A stretch of DNA of 64,000 bases from Thermoanaerobacterium sp. RBIITD (lineage in GTDB: Bacteria; Bacillota; Thermoanaerobacteria; Thermoanaerobacterales; Thermoanaerobacteraceae), in NCBI RefSeq assembly GCF_900205865.1, contig NZ_LT906662.1, forward strand, positions 2,307,411-2,371,410, read 5' to 3'. Of the stretch, positions 1 to 64,000 are shown piece by piece. Both the position numbers and the translations under genes were made by a program. The notes below the pieces were generated by a model. That model had not been told where the DNA came from, did no database searches, and saw only the letters and a list, made by a program, of their open reading frames with translations. Each line of letters starts with the position of its first letter. The stretch's first letter is position 1.

Positions 1-2
1 TA

Positions 3-1760
3 GATAAAGTAAGAGATGTGATATTTAAAAATGGATCTATTAATTCTGAGATAGTTGGTCAAAGTGCATATAAGATAGCAAATATGTCTGGTTTAAATGT
101 GCCGGAAGATGTTAAAGTCTTAATCGGCGAAGTTGATTCAATTTCATTTGACGAACCTTTCGCACATGAAAAACTTTCGCCAATACTCGCGATGTATAGA
201 GCAAATACATTTGATGATGCCTTAGATAAAGCTGTAAAGCTTATTGAGCTTGGTGGATTTGGGCATACGTCTGTTCTTTATACAGATCAGATTAGGTCGA
301 GTGACAGGATCCAAAAATTTGGTGCAACGATGAAAACCGGGAGAACCATAATAAATATGCCATCATCACATGGTGCAATAGGTGACATTTATAATTTTAA
401 ATTGACTCCTTCATTAACGCTTGGATGTGGTACATGGGGAGGTAATTCTGTATCCGAAAATGTAGGTGTAAAACATCTATTAAATATCAAAAGCATTGCC
501 GAAAGGAGAGAAAACATGCTATGGTTTAGGGTTCCAGAGAAGATATATTTTAAATATGGAAGCCTTGGAGTTGCACTTAGGGAGCTTGATAGCAGCAATA
601 AAAAAAGAGCGTTTATAGTAACAGACAAGGTTTTGTATGACCTTGGTTTTGTCAATAAGGTTACAAAAATACTAGAAGAAATTAGAGTGGACTACCGTAT
701 ATTCTTCGATGTAGAACCCGATCCAACTCTCGCAACGGCAAGAAAAGGCGCTCAGGAAATGCTTAATTTTAAGCCTGATGTAATAATAGCTGTAGGCGGT
801 GGTTCACCGATGGATGCTGCTAAGATTATGTGGGTATTATATGAGCATCCAGAAGTCCGATTTGAAGATTTAGCATTAAGGTTTATGGACATAAGAAAGA
901 GAGTTTATACATTCCCTAAAATGGGTGAGAAAGCAATGCTAATAGCAATTCCCACATCTGCCGGTACTGGTTCAGAAGTTACACCATTTGCGGTTATAAC
1001 AGATGAAAAAACTGGTATAAAATATCCTTTAGCAGATTATGAATTGACACCAGATATGGCAATCGTTGATGCTGAGCTTATGATGAATATGCCGAGAGGA
1101 TTGACGGCTGCATCTGGTATAGATGCTTTAGTACATGGGATAGAAGCATATGTATCTGTACTCGCGTCAGAATATACTAATGGTTTAGCGCTGGAAGCAA
1201 TCAGGCTTATATTTAAGTATTTGCCTCAAGCTTATGAGGATGGCCCAAATAATGTAAAGGCAAGAGAAAAGATGGCACATGCTGCCACAATGGCTGGAAT
1301 GGCTTTCGCAAATGCTTTTCTTGGTATATGCCATTCAATGGCACATAAGTTAGGTGCAATGCATCGTATACCACATGGTGTTGCAAATGGGCTTTTGATT
1401 GACGAAGTAATTAAATTTAATGCTGCTGACAACCCTAGAAAACAGACGGCATTTCCTCAATACAAATATCCTAATGCAAAATGGAGATACAGTGTCATTG
1501 CTGATTATTTAAGGCTTGGCGGTACTACAGAGGATGAAAAAGTTGAACTATTAATAAAAGCCATAGATGATTTAAAGAATAGGATAAATATGCCTAAGAC
1601 AATAAGTGAAGCAGGTGTGTCAAGAGAGAAATTCTATGCTACACTCGATGAGATGTGTGAATCTGCTTTTGACGACCAATGTACAGGAGCAAATCCTAGA
1701 TACCCATTGATTGAAGAGATCAAGCAGATGTATATAAATGCATATGAAGGTGTTAAATAA
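3..1760 (+). CDS. adhE: Bifunctional acetaldehyde/alcohol dehydrogenase AdhE, 5' partial
   Basis: The open frame enters from the left edge; codons before position 18 are also open (DKVRD), so the start and roughly the first third of the aldehyde dehydrogenase domain, with its catalytic Cys, lie outside the window. About 585 residues of a usual ~860-870 are present. The end of the ALDH domain (residues 1-150 of the visible part, with GFGHTS and GTWGGNS) is followed by the linker and an iron-dependent alcohol dehydrogenase domain: glycine-rich NAD motif GGGSPMDAAK near visible residue 260, then the metal region with SGIDALVHGIEAY and ICHSMAHKLGAMHRIPHG. AdhE reduces acetyl-CoA via acetaldehyde to ethanol with NAD(P)H, regenerating NAD+ in fermentation. 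It ends at a strong hairpin terminator shared with the convergent lysA. No frameshift is seen. Confidence 0.96.
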   Translation, partial: DKVRDVIFKNGSINSEIVGQSAYKIANMSGLNVPEDVKVLIGEVDSISFDEPFAHEKLSPILAMYRANTFDDALDKAVKLIELGGFGHTSVLYTDQIRSSDRIQKFGATMKTGRTIINMPSSHGAIGDIYNFKLTPSLTLGCGTWGGNSVSENVGVKHLLNIKSIAERRENMLWFRVPEKIYFKYGSLGVALRELDSSNKKRAFIVTDKVLYDLGFVNKVTKILEEIRVDYRIFFDVEPDPTLATARKGAQEMLNFKPDVIIAVGGGSPMDAAKIMWVLYEHPEVRFEDLALRFMDIRKRVYTFPKMGEKAMLIAIPTSAGTGSEVTPFAVITDEKTGIKYPLADYELTPDMAIVDAELMMNMPRGLTAASGIDALVHGIEAYVSVLASEYTNGLALEAIRLIFKYLPQAYEDGPNNVKAREKMAHAATMAGMAFANAFLGICHSMAHKLGAMHRIPHGVANGLLIDEVIKFNAADNPRKQTAFPQYKYPNAKWRYSVIADYLRLGGTTEDEKVELLIKAIDDLKNRINMPKTISEAGVSREKFYATLDEMCESAFDDQCTGANPRYPLIEEIKQMYINAYEGVK

Positions 1761-1785
1761 AAAAGGAGCGGTTTGCTCCTTTTTT
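1760..1785. terminator. Bidirectional intrinsic terminator between adhE and lysA
   Basis: AAAAAGGAGC pairs with GCTCCTTTTT around a short GGTTT loop. The A-run on one side and T-run on the other give a U-tract on either strand. The lysA stop codon overlaps the T-run, so it probably ends both convergent genes. Confidence 0.9.
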
Positions 1786-3121
1786 AATAATTTATTATCT
1801 TTTTATTTTCATTTAAGAGTCTATTTGGAATGACATCATTTTTGACTAAGTCTTCATATGTTTCTCTCGCAACTATTAAATCTGATTCACCATTATTAAC
1901 TAATACAGCTGCCGGACGTGGAAGGCGATTGTAATTGCTTGCCATTGAGTAATTATATGCCCCTGTGCATGTAACAGCGATAATATCACCACTTTCAAGC
2001 TGTGGAAGCTCTATATCCCATATAAGCATATCACCGGATTCACAACATTTACCGGCTATCGAAACTTTCTCAAGGTTAATCTTCCTGGCTTTGTTAGCAA
2101 CTATTGCATTGTATTTTGCACCATATAATGCTGTCCTTATATTGTCAGCCATACCACCATCAACAGCAACGTATTTTCTGACGCCTGGTATATTTTTTAT
2201 GGCACCGACTGTATATAAAGTTGTTCCGGCATTGCCTATAATTGAACGACCAGGCTCAACGATGATACGGGGCATTTTGATATTTAAATTAGTTGAATAC
2301 TCCTCGACTGATTTCATGATTTCCCGGGCTATCAATTCTATTGGTTGTGGGTCATCCTCATCGACATATGCAATACCAAATCCACCACCTAAATCCAATT
2401 CATCAACTTCCCATCCAGTATGTTCTTTTACTTTTTTAAGAAAATTCATCATGATGTCAATTTCAGCCTTATATGAATCATAACTAAATATCTGAGAGCC
2501 TATATGACAATGTAATCCTCTTAAATTAATATTTTCGAGTGTCAATGCATATTTTATGGCATCAAGTGCATCTCCATTAAATAGTGGAAAACCAAATTTT
2601 GAATCGATCTGTCCTGTTTTTATATATTCATGGGTATGGGCTTCAACGCCAGGTGAAATCCTTAAATATATGTTAGGCTTTTTTTTCATCTTAAAAGAAA
2701 GTTCATTTAACATATTAAGCTCGAACCAATTATCGACGATGATACATCCGATATTGTATTCCAATGCCATTGTGAGCTCTTCACTGGATTTATTGTTTCC
2801 GTGGAAATAAATATTTTTAACGGGAAAATCTGCTTTTAATGCAGTATATAATTCACCGCCAGATACCACATCAAGACCTAAATTTTCTTCCTCTATGATT
2901 TTGCATATCGCAGTCGTCATAAATGCCTTACTGGCGTATATAACTTCGTTTCCTGGATAATCCTTTTTAAATCCATTATAAAAAGAACGACAATTTTTTC
3001 TTAATAATTCTTCATCAATTACATATAATGGCGTACCATATTGTCTTGCAATTTTAACTGTATCACATCCACCTATTTCAAGGTGTCCTCTCGAATTTAT
3101 ATGCATGCTACTTTTCAGCAC
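1784..3121 (-). CDS. lysA: Diaminopimelate decarboxylase
   Basis: The 445-residue product has the normal length and motifs of the fold-type III PLP enzyme that decarboxylates meso-diaminopimelate to L-lysine, the last step of lysine synthesis. The PLP lysine lies in YASKAF (near residue 65). Further signatures are LHCHIGSQIF, the phosphate-binding LDLGGGFGIAY, VEPGRSI, and the active-site Cys region CESGD that completes the other subunit's site in the dimer. The gene is monocistronic, preceded by a 5' leader carrying a lysine riboswitch and its own sigma-A promoter, so lysine should repress it by early termination. It converges on adhE. Confidence 0.96.
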   Translation of the reverse strand: MLKSSMHINSRGHLEIGGCDTVKIARQYGTPLYVIDEELLRKNCRSFYNGFKKDYPGNEVIYASKAFMTTAICKIIEEENLGLDVVSGGELYTALKADFPVKNIYFHGNNKSSEELTMALEYNIGCIIVDNWFELNMLNELSFKMKKKPNIYLRISPGVEAHTHEYIKTGQIDSKFGFPLFNGDALDAIKYALTLENINLRGLHCHIGSQIFSYDSYKAEIDIMMNFLKKVKEHTGWEVDELDLGGGFGIAYVDEDDPQPIELIAREIMKSVEEYSTNLNIKMPRIIVEPGRSIIGNAGTTLYTVGAIKNIPGVRKYVAVDGGMADNIRTALYGAKYNAIVANKARKINLEKVSIAGKCCESGDMLIWDIELPQLESGDIIAVTCTGAYNYSMASNYNRLPRPAAVLVNNGESDLIVARETYEDLVKNDVIPNRLLNENKKIINY

Positions 3122-3175
3122 AAAATCATCTCCATTTATTTTTATAGTTTAAATTATGAAAATTAATATATAAAT

Positions 3176-3204
3176 AAAAACAGCTAAGGTATTCTCAGTA
3201 GCTG
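3176..3204 (-). terminator. Riboswitch-controlled terminator upstream of lysA
   Basis: On the minus strand CAGCTA and TAGCTG pair around a 12-nt loop, followed by TTTTTATTTA. The loop contains AATACCT, which is complementary to AGGTATT just downstream of the aptamer (3227-3233), so alternative pairing could choose between termination and readthrough. Inferred expression platform. Confidence 0.7.
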
Positions 3205-3245
3205 GATTCTATCAAAAGACATAGCAATACCTCCTTTCCCTAAGC

Positions 3246-3429
3246 GAGATAGCTCTTCACAAGTAATTAGGGTAGCTACTTGTGACAGTCCTATACTTCT
3301 TAAGCATAGGCCCAGCTTTGCAAATATTAAGGTATTTGCACGCTTCGGCGGATTTATCCCTTTCATATACTATCAACGGTTCCTTAAAACCTACAGTATA
3401 CTACTCTTGATTCTCCGCTCCTCTACCTC
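3246..3429 (-). promoter_or_regulatory. Lysine riboswitch (L box) aptamer controlling lysA
   Basis: Read on the minus strand, the leader has the conserved L-box blocks in order: GAGGTAGAGGAGC, CAAGAGTAGTA, GAAAGGG, CGCCGAAGC, AGCTGGG, GACTGTCAC and AGCTATCTCG. The P1 helix is GAGGTAG (3423-3429) with CTATCTC (3246-3252), with one G-U pair. It lies directly upstream of lysA and has a terminator after it, as in known lysine riboswitches. A small open frame across the region is not a gene. Confidence 0.93.
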
Positions 3430-3450
3430 ACCTTCAAGGAAGATGAGGTA
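3424..3450 (-). promoter_or_regulatory. 5' leader hairpin overlapping the P1 strand of the lysine riboswitch
   Basis: TACCTCATCTTC pairs with GAAGGTGAGGTA over 12 bp (one U-G) with a CTT loop. Its 3' arm contains the GAGGTA that the aptamer needs for P1, so the two structures exclude each other. What it does is not known from the sequence. Confidence 0.6.
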
Positions 3451-3467
3451 CATATTTATTTTTAAAT

Positions 3468-3496
3468 ATAATAACACTAATATTAATATGTGTCAA
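3468..3496 (-). promoter_or_regulatory. Sigma-A promoter for the lysA leader
   Basis: TTGACA, 17-nt spacer, TATTAT on the minus strand. Transcription would start near 3460, just before the leader hairpin and riboswitch. Confidence 0.8.
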
Positions 3497-3555
3497 CATA
3501 GTTATACATTTTTTGGAGATAATATATTAAAGAATTTTTACGAGGAGGAAAAAGT

Positions 3556-4014
3556 ATGCCTTGGCTTATTACAACTGTAGCTGCATGGGTGATACTTATT
3601 TTACTAATTGATTTGAAACAATTAAAATACACGTTTTGGAGTGGATTATTCGCTTTACTATGCCAGTTAATTATTGACAATATGGCTGTTCATTTGCATT
3701 TATATGAATTTAAATTTACAATAGCAAAAATTATCCATTCAGCACTTTTCTTTACTGTTGGGGCACCATTTGCCATTGGTATTTTATTTGCACAGACATA
3801 TCCAAAGAATAGATTAATGAGGCTTATCGATATTATAGTCTCGACTGTATTATTTTTTATTATGGAATATGCTCTTAATTTTATAGGTGCATTAAGATAT
3901 ATCCATTGGGGTTACCTATATAGTATACCTATTGATATTTTAGCATTGATGTCTATGGGGAATCTGATTACAATATTTAAATTGGCACCATGGATGAGAA
4001 AAGGGAATGCCTAA
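3556..4014 (+). CDS. Small integral membrane protein, CBO0543-like
   Basis: A 152-residue protein made almost entirely of hydrophobic segments, with about four to five predicted membrane spans (residues 2-20, 28-45, 58-78, 90-110 and 120-145) joined by short polar loops. Conserved-looking polar positions include DNMAVHLHLYEF and YIHWGYLY. It resembles the uncharacterised CBO0543-type membrane proteins of spore-forming Firmicutes; that assignment is from memory of sequence style. ATG follows a good GAGGAGG site. A second small membrane ORF follows five bases downstream, so the two may form a short operon. No function can be assigned. Confidence 0.75.
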   Translation: MPWLITTVAAWVILILLIDLKQLKYTFWSGLFALLCQLIIDNMAVHLHLYEFKFTIAKIIHSALFFTVGAPFAIGILFAQTYPKNRLMRLIDIIVSTVLFFIMEYALNFIGALRYIHWGYLYSIPIDILALMSMGNLITIFKLAPWMRKGNA

Positions 4015-4018
4015 GTTT

Positions 4019-4171
4019 ATGTCTGATGATTTTATAAATTCTTGTACCCTGAGTGCAGAGAAAGGAATGAATGCTAATTTGGTTATATTTATTATGATTA
4101 TTGTAGTTGACGCAATACTAGTTTATTTATGGTTTGAATATCTTGACAATATTAGTAAAAGAGATGATTAA
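4019..4171 (+). CDS. Possible 50-aa single-span membrane protein
   Basis: ATG at 4019 opens a 50-codon frame with one strongly hydrophobic segment (NLVIFIMIIVVDAILVYLWF) flanked by a polar N-terminus and a charged C-terminus ending KRDD. An internal ATG at 4067 is preceded by AGAAAGGA, a better ribosome site, and would give a 34-residue protein that keeps the span. It sits just after the 3556-4014 membrane gene on the same strand. I do not recognise it; hydrophobic composition in AT-rich DNA could arise by chance. Confidence 0.4.
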   Translation: MSDDFINSCTLSAEKGMNANLVIFIMIIVVDAILVYLWFEYLDNISKRDD

Positions 4172-4223
4172 TATGATAAATAATGTACAAAAAATATTAA
4201 TAAATATCATTGGTATTGCATAT

Positions 4224-4251
4224 TTGAAATATGAGAAAACAATATTATAAT
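4224..4251 (+). promoter_or_regulatory. Sigma-A promoter for the sugar ABC ATPase gene
   Basis: TTGAAA, 16-nt spacer, TATAAT. The nominal longest reading frame of the next gene would begin inside this promoter, which argues for the downstream ATG at 4294. Confidence 0.75.
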
Positions 4252-4293
4252 ATAAGTATCAAACGTTTACTAATATTAAGGGGGATTTTAGAA

Positions 4294-5409
4294 ATGGCAG
4301 ATGTTGTTCTCAAACATGTATACAAGACATATCAAGGTGGAGTAACAGCAGTTAAAGATTTTAACCTTGAAATAAAAGATAAGGAGTTTATTGTTTTAGT
4401 AGGTCCATCAGGATGTGGAAAATCAACGACATTAAGGATGGTTGCTGGACTTGAAGAGATTAGCCAGGGTGAGTTATATATAGACGGGAAATTAGTCAAC
4501 GATGTTCCACCAAAGGACAGAGATATAGCTATGGTTTTCCAGAACTATGCACTTTACCCACATATGACAGTATATGATAACATGGCATTTGGACTTAAGC
4601 TTAGGAAAGTACCAAGAGCAGAAATTGATAAAAAGGTTAAAGAGGCTGCAAAGATACTTGGAATTGAAGATTATCTTAAGAGAAAACCAAAGGCATTATC
4701 AGGTGGACAAAGACAGAGGGTCGCATTAGGACGTGCTATTGTTCGTAATCCAAAGGTATTCCTTATGGATGAACCATTATCAAACTTGGATGCTAAATTA
4801 AGAGTTCAGATGAGAACAGAAATAGCAAAGCTTCATGATAGATTACAGACGACATTTATCTATGTAACACACGACCAGACAGAAGCTATGACAATGGGTT
4901 CAAGAATTGTTGTCATGAAAGATGGTGTTGTACAGCAAGTTGATAAACCACAGGTAATCTATGAACATCCAGATAATTTATTTGTTGCAGGATTTATTGG
5001 AAGCCCACAGATGAACTTTATTGATGCAAAATTGGAAAAATCCGATGGAAAAGTATATGCTGCATTCAAGGGATTCAGAGTTATTGTACCAGATGGGATT
5101 GTAAAGAGATTAAAAGATGAAAGCTATATAGGGAAAGACGTAGTACTAGGAATCAGACCAGAAGACCTCCACGATGAGGAAGTATTCCTTGATGCATATC
5201 CGGAAAGTGTTATTGAGACCAGAGTTGATGTGACAGAGCTTATGGGTTCTGAGACATATCTCTATCTAGATCTAAAAGGACAACCATTGACAGCAAGGGT
5301 TGATCCACGATCAACAGCAAAAGCTGGAGACATAATTAAGATTGGCCTTGACGTAAACAAACTCCACCTATTTGACAAAGAAACAGAAAATACAATACTC
5401 AATAGATAA
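4294..5409 (+). CDS. msmX: Carbohydrate ABC importer ATPase, MsmX/UgpC type
   Basis: A 371-residue nucleotide-binding subunit of CUT1 sugar importers. Walker A is GPSGCGKS (near residue 37), the Q-loop is in [11 protein letters not shown], the signature LSGGQRQR, Walker [17 protein letters not shown], and the switch His in YVTHDQ. The C-terminal ~130 residues form the MalK-type OB regulatory domain (GIRPEDL). The start at ATG 4294 follows AAGGGGGAT and matches family N-termini ([13 protein letters not shown]). The gene is alone, with its own promoter and terminator and no permease genes nearby, as for MsmX in Bacillus, which serves several importers. The importer at 49-52.7 kb lacks an ATPase and is a plausible client (inference). 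Confidence 0.93.
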
Positions 5410-5446
5410 AATAAAGCCTACCTATTATTCTGGTAGGCTTTATTTT
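5408..5446. terminator. Bidirectional terminator after msmX and the glutamate synthase operon
   Basis: A perfect 15-bp stem, AAAATAAAGCCTACC with GGTAGGCTTTATTTT, around a 9-nt loop. T-rich and A-rich arms suit termination on both strands. Confidence 0.88.
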
Positions 5447-6173
5447 ATGCATACAATTTTCCGTACGGTCTGCTTCCTGCCGGATGAAGTTTTATAAATT
5501 TATGGTTCATGATTTTATCAAAGTCGTAGTCAAAATACTGGGAGAAATTTTTAACATATTTTTGAATTACTTTAATGTCATCGTCATTGACATCTTCTTT
5601 TATTACTTCTTTGCCAAGCTTATAATCTTCTACATCGCCTCTTAAGAATATCACACCGCCGTGCATTCCAGTTCCGCAATACTCTCCAACGATGTCTTTA
5701 TTGTTTTTAAGATTTAAAACTATCATACATCCACCTGCCATATATTCACCAAAGAAATCACCAGGTGTGCCGCCTATAACGAGGACAGGAATTTTATCGT
5801 TATATTGTTTCATGTGTATACCGACTCTGTAACCCGCATCACTTTTAATATACATGGAGCCGCCTCTCATGCCATAACCTACAACATCACCGACATGTCC
5901 ATGAACGATTATATTGCCATCATTCATCGTATTGCCAATTGCATCTTGACCGTTACCAAAAACTTCAATTGTTAAGCCGTCCATGAAAGCAGCTAAATCA
6001 TTACCAGGAGTGCCCTCGATATTTATTTTTGTATTTCCTGTTAAGTTGTCACCTATATACCTTTGGCCATTAACATTTTTTAGATTAATTATATCTTCAC
6101 CAGATCTGACTAATTCTTTTATCATTTCATTAAGTTCTTTGTAATAAATACCCTGTGCATTTATTGCCTTCAT
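5445..6173 (-). CDS. Glutamate synthase GXGXG (GltB3-like) subunit
   Basis: The 242-residue product is a stand-alone version of the C-terminal right-handed beta-helix domain of glutamate synthase large subunit. The repeated glycine pattern is visible: GNTKINIEG, GQDAIGNTMNDGNIIVHG, GDVVGYGMRGGSMYIKSD, GVRIG-like turns, GGTPGDFFGEYMAGG and GEYCGTGMHGGVIFLRG. In fused enzymes this domain is structural and helps separate the ammonia channel domains. It is the last gene of the operon and shares its first base with the stop of the upstream oxidoreductase gene, a sign of translational coupling. The split arrangement resembles the archaeal-type glutamate synthase. Confidence 0.9.
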   Translation of the reverse strand: MKAINAQGIYYKELNEMIKELVRSGEDIINLKNVNGQRYIGDNLTGNTKINIEGTPGNDLAAFMDGLTIEVFGNGQDAIGNTMNDGNIIVHGHVGDVVGYGMRGGSMYIKSDAGYRVGIHMKQYNDKIPVLVIGGTPGDFFGEYMAGGCMIVLNLKNNKDIVGEYCGTGMHGGVIFLRGDVEDYKLGKEVIKEDVNDDDIKVIQKYVKNFSQYFDYDFDKIMNHKFIKLHPAGSRPYGKLYA

Positions 6174-7441
6174 TATACAGCAGCCTCCTGTCCCAACATC
6201 CTTGATTTTCTGAAATCCTTTGGGAAATATACATATCCAAAATCATCTTTTAATAAATAATCCTTAAATGGTGTCACATCAATACTGTCTCTTATTAAAC
6301 CAGTGTATATTCCTGCTCTATCAACATCATTAATCAATATAAATCCAACAAGCTTATTTTCTTTTAAAACAATTTTTTTATACAAATCCTTATCAAAATC
6401 TGTCTTAACCATAACTTGGTATGAATCATCTAGAGGGTTTATTATACCCGCTGTTATTATATAGGTATCTTTATAGCCTATAGAATTCATGGGAAATATA
6501 CCCTTATTAACATTTTCAATTCCTATCATATTTAGACCAGCTGTTTCACCTTGCATGTAAGCATTTGGCCATATCGGAACTACCCTATTTGATTTCAAAA
6601 GCATATCGTAGCCTTCTGCAACATCACCAGCTGCATAGATATCATCAATATTAGTTTTCATATTTTTATCAACTACGATGCCGCGATTTATTTTTACAGG
6701 TGTATTTTTGACAACGTCAGTATTTGGTATTACGCCGATTGCAAATATAAGGTTATCTACAGGTAGTTCTTCACCATTTTTTAGATGAACAGTTTCGACA
6801 TATTCATTGCCAATTATTTTATCAACAGTTGTACCTGTTTTTATCTTGATGCCATCTTTCATAAGCCTTTTGATTACAATTGAGGCTGACTCATTATCAA
6901 GTATCGTACTTAATATTCTGTCTGCAAGTTCTACAATTGTTACATCTGCACCAAGTGCATGCAGCCCTTCAGCAGCTTTGAAACCTATTAAACCTCCGCC
7001 GATTATAACTGCTTTAGAACCAGGTTTAATTGATGCCTTTAACTTTTTCGCCTCATCAAGTTTAATAAATGTCTGGATATTTTTCTTATTTAAGCCCTCT
7101 ATTGGTGGAACAAATGGCTTTCCACCAGTTGCTATAAGCAATTTGTCATATAGTACATAATCGCCGTTTTCCAATATTACATGTTTATTATTTACATCAA
7201 TGGAGGCTGCTTTAACACCTAGTATTGTTTCAACATTATTTTTACGGTAAAAGTCTTTATCCCTATATGACATATTTTCTTCCGTAACAGTGTTTGCAAG
7301 GTAATATGATATAAGTGGCCTTGAATACACATGATATTTTTCATCAGATATAACTATAATATTTGACGCTTTATCATGTTTCCTGATTGCTTCGACTGCA
7401 CCGACCATTGCTGCTGAATTTCCTATTATAACAATCTTCAT
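6173..7441 (-). CDS. FAD/NAD(P)-dependent oxidoreductase of the glutamate synthase operon
   Basis: A 422-residue pyridine nucleotide-disulfide oxidoreductase-like flavoprotein. The FAD site begins at MKIVIIGNSAAMVGA, the NAD(P) site is GSKAVIIGGGLIGFKAAEGL (near residue 145), and the second FAD motif is the ATDxxAAGD-like DDIYAAGDVAEG near residue 270. It is closest in style to NADH:rubredoxin reductase/nitrite reductase-like proteins rather than GltD. Its position between the polyferredoxin and the GXGXG genes, with abutting ends, suggests it passes electrons from NAD(P)H through the ferredoxin to the synthase (inference). No redox-active CxxC of disulfide reductases is seen. Confidence 0.88.
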   Translation of the reverse strand: MKIVIIGNSAAMVGAVEAIRKHDKASNIIVISDEKYHVYSRPLISYYLANTVTEENMSYRDKDFYRKNNVETILGVKAASIDVNNKHVILENGDYVLYDKLLIATGGKPFVPPIEGLNKKNIQTFIKLDEAKKLKASIKPGSKAVIIGGGLIGFKAAEGLHALGADVTIVELADRILSTILDNESASIVIKRLMKDGIKIKTGTTVDKIIGNEYVETVHLKNGEELPVDNLIFAIGVIPNTDVVKNTPVKINRGIVVDKNMKTNIDDIYAAGDVAEGYDMLLKSNRVVPIWPNAYMQGETAGLNMIGIENVNKGIFPMNSIGYKDTYIITAGIINPLDDSYQVMVKTDFDKDLYKKIVLKENKLVGFILINDVDRAGIYTGLIRDSIDVTPFKDYLLKDDFGYVYFPKDFRKSRMLGQEAAV

Positions 7442-7885
7442 CTATATACCTCCTTCACTGTATACTAAAGCTTCATTGGGGCAATTTTTTACACAAGCTG
7501 GTTCACCTGCTTCAGCACAAAGGTCACATTTCGAAGCAACTTTGTTATTTAAATCTCTTATTATTGCACCATAACCACATACAAGGACACATGTCCAACA
7601 CCCTACACATTTATCAGTATTGCATGTTACGACGCCAGTTATGGGGTCTTTTTGCATAGCCCCTGTTATACAAGCTTTTACACAGGGTGCATCATCACAA
7701 TGCCTGCATTGAAGGGAAAATGATAAAGGACGATTCTCTTCTACTATAATTTTTGGCGTAGGCCGTACACTTTCAAATTTATAGGCTTTTAATACATCCT
7801 TATATTTTGAGTGGGACGTTATACAATATACTTCGCAAAGTTTGCAACCAATGCAAACTTCTTCTCTTGCATAAACTTTCTTCAT
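7442..7885 (-). CDS. Four-cluster 4Fe-4S ferredoxin subunit
   Basis: This 147-residue protein has four cysteine groups in the style of DmsB/HycB electron-transfer subunits: CIGCKLCEVYC (residues ~11-21), CRHCDDAPCVKAC (~60), CTNDKC-type CVGCWTCVLVC (~93) and CDLCAEAGEPACVKNC (~118). All cysteines of the four motifs are present. It lies between the FMN synthase subunit and the flavoprotein gene in the same operon, so it is probably the electron carrier connecting them. The ribosome site is GGAGG before ATG. It ends one base from the next start. Confidence 0.9.
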   Translation of the reverse strand: MKKVYAREEVCIGCKLCEVYCITSHSKYKDVLKAYKFESVRPTPKIIVEENRPLSFSLQCRHCDDAPCVKACITGAMQKDPITGVVTCNTDKCVGCWTCVLVCGYGAIIRDLNNKVASKCDLCAEAGEPACVKNCPNEALVYSEGGI

Positions 7886-7903
7886 AACAAACCTCCAAAT
7901 TTC

Positions 7904-7975
7904 TCAATATTTTAAATCTTCATGACCTTTTAGACAACTATTAACTGCGAAGGCGCCAGATGCAAAGCATATCAC
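7904..7975 (-). CDS. Possible 23-aa ORF in the glutamate synthase operon
   Basis: In the ~100-nt gap between the FMN subunit and the ferredoxin gene, a GTG opens a frame coding for about 23 residues (VICFASGAFAVN, then SCLKGHEDLKY). The frame is open from a stop just after the gltB2 stop. The GGAGAA within the end of gltB2 could serve as ribosome site at ~12 nt. It has two Cys and a hydrophobic first half. I do not recognise it; it may be a small protein, a relic or chance. Confidence 0.25.
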   Translation of the reverse strand: MICFASGAFAVNSCLKGHEDLKY

Positions 7976-7984
7976 GATTTCATA

Positions 7985-9490
7985 CTATTCTCCGGCGGCA
8001 AGTATACCCAGTATGTCAAGTTCCTTCTGTGTCATACCTATTCCTCTAAGCATCAGCCTGTTGCCTTTTAAGCTTTCTATATCATTTATTCCCATGCCAC
8101 CGAGCATTTCTTGTATTTCGTGGCTCCATGCTGTTATGAGATTTACAAGCCTTTTATATCCGATATCCGGATTCAATCTCTTTACGAGGTTTGGATCCTG
8201 TGTTGCGATACCCCAATTGCATTTTCCTGTATTACACTTTTGACACATATGACATCCAAGGGCAATTAAAGCAGCGGAACCAATGTAAACTGCATCTGCT
8301 CCAAGTGCGATTGCCTTTATTATATCCGCACTATTTCTTATGCTACCTGCCGCAATCAAGGAAACCGTATGTCTTATGCCTTCTGAACGAAGCCTTGAAT
8401 CGACAGATGCGATTGCAAATTCTATTGGAATACCAACATTGTCTCTTATCCTCTTAGGTGCTGCGCCTGTTCCACCTCTAAAACCATCTATTGCGATATA
8501 ATCTGCACCTGCTCTTGCTATACCTGATGCAATAGCAGCGACATTGTTTACTGCAGCTATTTTAACACCAACAGGTTTTTTATAATCTGTTGCTTCTTTA
8601 AGTGAATATATCAGTTGACTTAAATCTTCTATCGAATATATATCATGGTGTGGTGCTGGAGATATGGCATCACTACCTACAGGTATCATTCTCGTTTCAG
8701 ATACATCTTCGCTGACTTTTTCTCCTGGTAAATGTCCGCCAATACCAGGTTTTGCACCTTGACCGATTTTTATCTCTACTGCTGCAGCAGTGTTTAAATA
8801 TTCTCTATCAACACCAAACCTCCCAGATGCAACTTGTGCAATTGTGTTTTTACCATATTTGCGAAAATCTTTGTGAAGCCCGCCTTCACCCGTATTATAA
8901 AAAATACCGAGTTCTTCAGCAGCCCTTGCCAATGATGCGTGTGCATTGTAGCTTATAGAACCGTATGACATAGCGGAAAACATTATAGGAAATTCCAACT
9001 TAAGCTGTGGCGGTATCTTTGTCTTGACATTCAGGTTTTCATCAAGTTCAATCTTGTCTGGCTTCCTACCTATAAATACTCTAAGCTCCATAGGTTCCCT
9101 TAAAGGGTCTATAGAAGGGTTTGTAACTTGACTCGCATTAATGACCATCTTGTCCCAATATATAGGATATGGCCTATCATTTCCCATAGCAGAAAGGAGT
9201 ACCCCACCTGTCTCAGCCTGTCTATATATATCTCTTATTGCATCATATGTCCAGTTTGCATTTTCGCGAAAAACCTGTGGATGTTTAATAATTGTCAGAG
9301 CCTGTGTCGGGCACATGACGACACATCTCTGACAATTTACACATTCTAAGTCATTCGAAACCATTTTATCGAGGTCTTCATCATAGCGGTGTACTTCATT
9401 AGCACACTGCCTCATACAAACTTTGCAATTAATACATCTATCATAATCTCTTAATACTTTAAATTCTGGCGTGAGGTAGTTTAAACTCAT
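7985..9490 (-). CDS. Glutamate synthase FMN-binding (GltB2-like) subunit with N-terminal ferredoxin domain
   Basis: A 501-residue protein. Residues ~15-70 hold two 4Fe-4S motifs (CINCKVCMRQC and CVNCQRCVVMCP); the rest is the FMN-dependent synthase TIM barrel, with FSAMSYGSISYNA, NTGEGG, IKIGQGAKPGIGGHLPG, SPAPHHDIYSIEDL, IDGFRGGTGAAP and GADAVYIGSAAL, plus the Cys cluster CHMCQKCNTGKCNWG that binds the 3Fe-4S centre. It converts 2-oxoglutarate and channelled ammonia to glutamate using reduced ferredoxin. The start overlaps the end of the amidotransferase gene by four bases (ATGA), implying coupled translation and a stoichiometric complex. Confidence 0.95.
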   Translation of the reverse strand: MSLNYLTPEFKVLRDYDRCINCKVCMRQCANEVHRYDEDLDKMVSNDLECVNCQRCVVMCPTQALTIIKHPQVFRENANWTYDAIRDIYRQAETGGVLLSAMGNDRPYPIYWDKMVINASQVTNPSIDPLREPMELRVFIGRKPDKIELDENLNVKTKIPPQLKLEFPIMFSAMSYGSISYNAHASLARAAEELGIFYNTGEGGLHKDFRKYGKNTIAQVASGRFGVDREYLNTAAAVEIKIGQGAKPGIGGHLPGEKVSEDVSETRMIPVGSDAISPAPHHDIYSIEDLSQLIYSLKEATDYKKPVGVKIAAVNNVAAIASGIARAGADYIAIDGFRGGTGAAPKRIRDNVGIPIEFAIASVDSRLRSEGIRHTVSLIAAGSIRNSADIIKAIALGADAVYIGSAALIALGCHMCQKCNTGKCNWGIATQDPNLVKRLNPDIGYKRLVNLITAWSHEIQEMLGGMGINDIESLKGNRLMLRGIGMTQKELDILGILAAGE

Positions 9491-10611
9491 GCGGTAACCT
9501 CCTTTTGTTCATACAGTTCTAAAGCATTTTGTTGTTCAAGCTCGGCTATTACAGGTTCTCCACCGCGTGGAATCCAGATTTTATCAGGGCTTTTGCAAAC
9601 TTCCCTTATTGCCGATTCTTCGCTTGCTACATATATCATATCACCCTTTTTAGCTGCTGTTAATGGTCTCAATTTTATTCTATCATTAATCGCTATAAAT
9701 CCACCTTCATAAGTTGCTATGATAGAGAATGGACCGTTTAATAAGGCCTTGCTGTATATCATTTTTAGACTATTGTAAAGAGCCCTTTCCTTTGATGACA
9801 TGCGATCAATCTGCTTCCAAAGTGGTGACGCTACTACTTTTGCTGCTAAGTTAACTGGAAGATTGTGCTTTCTTAAAAGCAAATCAAATATATATGCAGC
9901 GACTTCTGTGTCTGTCTGGAGTGTGCATACATATCCAAACTCTTCTAAGTATTTACGGTTTGTATCATATGATGAAAGCTCGCCATTATGAACGACGGAA
10001 ATGTTTAATAGATTAAAGGGATGTGCACCGCCCCACCATCCGGGTGTATTTGTAGGAAATCTTCCATGGGCAGTCCACATATAGCCGCTGTACGTTTCGA
10101 GTTTGTAAAATTCTGCCACATCTTCAGGATATCCTACAGCTTTAAATACACCCATATTTTTACCACTTGAGAAGATATACGCACCATTTATATTTTTATT
10201 TACATCAAAAATAAATTTAACTGTAAAATCGTCGTCACTTAATTCTAATGCATTCAGTTTCTCAAATTTCGGCAATGCGAAATATCTGTAAATAAGCGGT
10301 GCATTGTTTATACCTTGCGTCTTTCTCGTAGGTATTTTTTCTTCAAATGCCACAACAAAATTAGCCTTTAATAAATCTTCTGTTTCCTGCTTTGCTTTTA
10401 AGCCATCATAAAACATGTGAAAAGCATAGTGATCTTTAAATTCCGGATAAATACCGTATGCGGCAAATCCTCCGCCAAGACCATTTGATCTATCATGCAT
10501 CGTTGCAATGGAATCTGCTATTGTTTGACCTGTAAATACTGCGCCTGTTTGATCTATAATGCCGCTGATGGCGCAGCCAGAAGGTATCCTTATATTGCCT
10601 TCTTTCAACAT
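9487..10611 (-). CDS. Glutamine amidotransferase class II (GltB1-like) subunit
   Basis: The 374-residue protein is the stand-alone glutaminase of a split glutamate synthase. The N-terminus reads MLKEGNIRIPSG then CAISGII; the Cys at residue 13 is the likely N-terminal nucleophile after removal of a 12-residue leader, as in Ntn hydrolases (inference). Other signatures are MHDRSNGLGGGFAAYG, the Arg region TAHGRFPTNTPGWWGGAHPF, and NISVVHNGELSSY with the oxyanion Asn-Gly. It releases ammonia from glutamine for the FMN subunit. It is the first gene of the minus-strand operon, with an AGGGGG site and a promoter near 10750. Confidence 0.93.
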   Translation of the reverse strand: MLKEGNIRIPSGCAISGIIDQTGAVFTGQTIADSIATMHDRSNGLGGGFAAYGIYPEFKDHYAFHMFYDGLKAKQETEDLLKANFVVAFEEKIPTRKTQGINNAPLIYRYFALPKFEKLNALELSDDDFTVKFIFDVNKNINGAYIFSSGKNMGVFKAVGYPEDVAEFYKLETYSGYMWTAHGRFPTNTPGWWGGAHPFNLLNISVVHNGELSSYDTNRKYLEEFGYVCTLQTDTEVAAYIFDLLLRKHNLPVNLAAKVVASPLWKQIDRMSSKERALYNSLKMIYSKALLNGPFSIIATYEGGFIAINDRIKLRPLTAAKKGDMIYVASEESAIREVCKSPDKIWIPRGGEPVIAELEQQNALELYEQKEVTA

Positions 10612-10696
10612 TTTATAACCCCCTTAAAAATTTTTATGTGAAAGAATATTTTTGTAAATTGCAATTAACGAAAATGTTTACTATATATATCTGTCC

Positions 10697-10724
10697 GCAA
10701 ATCACGTATTTTATAGGGATTTGC
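10697..10724 (-). repeat. Inverted repeat in the leader of the glutamate synthase operon
   Basis: GCAAATC and GATTTGC form 7-bp arms 14 nt apart, starting ~20 nt downstream of the predicted transcription start. It could be an RNA hairpin or a regulator binding site; no known riboswitch consensus fits. Palindrome AATTGCAATT (10657-10666) and AATTGCAAT at 10768 are nearby. The rest of 10612-10935 is AT-rich with no gene. Confidence 0.4.
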
Positions 10725-10746
10725 ATCCATTATAAGTATTATCAAT

Positions 10747-10774
10747 ATTATATTACATTTTATAAAAATTGCAA
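10747..10774 (-). promoter_or_regulatory. Sigma-A-like promoter for the glutamate synthase operon
   Basis: TTGCAA, 16-nt spacer, TATAAT on the minus strand, giving a ~130-nt leader before the amidotransferase start. Confidence 0.6.
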
Positions 10775-10935
10775 TATATAAATGATAAAAATTCATAATA
10801 AAATTTACGTTAGAATTAAATCACAATAAATTAGTGACATTTTGTGACAAAAAATTAGAAAATTCTACACTGGCTATTTTTTCTTCTACAAAATATTGTA
10901 TAATTAATGTATACTAATAAATAAGGTGGTCTAAT

Positions 10936-11988
10936 ATGAATATGTACGAAAATATAAAAAAAGCTGCTAGGGATTTTCAAAAATATTTAGAGGTACCTCT
11001 ATTCCTTCTCGACAAAAATAGCAAAATAATTTACACAGGTGATGAAAATATTTTAAAAAAAGAAGGATTTTTTGATGTAAATAGAGAATATATGGAGAAA
11101 AGAGATATATTTGAATGGCAAAATATAACATTTAACAACATATTTATTGAAGATAGGCTTTTCTTGACTGTTGGCATCTATGGCACTGGCGAAAAAACAG
11201 AAAATTTGCTACTAATTTTGTCAAAAGCATTTGAACATTTAAACAATCAATTATCAAAAGAAGATTTCTTATTTGAACTGCTTACTGGAAATATTGAGAA
11301 AGACGAGATTCTCTACTATATTGAAAAATATAAATTTAATAAAAAAGATTTGTATCGAATAATAATTATAGAGTCATCTGATGTAATTGATGATGCAGTT
11401 AAAATTGTAGGGCATATATTTGATAAGAATAGTTACTATACTGTAATATTAAGTACAAACAGGTTTGCGATATTACTATTAGATGTGGCTGATACTGACA
11501 TAGATAAAGCAACAAGGATTTTAAAAGATACTATTGAATCTGAAGTATATATAAAGGTAAGTATAGGTGTATCAAACAAGCCGCTGGATTTGATTAACAT
11601 GAATTATGGCTATAAAGAAGCATGCACTGCTTTAGAAATAGGTAAAAAGCTTGACAATGATGAAAAAGGTATATACTTCTATAACAATTATGTATTAGCT
11701 GAACTTTTAATGGGACTACCAGAAGATATAATAAAGAGATTTTTAAATGTCATGGCAGAAGGTAAATTAGATTGTTTTAATGATGATGAGCTTATGCAGA
11801 CATTGAATGCATTTTTTAAAAATAGTCTCAATTTAAGTGAAACATCGAGAGATTTATATATACACAGAAATACATTAGTCTACAGGCTTGACAAGATACA
11901 TAAAATGACAGAACTTGATCCGAAACAATTTGATGATGCGATGATGTTAAAAATAATTATGCTGTTGGTTAAACTTTTTAAAGATTAG
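10936..11988 (+). CDS. CdaR/PucR-type transcriptional regulator
   Basis: A 350-residue protein. The C-terminal ~60 residues contain the PucR-type helix-turn-helix with its hallmark LYIHRNTLVYRLDKIHKMTELDP broken across two helices (RNTLVYRLDKI near residue 318). The middle holds a GGDEF-like degenerate sensor segment (IKVSIGVSNK, YKEACTALEIGKKL) as in CdaR proteins; the N-terminal ~80 residues look like a ligand-sensing domain (FLLDKNSKIIYTGDE). Such regulators usually activate a neighbouring operon in response to a metabolite. Its divergent position makes the glutamate synthase operon the likely target (inference). A TATAAT at 10899 gives a plausible -10 without a clear -35. Confidence 0.82.
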   Translation: MNMYENIKKAARDFQKYLEVPLFLLDKNSKIIYTGDENILKKEGFFDVNREYMEKRDIFEWQNITFNNIFIEDRLFLTVGIYGTGEKTENLLLILSKAFEHLNNQLSKEDFLFELLTGNIEKDEILYYIEKYKFNKKDLYRIIIIESSDVIDDAVKIVGHIFDKNSYYTVILSTNRFAILLLDVADTDIDKATRILKDTIESEVYIKVSIGVSNKPLDLINMNYGYKEACTALEIGKKLDNDEKGIYFYNNYVLAELLMGLPEDIIKRFLNVMAEGKLDCFNDDELMQTLNAFFKNSLNLSETSRDLYIHRNTLVYRLDKIHKMTELDPKQFDDAMMLKIIMLLVKLFKD

Positions 11989-12029
11989 AGTATTATTGCA
12001 GTAAAAATTTGAAAGGAATGTAAGCTTGC

Positions 12030-12716
12030 ATGATAAGATTTAGTGAGGTTTCAAAAAAGTATAAAAATGATATTATAGCTATTTCAAATATAAATTTTAC
12101 TATTGAAAATGGCGAATTTGTCTTTTTGGTTGGACCGAGCGGTGCAGGTAAATCGACGATATTAAAACTTTTATTAAGAGAAGAAATTCCGACAACAGGA
12201 AGTATATTTATTGACAAAAAAAATATAACGACATTAAAAAAAAGAGAAGTACCATATTTAAGAAGAACAATGGGTGTTGTATTTCAAGATTTTAGGCTTC
12301 TACCAAACAAAACTGTGTATGAAAACATCGCATTTGCAATGCAAATAGTAGAGGCAGAGCCAAAATATATAAGGAGAAGAGTCCCTATGGTTTTGTCGCT
12401 TGTAGGGTTAAGTGATAGAGCCAACTCATATCCACAGCAGCTATCAGGTGGTGAACAGCAAAGAGTATCAATAGCGAGGGCAATAGTAAATGAGCCATCA
12501 ATACTTGTCGCCGATGAGCCAACGGGAAACCTTGATCCGGATACATCTTGGGAAATTGTAAAATTGATTTCAGAAATAAACAAAAGAGGTACAACCGTAA
12601 TTATGGCAACACATGCTAAAGATATTGTCGATGTTATGAAAAAGAGGGTTATTGCTCTTGAAAAAGGAAATATCGTAAGAGATGAAATGAGGGGTGTTTA
12701 CGGATATGAGGTTTAA
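12030..12716 (+). CDS. ftsE: Cell division ABC ATPase FtsE
   Basis: A 228-residue ABC ATPase of the expected length. Walker A is GPSGAGKS (~36-43), Q-loop VFQDFRLLPNKTVYENIAF, signature LSGGEQQRVSIARA, Walker B ILVADEPTGNLDP, and switch His in MATHAKDI. These are the typical FtsE sequences. With FtsX it forms a membrane complex that activates cell-wall hydrolases. The ftsX frame begins within its last codons, and an M23 peptidase with a coiled coil follows, which is the usual hydrolase partner. The ribosome site is GAAAGGAATG, about 12 nt before ATG. Confidence 0.95.
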   Translation: MIRFSEVSKKYKNDIIAISNINFTIENGEFVFLVGPSGAGKSTILKLLLREEIPTTGSIFIDKKNITTLKKREVPYLRRTMGVVFQDFRLLPNKTVYENIAFAMQIVEAEPKYIRRRVPMVLSLVGLSDRANSYPQQLSGGEQQRVSIARAIVNEPSILVADEPTGNLDPDTSWEIVKLISEINKRGTTVIMATHAKDIVDVMKKRVIALEKGNIVRDEMRGVYGYEV

Positions 12717-13593
12717 TACAGTAGTTTACTATATAAAGGAAGGCTTAACAAACGTAAAAAGGAATAGAGCAATGACTATAGCGTCTATTACATCTGTGAC
12801 AGCAGCGCTTTTGATACTTGGTTTGTTTTTAATGATCATACTAAATGTTGATTCTATGGCGGACCAAGTTGAATCACAGCTTCAATTAAAGGCATTTATA
12901 AATGACAGCTATGATACAACAAAGGCTATGGAAGTAGGAGACAAGATAAAGGCGATAGATGGTGTAAAGTCTATTAAATTTGAATCAAAAGAGGATGCAC
13001 TAAATAATTTCAAAAAGCAGTTAGGAGATAAAAGCTATTTAGTAAATGGGTTGCAGGATGATAACCCAATGCCACAATCTTTTATTGTTCAGGTATCCGA
13101 CGCAAATATGATGAAACAAATTTCAAATGAGATAAAAAAGATTGATGGTGTAACACAAGTTAGTTATGGACAAGATGTAGTCGACAAACTGCTTGGAATT
13201 ATAAAGATAATAAGGATAGTAGGGCTTTGCGTAATACTTATTCTCTTTATAATTTCAGTTGTTATAATTTCAAATACTATAAAACTTGGTGTATTTTCAA
13301 GGAGAAGAGAGATTAACATCATGAAGTACATCGGCGCTACAGATTGGTTTATAAGGTGGCCCTTCCTTGTTGAAGGAATTGTGCTTGGCCTTTTCGGGGC
13401 ACTTTTGTCAATCATAGTATTGGGTTTATTATATGGTTATGCTACCGATATAGTAAATAACAAGCTAATAATATTTACATTATTGCCTGTTGGTAAAATA
13501 CTGAGGCAATCTCTGCTGTATTTCTTGCTTATGGGATCAGTGATAGGGGCACTTGGAAGTGGTATATCAATTAAGAGATTTTTGAATGTGTGA
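12706..13593 (+). CDS. ftsX: Cell division ABC permease-like protein FtsX
   Basis: The protein (295 residues from ATG 12706) has the FtsX layout: a cytoplasmic N-terminus, TM1 at about 22-45, a ~110-residue extracellular loop with the ECD motif region (QLKAFINDSYD, VKSIKFESKEDAL, NPMPQSFIVQV), then three TM segments near 165-185, 215-240 and 262-285, with SRRREINIMKYIGATDWFIRWPF between. A GTG at 12694 could extend it by four residues, but ATG 12706 sits at a better distance from GAGGGG and starts MRFNTVVYYIKEG like relatives. It overlaps ftsE by 11 bases. It relays ATP hydrolysis to the M23 hydrolase. Confidence 0.94.
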   Translation: MRFNTVVYYIKEGLTNVKRNRAMTIASITSVTAALLILGLFLMIILNVDSMADQVESQLQLKAFINDSYDTTKAMEVGDKIKAIDGVKSIKFESKEDALNNFKKQLGDKSYLVNGLQDDNPMPQSFIVQVSDANMMKQISNEIKKIDGVTQVSYGQDVVDKLLGIIKIIRIVGLCVILILFIISVVIISNTIKLGVFSRRREINIMKYIGATDWFIRWPFLVEGIVLGLFGALLSIIVLGLLYGYATDIVNNKLIIFTLLPVGKILRQSLLYFLLMGSVIGALGSGISIKRFLNV

Positions 13594-13605
13594 GGAGGTA
13601 TATTA

Positions 13606-14748
13606 TTGAAGGAAGGCAGATATCGAAGAATTGCTTTTATGGTTTTGCTTTCGGTATCTATTCTTATTTCATCATCTCCGAAGGCAGACCAGTTACAGGA
13701 TGCTAAAAATAAGCTTAATAATGTCCAAAATTCTATAAATCAAAACAAGGCTGCGCAAAATCAGATAGCGGAACAAAAGAAAGACCTCGCAAATGAGCTT
13801 CAAAATCTTGATATGAAGTTAAATGACACTACAAAACAATTGAATGATGCACAAAATAAGCTTAATGACATTATCGCAAAATTAAACAAAACACAACAAG
13901 ACTTAGATGAGGCAAAAAAAGTTGAAGAAAAGCAGCAGAATACCTTAAAAGAAAGAGTAAGGGCTATGTACATAGGCGGTGGCGAGACAGGATACCTCGA
14001 TGTACTATTGAGCTCTAAGAGCTTTGCAGATTTTATTACGAGGCTAGATGTCATCAAGAAGCTTGTAGGATTTGATGTTAATCTCCTCAATTCATATCAA
14101 AAACAAAGGCAAATTGTAGAAAATAAGGCTAAGCAGCTTGCACTTGTAAAAAAGGATGCAGAAAATTATAAAAACCAGGTAGCATTGAGAAAAAGAGATA
14201 TAGAGGTTGCAATGGTATCGAGACAAGGAATTATGAGGGATTTGGAAAGACAGCAAAAACTGTACGAAGAGCAAGAACAAGCCTTATTGAACCAATCTAA
14301 ACAATTGGAGGGCATTATTGCGAGCCTTCAAGCAAAATCTAGTGTTGTATATTCAGGAGGAAAATTAGGCTGGCCGGTTCCAAGCAGTTCAATTATTACA
14401 TCACCTTTTGGGACAAGGTACCATCCGATATTGCATGAATATAAGACACATACGGGTATAGATATATCTGCATCTTATGGTGCAGCAGTTGTTGCAGCTG
14501 GTGATGGCAAAGTCATTTTTGCTGGATATTATGGTGGATATGGTAATGCCGTGATAATAGACCACGGTGGCGGAATATCGACATTGTATGGACACAATTC
14601 CGAGCTTCTTGTAAGTGTAGGTGATACAGTTAAAAGAGGCCAGCAGATCGCAAAAGCCGGAAGTACAGGACTTTCTACAGGTCCACACTGTCATTTCGAA
14701 GTACGTAAAAACGGTGTTCCTGTGAATCCTATGGACTGGTTAAAATAA
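13606..14748 (+). CDS. EnvC-like M23 peptidase with coiled coil
   Basis: A 380-residue exported protein starting at TTG after GAGGAGG. A signal segment (AFMVLLSVSILISSSPKA) is followed by a long coiled coil of about residues 30-255 (many Q, N, K, L heptads) and a C-terminal LytM/M23 domain (~265-380). Zinc ligands are in HTGIDIS and HCHFE, with SPFGTRYHPI and YGHNSELLV conserved. All ligands are present, so it may be an active DD-endopeptidase rather than only an activator. In the ftsEX operon it is the expected partner that cleaves peptidoglycan during division, regulated by FtsX. A terminator hairpin overlaps its stop codon. Confidence 0.92.
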   Translation: MKEGRYRRIAFMVLLSVSILISSSPKADQLQDAKNKLNNVQNSINQNKAAQNQIAEQKKDLANELQNLDMKLNDTTKQLNDAQNKLNDIIAKLNKTQQDLDEAKKVEEKQQNTLKERVRAMYIGGGETGYLDVLLSSKSFADFITRLDVIKKLVGFDVNLLNSYQKQRQIVENKAKQLALVKKDAENYKNQVALRKRDIEVAMVSRQGIMRDLERQQKLYEEQEQALLNQSKQLEGIIASLQAKSSVVYSGGKLGWPVPSSSIITSPFGTRYHPILHEYKTHTGIDISASYGAAVVAAGDGKVIFAGYYGGYGNAVIIDHGGGISTLYGHNSELLVSVGDTVKRGQQIAKAGSTGLSTGPHCHFEVRKNGVPVNPMDWLK

Positions 14749-14768
14749 CCGGTCTATTTTTTTTATCG
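14734..14768 (+). terminator. Terminator of the ftsEX-M23 operon
   Basis: GACTGGTTA pairs with TAACCGGTC (one wobble) over the stop codon, followed by TATTTTTTTT. Confidence 0.85.
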
Positions 14769-14896
14769 ATATCTTATTGTATAATAAAATGTAATGGCAT
14801 ATAATTTATAAGACTGTTAAAAAAGTGGAAAGATTGAAAGTAATGTTTTTACAGATTTTATGACTAAACGATGTAGAAAGGAATGAAAGCTTAAAT

Positions 14897-16096
14897 ATGA
14901 ATAGACGTAAAATTTTTACCGGGGCGGTATTACTAGTATTAATAACAAGTATATTAACATTTTATTTGACAAAGGGGATACCTTTAATATTTGGTGGCTC
15001 TGCCATAGTGCCACGGCAAGAATACGAATTAATGAAGCAATACAATAAACTTTTTCAGGTTAAAAACATATTAAACAATGATTATGTCGACAAAATTGAT
15101 CAATCAAAGCTTGTGGATGGTTCCATAAAAGGACTCGCAAGTTCACTTGGTGATCCATATACGGTTTATATGGATAAAAAAGACTATCAAGATTTTACGA
15201 CACAGACGACAGGTTCCTATGCTGGCGTAGGTATTGTCGTTTCTGTTGATAAAGATGGACATATTGTTGTTGTTTCCCCTATAAAAAATACTCCTGGTGA
15301 AAGAGCAGATATAAAATCGGGTGATATAATTCTCTCTGTCAACAATATAAAAGTCAGTGGCAATAATCTTGATCAGGCTGTATCACTTATGAAAGGACCA
15401 CAAGGCACAAATGTTTCAATAACATTATTAAGGGATAATAAAATGATAAATAAGACATTGACGAGAGAGATAATAAAGCTTGAGACAATAAGCAGCACAA
15501 TGCTTCCTAATAATATAGGGTATATAAAGATGACTATGTTCGATGAGAATACTTCAGAAGATTTTACTAAAGCGTTGAACAAATTAAAAGCTCAAGGTTT
15601 AAATGGCTTGATAATAGATTTAAGGGATAATCCGGGAGGAATCCTTGAACAATGCGTTAATGTCGCTAATGAATTATTGCCAAAAGGTCTTATTGTTTCA
15701 ACTAAAGGGAGAAATAAGCGGGATAATCAAGTGATTTATGCAAAGGGACCCGGCCTGGGCAAACCAATTGCATTGCTTGTAAATGGTGGTAGTGCTAGTG
15801 CATCTGAGATATTATCTGGTGCTATAAAAGATAGAAACGTAGGTGTACTCGTCGGTACTAAGACATTTGGAAAGGGGCTCGTACAATCAATAATCGATTT
15901 TGGTGATGGTACTGCATTGAAATATACTTCTGCAAGATATTATACCCCAAGTGGTGTTAATATACAGGGAAAGGGTATTGAGCCAAATTATGTTGTTGAG
16001 CTTCCTAAAAACTATGTCGTTACAGATAAACCTGATTTAAAAGGCGATACACAATTGATTAAAGCTTATGACATCGTAAAGTCAGAGGTTAAATAA
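14897..16096 (+). CDS. C-terminal processing peptidase, S41 family
   Basis: A 399-residue CtpA/CtpB-type protease. Residues 7-27 form a signal anchor (IFTGAVLLVLITSILTFYL). A PDZ domain lies at about 105-185 (GVGIVVSVDKDGHIVVVSPIKNTPGERADIKSGDIIL). The catalytic serine is in NGGSASASEILSGA (near 300) and the lysine in VGTKTFGKGLVQS (near 325). It works outside the membrane on substrate C-termini. A TATAAT at 14780 is a likely -10. The following gene also has a PDZ domain and starts nine bases after the stop, so they are probably cotranscribed. The ribosome region GAAAGGAATGAAAGCTT resembles that of ftsE. Confidence 0.93.
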   Translation: MNRRKIFTGAVLLVLITSILTFYLTKGIPLIFGGSAIVPRQEYELMKQYNKLFQVKNILNNDYVDKIDQSKLVDGSIKGLASSLGDPYTVYMDKKDYQDFTTQTTGSYAGVGIVVSVDKDGHIVVVSPIKNTPGERADIKSGDIILSVNNIKVSGNNLDQAVSLMKGPQGTNVSITLLRDNKMINKTLTREIIKLETISSTMLPNNIGYIKMTMFDENTSEDFTKALNKLKAQGLNGLIIDLRDNPGGILEQCVNVANELLPKGLIVSTKGRNKRDNQVIYAKGPGLGKPIALLVNGGSASASEILSGAIKDRNVGVLVGTKTFGKGLVQSIIDFGDGTALKYTSARYYTPSGVNIQGKGIEPNYVVELPKNYVVTDKPDLKGDTQLIKAYDIVKSEVK

Positions 16097-16105
16097 GGTG
16101 TTGAT

Positions 16106-17338
16106 ATGGTATTTATAAAATTGATTTGGTTGATTGTTAAGTCTGTTTCATTAATGATATTAAATCCATTGATGTGGTTAGTAGTTGGGTTTATAGTATT
16201 ACAGTATAAAAAAAATATTGAACTAGAGAGAGAAATAATAGGGAAGGAGCAGAATTCACTAAAGGATCAAACGCTTGATTCTGTTATATATGGCTTTTTA
16301 ACTGGGATCCTTGGAAGTATTATAATTGTATCACTTGGAATAACTTTAGACAATATAGGCATAGAATATGTATTTCCGTTAGCTATACTTCTACTGCTTA
16401 TTAATCCAAGGTATATCTGTTTTTCATACGCCGGTGGGATAGTGTCTATTGTAAGTTTATTGACAGGTTTTCCAAAGGTAAATGTTGCGGGGCTTATGGC
16501 TATCGTTGGTATTCTACATCTTATGGAGAGTATACTTATTTATGTTGATGGAGCAGTTAATAGTATACCGATATTCGTAGAACAGAAAAATGGTAAAATT
16601 ATTGGCGGGTATACAATGCGAAAATTCTGGCCTATTCCATTTGTAGCCTTAGCTACAACTACTGCAGTAACAGGTGGTGCATCATCTATAAATATGCCCG
16701 ATTGGTGGCCTTTACTTGGACCATCCTCAAATATTAAGGATATAATGTTTATGTTGTTACCTGTTGTTGCGGCATTAGGATATGGCGATATTGCCCTTAC
16801 TGAGATGCCACAAAAAAGAGCAAAAAAATCTGCCATAAGACTATTAGCATTCAGCATAGTTTTAATATTGTTATCGCTTATAGGAAGTAAGTATTATATA
16901 TTTAAATGGATTGCCGCGATATTTGGGCCTTTAGCCCATGAGATGCTTATAATAATAGGACAAAAAGAGGAAAAAAGTAAAAGCCCATTATTTGAAGCAC
17001 AGGAAACAGGATTAATGGTTCTTGCTACTATGAGAAATTCTCCTGCTGAGCAGATCGGTATAAAACCCGGTGATATCATTATGAGGATAAATGATATTAC
17101 AATTAATAGTGAAGAAGATATAAAAAGGATGCTTATTGCTGAACCAACAATTATATATATTGTGGTAAAAGAACCTGATGGAAATTATGTAAATTATGAA
17201 TACAGAAACTGTAGAGGGATTAAATGGCTGGGTGTTTTAGTGGTACCGCGATATGCCAAAACAGTATTTCGATTAGAGGATATGGAAAACGGAGGATTAA
17301 TAAGAAGTATAATAAACAAATTTAAAAAAAGAAACTAG
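16106..17338 (+). CDS. Polytopic membrane protein with C-terminal PDZ domain
   Basis: A 410-residue protein with roughly seven to eight membrane segments in residues 5-285 and a PDZ domain at about 295-375 (GLMVLATMRNSPAEQIGIKPGDIIMRINDITINSEEDI). No protease motif such as HExxH is visible. It resembles the SepM/YlbL-neighbourhood or Clostridium PDZ membrane proteins of unknown role that accompany CtpA-type peptidases. The operon position suggests it tethers or regulates proteolysis at the membrane (inference). The start is ATG after GGTG; the gene lies 11 bases before comB. Confidence 0.75.
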   Translation: MVFIKLIWLIVKSVSLMILNPLMWLVVGFIVLQYKKNIELEREIIGKEQNSLKDQTLDSVIYGFLTGILGSIIIVSLGITLDNIGIEYVFPLAILLLLINPRYICFSYAGGIVSIVSLLTGFPKVNVAGLMAIVGILHLMESILIYVDGAVNSIPIFVEQKNGKIIGGYTMRKFWPIPFVALATTTAVTGGASSINMPDWWPLLGPSSNIKDIMFMLLPVVAALGYGDIALTEMPQKRAKKSAIRLLAFSIVLILLSLIGSKYYIFKWIAAIFGPLAHEMLIIIGQKEEKSKSPLFEAQETGLMVLATMRNSPAEQIGIKPGDIIMRINDITINSEEDIKRMLIAEPTIIYIVVKEPDGNYVNYEYRNCRGIKWLGVLVVPRYAKTVFRLEDMENGGLIRSIINKFKKRN

Positions 17339-17349
17339 GAGGCAAAAAC

Positions 17350-18066
17350 ATGTTTTTAGAAACATATGAAACACACAATGCAGTTATAGATAAAAAACTA
17401 AAAGATAAGGTTGTTGTTGTTATAGATACCTTGAGGGCTACAAGTGTTATAACGACTGCACTTGTCAATGGAGCAAGGGAAGTTATACCTGTTTCAGAGA
17501 TTGAGGATGCCATTGAAATGTCCAATCGCCTTGAAAAGGGTAGTTTTCTCTTAGGGGGCGAAAGAAATGCTGTTAAAATAGATGGATTTGATCTTTCTAA
17601 TTCACCTCTCGAATATATGAGTGATGTTGTAAAAGGAAAGACGATTATTATTACGACTACAAATGGAACAAGAGCTCTTAAGAAAGCTTCATCATCAGAC
17701 GATGTCGTTGTTGGTTGCCTTTTAAATGTTTCGGCAGTTGCAGATTATATATACAGTCAAAATAAAGATACTTTGATAATATGTGCCGGTACAGAAGGGA
17801 AGTTTTCTATTGATGATGTTATAACAGCAGGTGCAATTATAAATAGGCTTAGAAGCAAAACTTCTTTTGAAAGTGACGACTTGTCAAAAGCTTGTTACTT
17901 CTTATATAAATCTTTTGAGAACAATATTATGGATATCATGAAATATGGTTATCATTTAAATAGGATTGAGAAGCTTGGATTTCACGATGATATAAAATTT
18001 TGTACAACGATAGATATGTTTTCAGTAGTTCCTAAATATAGAGATGGTGTAGTCAAATTGATATAA
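17350..18066 (+). CDS. comB: 2-phosphosulfolactate phosphatase family protein (ComB-like)
   Basis: A 238-residue protein of the ComB family with its conserved blocks: VVVIDTLRATSVITTAL (residues ~20-36), GGERNAVKIDGFDLSNSPLEY, TNGTRAL and ICAGTEGKFSIDDVITAGAI. The family hydrolyses (2R)-2-phospho-3-sulfolactate, a step of coenzyme M or sulfolactate synthesis; many Firmicutes carry it without the rest of the pathway, and its role there, perhaps spore sulfolactate, is uncertain. No sulfolactate partner genes are in the window. It ends in a GC-rich hairpin. Confidence 0.85.
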   Translation: MFLETYETHNAVIDKKLKDKVVVVIDTLRATSVITTALVNGAREVIPVSEIEDAIEMSNRLEKGSFLLGGERNAVKIDGFDLSNSPLEYMSDVVKGKTIIITTTNGTRALKKASSSDDVVVGCLLNVSAVADYIYSQNKDTLIICAGTEGKFSIDDVITAGAIINRLRSKTSFESDDLSKACYFLYKSFENNIMDIMKYGYHLNRIEKLGFHDDIKFCTTIDMFSVVPKYRDGVVKLI

Positions 18067-18085
18067 GCCGGCGTGTGCCGGCTTA
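18064..18085 (+). terminator. GC-rich hairpin after comB
   Basis: TAAGCCGGC pairs perfectly with GCCGGCTTA around GTGT, overlapping the stop. It is not followed by a U-tract, so it may protect the transcript end or stop polymerase inefficiently. Confidence 0.6.
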
Positions 18086-18095
18086 AAACATATGT

Positions 18096-18124
18096 TTGTG
18101 TTGATTTTGCACCTGTGATATAAT
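18096..18124 (+). promoter_or_regulatory. Promoter of the uvrB operon, extended -10
   Basis: TTGTGT, 17-nt spacer, TATAAT with an upstream TG (TGATATAAT). No LexA-like box of the GAAC-N4-GTTC type is obvious around it. Confidence 0.7.
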
Positions 18125-18167
18125 AATATATGGTATTCGGAAAGAATTATTTTTAGAAGGTGTTATT

Positions 18168-20153
18168 ATGAGTAATTTTAAGCTTGTTTCAGATTACAAA
18201 CCAACAGGTGACCAACCTGATGCTATAGAGAAATTGACAGAAGGAGTAAATATGGGCCTAAGATGTCAAACATTACTCGGTGTTACTGGTTCGGGAAAAA
18301 CATATACTATGGCAAATATAATTAAAACTGTAAATAAACCGACACTTGTGATAGCCCATAATAAGACATTAGCGGCACAATTGTGCTCTGAATTTAAGGA
18401 ATTTTTTCCAGATAATGCTGTTGAATATTTTGTAAGTTACTATGATTATTATCAGCCTGAAGCATATGTACCGCAGACGGATACTTATATAGAGAAGGAT
18501 GCATCAATAAATGAAGAAATTGATAAGCTTAGGCACTCTGCAACGGCGGCACTCTTTGAAAGAAGAGATGTCATAATCGTTGCAAGTGTTTCGTGTATAT
18601 ATGGTCTTGGTGATCCAGAGGATTACGAAGATTTGATGCTGTCTTTAAGGCCTGGCATGGTGAAAGATAGAGATGAGATACTTAAAAAACTTGTTGATAT
18701 ACATTATGAGAGAAATGATATAAATTTTGTAAGAGGCAAGTTTAGAGTGAGAGGGGACGTTATAGAAGTTTTCCCTGCATCATCATCTGAAAGAGCTATT
18801 AGAATTGAACTTTTTGGTGATGAGATAGATAGGATAACAGAAATAGATGTCCTGACAGGCGAAGTTGTAGGTGAAAGAAGTCATGTGGCTATATTTCCGG
18901 CCTCCCACTATGCAACATCAAAAGAGAAACTTAGAAGAGCAATTGTAAGCATTGAAGAGGAGTTAGAAGAAAGGTATAAAGAGCTAAAAGAACAAGGCAA
19001 AATACTTGAAGCGGAAAGGTTAAAACAGAGGACAAATTATGACATTGAAATGCTCCAAGAAGTCGGTTATTGCTCAGGAATAGAGAATTATTCAAGGCAT
19101 ATATCCGGAAGGCCAAAAGGAAGTCCACCGTATACATTGCTAGATTACTTCCCTAAGGATTTTCTCATGTTTATCGATGAATCACATGTAACATTGCCAC
19201 AAATAAGAGGAATGTATAATGGTGACAGGGCAAGGAAAGAGTCTTTAGTAGAATTTGGATTTAGACTTCCATCAGCTTTTGACAATAGGCCTTTAAAATT
19301 TGAAGAATTCGAAAAGAGGATAAATCAGCTTATATGTGTTTCTGCAACACCTGGTCCGTATGAAATGGAGCATTCTGAAAGGATTGTTGAGCAGATTATT
19401 CGTCCAACTGGATTAATAGATCCTGAGATAAAGGTAAAACCTGTAAAAGGTCAGGTTGATGACCTATTGAGTGAAATTAAAGTAACTGTTGATAAGGGCT
19501 ATCGTGTACTTGTTACAACATTGACTAAAAAGATGGCAGAAGATTTGACAGATTATTTCAATGATATGGGGATTAAAGTAAAATATCTCCATTCTGATGT
19601 TGAAACTATCGAGAGGATGGAGATTATTAGGGATTTAAGGCTTGGCAAGTTTGATGTATTGATAGGTATCAATCTTTTAAGGGAAGGACTCGATATACCA
19701 GAAGTCGCTCTTGTAGCTATTCTTGATGCGGATAAAGAAGGATTCTTACGTTCGGAAACATCTCTTATACAGACTATTGGACGTGCAGCGAGAAATGTAG
19801 ATGGCCATGTTATAATGTATGCAGATGTTGTAACAGACTCTATGAGAAACGCAATAAATGAGACAAATAGAAGAAGAAATATACAGATGGAATACAATAA
19901 AAAGCACGGTATAACGCCGAAGACAATTGTAAAGGGCATTAGAGATGTAATAGAGGCGACAAAAGTAGCTGAGGATAAAAAGCCATATGTGACTAAGAAG
20001 GCAGATATTATAGATAGAACAATGATAGAAAATACGATAAATACACTTGAAGATGAGATGAAAAAAGCTGCTCAAAACCTTGAGTTTGAAAAGGCAGCAA
20101 AACTGAGAGACAGAATATTTGAGCTTAAGAAGATGCTTAAAAATGCAATATAA
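18168..20153 (+). CDS. uvrB: Excinuclease ABC subunit B
   Basis: The 661-residue product is full length. Walker A is GVTGSGKT (38-45), the beta-hairpin region [21 protein letters not shown] (split by reading order around residue 95), the DEAD-like box FIDESHVT (near 335), helicase motifs [11 protein letters not shown] and [30 protein letters not shown], and a C-terminal UVR motif ([23 protein letters not shown]). It verifies damage with UvrA and loads UvrC in nucleotide excision repair. It is first in an operon with uvrA 32 bases downstream. Confidence 0.97.
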
Positions 20154-20185
20154 ATTCTTTCTCATTATTGAAAGGGAGAACTAAA

Positions 20186-22966
20186 TTGGCAATAGATAAA
20201 ATAATCATTAAAGGTGCGAAAGTACACAATCTGAAAAACATAGATGTTGAGATACCCCGTGATAAACTTGTAGTCATAACTGGTTTATCTGGATCTGGCA
20301 AATCATCGCTTGCATTTGATACCATATATGCAGAGGGGCAAAGAAGGTATGTTGAGTCATTATCTGCATACGCCCGACAGTTTTTAGGACAGATGGATAA
20401 ACCGGATGTCGAGTATATAGAGGGACTTTCACCAGCTATATCAATTGACCAAAAGACGACTAATAGAAACCCTCGATCGACAGTCGGTACTGTCACAGAA
20501 ATATACGATTATCTTAGGTTGCTCTATGCGAGGATAGGCATACCACATTGTCCAAAGTGCGGACGAGAAATATCGATGCAGACAGTTGACCAGATGGTTG
20601 ATAGGATAATGGAACTTAAAGAGGGAACAAGGATACAGATACTTTCACCAATTGTAAGGGGAAGAAAGGGTGAGTATCAAAAGCTAATAGAAGATGTCAA
20701 GAAAAGCGGATATGTTAGAGTAAAAATTGACGGCATATTGTATGACATTAGTGAAGAAATAAAATTAGAGAAAAATAAAAAGCATACGATAGAGGTGGTA
20801 ATTGATAGAGTAATTATAAAGCCTAATATAGAATCACGCCTTACAGATTCAATTGAAGCCGCTTTAAAGCTTGCAGATGGCATAGTTACTATAGATGTAA
20901 TAAATGGCGAAGAATTCACACTTTCAGAAAAGTATTCATGTCCTGACTGCAATATAGGGATAGAGGAACTGTCGCCAAGGATGTTTTCCTTTAATAGCCC
21001 ATATGGTGCATGTCCTACATGTACGGGGCTTGGAGAATTTATGAGGGTTGACCCAGACTTATTAATACCTGACAAAAGCAAATCACTTGAATCAGGGGCT
21101 TTATCAGGATTTATTGCATCACAGGATAGCTACACATATCAGAATATATTGAGGGTTGTTGAGTACTATGGTTACACAGAAAGAACACCATTTGATAAAT
21201 TTAGCGATGATTTAATAAATATCCTTTTATATGGGAAGGATAAAAGTGGCAAGAGACATGGTTTTGAAGGAATTGTAAATAATCTTGAAAGAAGGTATAA
21301 TTCTACTAATTCCAGTTTTATGAGGGATGAAATCGAAAAATACATGAGGCCAATAACTTGTCCTGACTGCCACGGTGCTCGCTTAAAACCAGAGGTCTTA
21401 GCTGTTACTGTTGGTGGGAAATCTATAAATAAAGTAACAGATTTTTCTGTTATTGAACTATTAAAATTTATAGATGAACTAAAATTAACACAGAGAGAAG
21501 AGTTTATAGCACATCAGATATTAAAGGAAATAAAAGCAAGACTTAATTTTCTTAAGGATGTAGGACTTGACTATCTTACACTTTCAAGAAGTGCCAGCAC
21601 ATTATCCGGTGGAGAATCTCAAAGAATAAGGCTCGCAAGCCAGATAGGTTCAGGTCTTGTAGGTGTGACATATATACTTGATGAACCAAGCATTGGACTA
21701 CATCAAAGGGATAATGAAAGGCTTTTGAATTCATTGAAAAAGCTTAAGGACCAAGGGAATACCTTGATCGTCGTAGAACATGACGAAGATACCATGTTTG
21801 CAGCCGATTATATAGTCGATGTGGGACCAGGACCTGGTGCACATGGTGGTAAAGTCGTAGCAGCTGGTACAGTTGATGAGATAATGGCTTGTAAGGAATC
21901 ACTGACGGGCCAATATTTAAGCGGCAAAAAGAAAATTGAAGTACCAAAGTTTAGAAGAAAACCAAATGGACACAATATAATAGTACATGGTGCAAGTGAA
22001 AACAATCTTAAGAATATAGATGTGAAATTTCCTCTTGGGATTTTTATCTGTATAACAGGTGTGTCGGGCTCTGGTAAAAGTACACTTATAAATGAGATAC
22101 TTTATAAGGCACTTGCACAAAAATTATATAAAGCTAAAGATATTCCGGGCAAATATGACTCATTAGAAGGAATTGAATTCGTCGATAAGGTTATAAATAT
22201 CGATCAATCACCTATAGGTAGGACACCAAGGTCAAATCCTGCGACATATACAGGTGTATTTGATCCTATTAGAGAATTATTTTCCAATACACCGGATGCT
22301 AAAATGAGAGGTTACAAACCTGGCCGTTTTAGCTTCAATGTTAAAGGCGGAAGATGCGAAGCATGCAGTGGTGATGGCATTATAAAAATAGAGATGAATT
22401 TCCTCCCGGATGTATATGTGCCATGTGAAGTATGCAAAGGGAGTAGGTACAATAGGGAGACACTTGAAATAAAATATAAAGGAAAGAATATTTCAGATGT
22501 ACTGAATATGACTGTTGAGGAAGCGCTAGAGTTTTTCAAGAATATACCGAGGATAAAAAGCAAGCTTGAAACATTAAATGATGTTGGCCTTGGCTATATC
22601 AAACTCGGTCAGCCTTCTACACAATTATCAGGTGGTGAAGCACAGAGGGTAAAACTTGCAACAGAGCTTTCAAGACGCTCAACAGGAAAGACAATTTATA
22701 TATTGGATGAACCAACGACAGGTCTCCACTTTGCAGATGTAGATAGGCTACTGGATGTTTTAAACAGGCTCGTAGAAGGTGGTAATACAGTTATAGTTAT
22801 TGAACACAACCTTGATGTAATAAAATCTGCTGATTACATTATTGATATGGGGCCAGAAGGTGGAGATCGAGGTGGAGAAGTTATTGCTACAGGTACACCT
22901 GAAGAGATTGCAAATAATAATATTTCATATACAGGGCAGTTTTTGAAAAAAATCCTTGCCAGATAA
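20186..22966 (+). CDS. uvrA: Excinuclease ABC subunit A
   Basis: About 926 residues from TTG 20186, chosen because AAAGGGAGAA lies just upstream; a TTG at 20168 would begin before that site. Two ABC modules are visible: Walker A GLSGSGKS and GVSGSGKS, signatures [12 protein letters not shown] and [12 protein letters not shown], Walker [15 protein letters not shown] and [14 protein letters not shown]. Zinc clusters occur as CPKCG, CPDCN with CPTC, and CEAC with CEVC. UvrA dimers recognise DNA lesions and deliver UvrB. The gene lies between uvrB and an FHA-ftsW-pbp group. Confidence 0.96.
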
Positions 22967-22978
22967 TGAGGTGTTTTT

Positions 22979-23380
22979 ATGTATACACTGGCAGCAAATA
23001 TATTAAAATATGTTCTTATAGCACTAATATATCTTTTTCTTTTTAGAGTATTTAAGATAATTTATTTAGACATTAAAGGGGTTAGAAAAGAAAGAGAAGT
23101 GATGAAAGCTAAGCTTGTATCACTTTCTGGTGCCGGCAGTTTCAATTTATTTGAAGTAACTACGATTGGACGAGCGGACGACTGTGATATTGTCATAGAG
23201 AATCCATATGTATCGAGCAAACATGCTATGATAAGAAAAAAAGGCAACAAATACGTGATACAGGATCTAAACAGTACAAATGGAACATTTGTAAATGGTA
23301 ATCGCATAAAAAATATTGTCAGAATAAAAAATAACGATATAATAAGACTTGGCAATGAAGAATATAGATTTATAGCTTAA
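22979..23380 (+). CDS. FHA domain membrane protein
   Basis: A 133-residue protein with one N-terminal membrane span (residues ~8-26) and a complete FHA domain at about 55-130: TTIGRADDCDIVIENPYVSSKHAMI, then LNSTNGTFVNGNRI. The phosphothreonine-binding Gly-Arg, Ser-x-x-His and Asn-Gly are all present. It would dock Thr-phosphorylated partners at the membrane. The order FHA, ftsW/rodA, penicillin-binding protein recalls the fhaB-rodA-pbpA block of Actinobacteria and many Clostridia, usually linked to Ser/Thr kinase control of wall synthesis; no kinase is in this window. Confidence 0.88.
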   Translation: MYTLAANILKYVLIALIYLFLFRVFKIIYLDIKGVRKEREVMKAKLVSLSGAGSFNLFEVTTIGRADDCDIVIENPYVSSKHAMIRKKGNKYVIQDLNSTNGTFVNGNRIKNIVRIKNNDIIRLGNEEYRFIA

Positions 23381-23392
23381 GGTGGAATATTA

Positions 23393-24637
23393 ATGGAAGA
23401 ATATATTAAGACCGGTTCAAAAGCTATGAGAAATATTTTTTGGATATTTCTCATAGCATTTATGCTACTTTTTATTTATCATAAACCAAAAGGCTTTGAC
23501 ACAATATATTTTACAGTAGCTTTTTTGCTACTTATATATATAGTATATTATATGCATGTACGCCTATTTCCTATGGGGGAAATCCAACTTATTATTTTAA
23601 GTTCTTTTCTCGCAGAAATGGGATTGATTATGATATACAGGGTAGCACCGGATTTGATATTAAAGCAGATAGTCTGGATATTTATTGGCTTTATATTGTA
23701 TTTTATAGCGTCGTATGTTTCAAAATATTATGATTTCTTTTATAAAGTAAGGTATGGAAACTTTGTATACCTTGCTATATCATTTATATTGCTTTTTTCA
23801 ACCTTTGTATTAGGCAAAGAAATAGGTGGCTCGAAAAACTGGCTGACATTTGGATCTATTTCAATACAGCCATCTGAATTAGTAAAAATTATCTATATTA
23901 TATTTCTTGCAAGGTATCTTAAAGATCACAAGACTACTAAGGATATAATAAAAGTCGGTATAATAACAATAGCAATTGTAGGGATACTGGTAATTGAAAA
24001 AGATTTGGGTACTGCATTATTATTTTATCTTACAACGACATTTATGATATTTGTAGCTACGTCGAATTTGCTGTATACATCTGTAAGTCTAATATTTCTT
24101 GGCTTTAGCGGTGTTGTATCATATTTTCTTTTTAATCATGTAAGAGTAAGAATTCAAGCATGGCTAAATCCGTGGATGGATGTTCCCGGCAAGACATATC
24201 AGATAGCACAATCCCTTTTTGCGATAGGTGCGGGAGGATTTTTTGGTACAGGCCTTGGTATGGGACACCCAGAGTATATACCAGTTGTTGCCAGCGATTT
24301 TATTTTTTCGGCCATTAGCGAGGAATTTGGCATGCTAGGCTCTGTTGCGATTATATTGGTTTATTTTGTAATCATGTATAGGGGTATAAGAGTTGCCCTT
24401 GATGCCAAGGACGATTTTGGCGCATTAATTGCAATAGGATTAATTAGCATGTTTAGTTTACAAGTATTTACGATAATAGGTGGTGTAATTAAATTTATAC
24501 CATTAACGGGTGTTACACTTCCCTTTGTCAGCTATGGCGGGAGTTCAATGATAATGAGTTTTATTACATTGGGAATGCTAAATGGTATAGCTGTAAGAGA
24601 GGATGAGAATGTTGAACAGTATGAACCGCAACATTAA
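23393..24637 (+). CDS. SEDS peptidoglycan polymerase, FtsW/RodA family
   Basis: A 414-residue polytopic protein with about ten membrane segments. SEDS signatures are GKEIGGSKNWLTFGSISIQPSELVKI (around residue 140), EKDLGTALLF, the extracellular loop QAWLNPWMDVPGKTYQIAQSLFAIGAGGFFGTGLGMG, VASDFIFSAISEEFGMLG, and PLTGVTLPFVSYGGSSM. These proteins polymerise lipid II glycan strands with a class B PBP partner, which is encoded immediately downstream and overlaps it by 29 bases. Whether it serves division (FtsW) or elongation (RodA) cannot be told. Confidence 0.93.
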   Translation: MEEYIKTGSKAMRNIFWIFLIAFMLLFIYHKPKGFDTIYFTVAFLLLIYIVYYMHVRLFPMGEIQLIILSSFLAEMGLIMIYRVAPDLILKQIVWIFIGFILYFIASYVSKYYDFFYKVRYGNFVYLAISFILLFSTFVLGKEIGGSKNWLTFGSISIQPSELVKIIYIIFLARYLKDHKTTKDIIKVGIITIAIVGILVIEKDLGTALLFYLTTTFMIFVATSNLLYTSVSLIFLGFSGVVSYFLFNHVRVRIQAWLNPWMDVPGKTYQIAQSLFAIGAGGFFGTGLGMGHPEYIPVVASDFIFSAISEEFGMLGSVAIILVYFVIMYRGIRVALDAKDDFGALIAIGLISMFSLQVFTIIGGVIKFIPLTGVTLPFVSYGGSSMIMSFITLGMLNGIAVREDENVEQYEPQH

Positions 24638-26036
24638 GATACTTTTTATAGTTTTTTCCGCATTATTTATTAGTTTAATAGTCTATTTATCGTATTTTCA
24701 GCTTTACGAAAAAAATAAGCTTATAACAAGTTCATACAGTGCATATAATAAGAGGCTTATTGAACAAGAAAAGAAGATTTTTAGAGGAAGCATTCTCGAT
24801 AGAAATGGAAATGTTCTTGCAAAAAGTACTTTAGTAAATGGTGAGCAAATACGGCAATATCCCGATGGTGTTGCATTTGCAAATATAACAGGTTATAGCC
24901 GGAGAATATATCAGCAAGGAAGTACGGGTATAGAAAATGCTTATGACAGAGAGCTTCTTGGAATGGTGAATACAGATCCTATGACATTTTTAAGGGAGAC
25001 AGTTCTTGGAAAGGGGCAAAGGGGCGATGATGTCATATTGACTCTTGATAAAAATTTACAGGATGTTGCATATAATTCCCTCGGCGGCAGAAAGGGCGCT
25101 GTTGTAGCTATAGATCCAAAGACGGGGGATGTTCTCGCTATGGTTTCATCGCCATCATATGACCCAAATACACTTGGTGAGAATTGGAGTAATGTAATGA
25201 ATAGCCCTGATCATTTAGTATTAAATAGGGCTACACAAGGACTATATCCACCTGGCTCTGTATTTAAAATTATAACGACATCTGCGGCATTAACTTATAA
25301 ACCGGATATTTACAACCAAACATTTGACGATAAGGGTTATGTAATTGTTGATGGGAATAAAATAACTAATTATGATAGCATCGCATATGGCTCCATAGAT
25401 TTTAAAAAGGCTTTTTATGTTTCATCAAATTCATCATTTGTTAAAATAGGCCTTGAAGTAGGAAGAAGCGGCCTTGAAGCAATGGCAGGAAAATATGGGC
25501 TTAATGATAGTATTCCGTTTGATATACCTGTTGAAAGGAATCAGTTTCCGTCCATACCATTAATTGGAGGAAAAGTACAATTAGCCGAAAGCTCTATTGG
25601 TCAAGGTAAAATGCTTGTAACACCACTTACGATGGCATTGATGGCATCTGCACCTGCAAATGGTGGTGTTATAATGAAACCTCATTTGATGAAATATGTG
25701 CAAGATCCTGTTTCTGGGGAAATTTTAGAGAAGGCGATACCTGAAAAATACTTAAACCCAATAACAGCTGATGTAGCGGATAAAATAAAGCAGCTTATGA
25801 TAGGTGTTGTACAGCAAGGTACAGGTACTGCAGCACAGATACCAGGGATAACCGTTGCAGGGAAAACAGGCACAGCAGAAAACCCACATGGGACGGCTCA
25901 TGCATGGTTTGTGGGCTTTGCGCCAGCAGAAAATCCCAAAATCGTAGTTGCTGTCATTGTAGAAAACGGAGGTGCCGGTGGTGCTGTGGCGGCACCAATT
26001 GCTCGTGAAGTAATGCAGGCATATTTAGCACATTAA
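24609..26036 (+). CDS. Class B penicillin-binding protein (transpeptidase)
   Basis: About 475 residues from ATG 24609 (an ATG at 24603 is also possible); GAGAGG precedes it. One N-terminal membrane anchor (ILFIVFSALFISLIVYLSYF), a short dimerisation segment with RGSILDRNGNVLA, and a transpeptidase domain with SxxK in PPGSVFKIITTSA (near 220), SxN in SSNSSFVKIG, and KTG in AGKTGTAENP. No PASTA repeats. It cross-links peptidoglycan made by the upstream SEDS enzyme, whose gene it overlaps, a coupling typical of PbpA/PBP2 pairs. Confidence 0.93.
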   Translation: MLNSMNRNIKILFIVFSALFISLIVYLSYFQLYEKNKLITSSYSAYNKRLIEQEKKIFRGSILDRNGNVLAKSTLVNGEQIRQYPDGVAFANITGYSRRIYQQGSTGIENAYDRELLGMVNTDPMTFLRETVLGKGQRGDDVILTLDKNLQDVAYNSLGGRKGAVVAIDPKTGDVLAMVSSPSYDPNTLGENWSNVMNSPDHLVLNRATQGLYPPGSVFKIITTSAALTYKPDIYNQTFDDKGYVIVDGNKITNYDSIAYGSIDFKKAFYVSSNSSFVKIGLEVGRSGLEAMAGKYGLNDSIPFDIPVERNQFPSIPLIGGKVQLAESSIGQGKMLVTPLTMALMASAPANGGVIMKPHLMKYVQDPVSGEILEKAIPEKYLNPITADVADKIKQLMIGVVQQGTGTAAQIPGITVAGKTGTAENPHGTAHAWFVGFAPAENPKIVVAVIVENGGAGGAVAAPIAREVMQAYLAH

Positions 26037-26120
26037 AAAATACTTCCTGTCATTTTAAGATGATTGATGTGAACCGAAGAATATCAGATCTGAAAAAAAT
26101 GACCCAAAGTGACTAGATTG

Positions 26121-26129
26121 TGTTATAAT
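26121..26129 (+). promoter_or_regulatory. Extended -10 promoter for uvrC
   Basis: TGTTATAAT matches TGn-TATAAT; no good -35 is visible. It suggests uvrC has its own transcript. Confidence 0.5.
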
Positions 26130-26145
26130 TTTATTTGGTGATGTT

Positions 26146-27996
26146 ATGGTTGATATTGAGGAGAAATTAAAATTACTGCCGGAGAAACCCGGTGTTTATA
26201 TAATGAAGGATATAAGTGGTAAAATCATCTATGTTGGTAAAGCGGTAATCTTAAAAAATCGAGTGAGGCAGTATTTTCAAAGTCAAGCGAACCAGCTTCC
26301 AAAGGTAAGGATAATGGTGAAGCACATAAATGATTTTGAATATATTGTTACGGATACAGAACTTGAAGCACTTATACTGGAGTGCAATCTCATAAAAAAG
26401 CACAAGCCAAAATACAATATATTATTAAAAGATGACAAGAATTACCCATATATAAAAATAACGATAAATGAAGATTATCCCAAGATTCTTTTTACAAGGA
26501 GAGTTGAACCAGATGGTGCAAAATACTTTGGGCCATATAGCAGTGCATTTGCTGTAAGGGAAACGATAAAGCTTTTAAGGCGTATGTTCCCATTGAGGTC
26601 ATGCAATCGAAATATAGAAAGGGATATAGGCAAATACAGGGAATGCCTCTATTATCATATAGGTTTGTGCACGGCACCATGTACTGGAAAAATCTCAAAA
26701 GAAAATTACAGAAAACAGGTAGATGAAGCAATAATGTTTCTCGAAGGTAAACATGATGTTTTACTTAAAAAATTAAAAGAAGAGATGGACAAAGCTTCAC
26801 AGAATATGGAGTTTGAAAGAGCTGCAAGTCTTCGCGATCAGATATATGCGATTGAGAAGACTTCTGAAAAGCAGAAGATTATTTCTGTATCTGGTGAAGA
26901 TCAGGACGTAATTTCAATGGCAAGAAGTGCGGATGATTCATGTATACAGGTGTTTTTCATAAGAAGTGGGGAAATAAGCGGAAGAGAGCATTATTTTATG
27001 AAAAATACCGAAGAAATGAATAGAAGTGATGTTGTATCATCATTTATAAAACAGTTCTACGAAGGTGCACCATATGTTCCAAAAGAGATAATTACTGACG
27101 TCGATATGGAGGAAAGGGACATCCTTGCAGAGTGGTTATCTAAAAAAAGGGGAACAAAAGTAACGATAACAATACCAATTAAAGGGAAAAAGAAAGAGCT
27201 TGTCGATATGGTATACCAAAATGCTTTAGAAGCTTTAAAGAATGACGTAAATTTCAAAATGGAAAAGCAAAAAAATGATGCAGTTTCAGAATTATCAGAA
27301 TTACTTGGGCTGGGATACCTTGAAAGGATAGAAGCATACGACATATCAAATGTAAGAGGTACAGACAATGTTGCATCGATGGTTGTTTTTGTCGATGGGA
27401 AACCACACAAATCATCATACCGTAAATTTAATATTAAAACTGTTATTGGCCAAGATGACTATGGAAGCATGAGAGAAGTTTTGGAGAGAAGGTTACAGCA
27501 CGGTATTGAAGAGCAAAAGATGATTGACAATGGAGAGCTTGATGAAAATAAAGCAAAATTTAATATAATGCCGGATCTTATACTTGTCGATGGCGGATTA
27601 GGTCATGTTAACACTGCCAAAGAAGTGTTAAACAGCTTTAATATAGAAATACCTATATATGGTATGGTAAAAGATGCGAAACACAGAACTAGAGGTTTAG
27701 TCTCACCAGATGGCGAAATAGATATGCCGATGACGGGAAGGGCCTTTAGACTTGTTGCAGAAATACAGGATGAAGCGCACAGATTTGCTATAACCTTTCA
27801 CAAAGAAAGAAAAAGCCGTGGATTAAAAAGTGATTTATTAAACATTCCTGGTATTGGTGTGAAAAGGATGAAAGCACTATTTAACGAATTTAAAACAATT
27901 GAGGGCATAAGAAAAGCCAATGTTGATGAGCTTAAAAAAGTTAAAGGGATGAATGAAAAAGCAGCAGAAGCTTTATATGAATATTTTAGAAAATAG
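26146..27996 (+). CDS. uvrC: Excinuclease ABC subunit C
   Basis: The 616-residue product has every UvrC part: the GIY-YIG nuclease domain (residues ~12-92, PGVYIMKDISGKIIYVGKA), the Cys-containing linker, a UVR motif for UvrB contact (~205-240, MEFERAASLRDQIYAIE), the RNase H-like second nuclease (EAYDISNVRGTDNVASMVVF, ILVDGGLGHVNTA), and tandem helix-hairpin-helix motifs at the end (IPGIGVKRMKALF, VKGMNEKAAEALYEYF). It makes the two incisions around a lesion held by UvrB. A terminator hairpin begins at its stop codon. Confidence 0.97.
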   Translation: MVDIEEKLKLLPEKPGVYIMKDISGKIIYVGKAVILKNRVRQYFQSQANQLPKVRIMVKHINDFEYIVTDTELEALILECNLIKKHKPKYNILLKDDKNYPYIKITINEDYPKILFTRRVEPDGAKYFGPYSSAFAVRETIKLLRRMFPLRSCNRNIERDIGKYRECLYYHIGLCTAPCTGKISKENYRKQVDEAIMFLEGKHDVLLKKLKEEMDKASQNMEFERAASLRDQIYAIEKTSEKQKIISVSGEDQDVISMARSADDSCIQVFFIRSGEISGREHYFMKNTEEMNRSDVVSSFIKQFYEGAPYVPKEIITDVDMEERDILAEWLSKKRGTKVTITIPIKGKKKELVDMVYQNALEALKNDVNFKMEKQKNDAVSELSELLGLGYLERIEAYDISNVRGTDNVASMVVFVDGKPHKSSYRKFNIKTVIGQDDYGSMREVLERRLQHGIEEQKMIDNGELDENKAKFNIMPDLILVDGGLGHVNTAKEVLNSFNIEIPIYGMVKDAKHRTRGLVSPDGEIDMPMTGRAFRLVAEIQDEAHRFAITFHKERKSRGLKSDLLNIPGIGVKRMKALFNEFKTIEGIRKANVDELKKVKGMNEKAAEALYEYFRK

Positions 27997-28026
27997 AGGT
28001 AGCAGGAAGCATTTCCTGATACCTCT
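27996..28026 (+). terminator. Hairpin terminator after uvrC
   Basis: GAGGTAGCAGGAA pairs with TTCCTGATACCTC (one mismatch) around GCAT. The U-tract is poor, so termination strength is uncertain. Confidence 0.65.
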
Positions 28027-28232
28027 TCGCGTAGACTTGCACATATATCAACGAATATATTAATATATTCGGGGTCTGAAGGGATATCAGCGATTTTTTT
28101 AAACATTTTAGAGGAGTTTTCTGTTTTAAAGGATATATTACAATTTATAGGATTTAAAGCCTCGCAATACATTTAAAAGAGTTGTTCTACAACATCCATT
28201 CTGGCTTGTAAAGCAATAGAATTTTCCTTCAT
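28027..28232 (-). pseudogene. Possible decayed small gene between uvrC and birA
   Basis: On the minus strand an ATG at 28232 opens 19 codons (MKENSIALQARMDVVEQLF), hits TAA at 28173-28175, and the same frame continues for ~50 codons with ordinary protein-like composition (FKKIADIPSDPEYINIFVD, SLREEV) before running antisense into uvrC. This looks like one frame broken by a nonsense codon. I do not recognise the family and chance is possible. Nothing else is seen in 28027-28305. Confidence 0.25.
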
Positions 28233-28305
28233 GAATCTTAAGTGAAATATATAAAAAACCGTTTTTTGAACGTAATAATATATTTGGTAAAATATATAGT
28301 TAATT

Positions 28306-29295
28306 TTACACATACCCGAGTATGCCACGGACAGAGACATCACCAGACATGATAGTTTTCCTATCACCATTTTTTAATTCTACAATCAAGTTTCCATCAT
28401 CATCGATGTCAATTGCATGTCCTATGTATTCATGATTATTTGAGATTATTCTAACATCGCTATTTAGTGTCAGCGAATATTTTATACACATTGTTCTAAT
28501 GTAAGAAAATCCCTTGCTTAAATACACGCCATAGTATTTTTCAAAATTATTTAGTATTGATGCAGTAAGCTGCTTTCTGTCAATTTTTTTTCCAGCTGAG
28601 ATCAATAAAGACGTAGCTTTATCATTGAGATCTTTTGGAAAAGTTGTTACATTTGCATTTAGACCTATTCCTACTACAACGTAATAAACTTTATCAAGCT
28701 CTGCATTCATCTCTGTAAGAATGCCGCATACTTTTTTGCGATCAACAATAATGTCGTTTGGCCATTTTATACCAGAACTTAAGCCAGTTGCATCTTTTAT
28801 AGAATCAACAACTGCTACTGCTGCAACCTGTGTTAACTTAACTGCTTCTTGTGGGTTTAAATCTGGCTTTAATATTATTGACATCCAAATGCCCTCGCCT
28901 TTATTTGAGACCCATGACCTTCCAAGACGGCCTCTTCCTGATGTTTGTTCTTCAGAAACAATAACTGTGCCATTATCACATTTAAAAGCTATTTCCTTTG
29001 CGTAGTCATTAGTAGATGTAATACTTTCAAAGTGAATATAATTTCTTCCTATAAATTTTGTTTTTAGATATGGATATATTTCAATGTAGCTTAGTATATC
29101 TGGTTCTGATATAAGCATGTATCCCGTTTTATGCTGTGACTCTATGATGTACCCATCGGATTTTAATTCTTTTATACATTTCCATATAGCTGTACGAGAT
29201 ACATTAAATGTATCACACAAATCCTGGCCGGATATATATTTATTTTTATTATTTTTAAGTAATTGTAAAATATTATTCTTTAACAATACATTCAT
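28306..29295 (-). CDS. birA: Bifunctional biotin repressor / biotin-protein ligase
   Basis: A 329-residue BirA. The N-terminal winged helix (residues ~5-60, ISGQDLCDTFNVSRTAIWKCIKELKSDGY) binds the biotin operator; the central ligase domain has SEEQTSGRGRLGRSWVS (biotinyl-AMP loop, ~115), MSIILKP, GIKWPNDI and KVCGILTEM; the C-terminal SH3-like domain ends the protein. It makes biotinyl-5'-AMP, biotinylates carboxyl carrier proteins, and represses biotin genes when carriers are saturated. No biotin genes are in the window. It is divergent from hprK. Confidence 0.95.
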   Translation of the reverse strand: MNVLLKNNILQLLKNNKNKYISGQDLCDTFNVSRTAIWKCIKELKSDGYIIESQHKTGYMLISEPDILSYIEIYPYLKTKFIGRNYIHFESITSTNDYAKEIAFKCDNGTVIVSEEQTSGRGRLGRSWVSNKGEGIWMSIILKPDLNPQEAVKLTQVAAVAVVDSIKDATGLSSGIKWPNDIIVDRKKVCGILTEMNAELDKVYYVVVGIGLNANVTTFPKDLNDKATSLLISAGKKIDRKQLTASILNNFEKYYGVYLSKGFSYIRTMCIKYSLTLNSDVRIISNNHEYIGHAIDIDDDGNLIVELKNGDRKTIMSGDVSVRGILGYV

Positions 29296-29323
29296 TTCCT
29301 TTCATATCAATTATAGTATTATA

Positions 29324-29351
29324 ATTATACCTTAAAAATAATTTTCAACAA
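29324..29351 (-). promoter_or_regulatory. Promoter for birA
   Basis: TTGTTG, 16-nt spacer, TATAAT on the minus strand; an alternative -35, TTGAAA, sits three bases closer. Confidence 0.55.
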
Positions 29352-29383
29352 ATAGTTTTTTAATAATTTGTACCCAAAGTTTA

Positions 29384-29412
29384 TTTACATATAAGGTATA
29401 AAATAATATAAT
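29384..29412 (+). promoter_or_regulatory. Sigma-A promoter for hprK
   Basis: TTTACA, 17-nt spacer, TATAAT, about 40 nt before the TTG start. Confidence 0.75.
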
Positions 29413-29454
29413 AATGTATGTAAAGCATTAAGTTCCGATTAGGAGGTTTTTGAT

Positions 29455-30369
29455 TTGTTGAGCGTTTCCGTTGTCGATTTAATTAAAGATTTAGGTTTAG
29501 AAGTGATAGTAGAAGCAAAAGAAAAGATAGATATAACGACAAGCGATGTAAATAGACCGGGACTTCAATTCTCGGGTTTTTATGAACATTTTGCAAATGA
29601 ACGTGTACAAGTACTCGGAATGGTTGAAACTGCATTTATTGATAGGATGCCATTAGATTTACTTGCATCACGAGCTGATAAATTTTTTGAATATCCTCTT
29701 CCATGTGTAATTGTTACAAGAGGATTAAATATAAAAAGGGAACTTATTGAATCAGCCCAAAAACACGACAGATATCTTCTAAGGACAAAGGAGTCATCTA
29801 CAAAGTTTATTAGCAGGCTCATTAATTATTTGGAAGAAAAACTTGCACCACAGATAACCATACACGGTGACCTTGTCGATGTTTATGGTGTTGGCGTTCT
29901 TTTACTTGGGGAAAGCGGCATCGGTAAAAGTGAGACTGCCTTGGAACTCATAAAAAGGGGCCACAGGCTTGTCGCAGACGATGCGACAGAGATTAAGAAG
30001 ATAAGCGACTACACGCTTCAAGGCAGTTCACCTGAGATTATAAGACACTATATAGAAATAAGAGGAATAGGAATCCTCGATATCAAGACGCTTTATGGTG
30101 TTGGGTCTGTTAGAGACAACATGAATATAGACCTTGTAATACAGCTTGAGGAATGGAATGAGGATAAATACTATGATAGGCTTGGACTTGATGACGATTA
30201 CATCAAATTCTTCGACATAAAAATCCCTAAGCTTACGATTCCTGTAAGGCCAGGCAGAAACCTTGCGATAATTGTTGAAGTAGCAGCTATGAATCATAGA
30301 CAAAAGCAGATGGGGTATAATGCAGCACATGAATTAAATAAAAAATTGTTGAAACAGATATCCGGTTAA
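29455..30369 (+). CDS. hprK: HPr kinase/phosphorylase
   Basis: A 304-residue protein starting at TTG after TTAGGAGG. The N-terminal domain is followed by the kinase domain with P-loop GESGIGKS (152-159), catalytic LVADD after it, and the family signature EIRGIGILDIKTLYG with NMNIDLVIQLEEW. The bifunctional enzyme phosphorylates HPr or Crh at Ser46 with ATP or PPi and reverses it with phosphate, signalling glycolytic state to CcpA in Firmicutes. The neighbouring PHP phosphoesterase and glucokinase genes on the same strand make a small carbon-metabolism group. Confidence 0.96.
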   Translation: MLSVSVVDLIKDLGLEVIVEAKEKIDITTSDVNRPGLQFSGFYEHFANERVQVLGMVETAFIDRMPLDLLASRADKFFEYPLPCVIVTRGLNIKRELIESAQKHDRYLLRTKESSTKFISRLINYLEEKLAPQITIHGDLVDVYGVGVLLLGESGIGKSETALELIKRGHRLVADDATEIKKISDYTLQGSSPEIIRHYIEIRGIGILDIKTLYGVGSVRDNMNIDLVIQLEEWNEDKYYDRLGLDDDYIKFFDIKIPKLTIPVRPGRNLAIIVEVAAMNHRQKQMGYNAAHELNKKLLKQISG

Positions 30370-30442
30370 AATATAATGTTAAATGGGCTTAATTATTAAT
30401 TAACAAAATTTTGACATATATTTTGAAAGGGATGTAAAAATA

Positions 30443-31168
30443 ATGAATCTTTTACTTGATACGCATACACATACTGTAGCAAGTGGCCATGCATACAGTA
30501 CGATTATTGAGAATGCTAAGGAGGCATCAAAAAAAGGCTTAAAGCTATTTTGTATGACAGACCACGGCCCAAAAATGCCCGGCGGACCACATATATTTCA
30601 CTTTGGCAATCTAAAAGTTTTACCATCTGAAGTAGATGGCGTAGAAATATTAAAAGGTGTTGAAGCAAATATTCTCGACAGAGATGGCAACCTCGATATG
30701 CCGGAAGAAATTTTAAAAAAGCTTGATGTCGTTATTGCAAGTTTACATGACGTTTGTTTTCCATATCGCGATGTTGAGTCAAATACAGAGGCAATGATAA
30801 ATGCAATAAAAAATCCATATGTTGATATTGTGGGGCATCCAGGTAATCCGCTTTTTGATATTGATGTTGACAAGGTTCTTGATGCCGCGAAAGAGTATAA
30901 TACATGTATAGAAATAAATAATAGCTCATTTGTGGCATCGAGAGTTGGAAGCTATGAAAACTGCCTTTTAATTGCTAAAAAAGCTGCAAAAATGAATGTG
31001 AAGATTTGCGTTGGAAGTGATGCACATATAGCATTTGATGTAGGCAGGTTTGACAAGGCACTAGAGGTCATTGAAAAAGCACATTTAGATGAAGAATTTA
31101 TTATGAATACTGATGTAGATAAATTTAAAGATTATTTAAGAAGTAAAGGCAAACTATTAAATAGATGA
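30443..31168 (+). CDS. PHP-family phosphoesterase, YcdX type
   Basis: A 241-residue metal-dependent phosphoesterase with the PHP metal motifs: DTHTHTVASGHAYST (residues 6-20), CMTDHG (~38), GVEANI (~73), IASLHDV (~97), DIVGHPG (~130), IEINN and GSDAH (~193). The trinuclear site appears complete. YcdX-like proteins occur widely and their physiological substrate is not settled. The gene follows hprK by 73 bases with AAAGGGATG before ATG and precedes glucokinase by 31 bases. Confidence 0.88.
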   Translation: MNLLLDTHTHTVASGHAYSTIIENAKEASKKGLKLFCMTDHGPKMPGGPHIFHFGNLKVLPSEVDGVEILKGVEANILDRDGNLDMPEEILKKLDVVIASLHDVCFPYRDVESNTEAMINAIKNPYVDIVGHPGNPLFDIDVDKVLDAAKEYNTCIEINNSSFVASRVGSYENCLLIAKKAAKMNVKICVGSDAHIAFDVGRFDKALEVIEKAHLDEEFIMNTDVDKFKDYLRSKGKLLNR

Positions 31169-31199
31169 TATTTTCGTTAAGTTAAAAGGAGGAACGAAA

Positions 31200-32135
31200 A
31201 TGAGGATTGGTGTTGATGTAGGTGGGACAAATATAGCAGTGGGATTGGTAGATGAAAATGGGAAAATAATTGCAACCGGTTCTAGACCGGCAGAACCTAA
31301 AAGAGGATATGCTGCTATGGCTAAGGACATTGGTGAAATATCATTAGAGTTAATAAAAAGATGCAGCTTAAAAATTGAGGATATTAAATCAATGGGAATC
31401 GGCGTACCTGGTGTTGCAGATAATGAGAAGGGAATTGTTTTAAGAGCAGTGAACCTCTACTGGACAAAGGTACCTCTAGTCCGTGAAATACATAAATATA
31501 TTGATATACCAATACACATGGATAACGATGCTAATGTAGCTGCACTTGCTGAAGGGGTTTTCGGTGCGGGACGTGGTACAAATTCCTCTGTTACAATCAC
31601 TCTTGGAACAGGGGTTGGTTCTGGCTTTGTTTTAAACGGTAGAGTATTTAATGGAGCACATCATTTTGCACCAGAATTAGGCCATATTGTAATAGGAGAT
31701 AATGGTATAAGATGTAATTGTGGCAAGATAGGTTGCCTTGAGACATATGCGTCTGCAACAGCACTTATAAGAGAAGGGAAAAGAGCAGCTTTGAAGGATA
31801 AAAATTCATTAATTTTAAAGTTAGCTGGTGGAGAACCAGAGACTATAACTGCAAAGAATGTTATTGATGCGGCAAAACAGTTTGATAAAACGGCGATGAT
31901 GATTTTTAATGACTATGTGAAATACCTTGCAATCGGAATTGTCAATATAATAAATATATTAGATCCAGAAGTAATTATTCTTGGCGGCGGTGTTGCAAAT
32001 GCCGGAGACTTCTTGTTAAAACCTTTAAAGAAAGAGGTTCAGGAGAACATATTATTTAAGGATTTACCATATGCGGACATTAAAAAGGCAGAACTCGGCA
32101 ATGATGCCGGAATAATAGGTGCAGCAATACTTTAA
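31200..32135 (+). CDS. ROK-family glucokinase
   Basis: A 311-residue sugar kinase of the ROK family. The phosphate loop is IGVDVGGTNIAVGLVD (residues 3-18), the sugar-binding/catalytic region is HMDNDANVAALAE (~104-116), followed by TLGTGVGSGF and the ROK zinc motif ELGHIV then CNCGKIGCLETYAS. All four zinc ligands (His and three Cys) are present. Length and sequence fit bacterial glucokinase (GlkA-type), phosphorylating imported or hydrolysed glucose with ATP, but other hexoses are possible. The start follows AAAGGAGG. Confidence 0.9.
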   Translation: MRIGVDVGGTNIAVGLVDENGKIIATGSRPAEPKRGYAAMAKDIGEISLELIKRCSLKIEDIKSMGIGVPGVADNEKGIVLRAVNLYWTKVPLVREIHKYIDIPIHMDNDANVAALAEGVFGAGRGTNSSVTITLGTGVGSGFVLNGRVFNGAHHFAPELGHIVIGDNGIRCNCGKIGCLETYASATALIREGKRAALKDKNSLILKLAGGEPETITAKNVIDAAKQFDKTAMMIFNDYVKYLAIGIVNIINILDPEVIILGGGVANAGDFLLKPLKKEVQENILFKDLPYADIKKAELGNDAGIIGAAIL

Positions 32136-32156
32136 TATAAAAGGTGGATATTGAAA

Positions 32157-33629
32157 ATGAAAATATTTGAACTATATGAAAAAAATATAAAACTTAATGA
32201 TCATGCAGCGATAAAATTTAAAAATGAAGTTATCACATATGGCGAACTTCCAAACTTAATAGATAGCTATGCATCATACTTTCAAGGCTTGGGCGTCAAA
32301 AAAGGCGATAAGGTCATTTTATGCATGCCGAATTGTCCTGAATTTGTATTTTCTTACATTGGTGCTGTAAAAGCTGGCGCTATCACCATACCATTAAATC
32401 TAATGCTTACAATGGAAGAAATTCAATATGTTGTTATGGAATCCGGTGCTAATACTATAGTAGTACATCCAATAATTCTTAAGAAGATAGATCCATCGGC
32501 ATTTAAGAAGATGAACTTAAAAAATGTTGTCGTATTAAATGAGGAGACAAAAGAAAAGATAAAAGGTCAAAGCAATTTTGCACCTGTTGAGATAAATGAT
32601 GAGGATGTATGTACATATCTTTACACATCGGGTACAACAGGTAAACCAAAGGGCGCAATGCTTACACATAAAAATTTTGTATCAGATGTAATTGCAATGG
32701 ACGAAGTATCTGATCTTGGACCAGATGATAATTTTCTTTGTGTACTGCCACTTTTCCACAGCTTCTCATGGTCTGTCAATGTGCTTTTGGCGTTTTACCT
32801 TGGTAGTACCATTACAATAAAGGATACATTTATGCCAAAGGACACCTTAGAAACTTTGATAAATGAGAATATTACAGTTTTCTGTGGCGTACCGTCAATA
32901 TTTGCCTTTTTGATGAAAATGGCTGAAAAGGGGCAGTTTAAAGCATTAAAGCTTGCTATAACTGGTGGTGCACCATTGGCACCAGAGATTCAAAGGGGGT
33001 TTGAATCTAAATTTAATTTTCCACTTGTTGAAGGGTATGGCTTATCAGAGGCTGCACCTGTTGCAATATTGAACCCTCTTGGTCCAAATGATATTAGAAA
33101 ACCTGGCTCAATTGGTGTACCACTCCCATGTAATGAAGCTATGATAGTCGATGAAAATGACAATGAAGTGCCAATAGGGGAAGTTGGCGAACTTGTATTA
33201 AAAGGCTCAAATATTATGATAGGATATCATAATATGCCTGAAGAAACAGAAAAAACTTTAAGAGGCGGATGGCTTCATACGGGTGACCTTGCCAAGAAAG
33301 ACGAAGATGGATATTACTACATAGTTGATAGGTTAAAAGATATGATAATCCTTGGAGGATTTAATGTATATCCGAGAGAAGTAGAGGAGACGTTGTTGGA
33401 GCATCCTGCTGTACAAGATGTTGCTATAATAGGCGTTGGTGACAAATATAAGGGTGAAGATGTAAAGGCATTTGTCGTGCTCAAAGAAGGACAAAATGCC
33501 GATAGAAGAGAACTTCAAAACTTTCTCCGCAATAAACTGACGGTATATAAGATACCGAAGATATTTGAATTCGTTAATGAATTGCCAAAAAGCCCAACGG
33601 GAAAGGTTTTGAAAAAACTGCTTAAATAG
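32157..33629 (+). CDS. Acyl-CoA synthetase (AMP-forming)
   Basis: About 490 residues from ATG 32157, chosen because AAGGTGG is nine bases upstream (a TTG at 32151 is too close). The AMP-forming motif is YTSGTTGKPKGAMLTH (~158-173), A5 is EGYGLSEAAPV, A7 LHTGDLAKKDEDGYYYIVDR, and the catalytic lysine is in PKSPTGKVLKKLL at the end. This fits long-chain fatty acyl-CoA ligase or a related acid-CoA ligase; the exact acid is unknown. It is last in the hprK-PHP-glk group and followed by a terminator. Confidence 0.9.
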   Translation: MKIFELYEKNIKLNDHAAIKFKNEVITYGELPNLIDSYASYFQGLGVKKGDKVILCMPNCPEFVFSYIGAVKAGAITIPLNLMLTMEEIQYVVMESGANTIVVHPIILKKIDPSAFKKMNLKNVVVLNEETKEKIKGQSNFAPVEINDEDVCTYLYTSGTTGKPKGAMLTHKNFVSDVIAMDEVSDLGPDDNFLCVLPLFHSFSWSVNVLLAFYLGSTITIKDTFMPKDTLETLINENITVFCGVPSIFAFLMKMAEKGQFKALKLAITGGAPLAPEIQRGFESKFNFPLVEGYGLSEAAPVAILNPLGPNDIRKPGSIGVPLPCNEAMIVDENDNEVPIGEVGELVLKGSNIMIGYHNMPEETEKTLRGGWLHTGDLAKKDEDGYYYIVDRLKDMIILGGFNVYPREVEETLLEHPAVQDVAIIGVGDKYKGEDVKAFVVLKEGQNADRRELQNFLRNKLTVYKIPKIFEFVNELPKSPTGKVLKKLLK

Positions 33630-33641
33630 TAAAACAAAAGT

Positions 33642-33674
33642 AAAAGGCCTTATCATATGGTAAGGTCTTTTTTT
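33642..33674 (+). terminator. Terminator after the acyl-CoA synthetase gene
   Basis: AAAAGGCCTTA pairs with TAAGGTCTTTT (one wobble) around an 8-nt loop and is followed by more T. From here to 33858 the sequence is AT-rich with no gene seen. Confidence 0.85.
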
Positions 33675-33858
33675 AATATTAAATTTTAAAGTAATATTAA
33701 TAAGCCAAAAACAAAATTGGCATAAGCAAATTATATATAAATTGAATAAATAGAAGCAAATAGCAGATAGTTAATGATAGATATGATAGATGACTTAAAA
33801 TAATTCATTTGGATAAAATATATAATTTGACTCACATCTTTATTTGTTTTAATATTAA

Positions 33859-33872
33859 AGTAATCCGTTACG
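33859..33872 (+). promoter_or_regulatory. Upstream LacI-type operator
   Basis: AGTAATCCGTTACG, an imperfect palindrome with GTAA/TTAC arms and a central CG, exactly repeated 87 bp downstream in front of a lacI-family gene. Confidence 0.6.
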
Positions 33873-33945
33873 TAAAAATTTTTTTTACAGCATAAAGAAA
33901 TAAATAAACAGCATAATTTACAAAGACATTATTTGAGATATTTAG

Positions 33946-33959
33946 AGTAATCCGTTACG
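33946..33959 (+). promoter_or_regulatory. Downstream LacI-type operator
   Basis: Exact copy of AGTAATCCGTTACG, ending 11 bases before the lacI start codon and just after a possible promoter (TTTACA at 33918, TATTTA near 33940). Binding would block initiation, so autoregulation is likely. Confidence 0.6.
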
Positions 33960-33970
33960 AGGGAGTCGGT

Positions 33971-34963
33971 ATGATAACAATAAAAGATGTTGCAAAAGAA
34001 GCCGGTGTTTCGGTCGCTACAATTTCAAGAGTTTTAAATAATAGTCCGGGAGTATCTGATGAGACAAGGAAAATGGTGCTTTCCGTCATAAAAAGATTAA
34101 ATTACAATCCAAACCTTCTTGGCAGAAACCTTAGGAGGATGGAGACGAAAATGATACTTGTGCTTCTTCCGACTATATCGAATCCATTTTACGCAAGGAT
34201 AGTAAAGGGAATTGAGGATGTGGCGCAAAAGAATGGATATGGTGTAATGCTTTGCAATACAGATTCTGATGTAAAAAGGGAAAGGATGTATTTAGAACTT
34301 TTGAAGAATAGGTTGTCAGATGGGGTAATATTTATGGCACCGGAAATTGATGAAGGTGAGCTTAATGAAATAGGCGAGAAATTTGCTGCTGTACAATGTT
34401 GCGAATATAAAGAGGGTGCCAATGTTTCTCATGTATCAATAGATAATTTTAAGGCTGCATATAAGGCAGTGAAACACCTGATTGGACTTGGACATAAGGA
34501 TATTGGTCTTATAAGCTGTAAAAACAATTTTCTTTCTACAAAACAGAGAGAAGAGGGCTACAAAAAAGCTTTAATTGATTTTGGCATTGAATTTAATCCA
34601 CAATATGTAAGATATGGCGACTATTCATTCAAAAGTGGGTTTAGAGCAACAAAGAGTTTACTCGCTGATGCTGATAAGATAACAGCGATATTTGCAATTT
34701 CAGACATTATGGCAATTGGAGCAATAAAAGCTGCAAATGAGAATGGCTTAAAAATTCCCGATGATATTGCGATAGTTGGATTTGATAATATAAGCTTTGC
34801 GCCAATGTATAATCCATCACTTACAACAATATCACAGCCCAAATATGATATTGGCTGTACAGCGATGGAATTACTAATAAAACAAATAAAGGAAAGGGGA
34901 GATAATAAAGAAAATATTATACTTGAACACGAATTAATCATAAGAGAATCAACTGTAAAATAA
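33971..34963 (+). CDS. LacI-family transcriptional regulator
   Basis: A 330-residue repressor. The N-terminal helix-turn-helix and hinge read MITIKDVAKEAGVSVATISRVLNN (two helices) and NPNLLGRNLRR; the rest is the periplasmic-binding-like effector domain (VLLPTISNPFYARIVKGIED, GVIFMAPEID, IAIVGFDNISFAPMYNPSLTTISQP). It heads a cluster with two dehydrogenase and TIM-barrel genes, 16 bases upstream of the first. Two identical 14-bp operator-like sites lie in front of it. The effector is probably a sugar or sugar derivative handled by those enzymes (inference). Confidence 0.93.
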   Translation: MITIKDVAKEAGVSVATISRVLNNSPGVSDETRKMVLSVIKRLNYNPNLLGRNLRRMETKMILVLLPTISNPFYARIVKGIEDVAQKNGYGVMLCNTDSDVKRERMYLELLKNRLSDGVIFMAPEIDEGELNEIGEKFAAVQCCEYKEGANVSHVSIDNFKAAYKAVKHLIGLGHKDIGLISCKNNFLSTKQREEGYKKALIDFGIEFNPQYVRYGDYSFKSGFRATKSLLADADKITAIFAISDIMAIGAIKAANENGLKIPDDIAIVGFDNISFAPMYNPSLTTISQPKYDIGCTAMELLIKQIKERGDNKENIILEHELIIRESTVK

Positions 34964-34979
34964 AAGGAGGAAATTTGTT

Positions 34980-36065
34980 ATGAGCGACAAGCTTAGAGTT
35001 GGAATAATTGGTTGTGGTGGAATTGCAAATGGCAAACATATGCCGTCACTTGCAAAGCTTAAAAATGTCGAGATGGTTGCCTTCTGCGACAAAATTGAGG
35101 AAAAAGCATTAAAAGCTGCAAATGACTATGGTATAGATGGTGCAAAAACATATGTAGACTATAGAGAACTTTTGGAAGATAAAAGCATAGATGTTATACA
35201 CGTATGTACACCAAATAAGTCCCATGCAGATATAACTATTGATGCATTAGAAGCTGGTAAACATGTAATGTGTGAAAAGCCAATGGCAAAAACAGCTAAA
35301 GATGCTAAAAGGATGGTAGATGCTGCAAAAAAAACAGGCAAAAAGCTTACGATAGGATATCAAAACCGTTTCAGGCCAGATTCACAATATTTACATAAGT
35401 TATGTGAAGACGGTGAACTTGGTGAAATATATTTTGCTAAGGCACATGCTATAAGAAGGCGTGCTGTACCAACATGGGGAGTATTTTTAAATGAGGAAGA
35501 GCAAGGTGGTGGGCCATTGATAGATATAGGCACACATGCACTTGACTTAACATTATGGATGATGAATAATTATAAGCCAAAGAGCGTTGTGGGTACTGTA
35601 TACCATAAACTTGCAGATAGAAAAAATGCAGCAAATGCATGGGGACCATGGGATCCGGCTAAATTTACTGTAGAAGATTCGGCATTTGGCTTTATAACAA
35701 TGGAAAATAGTGCGACAATAGTACTTGAATCAAGCTGGGCACTTAATTCACTTGAAGTTGGCGAAGCAATGACAACACTTTGTGGTACAGAAGGCGGTGC
35801 TGATATGAGAGACGGCTTAAGAATAAATGGTGAAAAGAATGGGAGGCTTTATACGACAAAAGTAGACTTAAGTGCGGGCGGTGTAGACTTCTACGAAGGA
35901 AATACCGAAGATGCATCACTTATTGAGGCAAGGCAGTGGATAGATAGTATTATAAATGACAAAGAACCTGTAGTAAAACCTGAGGAAGCATATGTTGTAT
36001 CACAGATACTTGAAGCAATATATATATCTGCTAAGACAGGTGAGCCAGTATATTTTAATAAATAG
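34980..36065 (+). CDS. Gfo/Idh/MocA-family oxidoreductase
   Basis: A 361-residue NAD(P)-dependent sugar or cyclitol dehydrogenase. The Rossmann motif is VGIIGCGGIANGKHMPSL (residues 6-23), the catalytic lysine is in VMCEKPMAKTAKDA (~98), and the substrate domain has QNRFRPDSQY and GGGPLIDIGTHALDLTLW (Asp and His of the active site present). Start ATG follows AAAGGAGG. It is second in the LacI-led cluster and is followed at 16 bases by a xylose-isomerase-like TIM barrel. Such pairs act on inositols or on 3-keto sugars; the substrate here is not known. Confidence 0.9.
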   Translation: MSDKLRVGIIGCGGIANGKHMPSLAKLKNVEMVAFCDKIEEKALKAANDYGIDGAKTYVDYRELLEDKSIDVIHVCTPNKSHADITIDALEAGKHVMCEKPMAKTAKDAKRMVDAAKKTGKKLTIGYQNRFRPDSQYLHKLCEDGELGEIYFAKAHAIRRRAVPTWGVFLNEEEQGGGPLIDIGTHALDLTLWMMNNYKPKSVVGTVYHKLADRKNAANAWGPWDPAKFTVEDSAFGFITMENSATIVLESSWALNSLEVGEAMTTLCGTEGGADMRDGLRINGEKNGRLYTTKVDLSAGGVDFYEGNTEDASLIEARQWIDSIINDKEPVVKPEEAYVVSQILEAIYISAKTGEPVYFNK

Positions 36066-36081
36066 ATTGGAGTGTTTTTAA

Positions 36082-36816
36082 ATGGATTTACCTGTTGCAT
36101 TAGAGCTGTATACACTGCGCAATGAACTGAAAGATGACTTTTTAGGGACACTTGAAAAAGTTGCAGAGATAGGCTATAAAGGCGTTGAATTTGCTGGATA
36201 TGGCGGATTTAGTGCTAGTGAATTGAAAAAGTATCTCGATAGACTTGGATTAGTACCGACTGGAAGCCATGTAGGTATTGATCTATTAAAAGACAGACTC
36301 GATGAAGTGATAGAATATAGCATAGAGATTGGAAATAAATATATAGTTTGCCCTTGGAATAAGTATGAAACAAAAGATGATTTTATTAGTACAGCAAAAC
36401 TTCTCAACGATATAGGCAAGAAGTGTAAAGAAAATGGGTTAGTACTATGTTATCATAATCACAATCATGAATTCCAGCTGTTCGATGGTAAATATGGACT
36501 TGATTTACTATATGAAAATACAGACCCTGACCTTGTAAAAGCAGAGATTGATACTTATTGGGTAGAATATGCTGGAGTAAATCCAGTAGATTACATCAAA
36601 AAATATTCCGGAAGGTTACCATTAGTACATCTTAAGGACATGGAAGAGGGTACAAGAGATTTTGCGGAAATAGGCAAAGGGACAATGAATATCAAAGAAA
36701 TAATCGAAGCATCCCAAAAAGCTGGTGCAGAATGGTTTATAGTAGAACAGGATGTGTGCAAGAGACCACCAATTGAAAGTGTAAAAATAAGTTTTGAAAA
36801 TATTAAAAAAATGTGA
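36082..36816 (+). CDS. Xylose isomerase-like TIM barrel protein (244 aa)
   Basis: A sugar phosphate isomerase/epimerase-family (AP endonuclease 2 fold) protein. Likely metal ligands are in GVEFAGYGG (Glu), CYHNHNHEFQ (His and Glu), KAEIDTYWVEYAG (Asp), LVHLKDM (His-Lys-Asp) and FIVEQD (final Glu), so a divalent metal site looks complete. This subfamily often sits beside Gfo/Idh/MocA genes and includes enzymes acting on keto-sugar intermediates; isomerase, epimerase, dehydratase and lyase activities are all possible. It lies 13 bases before a second, longer member of the same fold. Confidence 0.86.
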   Translation: MDLPVALELYTLRNELKDDFLGTLEKVAEIGYKGVEFAGYGGFSASELKKYLDRLGLVPTGSHVGIDLLKDRLDEVIEYSIEIGNKYIVCPWNKYETKDDFISTAKLLNDIGKKCKENGLVLCYHNHNHEFQLFDGKYGLDLLYENTDPDLVKAEIDTYWVEYAGVNPVDYIKKYSGRLPLVHLKDMEEGTRDFAEIGKGTMNIKEIIEASQKAGAEWFIVEQDVCKRPPIESVKISFENIKKM

Positions 36817-36828
36817 GGAGGAAATATA

Positions 36829-37749
36829 ATGTATCTTGGTTTTTTAACAGTGTGCCTTGGGAATATGCCGCTTAAAGAAAAGGCTAAATGGGCATCAGAA
36901 AATGGGTTTAAATCTTTAGAAATCGCTTGCTGGCCACAGGTAAACAGCAGGGATTATTCTAGCTGTGATATAGATGTTGAAACATTGACAGAAGAAAAAG
37001 CAGAAGAAATAAAGAAGTACTTAAAAGAATATGGACTTACAATATCATCTTTGGCATATTATGATAATAACTTGGATCATGACCCGGAAAAAAGAGCATA
37101 TATAAATAATCATACAAAGAAATGTATCGATGCAGCAGTTATGCTCGGTACTTCAATGGTAGGAACATTTGTAGGAAGAAATGTTGATAAAGATATTAAA
37201 GGAAATTTTGATGAATTTGAGAAAGTATTTGGCGATATCGTCGGCTATGCTGAACAAAAGGGTATAAAAATTATAATTGAAAATTGCCCCATGGAAGGCT
37301 GGCAGAAAGAAGGATTACCAGGTACAATATCTTTTACACCAGAACTTTGGGAAGAGATGTTTAGAAGAGTTCCATCAAAGAATTTCGGACTCAATTTAGA
37401 TCCATCCCATTTACTTTTCCAGCTTATTGATTATCTAAAAGTTGTTCCTGCATTTAAGGATAGGATATTCCATGTCCATGCAAAAGACGCAGAAGTTTTC
37501 GAAGATAAACTTGCATGGTATGGAGTATTTAATAGGCAATTTCCTAAAAAGGGTGAGACCGGTTACTGGAGATTTAGAATGCCAGGCCTTGGCCAAGTAG
37601 ATTGGGGTAAGTTTATAAAAGCACTTAAGGACATTGGATATGATGATGTTATAAGCATTGAACATGAAGATCCATTGTACGAAGGAAGCGAAGAAAAAGT
37701 AAAAGAAGGCTTAAAGTTAGGATACAAGCATTTAAAACAATTCATATAG
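36829..37749 (+). CDS. Xylose isomerase-like TIM barrel protein (306 aa)
   Basis: A second TIM barrel of the sugar phosphate isomerase/epimerase family, longer than its neighbour. Metal-site candidates are LEIACWP (Glu), IIIENCPMEGW (Glu), LNLDPSHLLFQ (Asp and His), FHVHAKDAEV (His) and ISIEHEDP (Glu). Residues 228-260 (VFNRQFPKKGETGYWRFRMPGLGQVDW) form an insertion typical of the subfamily found with inositol- or glycoside-related dehydrogenases. Start ATG follows GAGGAGG. It ends at a hairpin that separates it from the second dehydrogenase gene of the cluster. Confidence 0.86.
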   Translation: MYLGFLTVCLGNMPLKEKAKWASENGFKSLEIACWPQVNSRDYSSCDIDVETLTEEKAEEIKKYLKEYGLTISSLAYYDNNLDHDPEKRAYINNHTKKCIDAAVMLGTSMVGTFVGRNVDKDIKGNFDEFEKVFGDIVGYAEQKGIKIIIENCPMEGWQKEGLPGTISFTPELWEEMFRRVPSKNFGLNLDPSHLLFQLIDYLKVVPAFKDRIFHVHAKDAEVFEDKLAWYGVFNRQFPKKGETGYWRFRMPGLGQVDWGKFIKALKDIGYDDVISIEHEDPLYEGSEEKVKEGLKLGYKHLKQFI

Positions 37750-37754
37750 AAATA

Positions 37755-37782
37755 AGGGCAGGCAGTATTCGCTGCTTGCCCT
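37755..37782 (+). terminator. GC-rich hairpin within the LacI cluster
   Basis: AGGGCAGGCAG pairs with CTGCTTGCCCT (one G-U) around a short loop. A-rich rather than U-rich sequence follows, so it may only attenuate. Confidence 0.6.
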
Positions 37783-37882
37783 AAAAATTGCTATTATATA
37801 AAAAACCTTTGTCATTATGAGTAAATCGAATAATTTCAAATTCCACTATAATATTTTAATATAAAATATTTTTTATTCATTG

Positions 37883-37910
37883 TTGAAATATTAAGGCTCT
37901 ATGATATAAT
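37883..37910 (+). promoter_or_regulatory. Sigma-A promoter for the second Gfo/Idh gene
   Basis: TTGAAA, 16-nt spacer, TATAAT. No copy of the AGTAATCCGTTACG operator is seen here. Confidence 0.72.
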
Positions 37911-37946
37911 AAATCGAAATATAAAGATATATTAGGAGGTAGAAAA

Positions 37947-38990
37947 ATGCCGATAAAACTTGGAATCATAGGATATGGCGGGATGGGCGGATGGCATCGA
38001 AAAAATGCACCAAAAGTCGATGGTGTGGATGTCGTCGCAGTATACGATATTGACCACAGCAGAGTTGAAGCAGCAAAAGAAGAAGGGCTAAAGGGGTACG
38101 ATTCTTTAGATGATTTTCTAAATGATAAAGAAATAAATACTGTTTTAATTGCAACTCCGAATCATGTTCACAAAGAGCTTGCGGTTGCATCAGCAAATGC
38201 TGGGAAAAATGTTATAGTTGAAAAACCTGTTGCAATGTCAATGCAGGAAATTGATGAAATGATAGATGCATCTAAGAAGAACAATGTAGTCTTCACTGTT
38301 CATCAAAACCGTCGATGGGATAAAGATTACTGCAAAGTTAAAAAAGCTGTAGAGGATGGTTTAATAGGCAAAGTATATACGATTGAAAATAGAGTCCATG
38401 GCTCTGGTGGAATAATACATGGATGGCGCAACAAAAAGGAATATGGCGGTGGAATGCTACTCGATTGGGGTGTACATTTAATAGACCAGATTCTTTACAT
38501 GATACCGAATAAGGTAGTTAGTGTGTATGCTGAGCTTTTTAGTGTAATAAACCCGGAAGTTGATGATTATTTTAAACTCTTAATGAAATTTGACAATGGC
38601 ATATCAGCACAAGTTGAAGTTGGAACTTTCTGTTTAAGGAGCCTTCCAAGGTGGTTTGTTGGAGGCAATAATGGTACACTTGTCGTCGATGACTTTGAAG
38701 GACATGGTGGCATAACAAAGATTAATAATCTTGCAGATGAATTTGGATCGGAAATAGTGGAAACATCTGCAGGTCCAACACGTACATTTGCGCCACGCCC
38801 AGATGAAGTAAAAGAAGAAATAGAACTACCAGATGCAAATCCACAGTGGACAGACTTTTACGCAAATGTAAGAGATGTAATAGATGGAAAGGCTGAATTA
38901 ATTGTAAAACCAGAGGAAGTAAAAAGGGCATACTCTATCATAGAAGCAGCTTTCAAATCAAATGAGACAGGTAAATCTGTAGAGTTATAA
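37947..38990 (+). CDS. Gfo/Idh/MocA-family oxidoreductase
   Basis: A 347-residue dehydrogenase. The nucleotide site is LGIIGYGGMGGWHRKNAP (residues 5-22), the catalytic lysine is in VIVEKPVAMSMQEIDE (~92), followed by HQNRRWDKDYCKVK and GGGMLLDWGVHLIDQILYM with active-site Asp and His. It differs clearly from the cluster's first dehydrogenase (for example WDKDY against FRPDS), so a different substrate or step is likely. It has its own promoter and a terminator. Ribosome site TTAGGAGG. Confidence 0.9.
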   Translation: MPIKLGIIGYGGMGGWHRKNAPKVDGVDVVAVYDIDHSRVEAAKEEGLKGYDSLDDFLNDKEINTVLIATPNHVHKELAVASANAGKNVIVEKPVAMSMQEIDEMIDASKKNNVVFTVHQNRRWDKDYCKVKKAVEDGLIGKVYTIENRVHGSGGIIHGWRNKKEYGGGMLLDWGVHLIDQILYMIPNKVVSVYAELFSVINPEVDDYFKLLMKFDNGISAQVEVGTFCLRSLPRWFVGGNNGTLVVDDFEGHGGITKINNLADEFGSEIVETSAGPTRTFAPRPDEVKEEIELPDANPQWTDFYANVRDVIDGKAELIVKPEEVKRAYSIIEAAFKSNETGKSVEL

Positions 38991-38998
38991 TAAATTAA

Positions 38999-39026
38999 TT
39001 AAGGGCTTGATATGACAAGCCCTTAA
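38999..39026. terminator. Terminator between the Gfo/Idh gene and convergent queF
   Basis: TTAAGGGCTTG pairs perfectly with CAAGCCCTTAA around ATATGA; extended by AATTAAT/ATAATT partial pairing. It faces both converging genes. Confidence 0.78.
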
Positions 39027-39064
39027 TAATTATAATCATTTGAACAATTTTTTTATGATGTAAC

Positions 39065-39562
39065 TTACCTATTATCAATTTTTTCAGGATACAAGTCATG
39101 ATAAAAAAGTCTTTTTTCTGCAACATTTTCCCATTTCGTACCGGGTTTTCCATAATTACAATAAGGATCTATTGATATTCCACCCCTTGGTGTAAATTTA
39201 CCCCATACCTCGATATATTTTGGATCAAGGAGTTTAATTAAATCTTTCATTATGATATTGACACAATCCTCATGAAAATCCCCATGGTTTCTAAAGCTAA
39301 ATAAATATAGTTTTAATGATTTGCTTTCAACCATTAATTTATCGGGTACATACGAAATATAAATAGTTGCAAAATCAGGCTGGCCTGTTTTAGGACAAAG
39401 ACTTGTGAATTCTGGACAATTAAATTTAACAAAATAATCATTTTCTTGATGCTTATTTATGAATGTTTCAAGTACAGATGGATCATAATCATAATTATAT
39501 TTGGCGACTTTCCTTCCCAACAATGATAATTCGTCTAACTCTTTTCTGTTCCTCTCTGACAT
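39065..39562 (-). CDS. queF: NADPH-dependent 7-cyano-7-deazaguanine reductase
   Basis: About 165 residues, the length of the short (YkvM-type) QueF. The catalytic Cys is in [16 protein letters not shown], the substrate Glu-Ser-Lys-Ser in [17 protein letters not shown], and HEDCVN follows. It reduces preQ0 to preQ1 in queuosine synthesis, in the cytoplasm. ATG 39562 (MSERNRKEL) is taken as start; a TTG four codons upstream lies too close to AGAGAGGA. It is second in the operon after the precursor transporter queT and under a preQ1 riboswitch, a consistent regulatory logic. Confidence 0.94.
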
Positions 39563-39587
39563 AAAAATTTTCAATCCTCTCTTAAAA

Positions 39588-40076
39588 TCATAATCTATTT
39601 CTTAATTGTTTTACGAGAATAACACCAACTATTCCAGGGATGATTTGCCCTATTGTTACACTTGTAGCTAACAAATAATAAGGTACTTTAAGTAATACTG
39701 ATAGCCATATTGGTACAATTAATCCTGGAAATAAGATTATAGGTAATGAAATAAGCCAGTCATTTAGTTTATATTTCTTAATCTGGTAAACTGCAAAAGC
39801 CGTTAAAAGACCTACAGCTAACCCGCCAAGCATGTCTGGAAGACCGAAACCACCCAATAAAATATTGCTAAGCATGTTGCTTAAACCCATTGGCAATATC
39901 AAAAAAGGGAAAATTGCAGTTAATGCATATATTGAAGTCGCTATCCTTATCTGATATTGTCCAAAGGCAAAATTTTGAGTAAGATACATTATTACTAAGT
40001 ACAATGCTATAACAACACCAGAAATAGTAATTTTTTGTGTAGGTGTGTACTGCTTTTTTAATTTTTTATCCTCCAT
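39588..40076 (-). CDS. queT: Queuosine precursor ECF transporter substrate-binding protein
   Basis: A 162-residue membrane protein with five to six spans and the QueT-family look: [45 protein letters not shown] at the N-terminal half (read in two pieces around residue 35) and [19 protein letters not shown] in the middle. QueT is the S component that binds preQ0/preQ1 and works with a shared ECF energising module, not encoded here. It lies directly after a preQ1-I riboswitch and terminator and 13 bases before queF. Ribosome site AGGGGG. Confidence 0.9.
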
Positions 40077-40102
40077 TTAAAAACCCCCTAAAAAATTAAT
40101 TA

Positions 40103-40123
40103 AAAAAATGGGCATCTGCCCCT
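40103..40123 (-). terminator. Second hairpin with U-tract before queT
   Basis: GGGGCAGATGCCC followed by ATTTTTTT on the minus strand. The stem is only four to five G-C rich pairs, but the U-tract is strong. It lies between the riboswitch terminator and the queT ribosome site. Confidence 0.45.
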
Positions 40124-40160
40124 AAACAAAATACGGTATAAAGTAGAATTTTAATAAATA

Positions 40161-40182
40161 AAAAAGAGCACAGCCTGTGCTC
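40161..40182 (-). terminator. preQ1 riboswitch terminator
   Basis: GAGCACA pairs with TGTGCTC around GGC and is followed by TTTTTTA on the minus strand, ~30 nt after the aptamer. Confidence 0.82.
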
Positions 40183-40207
40183 ATACATACAAAAACTACC
40201 TTAAAAT

Positions 40208-40253
40208 TTTTCCATAGTTTTGTTTATAGACAGGATGGTTTCGAACTGTCTTA
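40208..40253 (-). promoter_or_regulatory. preQ1-I riboswitch
   Basis: On the minus strand P1 is GACAG with CTGTC, the loop holds CCATC, and the A-rich tail ATAAACAAAACTATGG ends in ATGG, which pairs with CCAT to form the H-type pseudoknot. This is the class I preQ1 aptamer layout, and it precedes queT-queF. Ligand binding should favour the terminator downstream. Confidence 0.85.
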
Positions 40254-40266
40254 TTAAATTATAATT

Positions 40267-40295
40267 ATTTTAACATATTGATGTATTTTATACAA
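40267..40295 (-). promoter_or_regulatory. Promoter of the queT-queF operon
   Basis: TTGTAT, 17-nt spacer, TAAAAT on the minus strand, ~15 nt upstream of the aptamer. The rest of 40296-40470 is AT-rich and shows no gene or structure I can name. Confidence 0.65.
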
Positions 40296-40472
40296 GGTTC
40301 TATTATTTATATGCTAATTCACAGTTTAACTTTAAAATTATTGAAAATAGCATTTACGTAATAAATCGAGATTAATAAGCAGAAAATATAATAGTTATTT
40401 ATTAAACGAGAATGTATAGCTTTAAATAAACATTAATTCGATATTTTGAAACTTTAATAAATAATTAAATAA

Positions 40473-40481
40473 TGATATACT
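40473..40481 (+). promoter_or_regulatory. Extended -10 for the P-ATPase operon
   Basis: TGATATACT matches TGn-TATAAT with one change. It would give a ~135-nt leader that I cannot match to a known riboswitch. Confidence 0.5.
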
Positions 40482-40587
40482 GGAGAAAATATATATCGGG
40501 GTGATTTTTATGTAAGAGTCGAGCAATTTAAACATGTTTTATGATTTATTATATTCGAAGTGATGATTTATAGAATGGCTAATTATA

Positions 40588-40626
40588 AGGAGGTGTGAAA
40601 CCTGTTTATACAGGTTTATTACATTG
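40588..40626 (+). promoter_or_regulatory. Hairpin-spaced ribosome binding site of the P-ATPase gene
   Basis: AGGAGGTG (ending at 40595) is 28 nt from the TTG start. Between them AAACCTGT (40598-40605) pairs with ACAGGTTT (40610-40617) around TTAT. Removing the 20-nt hairpin leaves 8 nt, the normal distance. Confidence 0.7.
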
Positions 40627-43380
40627 AAGATTGATGATATATTTAGATTAACAGCTGATGACATATTTAATGAATTAAATACATCTATTAAAGGTCTTTC
40701 AAAGGATGAAGCAAATGCAAGGCTTCAGAAATATGGATATAATGAAATAAAGGAAGTTAAGAAATCATCACTGCTATCGCGATTTTTGGCAAATTTTACG
40801 CACCTATTAGCAATACTTCTCTGGATAGCCAGCATACTTTCTTTTATTGGTGGTATGCCACAGCTTGGTTGGGCAATAATACTGGTAATTATAGTAAATG
40901 CTTTATTTAGCTTTTGGCAAGAGTTTAAAGCAGAACAGGCTACAGAAAGTCTTAAAAAAATGCTACCATCATATGTTAAAGTAATAAGGGATGGGCATCA
41001 GGAACAAATATTAGCTCGAGAATTAGTCCCTGGAGATTTGATTTACCTTGAGGAAGGTGATCATATACCAGCTGATGCAAGGCTTATAGAAGCATTTGAG
41101 ATGAGGACAATCAATGCTGCACTAACTGGAGAATCTGAGCCTGTAAGGAGAACCTCTGATGTAGTACTTGATGAAGATGTATCATTACTTCAGTCACCAA
41201 ACCTAGTGTTTATGGGTACAAGTGTTGCATCAGGCTCTGGCACAGCGGTTGTTTATGCTACAGGTATGGACACGCAGTTTGGTAAAATCGCCTCATTAAC
41301 ACAAACCATAAAAATAGAACAGAGTCCTCTTCAAAGACAATTAACAAGAGTTGCACAAGTTATAGCATATCTATCACTTGTTATGGGGGTATTCTTTTTC
41401 CTCCTTGGTCTTTTGATGGGAAGATCATTAGTTGATACATTTATGTTTGCAATAGGTATAATTACCGCAAATGTACCTGAAGGATTATTGCCTACGGTAA
41501 CACTGGCACTTGCCATGGGAGTTCAGCGAATGGCAAGAAGACATGCGCTTGTAAAGAAGCTTTCAAGCGTTGAGACGCTTGGTGGAGCGACAGTTATTTG
41601 TACAGATAAGACGGGAACTTTGACACAGAATGAGATGACAGTTAGAGAGATTTGGACTCCTTTGGAATTTTACAATGTAAGCGGTATTGGATATGAACCA
41701 AAAGGTGAGTTTTCTGCAAATGGCAGACAAATAGACAATAAAAATCTTCCTGATGAATTATCATTATTATTGAAAATAGGTCTATTATGTAATAACAGCC
41801 GGTTAGTAAGGCCTACAAATGAGAATCCATCGTGGAATATTATTGGTGATCCTACTGAAGGCTCTTTAGTCGTACTGGCAGAAAAAGCAGGATATACTCT
41901 CGAAAATATGTTGAGAGAATATCCGAGAGTTTCACAGCTTCCATTTGATTCAAGACGTAAAAGAATGAGTTCCATACATAAGTCTGGAAAAGATATTTAT
42001 GTATTCACAAAAGGGGCACCTAAGGAGACACTTTCAGTTTGTAATTATATTTTTAAAGGCGAAGAAGGGGTAAAAAAGTTAGAACAATCAGATATTGATA
42101 AAGTAATAGAACAGAATGACAAATTTGCAGAATCTGGTTTAAGAGTTCTTGCAATGGCATACAAAAAAATAGACGATGAAAATAAGGAATATACAATAGA
42201 AAATACGGAAAATGATTTAATCTTCGTTGGTTTGGTAGCGATGATGGATCCGCCAAGGCCTGAAGTAGAATTAGCTGTAAAACATGCTCATAAGGCTGGA
42301 ATAAAGATTATCATGATAACAGGTGACTATGGATTAACAGCAGAATCTATTGCAAGGAGAATAGGTATAATAAAAGGATTGCATCCGAGAATAATTATAG
42401 GTAATGAACTTGATAAAATGACTGACGAGGATTTAAAGAAGGAGTTAAAAAATAAAGAAATTATTTTCGCAAGAGTTGCACCGGAGCATAAAATGAAAGT
42501 TGTAGCTGCACTTAAAGAAATGGGTGAAGTTGTAGCAGTTACTGGTGATGGTGTTAATGATTCACCGGCATTAAAGAGGGCTGATATCGGTATTGCAATG
42601 GGTAAATCTGGTACAGATGTAGCAAGAGAAGTAGCAACGATGGTATTGACAGACGATAATTTTGCCAGCATAGTAAATGCTATCGAAGAAGGCAGAGCTG
42701 TATATGATAACGTTAGGAAGTTCATAACATATATATTTGCACATCTAACACCAGAAGCTATACCGTATATTTTGTTTTCACTGTTTAATATACCTGTTCC
42801 AATAACAGTAATGCAGATATTGGCGATTGATTTAGGTACCGAAACATTGCCGGCTCTTGCACTTGGCGTTGAACCGCCTGAACCAGGTGTCATGGACAGA
42901 CCACCAAGGTCGCCTAAGGAAAAATTACTAAATCTGTCATTATTCCTCAGAGGATATGTTTTACTCGGGTTAATTAGTTCAGTAGCAGTACTTTCTGGAT
43001 ATTTTTGGGTATTGTATAGTGGTGGATGGCATTGGGGTGAAACCCTTCCATTTACGGCTCCGCTTGCTAAAAAAGCTGCTACAATGAGCTTTTTAGGAAT
43101 TGTAATAATGCAGGTTGCAAATGTATTTGCTTGTCGTACTGAAGTTGCATCTATGTTTAGTGTCGGCTTCTTTAAAAATAAATTATTAAACATAGGTGTT
43201 GTATTTGAATTAGTACTTACAGCGATACTTATATATGTGCCATTTTTGCAGAAAATATTTGACACATATCCTGTTTCATTTAAACATTGGCTGTTTTACT
43301 TAGCATTTATACCATTACTTATTGGTGCAGAAGAAATCAGGAAATGGATTTTGCGCAAGAAAATAAATGCAAACAAATAA
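40624..43380 (+). CDS. P-type cation-transporting ATPase, type IIC (Na,K-ATPase)-like
   Basis: A 918-residue P2-type ATPase. The actuator loop TGES is at 158-161, the proline motif NVPEGLLPTVT near 275, the phosphorylated Asp is D318 in DKTGTLT, the nucleotide domain has KGAPKETLS and DPPRPEV, and the hinge is TGDGVNDSPALKRADIGIAMG. About ten membrane spans. NVPEGLLPTVT, LTPEAIPYILF and ILAIDLGTETLPALALG follow the Na,K-ATPase class; the second acidic residue of the TM6 motif is Glu where Na,K-ATPase has Asp. Transported ions are not determinable, but Na+ or K+ are likelier than Ca2+ (inference). TTG start. The next two genes encode TrkA-type proteins. Confidence 0.93.
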   Translation: MKIDDIFRLTADDIFNELNTSIKGLSKDEANARLQKYGYNEIKEVKKSSLLSRFLANFTHLLAILLWIASILSFIGGMPQLGWAIILVIIVNALFSFWQEFKAEQATESLKKMLPSYVKVIRDGHQEQILARELVPGDLIYLEEGDHIPADARLIEAFEMRTINAALTGESEPVRRTSDVVLDEDVSLLQSPNLVFMGTSVASGSGTAVVYATGMDTQFGKIASLTQTIKIEQSPLQRQLTRVAQVIAYLSLVMGVFFFLLGLLMGRSLVDTFMFAIGIITANVPEGLLPTVTLALAMGVQRMARRHALVKKLSSVETLGGATVICTDKTGTLTQNEMTVREIWTPLEFYNVSGIGYEPKGEFSANGRQIDNKNLPDELSLLLKIGLLCNNSRLVRPTNENPSWNIIGDPTEGSLVVLAEKAGYTLENMLREYPRVSQLPFDSRRKRMSSIHKSGKDIYVFTKGAPKETLSVCNYIFKGEEGVKKLEQSDIDKVIEQNDKFAESGLRVLAMAYKKIDDENKEYTIENTENDLIFVGLVAMMDPPRPEVELAVKHAHKAGIKIIMITGDYGLTAESIARRIGIIKGLHPRIIIGNELDKMTDEDLKKELKNKEIIFARVAPEHKMKVVAALKEMGEVVAVTGDGVNDSPALKRADIGIAMGKSGTDVAREVATMVLTDDNFASIVNAIEEGRAVYDNVRKFITYIFAHLTPEAIPYILFSLFNIPVPITVMQILAIDLGTETLPALALGVEPPEPGVMDRPPRSPKEKLLNLSLFLRGYVLLGLISSVAVLSGYFWVLYSGGWHWGETLPFTAPLAKKAATMSFLGIVIMQVANVFACRTEVASMFSVGFFKNKLLNIGVVFELVLTAILIYVPFLQKIFDTYPVSFKHWLFYLAFIPLLIGAEEIRKWILRKKINANK

Positions 43381-43383
43381 AAA

Positions 43384-43417
43384 GGAGGTGAAAGGCTCTA
43401 TATGAGCCTGATTTATG
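43384..43417 (+). promoter_or_regulatory. Hairpin-spaced ribosome binding site of the first trkA-like gene
   Basis: GGAGGTG ends at 43390, 24 nt before ATG 43415. AGGCTC (43393-43398) pairs with GAGCCT (43404-43409) around TATAT. Without the 17-nt hairpin the spacing is 7 nt. Confidence 0.7.
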
Positions 43418-44059
43418 AATATAATAGTTGCCGGATGCGGCAGACTTGGTGCACAGTTGACACAAATATTAGATGCCGATGGATACCATGTCACAGTAAT
43501 TGATAAAGACAAAAATGCTTTTAAAAGACTAAAAACATTTAAGGGTGAATTTATAGAAGGGATCGCATTTGATAAAGCCACTCTTATAAGGGCTGGCATT
43601 GAAAATGCTGACGCAATAGCTTCTGTGACAAATGGCGATAATACTAATATCGTTACAGCTTTGATTGCAAAGAAAAAGTTTAAAGTTCCAACTATAGTAG
43701 CAAGAATTTATGACCCAATACGAGCAGAGATATATAGAAAAATGGGAATAAATACAGTTTCTCCTACATTATGGGGTGCAAATAAGATAAAAGACCTCAT
43801 ATGTCATCCCGATTTGTTTAGAGTATCGTCATTTGGGAATGGTGAAGTAGAGATAATAGAAACAGAGGCATCTATATTTTTGGATGGTCGCCATGTTAGA
43901 GATATTTCCATACCATCTGAAGTTAATGTAGTCAGTATAGTTAGGAACGGGATAGCGGTTATACCAACACCGAGCACAACTTTTAAAAAAGGTGATAAAA
44001 TCTTTATCGCTTCAACAGCTTTTGGAAAATCAAAGATAAAACAAATGTTTATGTCATAA
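43415..44059 (+). CDS. TrkA/KtrA-like RCK protein, first of pair
   Basis: A 214-residue stand-alone regulator of conductance of K+ fold. The N-terminal Rossmann domain begins MNIIVAGCGRLGAQLTQIL with the GxGxxG site and the acidic ribose ligand in VTVIDKDKNAF; NADH or ATP/ADP binding is expected. The C-terminal RCK_C domain (about 140-214) has DGRHVRDISIPSEVNVVSIVRNG and GDKIFIAS. Such proteins gate KtrB/TrkH channels, but no channel gene is in this operon: it follows the P-type ATPase by 35 bases and is followed by a second RCK gene. Regulation of the pump itself is one possible role (inference). Confidence 0.9.
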   Translation: MNIIVAGCGRLGAQLTQILDADGYHVTVIDKDKNAFKRLKTFKGEFIEGIAFDKATLIRAGIENADAIASVTNGDNTNIVTALIAKKKFKVPTIVARIYDPIRAEIYRKMGINTVSPTLWGANKIKDLICHPDLFRVSSFGNGEVEIIETEASIFLDGRHVRDISIPSEVNVVSIVRNGIAVIPTPSTTFKKGDKIFIASTAFGKSKIKQMFMS

Positions 44060-44076
44060 TTTAAAAATATTTTAGT

Positions 44077-44140
44077 AGGAGGTGAAAGAACCTGCTGGGA
44101 ACAATGTACATAAAGTTTCCGAGTAACAGGTCATAATATG
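44077..44140 (+). promoter_or_regulatory. Hairpin-spaced ribosome binding site of the second trkA-like gene
   Basis: AGGAGGTG ends at 44084, 53 nt before ATG 44138. ACCTG (44090-44094) pairs with CAGGT (44127-44131), and inside it GGGAAC (44097-44102) pairs with GTTTCC (44115-44120). Removing the 42-nt structure leaves 11 nt. Confidence 0.62.
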
Positions 44141-44797
44141 TCGATAATGATAGTTGGCGCTGGGCGCCTCGGTTCATTTCTCGCTAAATTGATGGAAGAA
44201 AAGAATAAAGAGGTTGTTGTCGTTGAAAAAGACGAGGCAAAAATTGAAAAGTTAAGAAAAGATTTAAGATGCTCCATTATGATTGGCGATGGCTGCAATT
44301 CAGATATCTTAAAAAAAGCGGGAATCATTGGAGCTGAAATAGTAGTTGCTGCTACTGGGCATGATGAAGATAATCTTATAATATGTCAGCTTGCTAAATA
44401 CGAATTTGGAGTATCAAGAGTAGTTTCACGAATAAACAACCCTAAAAATGAGTGGCTTTTTACAAAAGATATGGGCGTTGACGCTGCTGTAAGCAGTGCC
44501 AGAATAATTGCAAAATTAATTGAAGAAGAAGCAGAGATAAGCAGCCTCACAACGATTATAAATCTCGCTGAGGGGAAAATATCCCTTGTAAGAAGCATAA
44601 TTGAAAAAAATTCAAAAGCTGCTCATAAATTGATAAAAGATTTAAAGCTTCCAGATGATTGCGTAATAATGTCGATAGTAAGGGACAATAAAGTATTATT
44701 GCCGAATGGCAATACAAAAATATTACCAGGTGATGAAGTTTTAAGTGTTGTTAGTGATGAAAGCAAAGAAAAATTAGAAGATTTGTTTAATATATAG
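44138..44797 (+). CDS. TrkA/KtrA-like RCK protein, second of pair
   Basis: A 219-residue paralogue of the preceding protein: MSIMIVGAGRLGSFLAKLM with GxGxxG, VVVVEKDEAKIEKL, GDGCNSDILKKAGI, then VSRINNPKNEWLFTKDMGVDAAVSS and a C-terminal RCK_C domain (LIKDLKLPDDCVIMSIVRDNKVLLPNG, PGDEVLSVV). The two RCK proteins could assemble as a hetero-octameric ring, as KtrA and related rings do, although that arrangement is inferred only. The gene is last in the operon and its stop starts a terminator hairpin. Confidence 0.9.
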   Translation: MSIMIVGAGRLGSFLAKLMEEKNKEVVVVEKDEAKIEKLRKDLRCSIMIGDGCNSDILKKAGIIGAEIVVAATGHDEDNLIICQLAKYEFGVSRVVSRINNPKNEWLFTKDMGVDAAVSSARIIAKLIEEEAEISSLTTIINLAEGKISLVRSIIEKNSKAAHKLIKDLKLPDDCVIMSIVRDNKVLLPNGNTKILPGDEVLSVVSDESKEKLEDLFNI

Positions 44798-44825
44798 AGA
44801 CTGTGCGAAGGCACAGTTTCTTTTT
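44797..44825 (+). terminator. Terminator of the P-ATPase/trkA operon
   Basis: GAGACTGTGC pairs with GCACAGTTTC (one wobble) around GAAG, followed by TTTTTA. Confidence 0.88.
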
Positions 44826-44930
44826 ATATCTAGTTTTTAAATTACTTGAAATCTTCGATATCTTTCACATTTGATTCAAACCAAGGTGTCCACCTTCTTT
44901 TTTCACTTGAAAAATTCAAAAAAATATTTT

Positions 44931-45010
44931 AAAAAAAAGAAGGATTTTTAAAAAAGATGTAGAATATATAATAATATAACAACTAACATATTAATATATT
45001 AGTATACAAG
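44931..45010 (+). repeat. Promoter/operator-like tandem unit 1
   Basis: Holds GAAGGA (44939), 15 nt, TAGAATAT (44960), then CTAACATATTAATATATTAG and TATACAAG. It is nearly identical over ~70 bp to unit 2 and similar to unit 3. The 190-bp spacing DNA between units is AT-rich and shows no gene. Confidence 0.65.
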
Positions 45011-45126
45011 TAAAAAATATTTATTAATAGAGGTGAGGCAAAAGCAATTAGAAATAGTTAGAAAAAATTCCAATCTGGAAATTTAAAAAGAGTAAAAAAT
45101 ATGTACTAAAAAGAAATCAAAATTAA

Positions 45127-45206
45127 AAAAAAAAGAAGGATTTTTAAAAAAGATGTAGAATATATTATAATATAATAGCTGACATATTAATATACTAGTA
45201 TACAAG
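45127..45206 (+). repeat. Promoter/operator-like tandem unit 2
   Basis: GAAGGA (45135), 15 nt, TAGAATAT (45156), then CTGACATATTAATATACTAG and TATACAAG. Distance to unit 1 is 196 bp. Confidence 0.65.
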
Positions 45207-45318
45207 ATTTATTTTAAAAGTGATTTAGAAAACAAATATGAGAAAGAAGTTCTACTAAGTATATTTATTTAAGAAAAAATACAAAGAAAAATATCAACTT
45301 TTAAGATAAAAAATTATT

Positions 45319-45397
45319 TAAAGGAAGAAGGAATTTTAGATATGGTGTAGAATATATAGATTTGTAACATGTATATTAATATAGTAGTATACATGTT
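45319..45397 (+). repeat. Promoter/operator-like tandem unit 3, next to the GntR gene
   Basis: GAAGGA (45327), 15 nt, TAGAATAT (45348), then a 32-bp inverted repeat with perfect 10-bp arms AACATGTATA (45366-45375) and TATACATGTT (45388-45397). Distance to unit 2 is 192 bp. The arms are a likely GntR operator because they lie 28 bp from the gntR start. Confidence 0.65.
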
Positions 45398-45424
45398 GCA
45401 AAATATAATGTAAAGGATGTAGAA

Positions 45425-46111
45425 ATGATGAATTTTGAATTATTAGTAAATAACTCTTTTGAATCTAAAAAAGACTATATTTATAGAGTGATAAGAAAGA
45501 ACATAATTGATTTTAATCTTAAGCCAGGTGAAGCAATTTCAGAGAATGAAATTGCAAATACCTTTGAAACAAGTAGGACCCCTATTAGGGAGACCTTCAC
45601 AAAATTAGCCAATGAGGAGCTAATAGAAATTTATCCTCAAAAAGGTACTTTTGTTTCATTAATAGATATAAAGCGATCTCAAGAAGCAAAATTTATGAGA
45701 GTAAATCTTGAAATGGAAATTATGAAATTGGCATGTACAGAATTTCCAGACGAGATATTATTTCAGCTTGAATCTAACATTAATCAGCAAGAATTTTGCA
45801 TAATGAAAAAGAATTATATAACAATATTTGATTTAGATAATGAAATGCATGAACTGATTTATAAAGGCTGTAAGAAAGAAAGGATATGGTCAGCAATTCG
45901 ATTCATAAGTGGTGATTATGATCGGATAAGAACATTAAGATTATCTTCTAATCCAGATTGGGACACAATCATTGAAGATCATAAGGCAATAATTAAATCT
46001 ATAAAAGAAAAAAATGTTGATCAAGGTTTAAATATAATTAAGGAACATTTAACACAAATAGATAATGATGTAATATTATTAAAAGAAAAATATCCAGAGT
46101 ATTTCAAATAA
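45425..46111 (+). CDS. GntR-family regulator of the uronate/xylan locus
   Basis: A 228-residue FadR-type GntR regulator. The winged helix-turn-helix occupies residues ~15-80 (LKPGEAISENEIANTFETSRTPIRETFTKLANEELIEIYPQKGTFV, read in pieces), and an all-helical FCD ligand domain follows with metal-site candidates DLDNEMHELI and EDHKAIIKSI plus IKEHLTQID. By position in front of uxuB-uxuA it is probably a glucuronate or aldouronate-responsive repressor analogous to UxuR (inference). ATG 45425 is followed by a second ATG. Three upstream repeat units may carry its operators. Confidence 0.9.
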   Translation: MMNFELLVNNSFESKKDYIYRVIRKNIIDFNLKPGEAISENEIANTFETSRTPIRETFTKLANEELIEIYPQKGTFVSLIDIKRSQEAKFMRVNLEMEIMKLACTEFPDEILFQLESNINQQEFCIMKKNYITIFDLDNEMHELIYKGCKKERIWSAIRFISGDYDRIRTLRLSSNPDWDTIIEDHKAIIKSIKEKNVDQGLNIIKEHLTQIDNDVILLKEKYPEYFK

Positions 46112-46197
46112 CTATTGTTGATTATATATCAAAAATAAGTATTGAACATAGTTAAGTAGAAGGAAATTAGATATCTTATCAAAAAAAGGAGCAAAAT

Positions 46198-47823
46198 ATG
46201 ATGTTAATATTAAATAAAGAAAAATTAAAAAATACTGAAGAGTGGCTAAGAGCAGATATAGAACTTCCTAAATTTGATTATGAAACAATGCTAAATAAAT
46301 CATATGAAAATCCTACTTGGGTTCATTTTGGAGCTGGTAATATATTCAGAGGGTTTCCAGCCATGCTGCAGCAGCAACTTCTGAATTGTGGTAATGTTGA
46401 AACAGGAATTATTGCAGTTGAAACATATGACTATGAAATCATTGATAGAATTTACAGGCCTTATGATAATTTAAGTTTACTTGTGATTATGAATCCAGAT
46501 GGCACATTAAAAAAAACAGTTGTGGGAAGTATATGTGAAAGCTTAGTTGGAGATCCATCGAGAAAAAATGATTGGGAAAGACTAAAAGAAATATTTGCAA
46601 AGCCATCACTTAAAATGGCGAGTTTCACCATTACTGAAAAAGGGTATAATCTTAAAAATTTTTTAGGTGACTATTTAGATGATGTACTGGAAGATATGTC
46701 TAAAGGTCCTATGTATCCTAAGAGTGTAATGGGAAAAATTGCATCACTAGCATATATAAGATTTAAAAATGGAAAACTACCTTTAGCCTTTGTAAGTATG
46801 GATAATTGTTCACGTAATGGTGAGAAATTATATAATGCAATAAATACGATTGTGGAAAAATGGAGATTGAATGGGTTAGTTGAAAACGAATTTCTTGAAT
46901 ATATTAATAATCCGCAATATGTTTCTTTTCCATGGAGCATGATTGATAAGATAACTCCAAGACCTTCTGCTGCTATTAAAGATATACTTGATAAAACGGG
47001 TTTTGGTAGTACTGAAATAATTTGTACGGATAAAAAAACGTATATCGCACCATTTGTTAATACGGAGGAGCCACAATATTTGGTAATAGAAGACAAATTT
47101 CCAAATGGACGTATACCACTTGATCTTGTGGGAGTAAACTTTACTGATAGACAAACAGTAGAAAAAGCTGAAAAAATGAAGGTTTCTACGTGCCTCAATC
47201 CCTTACATACATCATTAGCTGTTTTTGGATGTCTTCTGGGATTTAAAACTATAGCAGATGAAATGAAAGATCGATGTTTAAATGAGTTAGTTAAAAAAAT
47301 TGGATTTGAAGAAGGGATGCCTGTTGTAGCCAATCCTGGAATAATAAATCCTGAATCATTTATAAATGAAGTTATTAATGTAAGACTTCCAAATCCTTAT
47401 ATACCTGATACACCACAAAGAATAGTAACAGATACATCACAGAAAATAGCTATAAGATTTGGTGAAACAATAAAATCGTATTATAAAAGTAAGGATTTAG
47501 ATGTAAAAAACCTTAAATATATACCTTTAGTTATTGCGGGATGGTGTAGATATTTAATGGGTATTGACGATAATGGCGATAAAATGGACTTAAGTCCTGA
47601 CCCATTAATGAATAATTTAAAAGAATGTATTTCTCAAATAAAATTAGGTGATAAAGAAAACGTAAATAATTGTTTGAAGCCAATATTATCGAATGAAGTA
47701 ATATTCGGAATAAATCTATATAGTATTGGACTTGGAGAGAAGATTGAAAATTACTTTGAAGAATTAATTGCAGGAAAAGGTGCAGTTAGATCAACACTAA
47801 GGAAATATTTAAATTGCAATTAA
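46198..47823 (+). CDS. uxuB: D-mannonate oxidoreductase (fructuronate reductase)
   Basis: A 541-residue long-chain mannitol dehydrogenase-family enzyme. The nucleotide site is HFGAGNIFRGFPAMLQQQLL (residues ~42-61), followed by the family segments MDNCSRNGEKLYNAI and FPWSMIDKITPRPS; the catalytic lysine region is KVSTCLNPLHTSLAVFGCLLG (His and Lys-type residues of the family visible). It reduces D-fructuronate to D-mannonate with NADH. It matches the longer Thermotoga/Clostridia-type UxuB. It lies between the GntR gene and uxuA. Ribosome site AAAGGAGC. Confidence 0.92.
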   Translation: MMLILNKEKLKNTEEWLRADIELPKFDYETMLNKSYENPTWVHFGAGNIFRGFPAMLQQQLLNCGNVETGIIAVETYDYEIIDRIYRPYDNLSLLVIMNPDGTLKKTVVGSICESLVGDPSRKNDWERLKEIFAKPSLKMASFTITEKGYNLKNFLGDYLDDVLEDMSKGPMYPKSVMGKIASLAYIRFKNGKLPLAFVSMDNCSRNGEKLYNAINTIVEKWRLNGLVENEFLEYINNPQYVSFPWSMIDKITPRPSAAIKDILDKTGFGSTEIICTDKKTYIAPFVNTEEPQYLVIEDKFPNGRIPLDLVGVNFTDRQTVEKAEKMKVSTCLNPLHTSLAVFGCLLGFKTIADEMKDRCLNELVKKIGFEEGMPVVANPGIINPESFINEVINVRLPNPYIPDTPQRIVTDTSQKIAIRFGETIKSYYKSKDLDVKNLKYIPLVIAGWCRYLMGIDDNGDKMDLSPDPLMNNLKECISQIKLGDKENVNNCLKPILSNEVIFGINLYSIGLGEKIENYFEELIAGKGAVRSTLRKYLNCN

Positions 47824-47847
47824 ATTTTACTAAAAGGGAGAGCAGAT

Positions 47848-48918
47848 ATGAAGATAACATTTAGATGGTTTGGCGATAAAGATGACAGCGTTTCACTCAA
47901 AGAAATACGACAAATACCAGGAGTTACCGGAGTTGTAGGAGCTCTATATGATATACCAGTAGGAGAAGTTTGGCCTTTAGAAAAGATATTTGAGCTAAAA
48001 CGGAAGGTTGAATCATATGACTTAGAACTTGAAGTGATTGAAAGCGTTAATGTTCATGAAGACATAAAACTTGGATTGCCAACGAGAGAACAATATATTG
48101 AAAATTATAAAGAAACTATAAAAAACCTTGGGAAAGCTGGCATTAAGGTAGTATGTTACAATTTTATGCCTGTATTTGACTGGATTAGGACTAATCTTAA
48201 GGAAGAACTTCCTGATGGTTCTTTTGTACTTTCATATGATGAAAGTAAAATAAAAGGCATTGATCCTATAAAACTTATTGAAGATATGGAAAAAGGCTCA
48301 AATGGATTTATACTTCCAGGTTGGGAACATTATCGGCTAAAAGAATTAAAAACATTATTTGATATGTACAGAAATATTAACGAAGAAAAGCTTTTTAATA
48401 ATCTCGGATATTTTCTTGAAAATATTATTCCAACCTGTGAAAAGTATGATGTAAAAATGGCTATTCACCCAGATGATCCACCTTGGTCGGTTTTTGGATT
48501 ACCGAGAATAGTAACTTGTAAGGAGAACCTTGAAAGAATAATAAAGCTTGTAGATAGTCCATATAATGGGTTAACACTTTGTAGTGGTTCCTTAGGTTCT
48601 AATCCCAAGAACAATATACCAGAACTTATAAGATATTTTGGAAAGATGGGCAGAATTCACTTTGGACATGTAAGGAATATAAAGTTTGTATCAGAGGGGA
48701 TTTTTCACGAGACATCTCATCTTTCAAGTGATGGATCATTTGATATGTTTGAAATAATGAAAGCGTATTACGACATAGGGTTTAATGGGTATATACGACC
48801 AGATCATGGCAGGATGATATGGGATGAAAATGCGAGACCAGGATATGGACTATATGATAGAGCACTTGGTGTAGCTTATCTAAATGGTTTATGGGAGGCT
48901 ATTCAGAAGATGTCTTAA
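47848..48918 (+). CDS. uxuA: Mannonate dehydratase
   Basis: A 356-residue UxuA. The N-terminus MKITFRWFGDKDDSVSLKEIRQIPG and the metal-binding parts CYNFMPVFDWIRTNL, MAIHPDDPPWSVFGLPRIV, LCSGSLGSNP, IHFGHVRNIK and GYIRPDHGRMIW are those of the xylose-isomerase-like mannonate dehydratase. It removes water from D-mannonate to give 2-keto-3-deoxygluconate. With UxuB it takes glucuronate released from xylan side chains after isomerisation; the isomerase UxaC and the KDG kinase and aldolase are not in the window. Confidence 0.95.
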   Translation: MKITFRWFGDKDDSVSLKEIRQIPGVTGVVGALYDIPVGEVWPLEKIFELKRKVESYDLELEVIESVNVHEDIKLGLPTREQYIENYKETIKNLGKAGIKVVCYNFMPVFDWIRTNLKEELPDGSFVLSYDESKIKGIDPIKLIEDMEKGSNGFILPGWEHYRLKELKTLFDMYRNINEEKLFNNLGYFLENIIPTCEKYDVKMAIHPDDPPWSVFGLPRIVTCKENLERIIKLVDSPYNGLTLCSGSLGSNPKNNIPELIRYFGKMGRIHFGHVRNIKFVSEGIFHETSHLSSDGSFDMFEIMKAYYDIGFNGYIRPDHGRMIWDENARPGYGLYDRALGVAYLNGLWEAIQKMS

Positions 48919-48984
48919 GATATTTTGATATTCTTAATTATTAAAGCAACGACTATCCTTTTATATAGAAATCGTTGACACCTA

Positions 48985-49012
48985 TTACAAATCACATAAA
49001 TCATGCTATATA
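48985..49012 (+). promoter_or_regulatory. Promoter of the aldouronate ABC importer operon
   Basis: TTACAA, 16-nt spacer, TATATA with an upstream TG (TGCTATATA). It gives the transporter genes a possible start apart from uxuA. Confidence 0.5.
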
Positions 49013-49054
49013 TTAAAAACCTGTTTTATTAATCAAAAGAAAGGGGATAATTAT

Positions 49055-50017
49055 ATGGATTCAGCTTTGATAAATAAAGGTAGCAAAAACAAGCCGCAAA
49101 AAAATGGCACTTTAAAGAGTACACTTAAGGCTATCAAGAAAGATTGGCAGCTATACAGCCTGCTTATACTTCCTGTTGCGTACTACGTCATATTTAGATA
49201 CATTCCGATGTACGGAAATATTATAGCATTTAGAAAATATTATCCAGGAGGTCCAGTTTATGGAACTGAATGGGTTGGTTTAAGATATATAAATATGTTT
49301 ATACATGACCCAACATTTTGGAGAGTTTTTAGAAATACTATAATATTGAGTGTTGAGTATTTAGTAATAAGCTTTCCATTTCCGATAATTTTTGCGCTGC
49401 TATTAAATGAGATTCACAGCAAGTGGTTTAAGAGATTTACACAGACGGTATCGTACTTGCCTTACTTCATTTCGACAGTCGTTTTGGCAGACATGATAAT
49501 GGAGATACTTTCACCATCATCTGGCGTTGTTAACATGCTATTGAAACATTATTTTGGGTATACGATAAACTTCTTGGCAGAACCACAATGGTTTAGGACT
49601 ATTTATATCGTATCAGGTATATGGCAAGGCATGGGGTGGGGTGCAATACTTTACCTTGCAGCATTAACAAATATTAATCCTGAATTATATGAGGCGGCTA
49701 TTATTGATGGTGCAAATAGGTGGCAGCAGACAATATATGTAACTATACCAGGTATTTTACCGACGATTATGATATTGCTCATATTAAATATAGGTGGACT
49801 TTTAGCAGTCGGATTTGAAAAGATATTATTGCTGTATAATCCATTAACGTATTCTACTGCAGATGTTATATCAACTTATCTTTACAGAATGGGACTTGTG
49901 TCCAACAATTTCAGCTATGCGGCTGCAATTGGTATGTTTGAATCTGTAATAGGACTTATATTAATAAGCACTGCAAACTTCTTATCAAGAAAATTGACAG
50001 AAACAAGTTTATGGTAA
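49055..50017 (+). CDS. ABC importer permease, LplB type
   Basis: A 320-residue CUT1 permease with six membrane spans. After a ~25-residue basic N-terminal tail comes LLILPVAYYVIFRYIPMYGNIIAFRKY, then the permease core; the EAA loop is YEAAIIDGANRWQQTIYVTIPGILPTI, where it contacts the ATPase. It resembles LplB/AguF-type permeases that carry aldotetraouronic acids in xylan degraders. It pairs with the next permease gene 15 bases downstream and the lipoprotein after that. The operon has no ATPase gene. Confidence 0.92.
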   Translation: MDSALINKGSKNKPQKNGTLKSTLKAIKKDWQLYSLLILPVAYYVIFRYIPMYGNIIAFRKYYPGGPVYGTEWVGLRYINMFIHDPTFWRVFRNTIILSVEYLVISFPFPIIFALLLNEIHSKWFKRFTQTVSYLPYFISTVVLADMIMEILSPSSGVVNMLLKHYFGYTINFLAEPQWFRTIYIVSGIWQGMGWGAILYLAALTNINPELYEAAIIDGANRWQQTIYVTIPGILPTIMILLILNIGGLLAVGFEKILLLYNPLTYSTADVISTYLYRMGLVSNNFSYAAAIGMFESVIGLILISTANFLSRKLTETSLW

Positions 50018-50032
50018 AGGAAGTGATTATAT

Positions 50033-50905
50033 ATGAAAGAGTCTAAACAATATAAAATATTTAAAGTAATAAATACAATTATAATGATAATTGTAATTTT
50101 AGCAACATTATATCCTTTTTGGTATTTAGTTAGTTTATCACTTAGTAGTGAAAAATATGTATATGCTGGATTGGTTTCGGTATTTCCAAGAGGATTTACA
50201 ACAAAAACATATCAAGTCCTTTTGGCAGAAAAGGAATTCTGGACTAGTTATAAAAACACAATAATATATACAATTGTAGGAACTCTTGTATCATTGTTTT
50301 TATCAACGCTTTTAGCATACCCTCTTTCAAAAAAGCGCCTTAAGGGAAGAGGAATTATATTAGGCTTTGTAGTATTTACTATGTTCTTTAGCGGTGGTTT
50401 GATACCTACGTACCTATTGGTTAACGCACTGCATATGAGAAATACAATATGGGGTGTTGTGCTTCCTGGTGCGGTAAGCACATTCAATGTAATAGTTATG
50501 AAGACATTCTTTGAAGGCATACCGGCAGAATTAGAAGAAGCTGCAGAAGTAGATGGCATGAGCACGTATGGAATTCTCCTTAAGATAATTCTTCCGCTGT
50601 CAAAGCCCATTATGTATGTCATGGCACTTTTCTATGCGGTAGGTGTTTGGAATAACTGGTTTGGACCATTTATATATTTGGATGACAGTGCAAAATTTCC
50701 GGTTGCCCTGTATTTGAGAAATATAATAGCTGGTTCACAGCAGACAGCAGTTAGCAGCACTTCTGATATAAATAACCTAGCGCAAATATCGGCGACACTG
50801 AAATCTGCTAGTGTCATACTTACATCAATACCTATAATGATGGTCTATCCTTTTATACAAAAGTACTTTGTACAAGGCGTCATGATTGGCTCATTAAAAG
50901 GTTAA
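50033..50905 (+). CDS. ABC importer permease, LplC/YtcP type
   Basis: A 290-residue second permease of the importer, with six spans beginning KVINTIIMIIVILATLYPFWYLVSLSLSS. The EAA loop is LEEAAEVDGMSTYGILLKIILPLSKP. The C-terminus (YPFIQKYFVQGVMIGSLKG) is the standard end of CUT1 inner permeases. It forms the heterodimeric channel with the 49055 product. Start ATG follows AAAGGAAGTG. Confidence 0.93.
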   Translation: MKESKQYKIFKVINTIIMIIVILATLYPFWYLVSLSLSSEKYVYAGLVSVFPRGFTTKTYQVLLAEKEFWTSYKNTIIYTIVGTLVSLFLSTLLAYPLSKKRLKGRGIILGFVVFTMFFSGGLIPTYLLVNALHMRNTIWGVVLPGAVSTFNVIVMKTFFEGIPAELEEAAEVDGMSTYGILLKIILPLSKPIMYVMALFYAVGVWNNWFGPFIYLDDSAKFPVALYLRNIIAGSQQTAVSSTSDINNLAQISATLKSASVILTSIPIMMVYPFIQKYFVQGVMIGSLKG

Positions 50906-50931
50906 CAGTTTAATAAAGGAGGGAAAAATTT

Positions 50932-50979
50932 ATGACGACTTTTAAGGAGGTGATGGAAGGGATAAAATATAAATTTTAG
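50932..50979 (+). CDS. Possible 15-aa leader ORF before the binding-protein gene
   Basis: ATG 50932 follows AAAGGAGGG by seven bases and codes for MTTFKEVMEGIKYKF. Its last codons lie in a hairpin (GGATAAA with TTTATCC, 50960-50988). The strong ribosome site in a 125-nt gap suggests it is translated, but the peptide may have no function of its own. Confidence 0.35.
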   Translation: MTTFKEVMEGIKYKF

Positions 50980-51029
50980 AATTTATCCATTTTTAAGTAT
51001 TTGATTCAATCAAGAGGAGGATATTTATT

Positions 51030-52703
51030 ATGAGTAAAAATGCAAAAAGATTGCTGTCGTTTTTACTAGTCGTTGTGCTGGCAGTTGGCGTTTTGCTGGC
51101 AGGATGTGGCAAAAACACATCATCCAGCAGCAATAATAACACAACTAAACAAGAACAAACAGCGACAAATAGCAAGGACCCTCAAAACTTACACTTTAAA
51201 TCAGATAAGCCTTTAGAGTTTACAATGCTGTACAGTGATCACCCAAATTATCCGTATAAAGAAGATTGGCTTTTGTGGAAAGCTATAAAAGACGCTACAA
51301 ACGTTACATTAAAGCTTACAATAGTACCTATGAGCGACTATACTCAAAAGAGAAGCCTTTTAATAAGTTCAGGTCAAGCACCAGAGATAATTCCTAAGAC
51401 TTATCCAGGTCAAGAAATACCGTTCGTCTCATCTGGTGCAATACTACCCATAAGTGACTATATAAATGAGATGCCTAACTTCTCAAGAGAAGTTAAAGAG
51501 TGGGGACTTCAAAAGGAGTTAGATTCTTTAAAGCAAGCAGATGGTAAGTTTTATGTATTACCTATGTTACATCAAGATTATACAATGCAGTATTCACTAG
51601 CTATAAGACAAGACATATTTGATAAAAATAATATACCAGTTCCAAACACATGGGATGAGTTGGAATCGGCATTAAAGAAATTAAAGGAGATATATCCTAA
51701 TTCTACACCATTGTCAGACAGATGGCAAGGGAAAGCTTTAATAGGTGAAGCAATGCCGACATTTGGTGTACCTATATCAGGCAGTGATGGTTTATTTGAC
51801 TGGACACAGAGTACAACAGTGTTGTACAATAGTTCAAAAGATAATTGGGAATTTTATCCGACATCACCTGAATACAAAGATATGTTGACGTATTTCAACA
51901 GGCTTGTAAAAGAAGGTCTTCTTGATCCAGAAAGCTTCACACAGACAGATGACCAAGCAGTACAGAAATTTGTAACAGGTAAGTCATTTGTCATCATGAC
52001 AAATACTCAGGAAATAGAGAATATGAAAAATAAAATGGATCAAACATTAGGCAAAGGCAACTATAAAGTTACACAAATTTTACCTCTAGCAGGTCCAAAA
52101 GGTGGAGTAATTGCAGGTAGCCATCTTGAAAACGGTATAATAATATCAGCTAAGGCTAAAGATGATCCTAATTTCCATCAGTTGCTTAAATTCGTTGACT
52201 GGCTGTGGTACAGTGAAGCAGGTCAGACACTTACAAAGTGGGGCGTTGAAGGTGTGACTTATCAGAAAGTCAATGGCAAGTTCCAGCTTATGCCTGATGT
52301 AAACTACATGAACTTAAATCCAAGTGGCACAAAGAACTTGCAGAAAGATTATGGATTCTCCGGTGGTGTATTCTGTCTATTATATGGCGGACCAAAGGAT
52401 ATTGCTGAGTCAATGATGACACCAGATATTGCAAATTTTGAAAATCAGGTAAATAGTAAGAGAAAACTGCTTCCTATAGCGCCACCTGTGCCATTTACTG
52501 AAAGCCAAAGAGAGCAGGCTAATATGTTAAGCCAGCCAATAGCTGATTATGTAGAACAAATGATGTTAAAGTTTATAACAGGTGTATCATCAATTGATAG
52601 AGATTGGGATAGCTATGTACAACAGTGCAAAGCAAAAGGTGTTGCCCAATTAGTAAAACTTACTAATGATGTGTACAAAAGCACAAAAGACAAAATGAAA
52701 TAA
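51030..52703 (+). CDS. Extracellular solute-binding lipoprotein of the aldouronate importer
   Basis: A 557-residue lipoprotein. The signal peptide (KRLLSFLLVVVLAVGVLLAGC) ends in lipobox LAGC with the lipidated Cys near residue 26, followed by a Ser/Asn/Thr-rich linker. The mature part is a large type 1 binding protein (LplA/YtcQ class), with APEIIPKTYPGQ, GKFYVLPM, NIPVPNTWDELESALKKLKE and the C-terminal hinge parts. It captures oligosaccharides at the cell surface for the two permeases upstream. Given the neighbouring GH67, GH10 and uxu genes the ligand is probably a glucuronic acid-substituted xylo-oligosaccharide (inference). Ribosome site GAGGAGG. Confidence 0.93.
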   Translation: MSKNAKRLLSFLLVVVLAVGVLLAGCGKNTSSSSNNNTTKQEQTATNSKDPQNLHFKSDKPLEFTMLYSDHPNYPYKEDWLLWKAIKDATNVTLKLTIVPMSDYTQKRSLLISSGQAPEIIPKTYPGQEIPFVSSGAILPISDYINEMPNFSREVKEWGLQKELDSLKQADGKFYVLPMLHQDYTMQYSLAIRQDIFDKNNIPVPNTWDELESALKKLKEIYPNSTPLSDRWQGKALIGEAMPTFGVPISGSDGLFDWTQSTTVLYNSSKDNWEFYPTSPEYKDMLTYFNRLVKEGLLDPESFTQTDDQAVQKFVTGKSFVIMTNTQEIENMKNKMDQTLGKGNYKVTQILPLAGPKGGVIAGSHLENGIIISAKAKDDPNFHQLLKFVDWLWYSEAGQTLTKWGVEGVTYQKVNGKFQLMPDVNYMNLNPSGTKNLQKDYGFSGGVFCLLYGGPKDIAESMMTPDIANFENQVNSKRKLLPIAPPVPFTESQREQANMLSQPIADYVEQMMLKFITGVSSIDRDWDSYVQQCKAKGVAQLVKLTNDVYKSTKDKMK

Positions 52704-52725
52704 ATTGGTATTAAATTTTTGATGA

Positions 52726-52760
52726 TTCCCTTTGAACGGTGATACACTGTTCAAAGGGAA
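52726..52760 (+). terminator. Long intercistronic hairpin after the binding-protein gene
   Basis: TTCCCTTTGAACGGTG pairs with CACTGTTCAAAGGGAA over 16 bp (one G-U) with an ATA loop. No U-tract follows, so it is better read as an mRNA-stabilising or attenuating structure between the abundant lipoprotein and the enzyme genes. Confidence 0.7.
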
Positions 52761-52792
52761 AAATGTTAGGAGGGAAAATTGTATTTTCGAAT

Positions 52793-53797
52793 ATGGATAA
52801 TGATATAATAAGTTTAAAAGAAGTATATAAGAATTATTTTCCTATAGGTGCGGCTGTAGCGGTAAGTGATTTGGAAGATGAAGGACAGAGGGAAATTCTT
52901 TTAAAACATTTTAACAGCATAACGCCTGAAAACTCGCTTAAATTTGCAGTCATACATCCAGCAGAAGATGAATATACGTTTGATGATGGGGATAAAATTG
53001 TCAATTTTGCTGCAGAAAATAAAATGATGGTGAGGGGGCATACATTTGTATGGCACAATCAAGTTCCTGAATGGCTTTTTAAAGATGAATCAGGTGAAGC
53101 AGTTTCAAAGGAAATTTTAGTAGAAAGGCTTAAAACGCATATCAATACATTGTGCAGCAGGTACAATGACAAGATATACGCGTGGGACGTCGTAAATGAG
53201 GCTGTGGAGGATAAGAGCGACTTTTTATATAGGGACTCCCAGTGGTATAAGATAATCGGCAAAGAATATTTGGAATTGTCTTTTAAGATTGCAAGACAAG
53301 CATCACAAAATGCGGTTCTTTTTTACAACGATTATAACAATGAGAAGCCTGAAAAACTACATAAATCGCATAAGCTATTAAAATCAATGATTGATAGAGG
53401 AGTTCCAATTGACGGGATTGGGATACAGGGCCATTGGGATATACATGACAGAGACCTTTTTGACAATCTGAAAGCTGCCATAGAATTGTATGCTTCTTTA
53501 GGAGTAAAGATTCAGATAACAGAACTTGATGTTTCCATGTTTTCATTTGATGATAAGACAAGAAGTATTTTGAAGCCAACAGATGAAATGATTGAAAAAC
53601 AATCAAAAGTCTATAAAAAATTATTTGAAATATTCAGGTATTATAAAGATGTAATTAGTGGTGTTACTTTTTGGGGTATAAGCGATAAACACACATGGAA
53701 AGACAATTTTCCGGTTAAAGATAGAAAAGATTGGCCGCTTCTTTTTGATGTCGATGGTAGACCCAAAAGTGCCTTTTACAGCATAGTTGATTTTTAA
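52793..53797 (+). CDS. xynA2: Intracellular endo-1,4-beta-xylanase, GH10
   Basis: About 334 residues from ATG 52793, with no signal peptide, so the enzyme is cytoplasmic. It is a single GH10 TIM barrel: acid/base Glu136 in WDVVNEAVED and nucleophile Glu244 in QITELDVSMF, with GHTFVWHNQVPEW and VTFWGISDKHTWKDNFP. The start matches intracellular XynA2-type enzymes (MDNDIISLKEVYKNYFPIGAAV against MNSSLPSLRDVFANDF). AGGAGG (52768-52773) is 19 nt upstream of the ATG; GAAAAT/ATTTTC could fold between them. It hydrolyses imported short xylo-oligosaccharides. Confidence 0.94.
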   Translation: MDNDIISLKEVYKNYFPIGAAVAVSDLEDEGQREILLKHFNSITPENSLKFAVIHPAEDEYTFDDGDKIVNFAAENKMMVRGHTFVWHNQVPEWLFKDESGEAVSKEILVERLKTHINTLCSRYNDKIYAWDVVNEAVEDKSDFLYRDSQWYKIIGKEYLELSFKIARQASQNAVLFYNDYNNEKPEKLHKSHKLLKSMIDRGVPIDGIGIQGHWDIHDRDLFDNLKAAIELYASLGVKIQITELDVSMFSFDDKTRSILKPTDEMIEKQSKVYKKLFEIFRYYKDVISGVTFWGISDKHTWKDNFPVKDRKDWPLLFDVDGRPKSAFYSIVDF

Positions 53798-53831
53798 TAA
53801 TCATTAACATTTTATGGAGAGTGATAAGATT

Positions 53832-55907
53832 ATGACGTTGAATAATAGGGAATTAGTTAGCAGCATATACGACTGCTGGCTTAGGTTTAAACCTTGCAAC
53901 GAAAAAGTACTTGATGGATATAAGGATTATTTTAATTATATTGTAGTTAAAAGCAATGATAGGATTATTAGCAATGCGGCCAATGAGCTAAAAAAAGCTT
54001 TATCGAATATTAAAGATGCTGATATAGAAATTATCGGCAACATGCCGGAGTCTAATTGCATTTTTGTAGGCACTCCAGATGATTTTAAGGCAGAAGGATT
54101 TAATATTGATTTGGAAAATGAGCTTGAAAATGAAGGCTTTGCCTTAAAGACATTAGAAAAAAATAATCGAAAAATAATGGCAGTAATAGGTGGAAGTGAA
54201 AAAGGCGTACTATATGGTGCTTTTCACCTAATAAGGTCTATATTTAGTGGTAAAAATCTGAAAGATACATTGTGCATTGATAATCCTCAAAATGCTTTTA
54301 GGATATTAAATCATTGGGACAATATGGATGGTAATATTGAAAGAGGATATGCGGGAAAATCTATCTTCTTTAAAGATAATCGCATAGTCCAAGATCTTTC
54401 GAGGATAAAAGATTATGCAAGGCTACTTGCTTCTATTGCAATAAATGGCGTTGTAATAAATAATGTCAACGTCCATCAGCAAGAAACTAAGCTTATTACA
54501 GATGAATTTTTGCCTGATGTAAAAAGGATCGCAGATGTCTTTAGAGATTACGGTATAAAGACATATCTAAGCATAAATTTTGCTTCCCCTGTTGAGATAG
54601 GTGGTCTTTCTACTGCAGACCCGCTTGACGATGAAGTTAAGAATTGGTGGAAAGATGTAGCATCAAAAATATACAGCTACATTCCTGACTTCGGAGGATT
54701 TTTAGTAAAAGCAGATTCAGAGTTTAGACCTGGCCCATTCACATACGGACGCAATCATGCAGATGGTGCAAATATGCTGGCTGAAGCATTAAAGCCATAT
54801 GGCGGTATTGTTATCTGGAGGACTTTTGTATATAACTGCATGGTAGACTGGAGAGACCGCTCTACAGATAGAGCAAAAGCAGCTTATGACAATTTCAAGC
54901 CGCTAGATGGAAAATTCATGGATAATGTTGTCTTGCAAATAAAAAATGGCCCGATGGATTTTCAGATAAGAGAACCTATTACGCCATTATTTGGCGCAAT
55001 GGAGAAGACAAATGTTTTTATGGAGTTTCAGATCACTCAAGAGTACACAGGACAGCAGAAGCATTTATGCTACCTTGTGCCCCTTTGGAAGGAAGCTTTA
55101 GATTTTGATACATTTGCGAAAGGCGAAGGCTCTTTTGTAAAGAAAGTGGTAAATGGCAGCTTATTTGGAGCAAAATACGGCGGAATTGTCGCTGTAGCAA
55201 ACATAGGCGATAGTAAGTCATGGACAGGACATCCTCTTGCACAATCAAATCTCTTCGGTTTCGGAAGGCTTTCATGGAATCCAGACCTTTCGTCAAGAGA
55301 GATTGCTGAGGAATGGGTTAAACTTACATTTGGGTGCGATGAAGAGGTTTTGAAGACGGTTGTACCGATGCTGCTGGAATCTAGGGAGATATATGAGGAG
55401 TATACAAGTCCTCTTGGGATAGGATGGATGGTAAACCCCGGCCATCATTACGGACCTAGTGTAGATGGATACGAGTACTCACATTGGGGAACATACCATT
55501 ACGCCGATTTTAGAGGTATAGGCGTTGACCGCACTGTAGCAACGGGGACAGGTTATACGGCGCAGTACAAAGAGCCTGTTGCGAAAATGTACGAAAACAT
55601 CGATACGTGTCCTGATGAGCTTTTGCTTTTCTTCCATCATGTGCCTTATGACCACAAATTGAAATCAGGGAAAACTGTAATACAGCATATTTACGACACC
55701 CATTTTGAAGGAGTGGAAAGGGCAGAAAAGCTAAGAGAATCTTGGATGAAACTAAAAGAGAAAATAGACGACGAGATATTTAAAGCCGTGTTAGAAAGAT
55801 TAGACATACAGGTTGTTGATGCTAAAGAGTGGAGAGATGTTGTAAATACCTATTTTTACAGAAAGACAGGCATAAAAGATGAACATGGAAGGAAAATTTA
55901 TGAATAA
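53832..55907 (+). CDS. aguA: Alpha-glucuronidase, GH67
   Basis: About 691 residues from ATG 53832 (preceded by GGAGAGTG), the length of AguA. The catalytic acid Glu is in [15 protein letters not shown]; the activating acids are in [21 protein letters not shown] (Asp and Glu). Other family segments are [35 protein letters not shown] and [15 protein letters not shown]. It has no signal peptide. It removes 4-O-methyl-glucuronic acid from the non-reducing end of aldouronic acids with inversion, feeding uxuB/uxuA and freeing xylo-oligosaccharides for the xylanase and xylosidases. Confidence 0.96.
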
Positions 55908-55996
55908 CCGTCTAAGGCAAAGCTTGCAATAGAAATACGGTAAAAATCTAAAAATTTGGATTATAAAGTTAGTTGATTGATTGGAGGAAGTTTATT

Positions 55997-57157
55997 ATGA
56001 TTAATATAGCCATCATTGGCGCAGGCAATATTTCTTCTGCTCACATACAAGGCTTATTAGAGTTTAAAGATAGGTGCAAAATTGTAGCAATATCAGACAT
56101 CTACAGAGATAAGGCAGAAGAAAAGAAAAGGCGGTTCGGTTTAAATGATGCTATCGTATATGACGATTACAAAAAGATACTGGAGATGGAAGATGTTGAC
56201 ATTGTTGACATATGTACACCGCCATACACACATGCAGACATTGCAGTGGATAGTTTAAATGCCAGAAAGAATGTAATCGTAGAAAAGCCAATGGCAGCAT
56301 CACTAGAAGAGTGCGACAGGATGATAGAAGCGTCAAGGAAAAACAAAAAACTCTTGTCGGTAATAGCGCAGAATCGCTTCAGGACTCAATTTATGAAATT
56401 AAAAAAGATCGTTGAGTCAGGCCTGGCAGGTGATATAGTACATGCACAAGTAGACTCATTTTGGTGGAGAGGTCATTCGTACTACGATCTGTGGTGGAGA
56501 GGTACATGGGAAAAAGAAGGTGGAGGATGCACATTAAATCACGCAATACACCATATAGACATGCTTATATGGCTTTTAGGAATGCCTGAAGAAGTACAGG
56601 CTGTCATGAACAATGTAGCACATGACAACGCCGAAGTTGAAGACATATCGATAGCGATACTTAAGTATAAAAGTGGTGCGTTAACTCAAATAACCAGTTC
56701 AGTTGTGCACCACGGCGAGGAGCAGCAGATAATACTTCAAGGGAAAAAGGCGAGGATATCTGTACCGTGGAAAGTATATGCATCTACAGCATCAAGCAAT
56801 GGTTTTCCATCAGGCAGAGATGAAGAATTAGAAAAGAAGATACAAGATTATTATGACAGCTTGGAAGAAACGAAGTACAGCGGTCATACTCCACAAATAG
56901 ATGATGTATTAAAGGCATTAGAATCAGAACATGAAATCTTGGTAAAAGGTAGCGACGGAAGGAATGCCTTAGAGCTTATAACGGCTATCTACAAAGCAGC
57001 AACAACAAGGGAAGTTGTAAAGCTTCCACTTAATAAAGATGATCCATTCTATACAGTAGATGGCATAATGTCAAGTGTACCTCATTTTTATGAGAAAAAA
57101 ACGTTTGTAGAAAATTTCAATGACGAACGTATAACATTTGGAAGAGATATTAAGTAA
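55997..57157 (+). CDS. Gfo/Idh/MocA-family oxidoreductase in the glucuronoxylan operon
   Basis: About 386 residues from ATG 55997 (TTGGAGGAAG upstream). The NAD(P) motif is IAIIGAGNISSAHIQGL (residues 4-20), the catalytic lysine is in VIVEKPMAASLEECDR (~95), QNRFRTQFMKLK follows, and the substrate pocket has GGGCTLNHAIHHIDMLIWLLG, where the usual Asp before Gly-x-His is Asn. Located between aguA and a second dehydrogenase in a xylan operon, it may oxidise an uronic acid, xylose derivative or glycoside; no substrate can be read from the sequence. Confidence 0.88.
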   Translation: MINIAIIGAGNISSAHIQGLLEFKDRCKIVAISDIYRDKAEEKKRRFGLNDAIVYDDYKKILEMEDVDIVDICTPPYTHADIAVDSLNARKNVIVEKPMAASLEECDRMIEASRKNKKLLSVIAQNRFRTQFMKLKKIVESGLAGDIVHAQVDSFWWRGHSYYDLWWRGTWEKEGGGCTLNHAIHHIDMLIWLLGMPEEVQAVMNNVAHDNAEVEDISIAILKYKSGALTQITSSVVHHGEEQQIILQGKKARISVPWKVYASTASSNGFPSGRDEELEKKIQDYYDSLEETKYSGHTPQIDDVLKALESEHEILVKGSDGRNALELITAIYKAATTREVVKLPLNKDDPFYTVDGIMSSVPHFYEKKTFVENFNDERITFGRDIK

Positions 57158-57176
57158 AAATAGGGAGGAATACCAA

Positions 57177-58247
57177 ATGAGCAAAGAAAACGGCATGTAC
57201 TATATGCCTGAAAGCAGGGCTAAAAAAGTCTGCAGTGAAGGAGATTTTGAATTTGCAGCAATTGGACTAGATCATGGGCACATATATGGAATGACAAAAG
57301 GACTAATAGAAGCTGGTGCTGAAGTAAAATGGGTGTATGACAAGGACCCAGAGAAAGTTGAAAGATTCATAAAAGCATTTCCTACTGCAAAAAAGGCCAG
57401 AGACGAAGATGAAATACTGATGGATAACTCAGTTAAATTGGTAGCAAGTGCAGCAATACCATCAGAAAGGTGCGCTATAGGCTTAAAAGCCATGGATGCT
57501 GGCAAAGATTACTTTGCAGACAAGCCGCCTATGACAACCAGAGAGCAACTGGAGCAGGCTAAAGACAAAGTGAAAAAGACGAAGAGAAAATATGCAGTCT
57601 ACTATGGTGAAAGGCTTCACAATGAAGCATCTGTCTATGCAGGACAATTAGTAGAAAAAGGGGCAATAGGCAGAGTAATACAAGTCATTGGCATGGGGCC
57701 ACATAGAGAAGGAAAGGGAAGGCCTGACTGGTTCTACGAAAAAGACAAATTTGGAGGAATACTTTGCGATATAGGAAGCCATCAAATAGAACAGTTTTTG
57801 TATTATACAGGTGCAAAAGATGCTAGGGTCCAATCGGCAAAAGTAGCAAATTACAATCATAAACAGTATCCTACTTTTGAGGACTTTGGCGATGTGACGC
57901 TAATTGGCGATAATGGAGCCACAGGCTATTTTAGGCTTGACTGGTTTACTCCAGATGGCCTTGGCACATGGGGAGACGGAAGGCTATTTATATTAGGAAC
58001 AGATGGATATATAGAACTTAGAAAGTACATCGATGTTGCCAGAGAAAATACGACAGACCACGTGTACCTGGCAAATAAAGATGGCGAATATCATATGGAT
58101 GTAAAGGGGAAAGTCGGATTTCCCTTCTTTGGTGAATTAATACTGGACTCAATAAACAGGACAGAAAATGCAATGACCCAAGAGCATATATTTAAAGCTA
58201 TAGAGCTAGCATTAGAGGCTCAAACAAATGCAATAAAGGTAGAATGA
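57177..58247 (+). CDS. Divergent Gfo/Idh/MocA-like oxidoreductase
   Basis: About 356 residues from ATG 57177, chosen for AGGGAGGA upstream; earlier in-frame starts overlap the previous gene. The fold is that of the Gfo/Idh/MocA family, but the nucleotide loop reads AAIGLDHGHIYGMTKGL instead of GxGxxG, and the EKP motif is ADKPPMTTREQ. GERLHNEASVYAGQLV and GGILCDIGSHQIEQFLYYTG keep the Asp-Gly-x-His substrate motif. It overlaps no gene and lies 30 bases before GH52. The changed cofactor loop suggests an altered cofactor mode or a non-classical member; the pair with the preceding gene may act together. Confidence 0.82.
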   Translation: MSKENGMYYMPESRAKKVCSEGDFEFAAIGLDHGHIYGMTKGLIEAGAEVKWVYDKDPEKVERFIKAFPTAKKARDEDEILMDNSVKLVASAAIPSERCAIGLKAMDAGKDYFADKPPMTTREQLEQAKDKVKKTKRKYAVYYGERLHNEASVYAGQLVEKGAIGRVIQVIGMGPHREGKGRPDWFYEKDKFGGILCDIGSHQIEQFLYYTGAKDARVQSAKVANYNHKQYPTFEDFGDVTLIGDNGATGYFRLDWFTPDGLGTWGDGRLFILGTDGYIELRKYIDVARENTTDHVYLANKDGEYHMDVKGKVGFPFFGELILDSINRTENAMTQEHIFKAIELALEAQTNAIKVE

Positions 58248-58277
58248 AATTTATAATCTTAAAAAGAGGTGTTTCAC

Positions 58278-60320
58278 ATGATAAGTAAATCTTTTTATGC
58301 GCATCACAGCGCATTTGGAGCTTTTTCAAGTTTTGTGATTGGCAAATGCGGCAAAGGCGGTGGCGTTGTACTAAATGATGTGCGGCCGCCTGATAACAAT
58401 GTCTATATTGGATACAAAAGAGATGGAGTGATAAACCTACTTCCATTTATTAAAGATGATACAAAAAATGCTGAGGAAGAATTTACAGGAGAAGTTTCTA
58501 ACAATAGTGGAGAAAAAAACATAAAGATTTTTAAAGAAGATGAAATAGAAAGGGAAATGGGATGGGCATCAGACACATGGACTGCTGGAAACCTTAGATT
58601 TTCAATACTTACTCCATTTGGATACGTCAAAAATCCTGCAGTGATGGATGAAAATGAGAAAAAACTCGCACTGGCTCCTGTCATATTTGTGCAGTTGACG
58701 ATGGACAACACTGACAGCGATAAGGATGCTGAGATGATATTTGGCTTTGAAGGACCTAAAAGGATATTATCTGAGCTAACAGACGGAAAGTACTTAGGTG
58801 GTGCCTTTGAAAGAAAATACGGTTTTGCCATCAAAAAAAGTGATGATGTAAGAGAATTGTCAAGACTTGATATTTTGACGTCATGGGCAAATGGCAATTA
58901 TCAAAACCACGGTCTTGGTAGAGCACCTTCTTTGATATTTAAAGTTACTGCAGGTGCCAAGAGAACATTTACTATTGCATTAGCAACTTATCAAAGTGGA
59001 ATTATAACGACAGGAATTGATACTGAGTTTTACTATACTTCTGTGTTTAAGTCGCTAGAGGATGTCCTTGCGTTTGGTCTTGACAATGTTGATTATTATA
59101 TAAATTTGGCTAGAGAAAGGGATGAAGAGCTTAGGAAAAGCGGACTCAATGAATACAGGCAGTTTTTGCTAGCTCATGCTGCTCACAGCTATTATGCCAG
59201 CACTGAGCTTCTTAAAAGAACCGATGGTACGCCTTTATGGGTTGTAAATGAAGGCGAATATATAATGATAAACACATTTGATTTGACGGTTGATCATGTC
59301 TTCTGGGAAATGAGATTTCACCCGTGGACTATTACAAATACACTGGACTTGTACGTAGAAAATTACAGCTACAAGGACCAAGCAGGTCTTGCATTTACAC
59401 ATGATATGGGTGTTGCAAATGGTTTTTCTAAAAAAGGGTATTCTTCTTATGAACTTCCTAACCTTACAGGATGCTTCAGTTATATGACTCATGAGGAGCT
59501 TTTAAACTGGGTGCTGACAGGTTCTGTCTATGCCATAAAAATGAACGACAAAGAATGGCTTAATAAGAACATGGATGTTTTTTCTGAATGCTTTGATTCC
59601 ATCATTGCAAGGGATAAGAATAACGACGGGATAATGGATGTGGACAGTTCAAGATGCCAAAATGGCTCAGAGATAACTACTTATGACAGCCTTGATGAAA
59701 GCCTTGGTCAGGCAAGAAATAATTTATACCTTGGCGTAAAGACGTGGGCAGCGTATGTAGTACTACATGGACTATTTAAAGAAAATGGATTGGAAGAAAA
59801 GGCGAAAAAAGCGCTAGAAAAGGCGAAAGAGGCTGCAAATACAATTGTTGGCAAGTTTGATACAGAAAATCAGTATATCCCTGCTGTATTTGAAAATGGC
59901 AATACATCTAGGATAATACCGGCTGTTGAGGCGTTGGTTTATCCGTACGTTGTAGGATATACTGACTTTGTAAGCGAAACAGGCACTTTTAGCGAGCTGA
60001 TTAAAGTATTGAAGAAGCATGTTATGACGATTATGAAACCGGATATATGCATAGATGAAGTATCTGGTGGCTGGAAGCTTTCCTCAACAAGCAAGAATAC
60101 ATGGAACAGCAAGATATTCTTGTGTCAATATGTCATAAAAGATGTGCTTAATATAGACTTTGGAGATAAAGAGGTTGAGTGGGATAGGGTACATGCAATG
60201 TGGCAACAGGTGTCTTGCAGTGAAGATTGTGCTACAGACCAGGTTAATAGCGACACAGGTTCACCTAGAGGAAGCCGTCTCTATCCGAGGCTTGTAACCA
60301 GCATACTGTGGATGAAATAA
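58278..60320 (+). CDS. Beta-xylosidase, GH52
   Basis: About 680 residues from ATG 58278 (AAAGAGGTG upstream), no signal peptide. The N-terminus ([18 protein letters not shown], then [20 protein letters not shown]) and the length are those of GH52 beta-xylosidases. The nucleophile Glu is likely in [27 protein letters not shown] (read in two parts) and the acid/base Asp in [20 protein letters not shown], matching the known Glu and Asp of the Geobacillus enzyme. It releases xylose from the xylobiose and xylo-oligosaccharides left by GH10 and GH67 in the cytoplasm. A GH39 xylosidase remnant follows. Confidence 0.93.
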
Positions 60321-60349
60321 TTTTTAAAATTGCTATCGGGGGTCTTAAC

Positions 60350-60481
60350 ATGGTAAAAATAAAGATACCAAAAAATTCTAATGGCAAAAAATTCACCAGT
60401 AGATGGAGATATTGTGTAGGTACAGGAAGATTGGGACTTGCGCTGCAAAAAGAGTATATTGATACTTTAAAATTTGATTAA
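60350..60481 (+). pseudogene. xynB: 5' remnant of a GH39 beta-xylosidase gene
   Basis: ATG 60350 follows GGGGGT and opens 43 codons: [15 protein letters not shown], then [18 protein letters not shown] and KEYIDTLKF, before a TAA formed at the insertion-sequence junction. This is the distinctive N-terminus of Thermoanaerobacterium-type GH39 beta-xylosidases ([19 protein letters not shown]), which are ~500 residues long. All catalytic residues are gone, so it is non-functional. It lies 29 bases after GH52 in the same operon, so the intact gene was the second xylosidase of the locus. Confidence 0.85.
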
Positions 60482-60482
60482 G

Positions 60483-62248
60483 GTGTCAAAAGTATTTTTT
60501 TCATCCAAGTTTAGATGAAATATGGTAAAATAGAAATATAAACAAAAGGAAATAGAAGGAGCGATACATAGCCATGGCATTCAAACCAAACGAATATCAA
60601 CAAATCACAATGGAGGACAGATTCTTAAACTTGGATGATAGAACAAAAAAGTTTGTTTTAAACTCATGGGCAAAAGATTTTGCTGAAATCATATTTCCAG
60701 CAATCAACGAGAAGCGCTTTTCCGTATTGTACAGTGACAATCCAGCTTCTCGTCCAAACAGTCCTGTAAACGCAATAATTGGAGCCTTAATACTAAAAGA
60801 AATGTTTAACCTTACAGACGACGAACTATTAGCAAGCATCCTATGTGATGTTCGTTTCCAGTACGCCCTTCACACTACAAGCTTCAAAAGTCAACCTTTC
60901 AGTGATAGGACTTTTAGCCGCTTCCGTGAAAGGCTATATCTTTACAATCTAGAAACAGGAAGAGATCTTCTTCATGAAGAAATGGAAGCCATGGCAAACG
61001 TATTTGTAAAATACTTTGATATAAATCCATCAGTAAAAAGAATGGACAGCATTATGGTATCATCCAGTTGCAAAAAAATGTCCAGATTAGAAATACTATA
61101 CACATGCGTAGCAAATATGGTCAAAGCAGTATACAAAACAGGAGAATATGAGTATCTCAAAAACATGGAACACTACTTAGACGAAGACGACAGAAACAAA
61201 ACAATCTATCATAGAAAAAACGAAGACATAACAAAGAGACTTCAAGAAATAATTGAAGATGCTTATACGCTAATAAAAGAATTAGGAGAAGCATACGCTG
61301 AGTTACCAGAATATCAGCTATTACAGCGTGTACTAAAAGAACAAACAGAAATAACAGAAGAAGGCAAGATAGTACCAGTAGAAAAAGAAAAAATAAGCCC
61401 TGACAGTCTCCAAAACCCAAGCGACCCAGATGCAACATACCGCAAAAAAGCAGGAAAAGACCATAAAGGCTATGTAGCTAACATAGTAGAAACAATAGAT
61501 GAAAAAGGCTCCATAATAACCAGCTATGACTATGATGTAAACACACACAGCGATAGCAGCTTTTGCAAAGAAACAATAGAAAAGCTTGGGAAACAAGAAA
61601 AAGAAATAACAATAATAGCAGATGGAGCTTACAGCAGCATTGAAAACATAGAACTTGCAAAGAAAAACAATATCGAACTAATAACAACAGCTCTTATAGG
61701 GAAATTACCAGATGAAATACAAAGCGAATTTAAATTAGATGAAGTAACCCATGAAATAATCAAATGCCCAAAAGGAGAAAAACCATACAAAACAAGATAC
61801 TATGAAAAAACAGGATTATATAGAGCATCCTTTAATAAAAAAACATGTGAACATTGTCCACTAAGAGAAAAATGTGGAGCAAAGCTACAGAAAAAATCAG
61901 CGTATGTATTAATAACAGCGAAAACAATACAGAGAGCAAGCTATTTAAAAAAGATGTCAACAGAAAAATACAGTGTACTTCAAAAGATAAGAAATGGAGT
62001 GGAGGGTATACCATCAATACTAAGACGAAAATATCATGTAGATGTGATACCTGTAAGGGGATTAGTGCGCTCAAAAATCTGGTTTTCATTCAAAATAGGA
62101 GCTATAAACGCAAAAAAAGTACTAAAAATGGCAGCGGAGATGGCTGCGAGTTTGTATAAAAATATCGAAATCAAATTTATTCTTACAAAAACAGGTAAAA
62201 TCCAAGCAGAGTTGTTATTAGTAGCTTAAAAAATGTCACTTATGACAC
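60483..62248 (+). mobile_element. IS1182-like insertion sequence
   Basis: About 1.77 kb bounded by imperfect terminal inverted repeats: left GTGTCAAAAGTATTTTTT, right (inverted) GTGTCATAAGTGACATTTT. It encloses one intact transposase gene; an extended -10 TGGTAAAAT at 60523 precedes it. The flanks (TTGATTAAG and TCAAATCAA) are not a target duplication and belong to two different genes, so the element sits at a deletion junction. End coordinates are uncertain by about 10 bases. Confidence 0.82.
60574..62229 (+). CDS. IS1182-family transposase
   Basis: A 551-residue DDE transposase, full length. The N-terminal DUF772-like DNA-binding domain has NSPVNAIIGALILKEMFNLTDDELL and FSDRTFSRFRERLY. The catalytic domain shows the first Asp region HKGYVANIVETIDEKG, the second Asp in IIADGAYSSIENIELA, Cys pairs CEHCPLREKCG, and the Glu region NGVEGIPSILRRKYHVDVIPVRGLVRSK. 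No frameshift or stop interrupts it, so it may be active. SD-like AGAAGGAG lies 11 nt before ATG. Its A-rich codon use (many AAA, ATA) is somewhat stronger than in neighbouring genes. Confidence 0.92.
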   Translation: MAFKPNEYQQITMEDRFLNLDDRTKKFVLNSWAKDFAEIIFPAINEKRFSVLYSDNPASRPNSPVNAIIGALILKEMFNLTDDELLASILCDVRFQYALHTTSFKSQPFSDRTFSRFRERLYLYNLETGRDLLHEEMEAMANVFVKYFDINPSVKRMDSIMVSSSCKKMSRLEILYTCVANMVKAVYKTGEYEYLKNMEHYLDEDDRNKTIYHRKNEDITKRLQEIIEDAYTLIKELGEAYAELPEYQLLQRVLKEQTEITEEGKIVPVEKEKISPDSLQNPSDPDATYRKKAGKDHKGYVANIVETIDEKGSIITSYDYDVNTHSDSSFCKETIEKLGKQEKEITIIADGAYSSIENIELAKKNNIELITTALIGKLPDEIQSEFKLDEVTHEIIKCPKGEKPYKTRYYEKTGLYRASFNKKTCEHCPLREKCGAKLQKKSAYVLITAKTIQRASYLKKMSTEKYSVLQKIRNGVEGIPSILRRKYHVDVIPVRGLVRSKIWFSFKIGAINAKKVLKMAAEMAASLYKNIEIKFILTKTGKIQAELLLVA

Positions 62249-62738
62249 TCAAATCAATGGTATAAAAATAGAGTTTCCAGAGATCAGCCAGATGGCATCT
62301 AAAGCTGAGCATGAAGAGTTTATAATTAATCCCGATGACAAATTGTTTATAGCTCCCGATGATATGGCAGAAGCAATAAAGCAATATTGTGTAGAAACGG
62401 GGCAGGGTTTGCCTCAGGATATCGGTGATATAGCGAGAGCTGCTTACAATGGTATAGTTGAACAATACAAAAATTGCTTAAACAATTTAGAAGACATTGT
62501 AGGAAGAGAAATAGATATTATCCATATGGTTGGCGGAGGAATACAGGATAAGTTCCTGTGTAAGTTAACTGCGGATACTACGGGTAAAATAGTTGTAACA
62601 GGACCTGTAGAAGCGTCAATCTATGGCAACGTGATAGTCCAACTTATGGCTTTGGGATTTATAAAAGATTTAAAAGAGGGAAGAAAAATAATAAAGAATT
62701 CTATAGAGCAAGAGAGGTATTCTACACCAACTGAATAG
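62249..62738 (+). pseudogene. rhaB: 3' remnant of a rhamnulokinase (FGGY kinase) gene
   Basis: The frame is open from the insertion-sequence end (NGIKIEFPEISQMASKAEHEEFIINPDD read in pieces) through residue segments FIAPDDMAEAIKQYCVETGQ, IARAAYNGIVEQYKNCL, IIHMVGGGIQDKFLCKLTADTTG and VTGPVEASIYGNVIVQLMALG. These are the C-terminal ATP-binding third of an FGGY carbohydrate kinase, best resembling RhaB. About two thirds of a usual ~480 residues, including the sugar site, are missing, and no ribosome site precedes the internal ATG at 62292. It is the other broken end of the deletion. Confidence 0.82.
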
Positions 62739-62791
62739 TATACTAATTTTTATTATTTTTAGTTATAAATACTTATGAGGGGGAAATAAAA

Positions 62792-63937
62792 ATGTTAAAT
62801 TTATCTACGACTTATGCTAATTTAAAGCTTAAAACGCCTATAATTGTAGGTTCTGCTGGTATAACTGGTTCTATTGAATTGTTGCAAAGAGCGGAAGAAT
62901 GTGGAGCAGGTGCTGTAGTAACTAAAAGTTTATTTCAGAAGGAAATTTCTAGAAAATCACCGACACCTCGATTTAAGATAGTAAAACATACTAATACATT
63001 TACGTTTTACACATATGAGCAGGCAAGTGAATTGAATCCACAAGAATATGCAGAATTTATTTTTAATGCAAAACAAAAATTGAGTATACCTGTTATCGCT
63101 AGTATTAATTGCTATACGGATGATGCTTGGATTGAATATAGTAAATTAATGGAGGAAGCGGGAGCTGATGCAATAGAGCTTAATCTTTCATGCCCTCATG
63201 GAGTACACATTATGTCTGGTATGAACATTATTGAAGAAATGGTGCATACAACGAAAATAGTAAAAAATAACGTTAAGATACCTGTAATACCCAAAATGAC
63301 ACCGCAATCTGCAAATCCAGGATCTGATGCATTGAGGCTAGAACAAGCGGGAGCTGATGGACTTGTTATGTTTAATAGATTTACAGGTCTTGATATAGAT
63401 ATAGAAAAAGAAATACCAATTTTACATGGTGGATATGCAGGGCATGGTGGACCATGGGCTATTATGTATGGGTTGAGATGGATAAGTGCTGTATCGCCAA
63501 AATTAAAGTGTAGTATAAGTGCTAGTGGAGGCGTAATGAATGGTGAAGATGCTATTAAATATATATTATCTGGGGCATCTGCTGTTCAAATTGTTACAAC
63601 AGTTTTTTTAAATGGTTATGAAGTAATAAAACAAATAAATAAATATTTAGAACAATATTTAGATAGGAAAGGATATCGCACCATTAATGATTTTAAAGGC
63701 AAAGTTTGTGATAAAATTCTTGATATGGAATCAGTTGATAGAAGACATTGGGGAGTTGCAAGTATAAATAAGGATAAATGTATTGGTTGTGGAAAGTGTT
63801 TTAATGTTTGTATATATGATGCAATTAAAAACGATAAAGAAAAATTTATGATAAAAGAAAATTGTGATGGGTGTGGATTATGCATTGAAGTTTGTCCTGT
63901 TAATGCAATTTCAATGGTTGAAAAGGAGAGAAATTAA
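62792..63937 (+). CDS. PreA-like dihydroorotate dehydrogenase-family protein with 2x[4Fe-4S]
   Basis: A 381-residue protein. Residues 1-300 form an FMN-binding dihydroorotate/dihydropyrimidine dehydrogenase barrel: VGSAGITGS, AIELNLSCPHGVHIMSG (with the Cys that serves as active-site base in this class), IPVIPKMTPQ, SISASGGVMNGEDA and GASAVQIVT. A C-terminal ferredoxin domain has CIGCGKCFNVC and CDGCGLCIEVCP. It is the size of PreA, but dihydropyrimidine dehydrogenase needs PreT, and the next gene begins an FAD flavoprotein of a different look. The substrate is unknown. Ribosome site GAGGGGG. Confidence 0.85.
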   Translation: MLNLSTTYANLKLKTPIIVGSAGITGSIELLQRAEECGAGAVVTKSLFQKEISRKSPTPRFKIVKHTNTFTFYTYEQASELNPQEYAEFIFNAKQKLSIPVIASINCYTDDAWIEYSKLMEEAGADAIELNLSCPHGVHIMSGMNIIEEMVHTTKIVKNNVKIPVIPKMTPQSANPGSDALRLEQAGADGLVMFNRFTGLDIDIEKEIPILHGGYAGHGGPWAIMYGLRWISAVSPKLKCSISASGGVMNGEDAIKYILSGASAVQIVTTVFLNGYEVIKQINKYLEQYLDRKGYRTINDFKGKVCDKILDMESVDRRHWGVASINKDKCIGCGKCFNVCIYDAIKNDKEKFMIKENCDGCGLCIEVCPVNAISMVEKERN

Positions 63938-63938
63938 A

Positions 63939-64000
63939 GTGATATATAAAGCTGACGTTTTGGTAATAGGTGGTGGTGGCGCAGGACTTAGAGCGGCAAT
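63939..64000 (+). CDS. FAD-binding oxidoreductase, 3' partial (fumarate reductase flavoprotein-like)
   Basis: A GTG start one base after the preceding stop, behind AAAAGGAGAG, begins IYKADVLVIGGGGAGLRAA, a classic FAD dinucleotide-binding fold in the style of succinate dehydrogenase/fumarate reductase/adenylylsulfate reductase flavoproteins. Only about 20 codons are in the window. Tight spacing implies cotranscription and a joint redox function with the PreA-like protein. Confidence 0.75.
   Translation, partial: MIYKADVLVIGGGGAGLRAA

Follow-up and report, generated by a model that had tools for sequence, protein, structure and literature searches.

Each of the three genes of an ion-transport operon (P-type ATPase/trkA/trkA, positions 40624-44797) in the heat-loving Thermoanaerobacterium sp. 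RBIITD appears to carry a hairpin-shortened ("split") ribosome-binding site of the type of phage T4 genes 38 and 25. From sequence, structure prediction and analogy, we put the probability of this reading at roughly 0.7. The geometry is seen at all three genes, stems and residual spacing are conserved genus-wide, the arrangement is rare in a sample of the genome, and trkA homologues elsewhere have near Shine-Dalgarno sequences (SDs). In the proposed mechanism, the 30S subunit would dock on the unusually long SD, the folded hairpin just 3' of the SD would absorb the surplus nucleotides, bringing the start codon to 9-13 nt from GGAGG, and initiation would then run as at an ordinary site. We infer that ribosomes use the bridge and that expression needs it.

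Architecture of the operon and its three sites

The features of the operon are collected in Table 1, with positions counted in the window, the whole 64,000-nt stretch of DNA that was analysed. Sites 1, 2 and 3 belong to the P-type ATPase gene, trkA1 and trkA2, respectively.

Table 1 Features of the operon and of its three ribosome-binding sites.
Feature	Positions	Strand	Basis
Candidate operon promoter, TTAATA-16-TATACT, TG ahead of -10	40454..40481	+	consensus scan, alignment
Leader mini-ORF, SD-like GGGGTGAT	40498..40515	+	alignment
Site 1 SD, TAAGGAGGTG, 10-nt anti-SD match	40586..40595	+	direct reading
Site 1 predicted bridging hairpin, 8-bp stem (AAACCTGT 40598-40605 / ACAGGTTT 40610-40617), loop TTAT	40598..40617	+	reading, folding, shuffles, alignment
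P-type ATPase gene, type II cation pump, 918 aa, start TTG 40624	40624..43380	+	
Site 2 SD, AAGGAGGTGA, 10-nt anti-SD match	43382..43391	+	direct reading
Site 2 predicted bridging hairpin, 6-bp stem (AGGCTC 43393-43398 / GAGCCT 43404-43409), loop TATAT	43393..43409	+	reading, folding, shuffles, alignment
trkA1, RCK (TrkA_N + TrkA_C), 214 aa, start ATG 43415	43415..44059	+	
Site 3 SD, AGGAGGTGA, 9-nt anti-SD match	44077..44085	+	direct reading
Site 3 predicted bridging hairpin, 5-bp outer stem (ACCTG 44090-44094 / CAGGT 44127-44131; 6 bp in other species), 6-bp inner stem (GGGAAC 44097-44102 / GTTTCC 44115-44120, one G-U), variable loop	44090..44131	+	folding, shuffles, alignment
trkA2, RCK (TrkA_N + TrkA_C), 219 aa, start ATG 44138	44138..44797	+	
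Terminator-like hairpin closing the operon, 11-pair stem and T-rich tail	44796..44826	+	

Counted from GGAGG, the SDs lie 30 nt (to TTG), 26 nt and 55 nt (to ATG) from the start codons, far beyond the 7-8 nt usual in this genome (G000). No good nearer SD is present at any of the three genes, the best near match being 4 nt in each case. An equally stable hairpin in the right place arose in shuffled spacers in 7 of 1000 trials for site 1, 1 of 1000 for site 2 and 3 of 300 for site 3. The initial annotation had described a hairpin between a distant strong SD and the start of all three genes, and direct reading and the shuffles confirm it. Its stems (8 bp, 6 bp and 5+6 bp) are read directly as it gave them, and its gaps of 28, 24 and 53 nt with residues of 8, 7 and 11 nt are right if counted from the end of GGAGGTG. 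Its description of the stems as unrelated holds for site 2, the arms of which differ, and fails for sites 1 and 3, which have the arms ACCTG/CAGGT in common.

Alternative start codons are rejected. The matches to trkA1 and trkA2 relatives begin at residue 1, which is the start of those genes too, and upstream of the TTG of gene 1 no in-frame ATG, GTG or TTG occurs before a stop in 8/8 species. That in-frame stop falls within the hairpin in 7/8 species (TAA; TGA in G008).

In the leader, TATACTGGAGAAAA, in the candidate promoter region, is unchanged across the 8 aligned species. The ATG of the leader mini-ORF is directly followed by TAA in G000, and the mini-ORF reads ATG CCG/CCT TTA TGA (MPL-stop) in 7 other species. 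Of the three terminator-like sites on the + strand, two fall within genes and the third closes the operon. A terminator or attenuator in the gaps is rejected, as no T run stands behind any of the three stems. So is a known riboswitch or Rfam leader: the search of curated RNA families returned four matches with E values of at most 1, and no match falls in the leader or the gaps on the + strand.

Rarity of the arrangement in the genome

The genome sample comprises 1316 ORFs and covers 37% of the genome (1.264 Mb of 3.403 Mb), the window being included because it had been flagged. A normally spaced SD match of at least 9 nt is found at just 28 of the 1316 ORFs. A weak normally spaced SD (<5 nt) is combined with a far SD of at least 7 nt at 24; a qualifying stem of at least 5 bp is present at six of these, and one with at least three G-C pairs at three, which are exactly the genes of the operon. 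By this strict rule (far strong SD, weak near SD, stem with at least three G-C pairs), no gene outside the operon qualifies among the 1316 ORFs. A looser rule, based on energy (-4 kcal/mol or better), is satisfied by 11 of 35 cases in G000 and 4 of 14 in G001, with the three operon genes among them in both genomes, and by 1 of 8 in G010 of the same family.

Three of the eight non-operon G000 cases under the looser rule were followed, two in L136 and one in L070. The latter is a response-regulator-like gene, as guessed from sequence (G000:C1:1376381, minus strand; L070:16381), and a possible fourth case: TAAGGAGG is present with a 7-pair hairpin, and the ATG lies 39 nt on. The gene has a match at E 1e-40 in 2/9 genomes. 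Its counterpart in G006 retains the hairpin, though with a different loop, and has an in-frame GTG 3 nt past the SD and one TAA within the reading frame. A search for the same arms (GGAGGTG, ACCTG, CAGGT) in 20 genomes of the family gave 22 matches, 17 of which are operon sites 1 and 3; the other five are spread over five genomes, outside the operon.

Among 181 near SDs of at least 6 nt, 137 have a spacing of 3-8 nt and 44 have one of 9-12 nt. The residual spacing of the operon, 9-13 nt, is therefore at the long end of the near-SD range, which counts against the split-site reading.

Conservation within the genus

At site 1, compared in eight species (G005 is missing owing to a contig end), the stem does not vary and the spacing left from GGAGG is 10 nt in 8/8, while the raw spacing is 30-31 nt and the loop varies in sequence and length. 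At site 3, the hairpin recurs in 9/9 species, GGAGG is invariant, and the spacing left is 11 nt in 8/9 species and 12 nt in one, counted alike. The raw spacing is 52-55 nt, and the loop is free to vary in length and sequence. At both sites the residual spacing is thus steady while the raw spacing varies, supporting the split-site reading.

Site 2 is uninformative on this point, because its raw spacing is itself constant at 26 nt (9/9 species). The 6-bp stem leaves 9 nt from GGAGG, and the loop varies among species in sequence. The stem is intact in 7/9 species; G002 has lost the end pair, and in G005 a mid-stem A.C mismatch is predicted to leave the stem unfolded. Both changes count against the split-site reading. 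Overall, by prediction and conservation, the hairpins restore a spacing of 9-13 nt, except at site 2 of G005.

Invariant columns make up 47/50 (94%) of the stems, 13/29 (45%) of loop and internal positions and 111/276 (40%) of upstream noncoding positions (Fisher p = 1.6e-6 and 1.2e-13 for stems against the latter two, columns being taken as independent). The SD columns score 17/24, a figure that reflects a misaligned site 3 SD. Among 18 counted pairs there are no compensatory double changes and one G-U/A-U change; of nine rows per site, seven are distinct at site 3 and five at site 2, and L001, which appears to duplicate the G002 contig record, is counted once. Covariation is absent because the stems hardly vary, so that structure cannot be told apart from conserved sequence. 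An alignment of orthologues, as proposed in the initial annotation, thus bears out the conserved residual spacing and yields nearly invariant stems in place of compensatory changes. Part of what it had named as contrary evidence is seen, namely the missing covariation and, in one species (G005), a gap kept with a broken site 2 stem.

Stems this nearly frozen in sequence, with arms common to sites 1 and 3, would also suit a binding site for an RNA-binding protein, possibly a product of the operon itself, with the long spacing as a side effect. We consider this improbable: the arms of site 2 differ, loop sequence varies at every site, as does loop length at sites 1 and 3, and a mere binding site would not need a near-constant residual spacing.

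Another reading, that the SDs serve short ORFs starting inside the hairpins, with translation of the main genes coupled to them, draws on the loop of site 2. An out-of-frame ATG lies there (43402-43404), and across the genus the loop holds ATG (six species) or TTG (three species) 13 nt from GGAGG in 9/9. CTG-initiated frames can be found by eye at sites 1 and 3. CTG starts are rare, by eye, sites 1 and 3 differ between species in both frames and stops, and the site 2 frame enters trkA1 out of frame. We reject leader peptides as highly unlikely, given that the frames are unconserved in an alignment by eye.

Predicted folding of the sites

At 60-70 °C, the predicted pairing of the stems is 0.83-0.97 at site 1, 0.77-0.98 at site 2 (except G005, 0.01) and 0.56-0.94 at site 3. 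In G000, short-context prediction disfavours the outer stem of site 3 at 37 °C, with a mean pair probability of 0.07 (0.56 at 60 °C), the mean being taken over six positions of which one is unable to pair. The low value at 37 °C counts against the split-site reading. In the predictions the site 1 stem can also grow to include some of the SD and of the start, which would reduce initiation at this site and is a further point against that reading. The SD of site 1 is predicted to be unpaired at 0.26-0.48 at 25-37 °C and 0.38-0.58 at 60 °C.

This gradual climb in accessibility, as in any structured leader, is what could be cited for an RNA thermometer, in which the stems would open or close over the range of growth temperatures and so set translation. 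The bridging stems are predicted to be mostly folded at 60-70 °C, and a sharp change of SD structure within the growth range is absent from the predictions. A thermometer is thus very improbable, and the temperature control suggested in the initial annotation finds no support in the predicted folds.

A further alternative is bistable control, with the 5' arm of each hairpin doubling as an anti-SD. When the hairpin is closed (on), its 3' arm, which holds a piece of SD sequence (AGGU at sites 1 and 3; GAG at site 2), would occupy the 5' arm and free the SD, with the start at working distance; when it is open (off), the 5' arm would cover the SD. The balance for all three genes would be set by a factor or by transcription order. 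When arm-arm pairing is penalised, the next fold pairs the 5' arm with the SD in 26/26 site-by-species cases, involving 3-5 SD bases each. In G000, the 5' arms pair with the SD better than their permuted versions do (p = 0.028, 0.094 and 0.037 at sites 1-3), and p ranges from 0.007 to 0.106 over the 11 cases tried of the 26 (G000, G004, G005 and G006). Such an element would explain the frozen, non-covarying stems and the recurrence of ACCTG/CAGGT at two sites. However, against fully random arms p is just 0.043-0.124, because the purine-rich SD readily finds partners, and site 2 fails to reach 0.05 in either control. The closed form is the more stable one in 24/26 cases, with a margin of up to 8.8 kcal/mol at 37 °C, and equals the open form in energy at site 3 of G000 and site 2 of G005, so a bistable switch would be on by default; no trigger for it is known. 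We regard bistable control as unlikely, though the most substantial of these alternatives. It is doubtful, too, that the operon comprises three copies of a compact bistable translational switch, in which a single hairpin would bring SD and start closer and also prevent its own 5' arm from covering the SD. If this were true, opening the hairpins would shut down the cation pump and both RCK partners at once.

Relatives outside the genus

At the cut-offs used, trkA1 relatives are found in 9/24 genomes of the order, all within the genus, and in 9/398 genomes of the phylum, four of them outside the genus. The order P-type ATPase/trkA/trkA is shared by eight loci, L002-L005 (actinobacterial MAGs) and L103-L106 (other families of the same phylum), with identities, partial matches included, of 49-54% for the ATPase, 41-52% for trkA1 and 35-52% for trkA2. 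The trkA starts were read in L002-L009 and L103-L106, L010 being left out. Unlike those of Thermoanaerobacterium, these genes have ordinary near SDs and no bridging hairpin by eye. The absence of the gene 1 hairpin outside the genus is weakly tested, because gene 1 starts are only roughly readable in L003-L005 and L039-L041 and the L103-L106 loci lack that end. The split arrangement is probably an innovation of the Thermoanaerobacterium lineage that became fixed on all three genes; the operon therefore probably shares one translational setting.

Comparison with known systems

To our knowledge, hairpin-shortened ribosome-binding sites are known from two T4 genes. No bacterial operon built of such sites is among the matches listed from the open-access literature (titles and starts of abstracts; subscription journals lie outside this scope). 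Scores based on linear SD spacing would rate these operon genes as poorly translated, and a set conserved genus-wide on three adjacent genes offers a natural setting in which to test how much spacer structure initiation can tolerate.

The excerpted text of PMC3014915 describes T4 genes 38 and 25 as experimentally demonstrated cases, in which RNA structure cuts SD-AUG distances of 22 and 27 nt to 5 and 11 nt. This precedent, the genus-wide conservation of the stems and of the residual spacing, and the near SDs of the trkA genes outside the genus support the T4-like shortening proposed in the initial annotation. According to the same excerpts, the gene 25 arrangement is present in close relatives and absent from distant ones (PMC3014915). 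Unlike genes 38 and 25, the operon lies on a bacterial chromosome, in a thermophile, on three consecutive genes with gaps of up to 55 nt, and is known by sequence and prediction. In T4 e, soc, 49 and I-TevI, as the excerpts have it, a helix hides the SD and/or AUG (PMC3014915). Those genes and the operon are alike in being structured at the initiation region; in the operon, the main stem includes neither the SD nor the start. If a hairpin opens, its 5' arm could hide the SD, as the helices of T4 e, soc, 49 and I-TevI do in that account.

Probable bridging hairpins at the three start regions

A 9–10-nt anti-Shine–Dalgarno (anti-SD) match lies ahead of each operon gene, with a hairpin between match and start codon; sites 1, 2, and 3 precede the ATPase gene, trkA1, and trkA2, respectively. 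Matches were scored against a generic anti-SD sequence rather than the one in the host 16S gene. GGAGG stands 30, 26, and 55 nt from the start at sites 1, 2, and 3, and the residual spacing without the hairpin is 10, 9, and 11–13 nt. Among near SDs of at least 6 nt in a first sample, 106/181 lie at the usual distance of 7–8 nt. These distances and matches confirm the far SDs with intervening hairpins that the initial annotation had described for all three genes.

Random sequence seldom yields such hairpins: when the spacers were dinucleotide-shuffled, one as stable and in the correct place arose in 7/1000, 1/1000, and 3/300 trials (sites 1, 2, and 3). In a 37% genome sample (1316 ORFs, simple longest-ORF calling), which includes the already flagged operon by choice, 24 ORFs combine a weak near SD with a strong far SD. 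A qualifying stem occurs in six of these; stems with at least three G–C pairs are confined to the three operon genes. Under a looser energy rule, 11/35 pass in the window genome and 4/14 in the compared genome G001, three being operon genes in each, and 1/8 in G010, of the same family. By eye, no bridging hairpin was found at the second trkA pair of the window genome (L064); its first gene has GGGAGG near the start and its second a weak near site.

Stem occupancy was predicted in short context at 60–70 °C, taken to represent growth temperature. Model values at standard salt are 0.83–0.97 for site 1, 0.77–0.98 for site 2 (excluding G005, at 0.01), and 0.56–0.94 for site 3, from which the bridge should be mostly closed at growth temperature. 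Most likely, the hairpin would absorb the surplus spacer, so that the 30S subunit, anchored through the long SD duplex, would reach the start codon at a working distance.

Conservation within the genus

Across nine species of the genus, trkA1 has an orthologue in all, and the gene 1 leader is present in 8/8 whose contig extends to it. The 8-bp stem of site 1 is invariant (8/8; loop 4 or 5 nt). The site 2 stem is intact in 7/9; G002 has lost an end pair, and G005 (assembly 89% complete, 610 contigs) has an A·C mismatch and a stem predicted to be unfolded. Both site 3 stems are retained in 9/9, except an end pair in the window genome, around a loop differing in sequence and length. Invariant columns number 47/50 in stems, 13/29 in loop and internal positions, and 111/276 in upstream noncoding sequence; Fisher values on these counts are only a rough guide, because related species have common ancestry.

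The initial annotation had looked to orthologues for conserved effective spacing and compensatory stem changes. The spacing is conserved: 10 nt at site 1 (8/8) and, counted alike, 11 nt at site 3 in eight species and 12 nt in G008. Compensatory changes, permitted under pure geometry, occur at none of the three sites in the genus alignments. Overall, hairpin bridging of SD to start is well supported by sequence comparison.

The frozen stems may have a cause other than spacing geometry. With a penalty on arm–arm pairing, all 26 site-by-species folds are predicted to join the 5′ arm to the SD: through GGAG–CUCU at site 2 and, in almost every case, through AGGU–ACCU at the other two sites. This pairing exceeds that of permuted arms with p of 0.028, 0.094, and 0.037 (window genome, sites 1, 2, and 3), and that of random arms with p of 0.043–0.124 over 11 cases tried. 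If the 5′ arm also serves as SD partner, each site would be a two-state element, and an arm tied to two partners would account for the missing covariation; the folds are suggestive only. An arm-reading protein is another way to explain the frozen sequence.

In addition, a potential start codon sits out of frame in the site 2 loop of all nine species, at a distance of 13 nt from GGAGG. It reads ATG in six and TTG in three, and is possibly a decoy start concealed by the hairpin.

Leaders and neighbouring features

The operon leader contains a conserved mini-ORF, whose ATG lies 55–79 nt upstream of the site 1 GGAGG. It reads ATG CCG/CCT TTA TGA (MPL-stop) in 7/8 species and ATG TAA in the window genome. 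The preQ1 match is probably real, because it lies upstream of QueT- and QueF-family genes.

Features in and around the operon
Feature	Position	Strand	Remark
QueT- and QueF-family genes	39065–40076	−	downstream of preQ1 match
preQ1 riboswitch match, sub-threshold	40208–40254	−	28.6 bits, cut-off 39, E 0.0074
Leader mini-ORF	40498–40515	+	SD-like GGTGAT then ATG; also leaders in loci L032–L038
ATPase gene	40624–43380	+	TM5–TM6 region contains PE...IDLGTE
ATG in site 2 loop	43402–43404	+	out of frame
trkA1	43415–44059	+	
trkA2	44138–44797	+	
Terminator-like hairpin	44796		after operon

Elsewhere in the genome, a response-regulator-like gene (L070:16381, − strand; L188) has TAAGGAGG, a 7-pair hairpin, and an ATG 39 nt further. 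It is a possible fourth split site, and its hairpin is kept in G006; however, an in-frame GTG close to the SD of the G006 counterpart counts against this. Four alike leaders of the GGAGGTGAAAAAAGATTATG type lie at G000:C1:1669506, 1672942, 1678346 (L136:9506–18367), and 1682082. Downstream of the 1672942 leader come a five-codon ORF (ATG AAA TAT TCC CCT TAA), a second GGGAGG, and then the main gene.

Operon proteins

The window (G000:C1:2307411–2371410) lies within a 3.4 Mb genome; the closest named relative found carrying the operon is Thermoanaerobacterium butyriciformans (trkA1 88% identical), and the genus assignment is based on this match. Gene 1 encodes a type II P-type ATPase of 918 aa. 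Its best curated model is the PMR1-type calcium pump (678.6 bits, under the cut-off of 798.3); the Na,K-pump model scores 625.6 bits. Among relatives of solved structure, the TM5–TM6 stretch scores highest with Na,K-ATPase alpha chains (75.9 bits) and next with SERCA (73.2); the bacterial Ca pump lmo0841 scores 52.8 bits, well under Na,K-ATPase. Both RCK proteins contain TrkA_N and TrkA_C domains. The pump is possibly an RCK-partnered P-type cation pump; we leave the transported ion unnamed.

Distribution and precedents

The ATPase gene is followed by two RCK (trkA) genes in eight loci outside the genus (ATPase identity 49–54%): L002–L005 (actinobacterial MAGs) and L103–L106 (other families, same phylum). 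ATPase relatives at 39–44% identity (L039–L042) have no trkA in their short flanks. By eye, near SDs precede both trkA starts in the eight loci and the trkA starts read in L006–L009, and no bridging hairpin was seen at trkA starts of L002–L009 and L103–L106. Beyond the genus, the order is represented by 15 genomes, none with a trkA1 relative at E 1e-30. Given near SDs without a bridge at the trkA starts read and no trkA1 relative in those 15 genomes, the hairpin arrangement looks like a lineage-specific gain.

No bacterial operon of similar build appeared among the open-access literature matches listed, judged on titles and abstract openings. T4 genes 38 and 25 provide a precedent for hairpin-shortened sites, reviewed in PMC3014915. 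The gene 25 arrangement is described there as a lineage-specific gain among T-even phages, and the operon resembles gene 25 in its apparent lineage-limited acquisition (PMC3014915).
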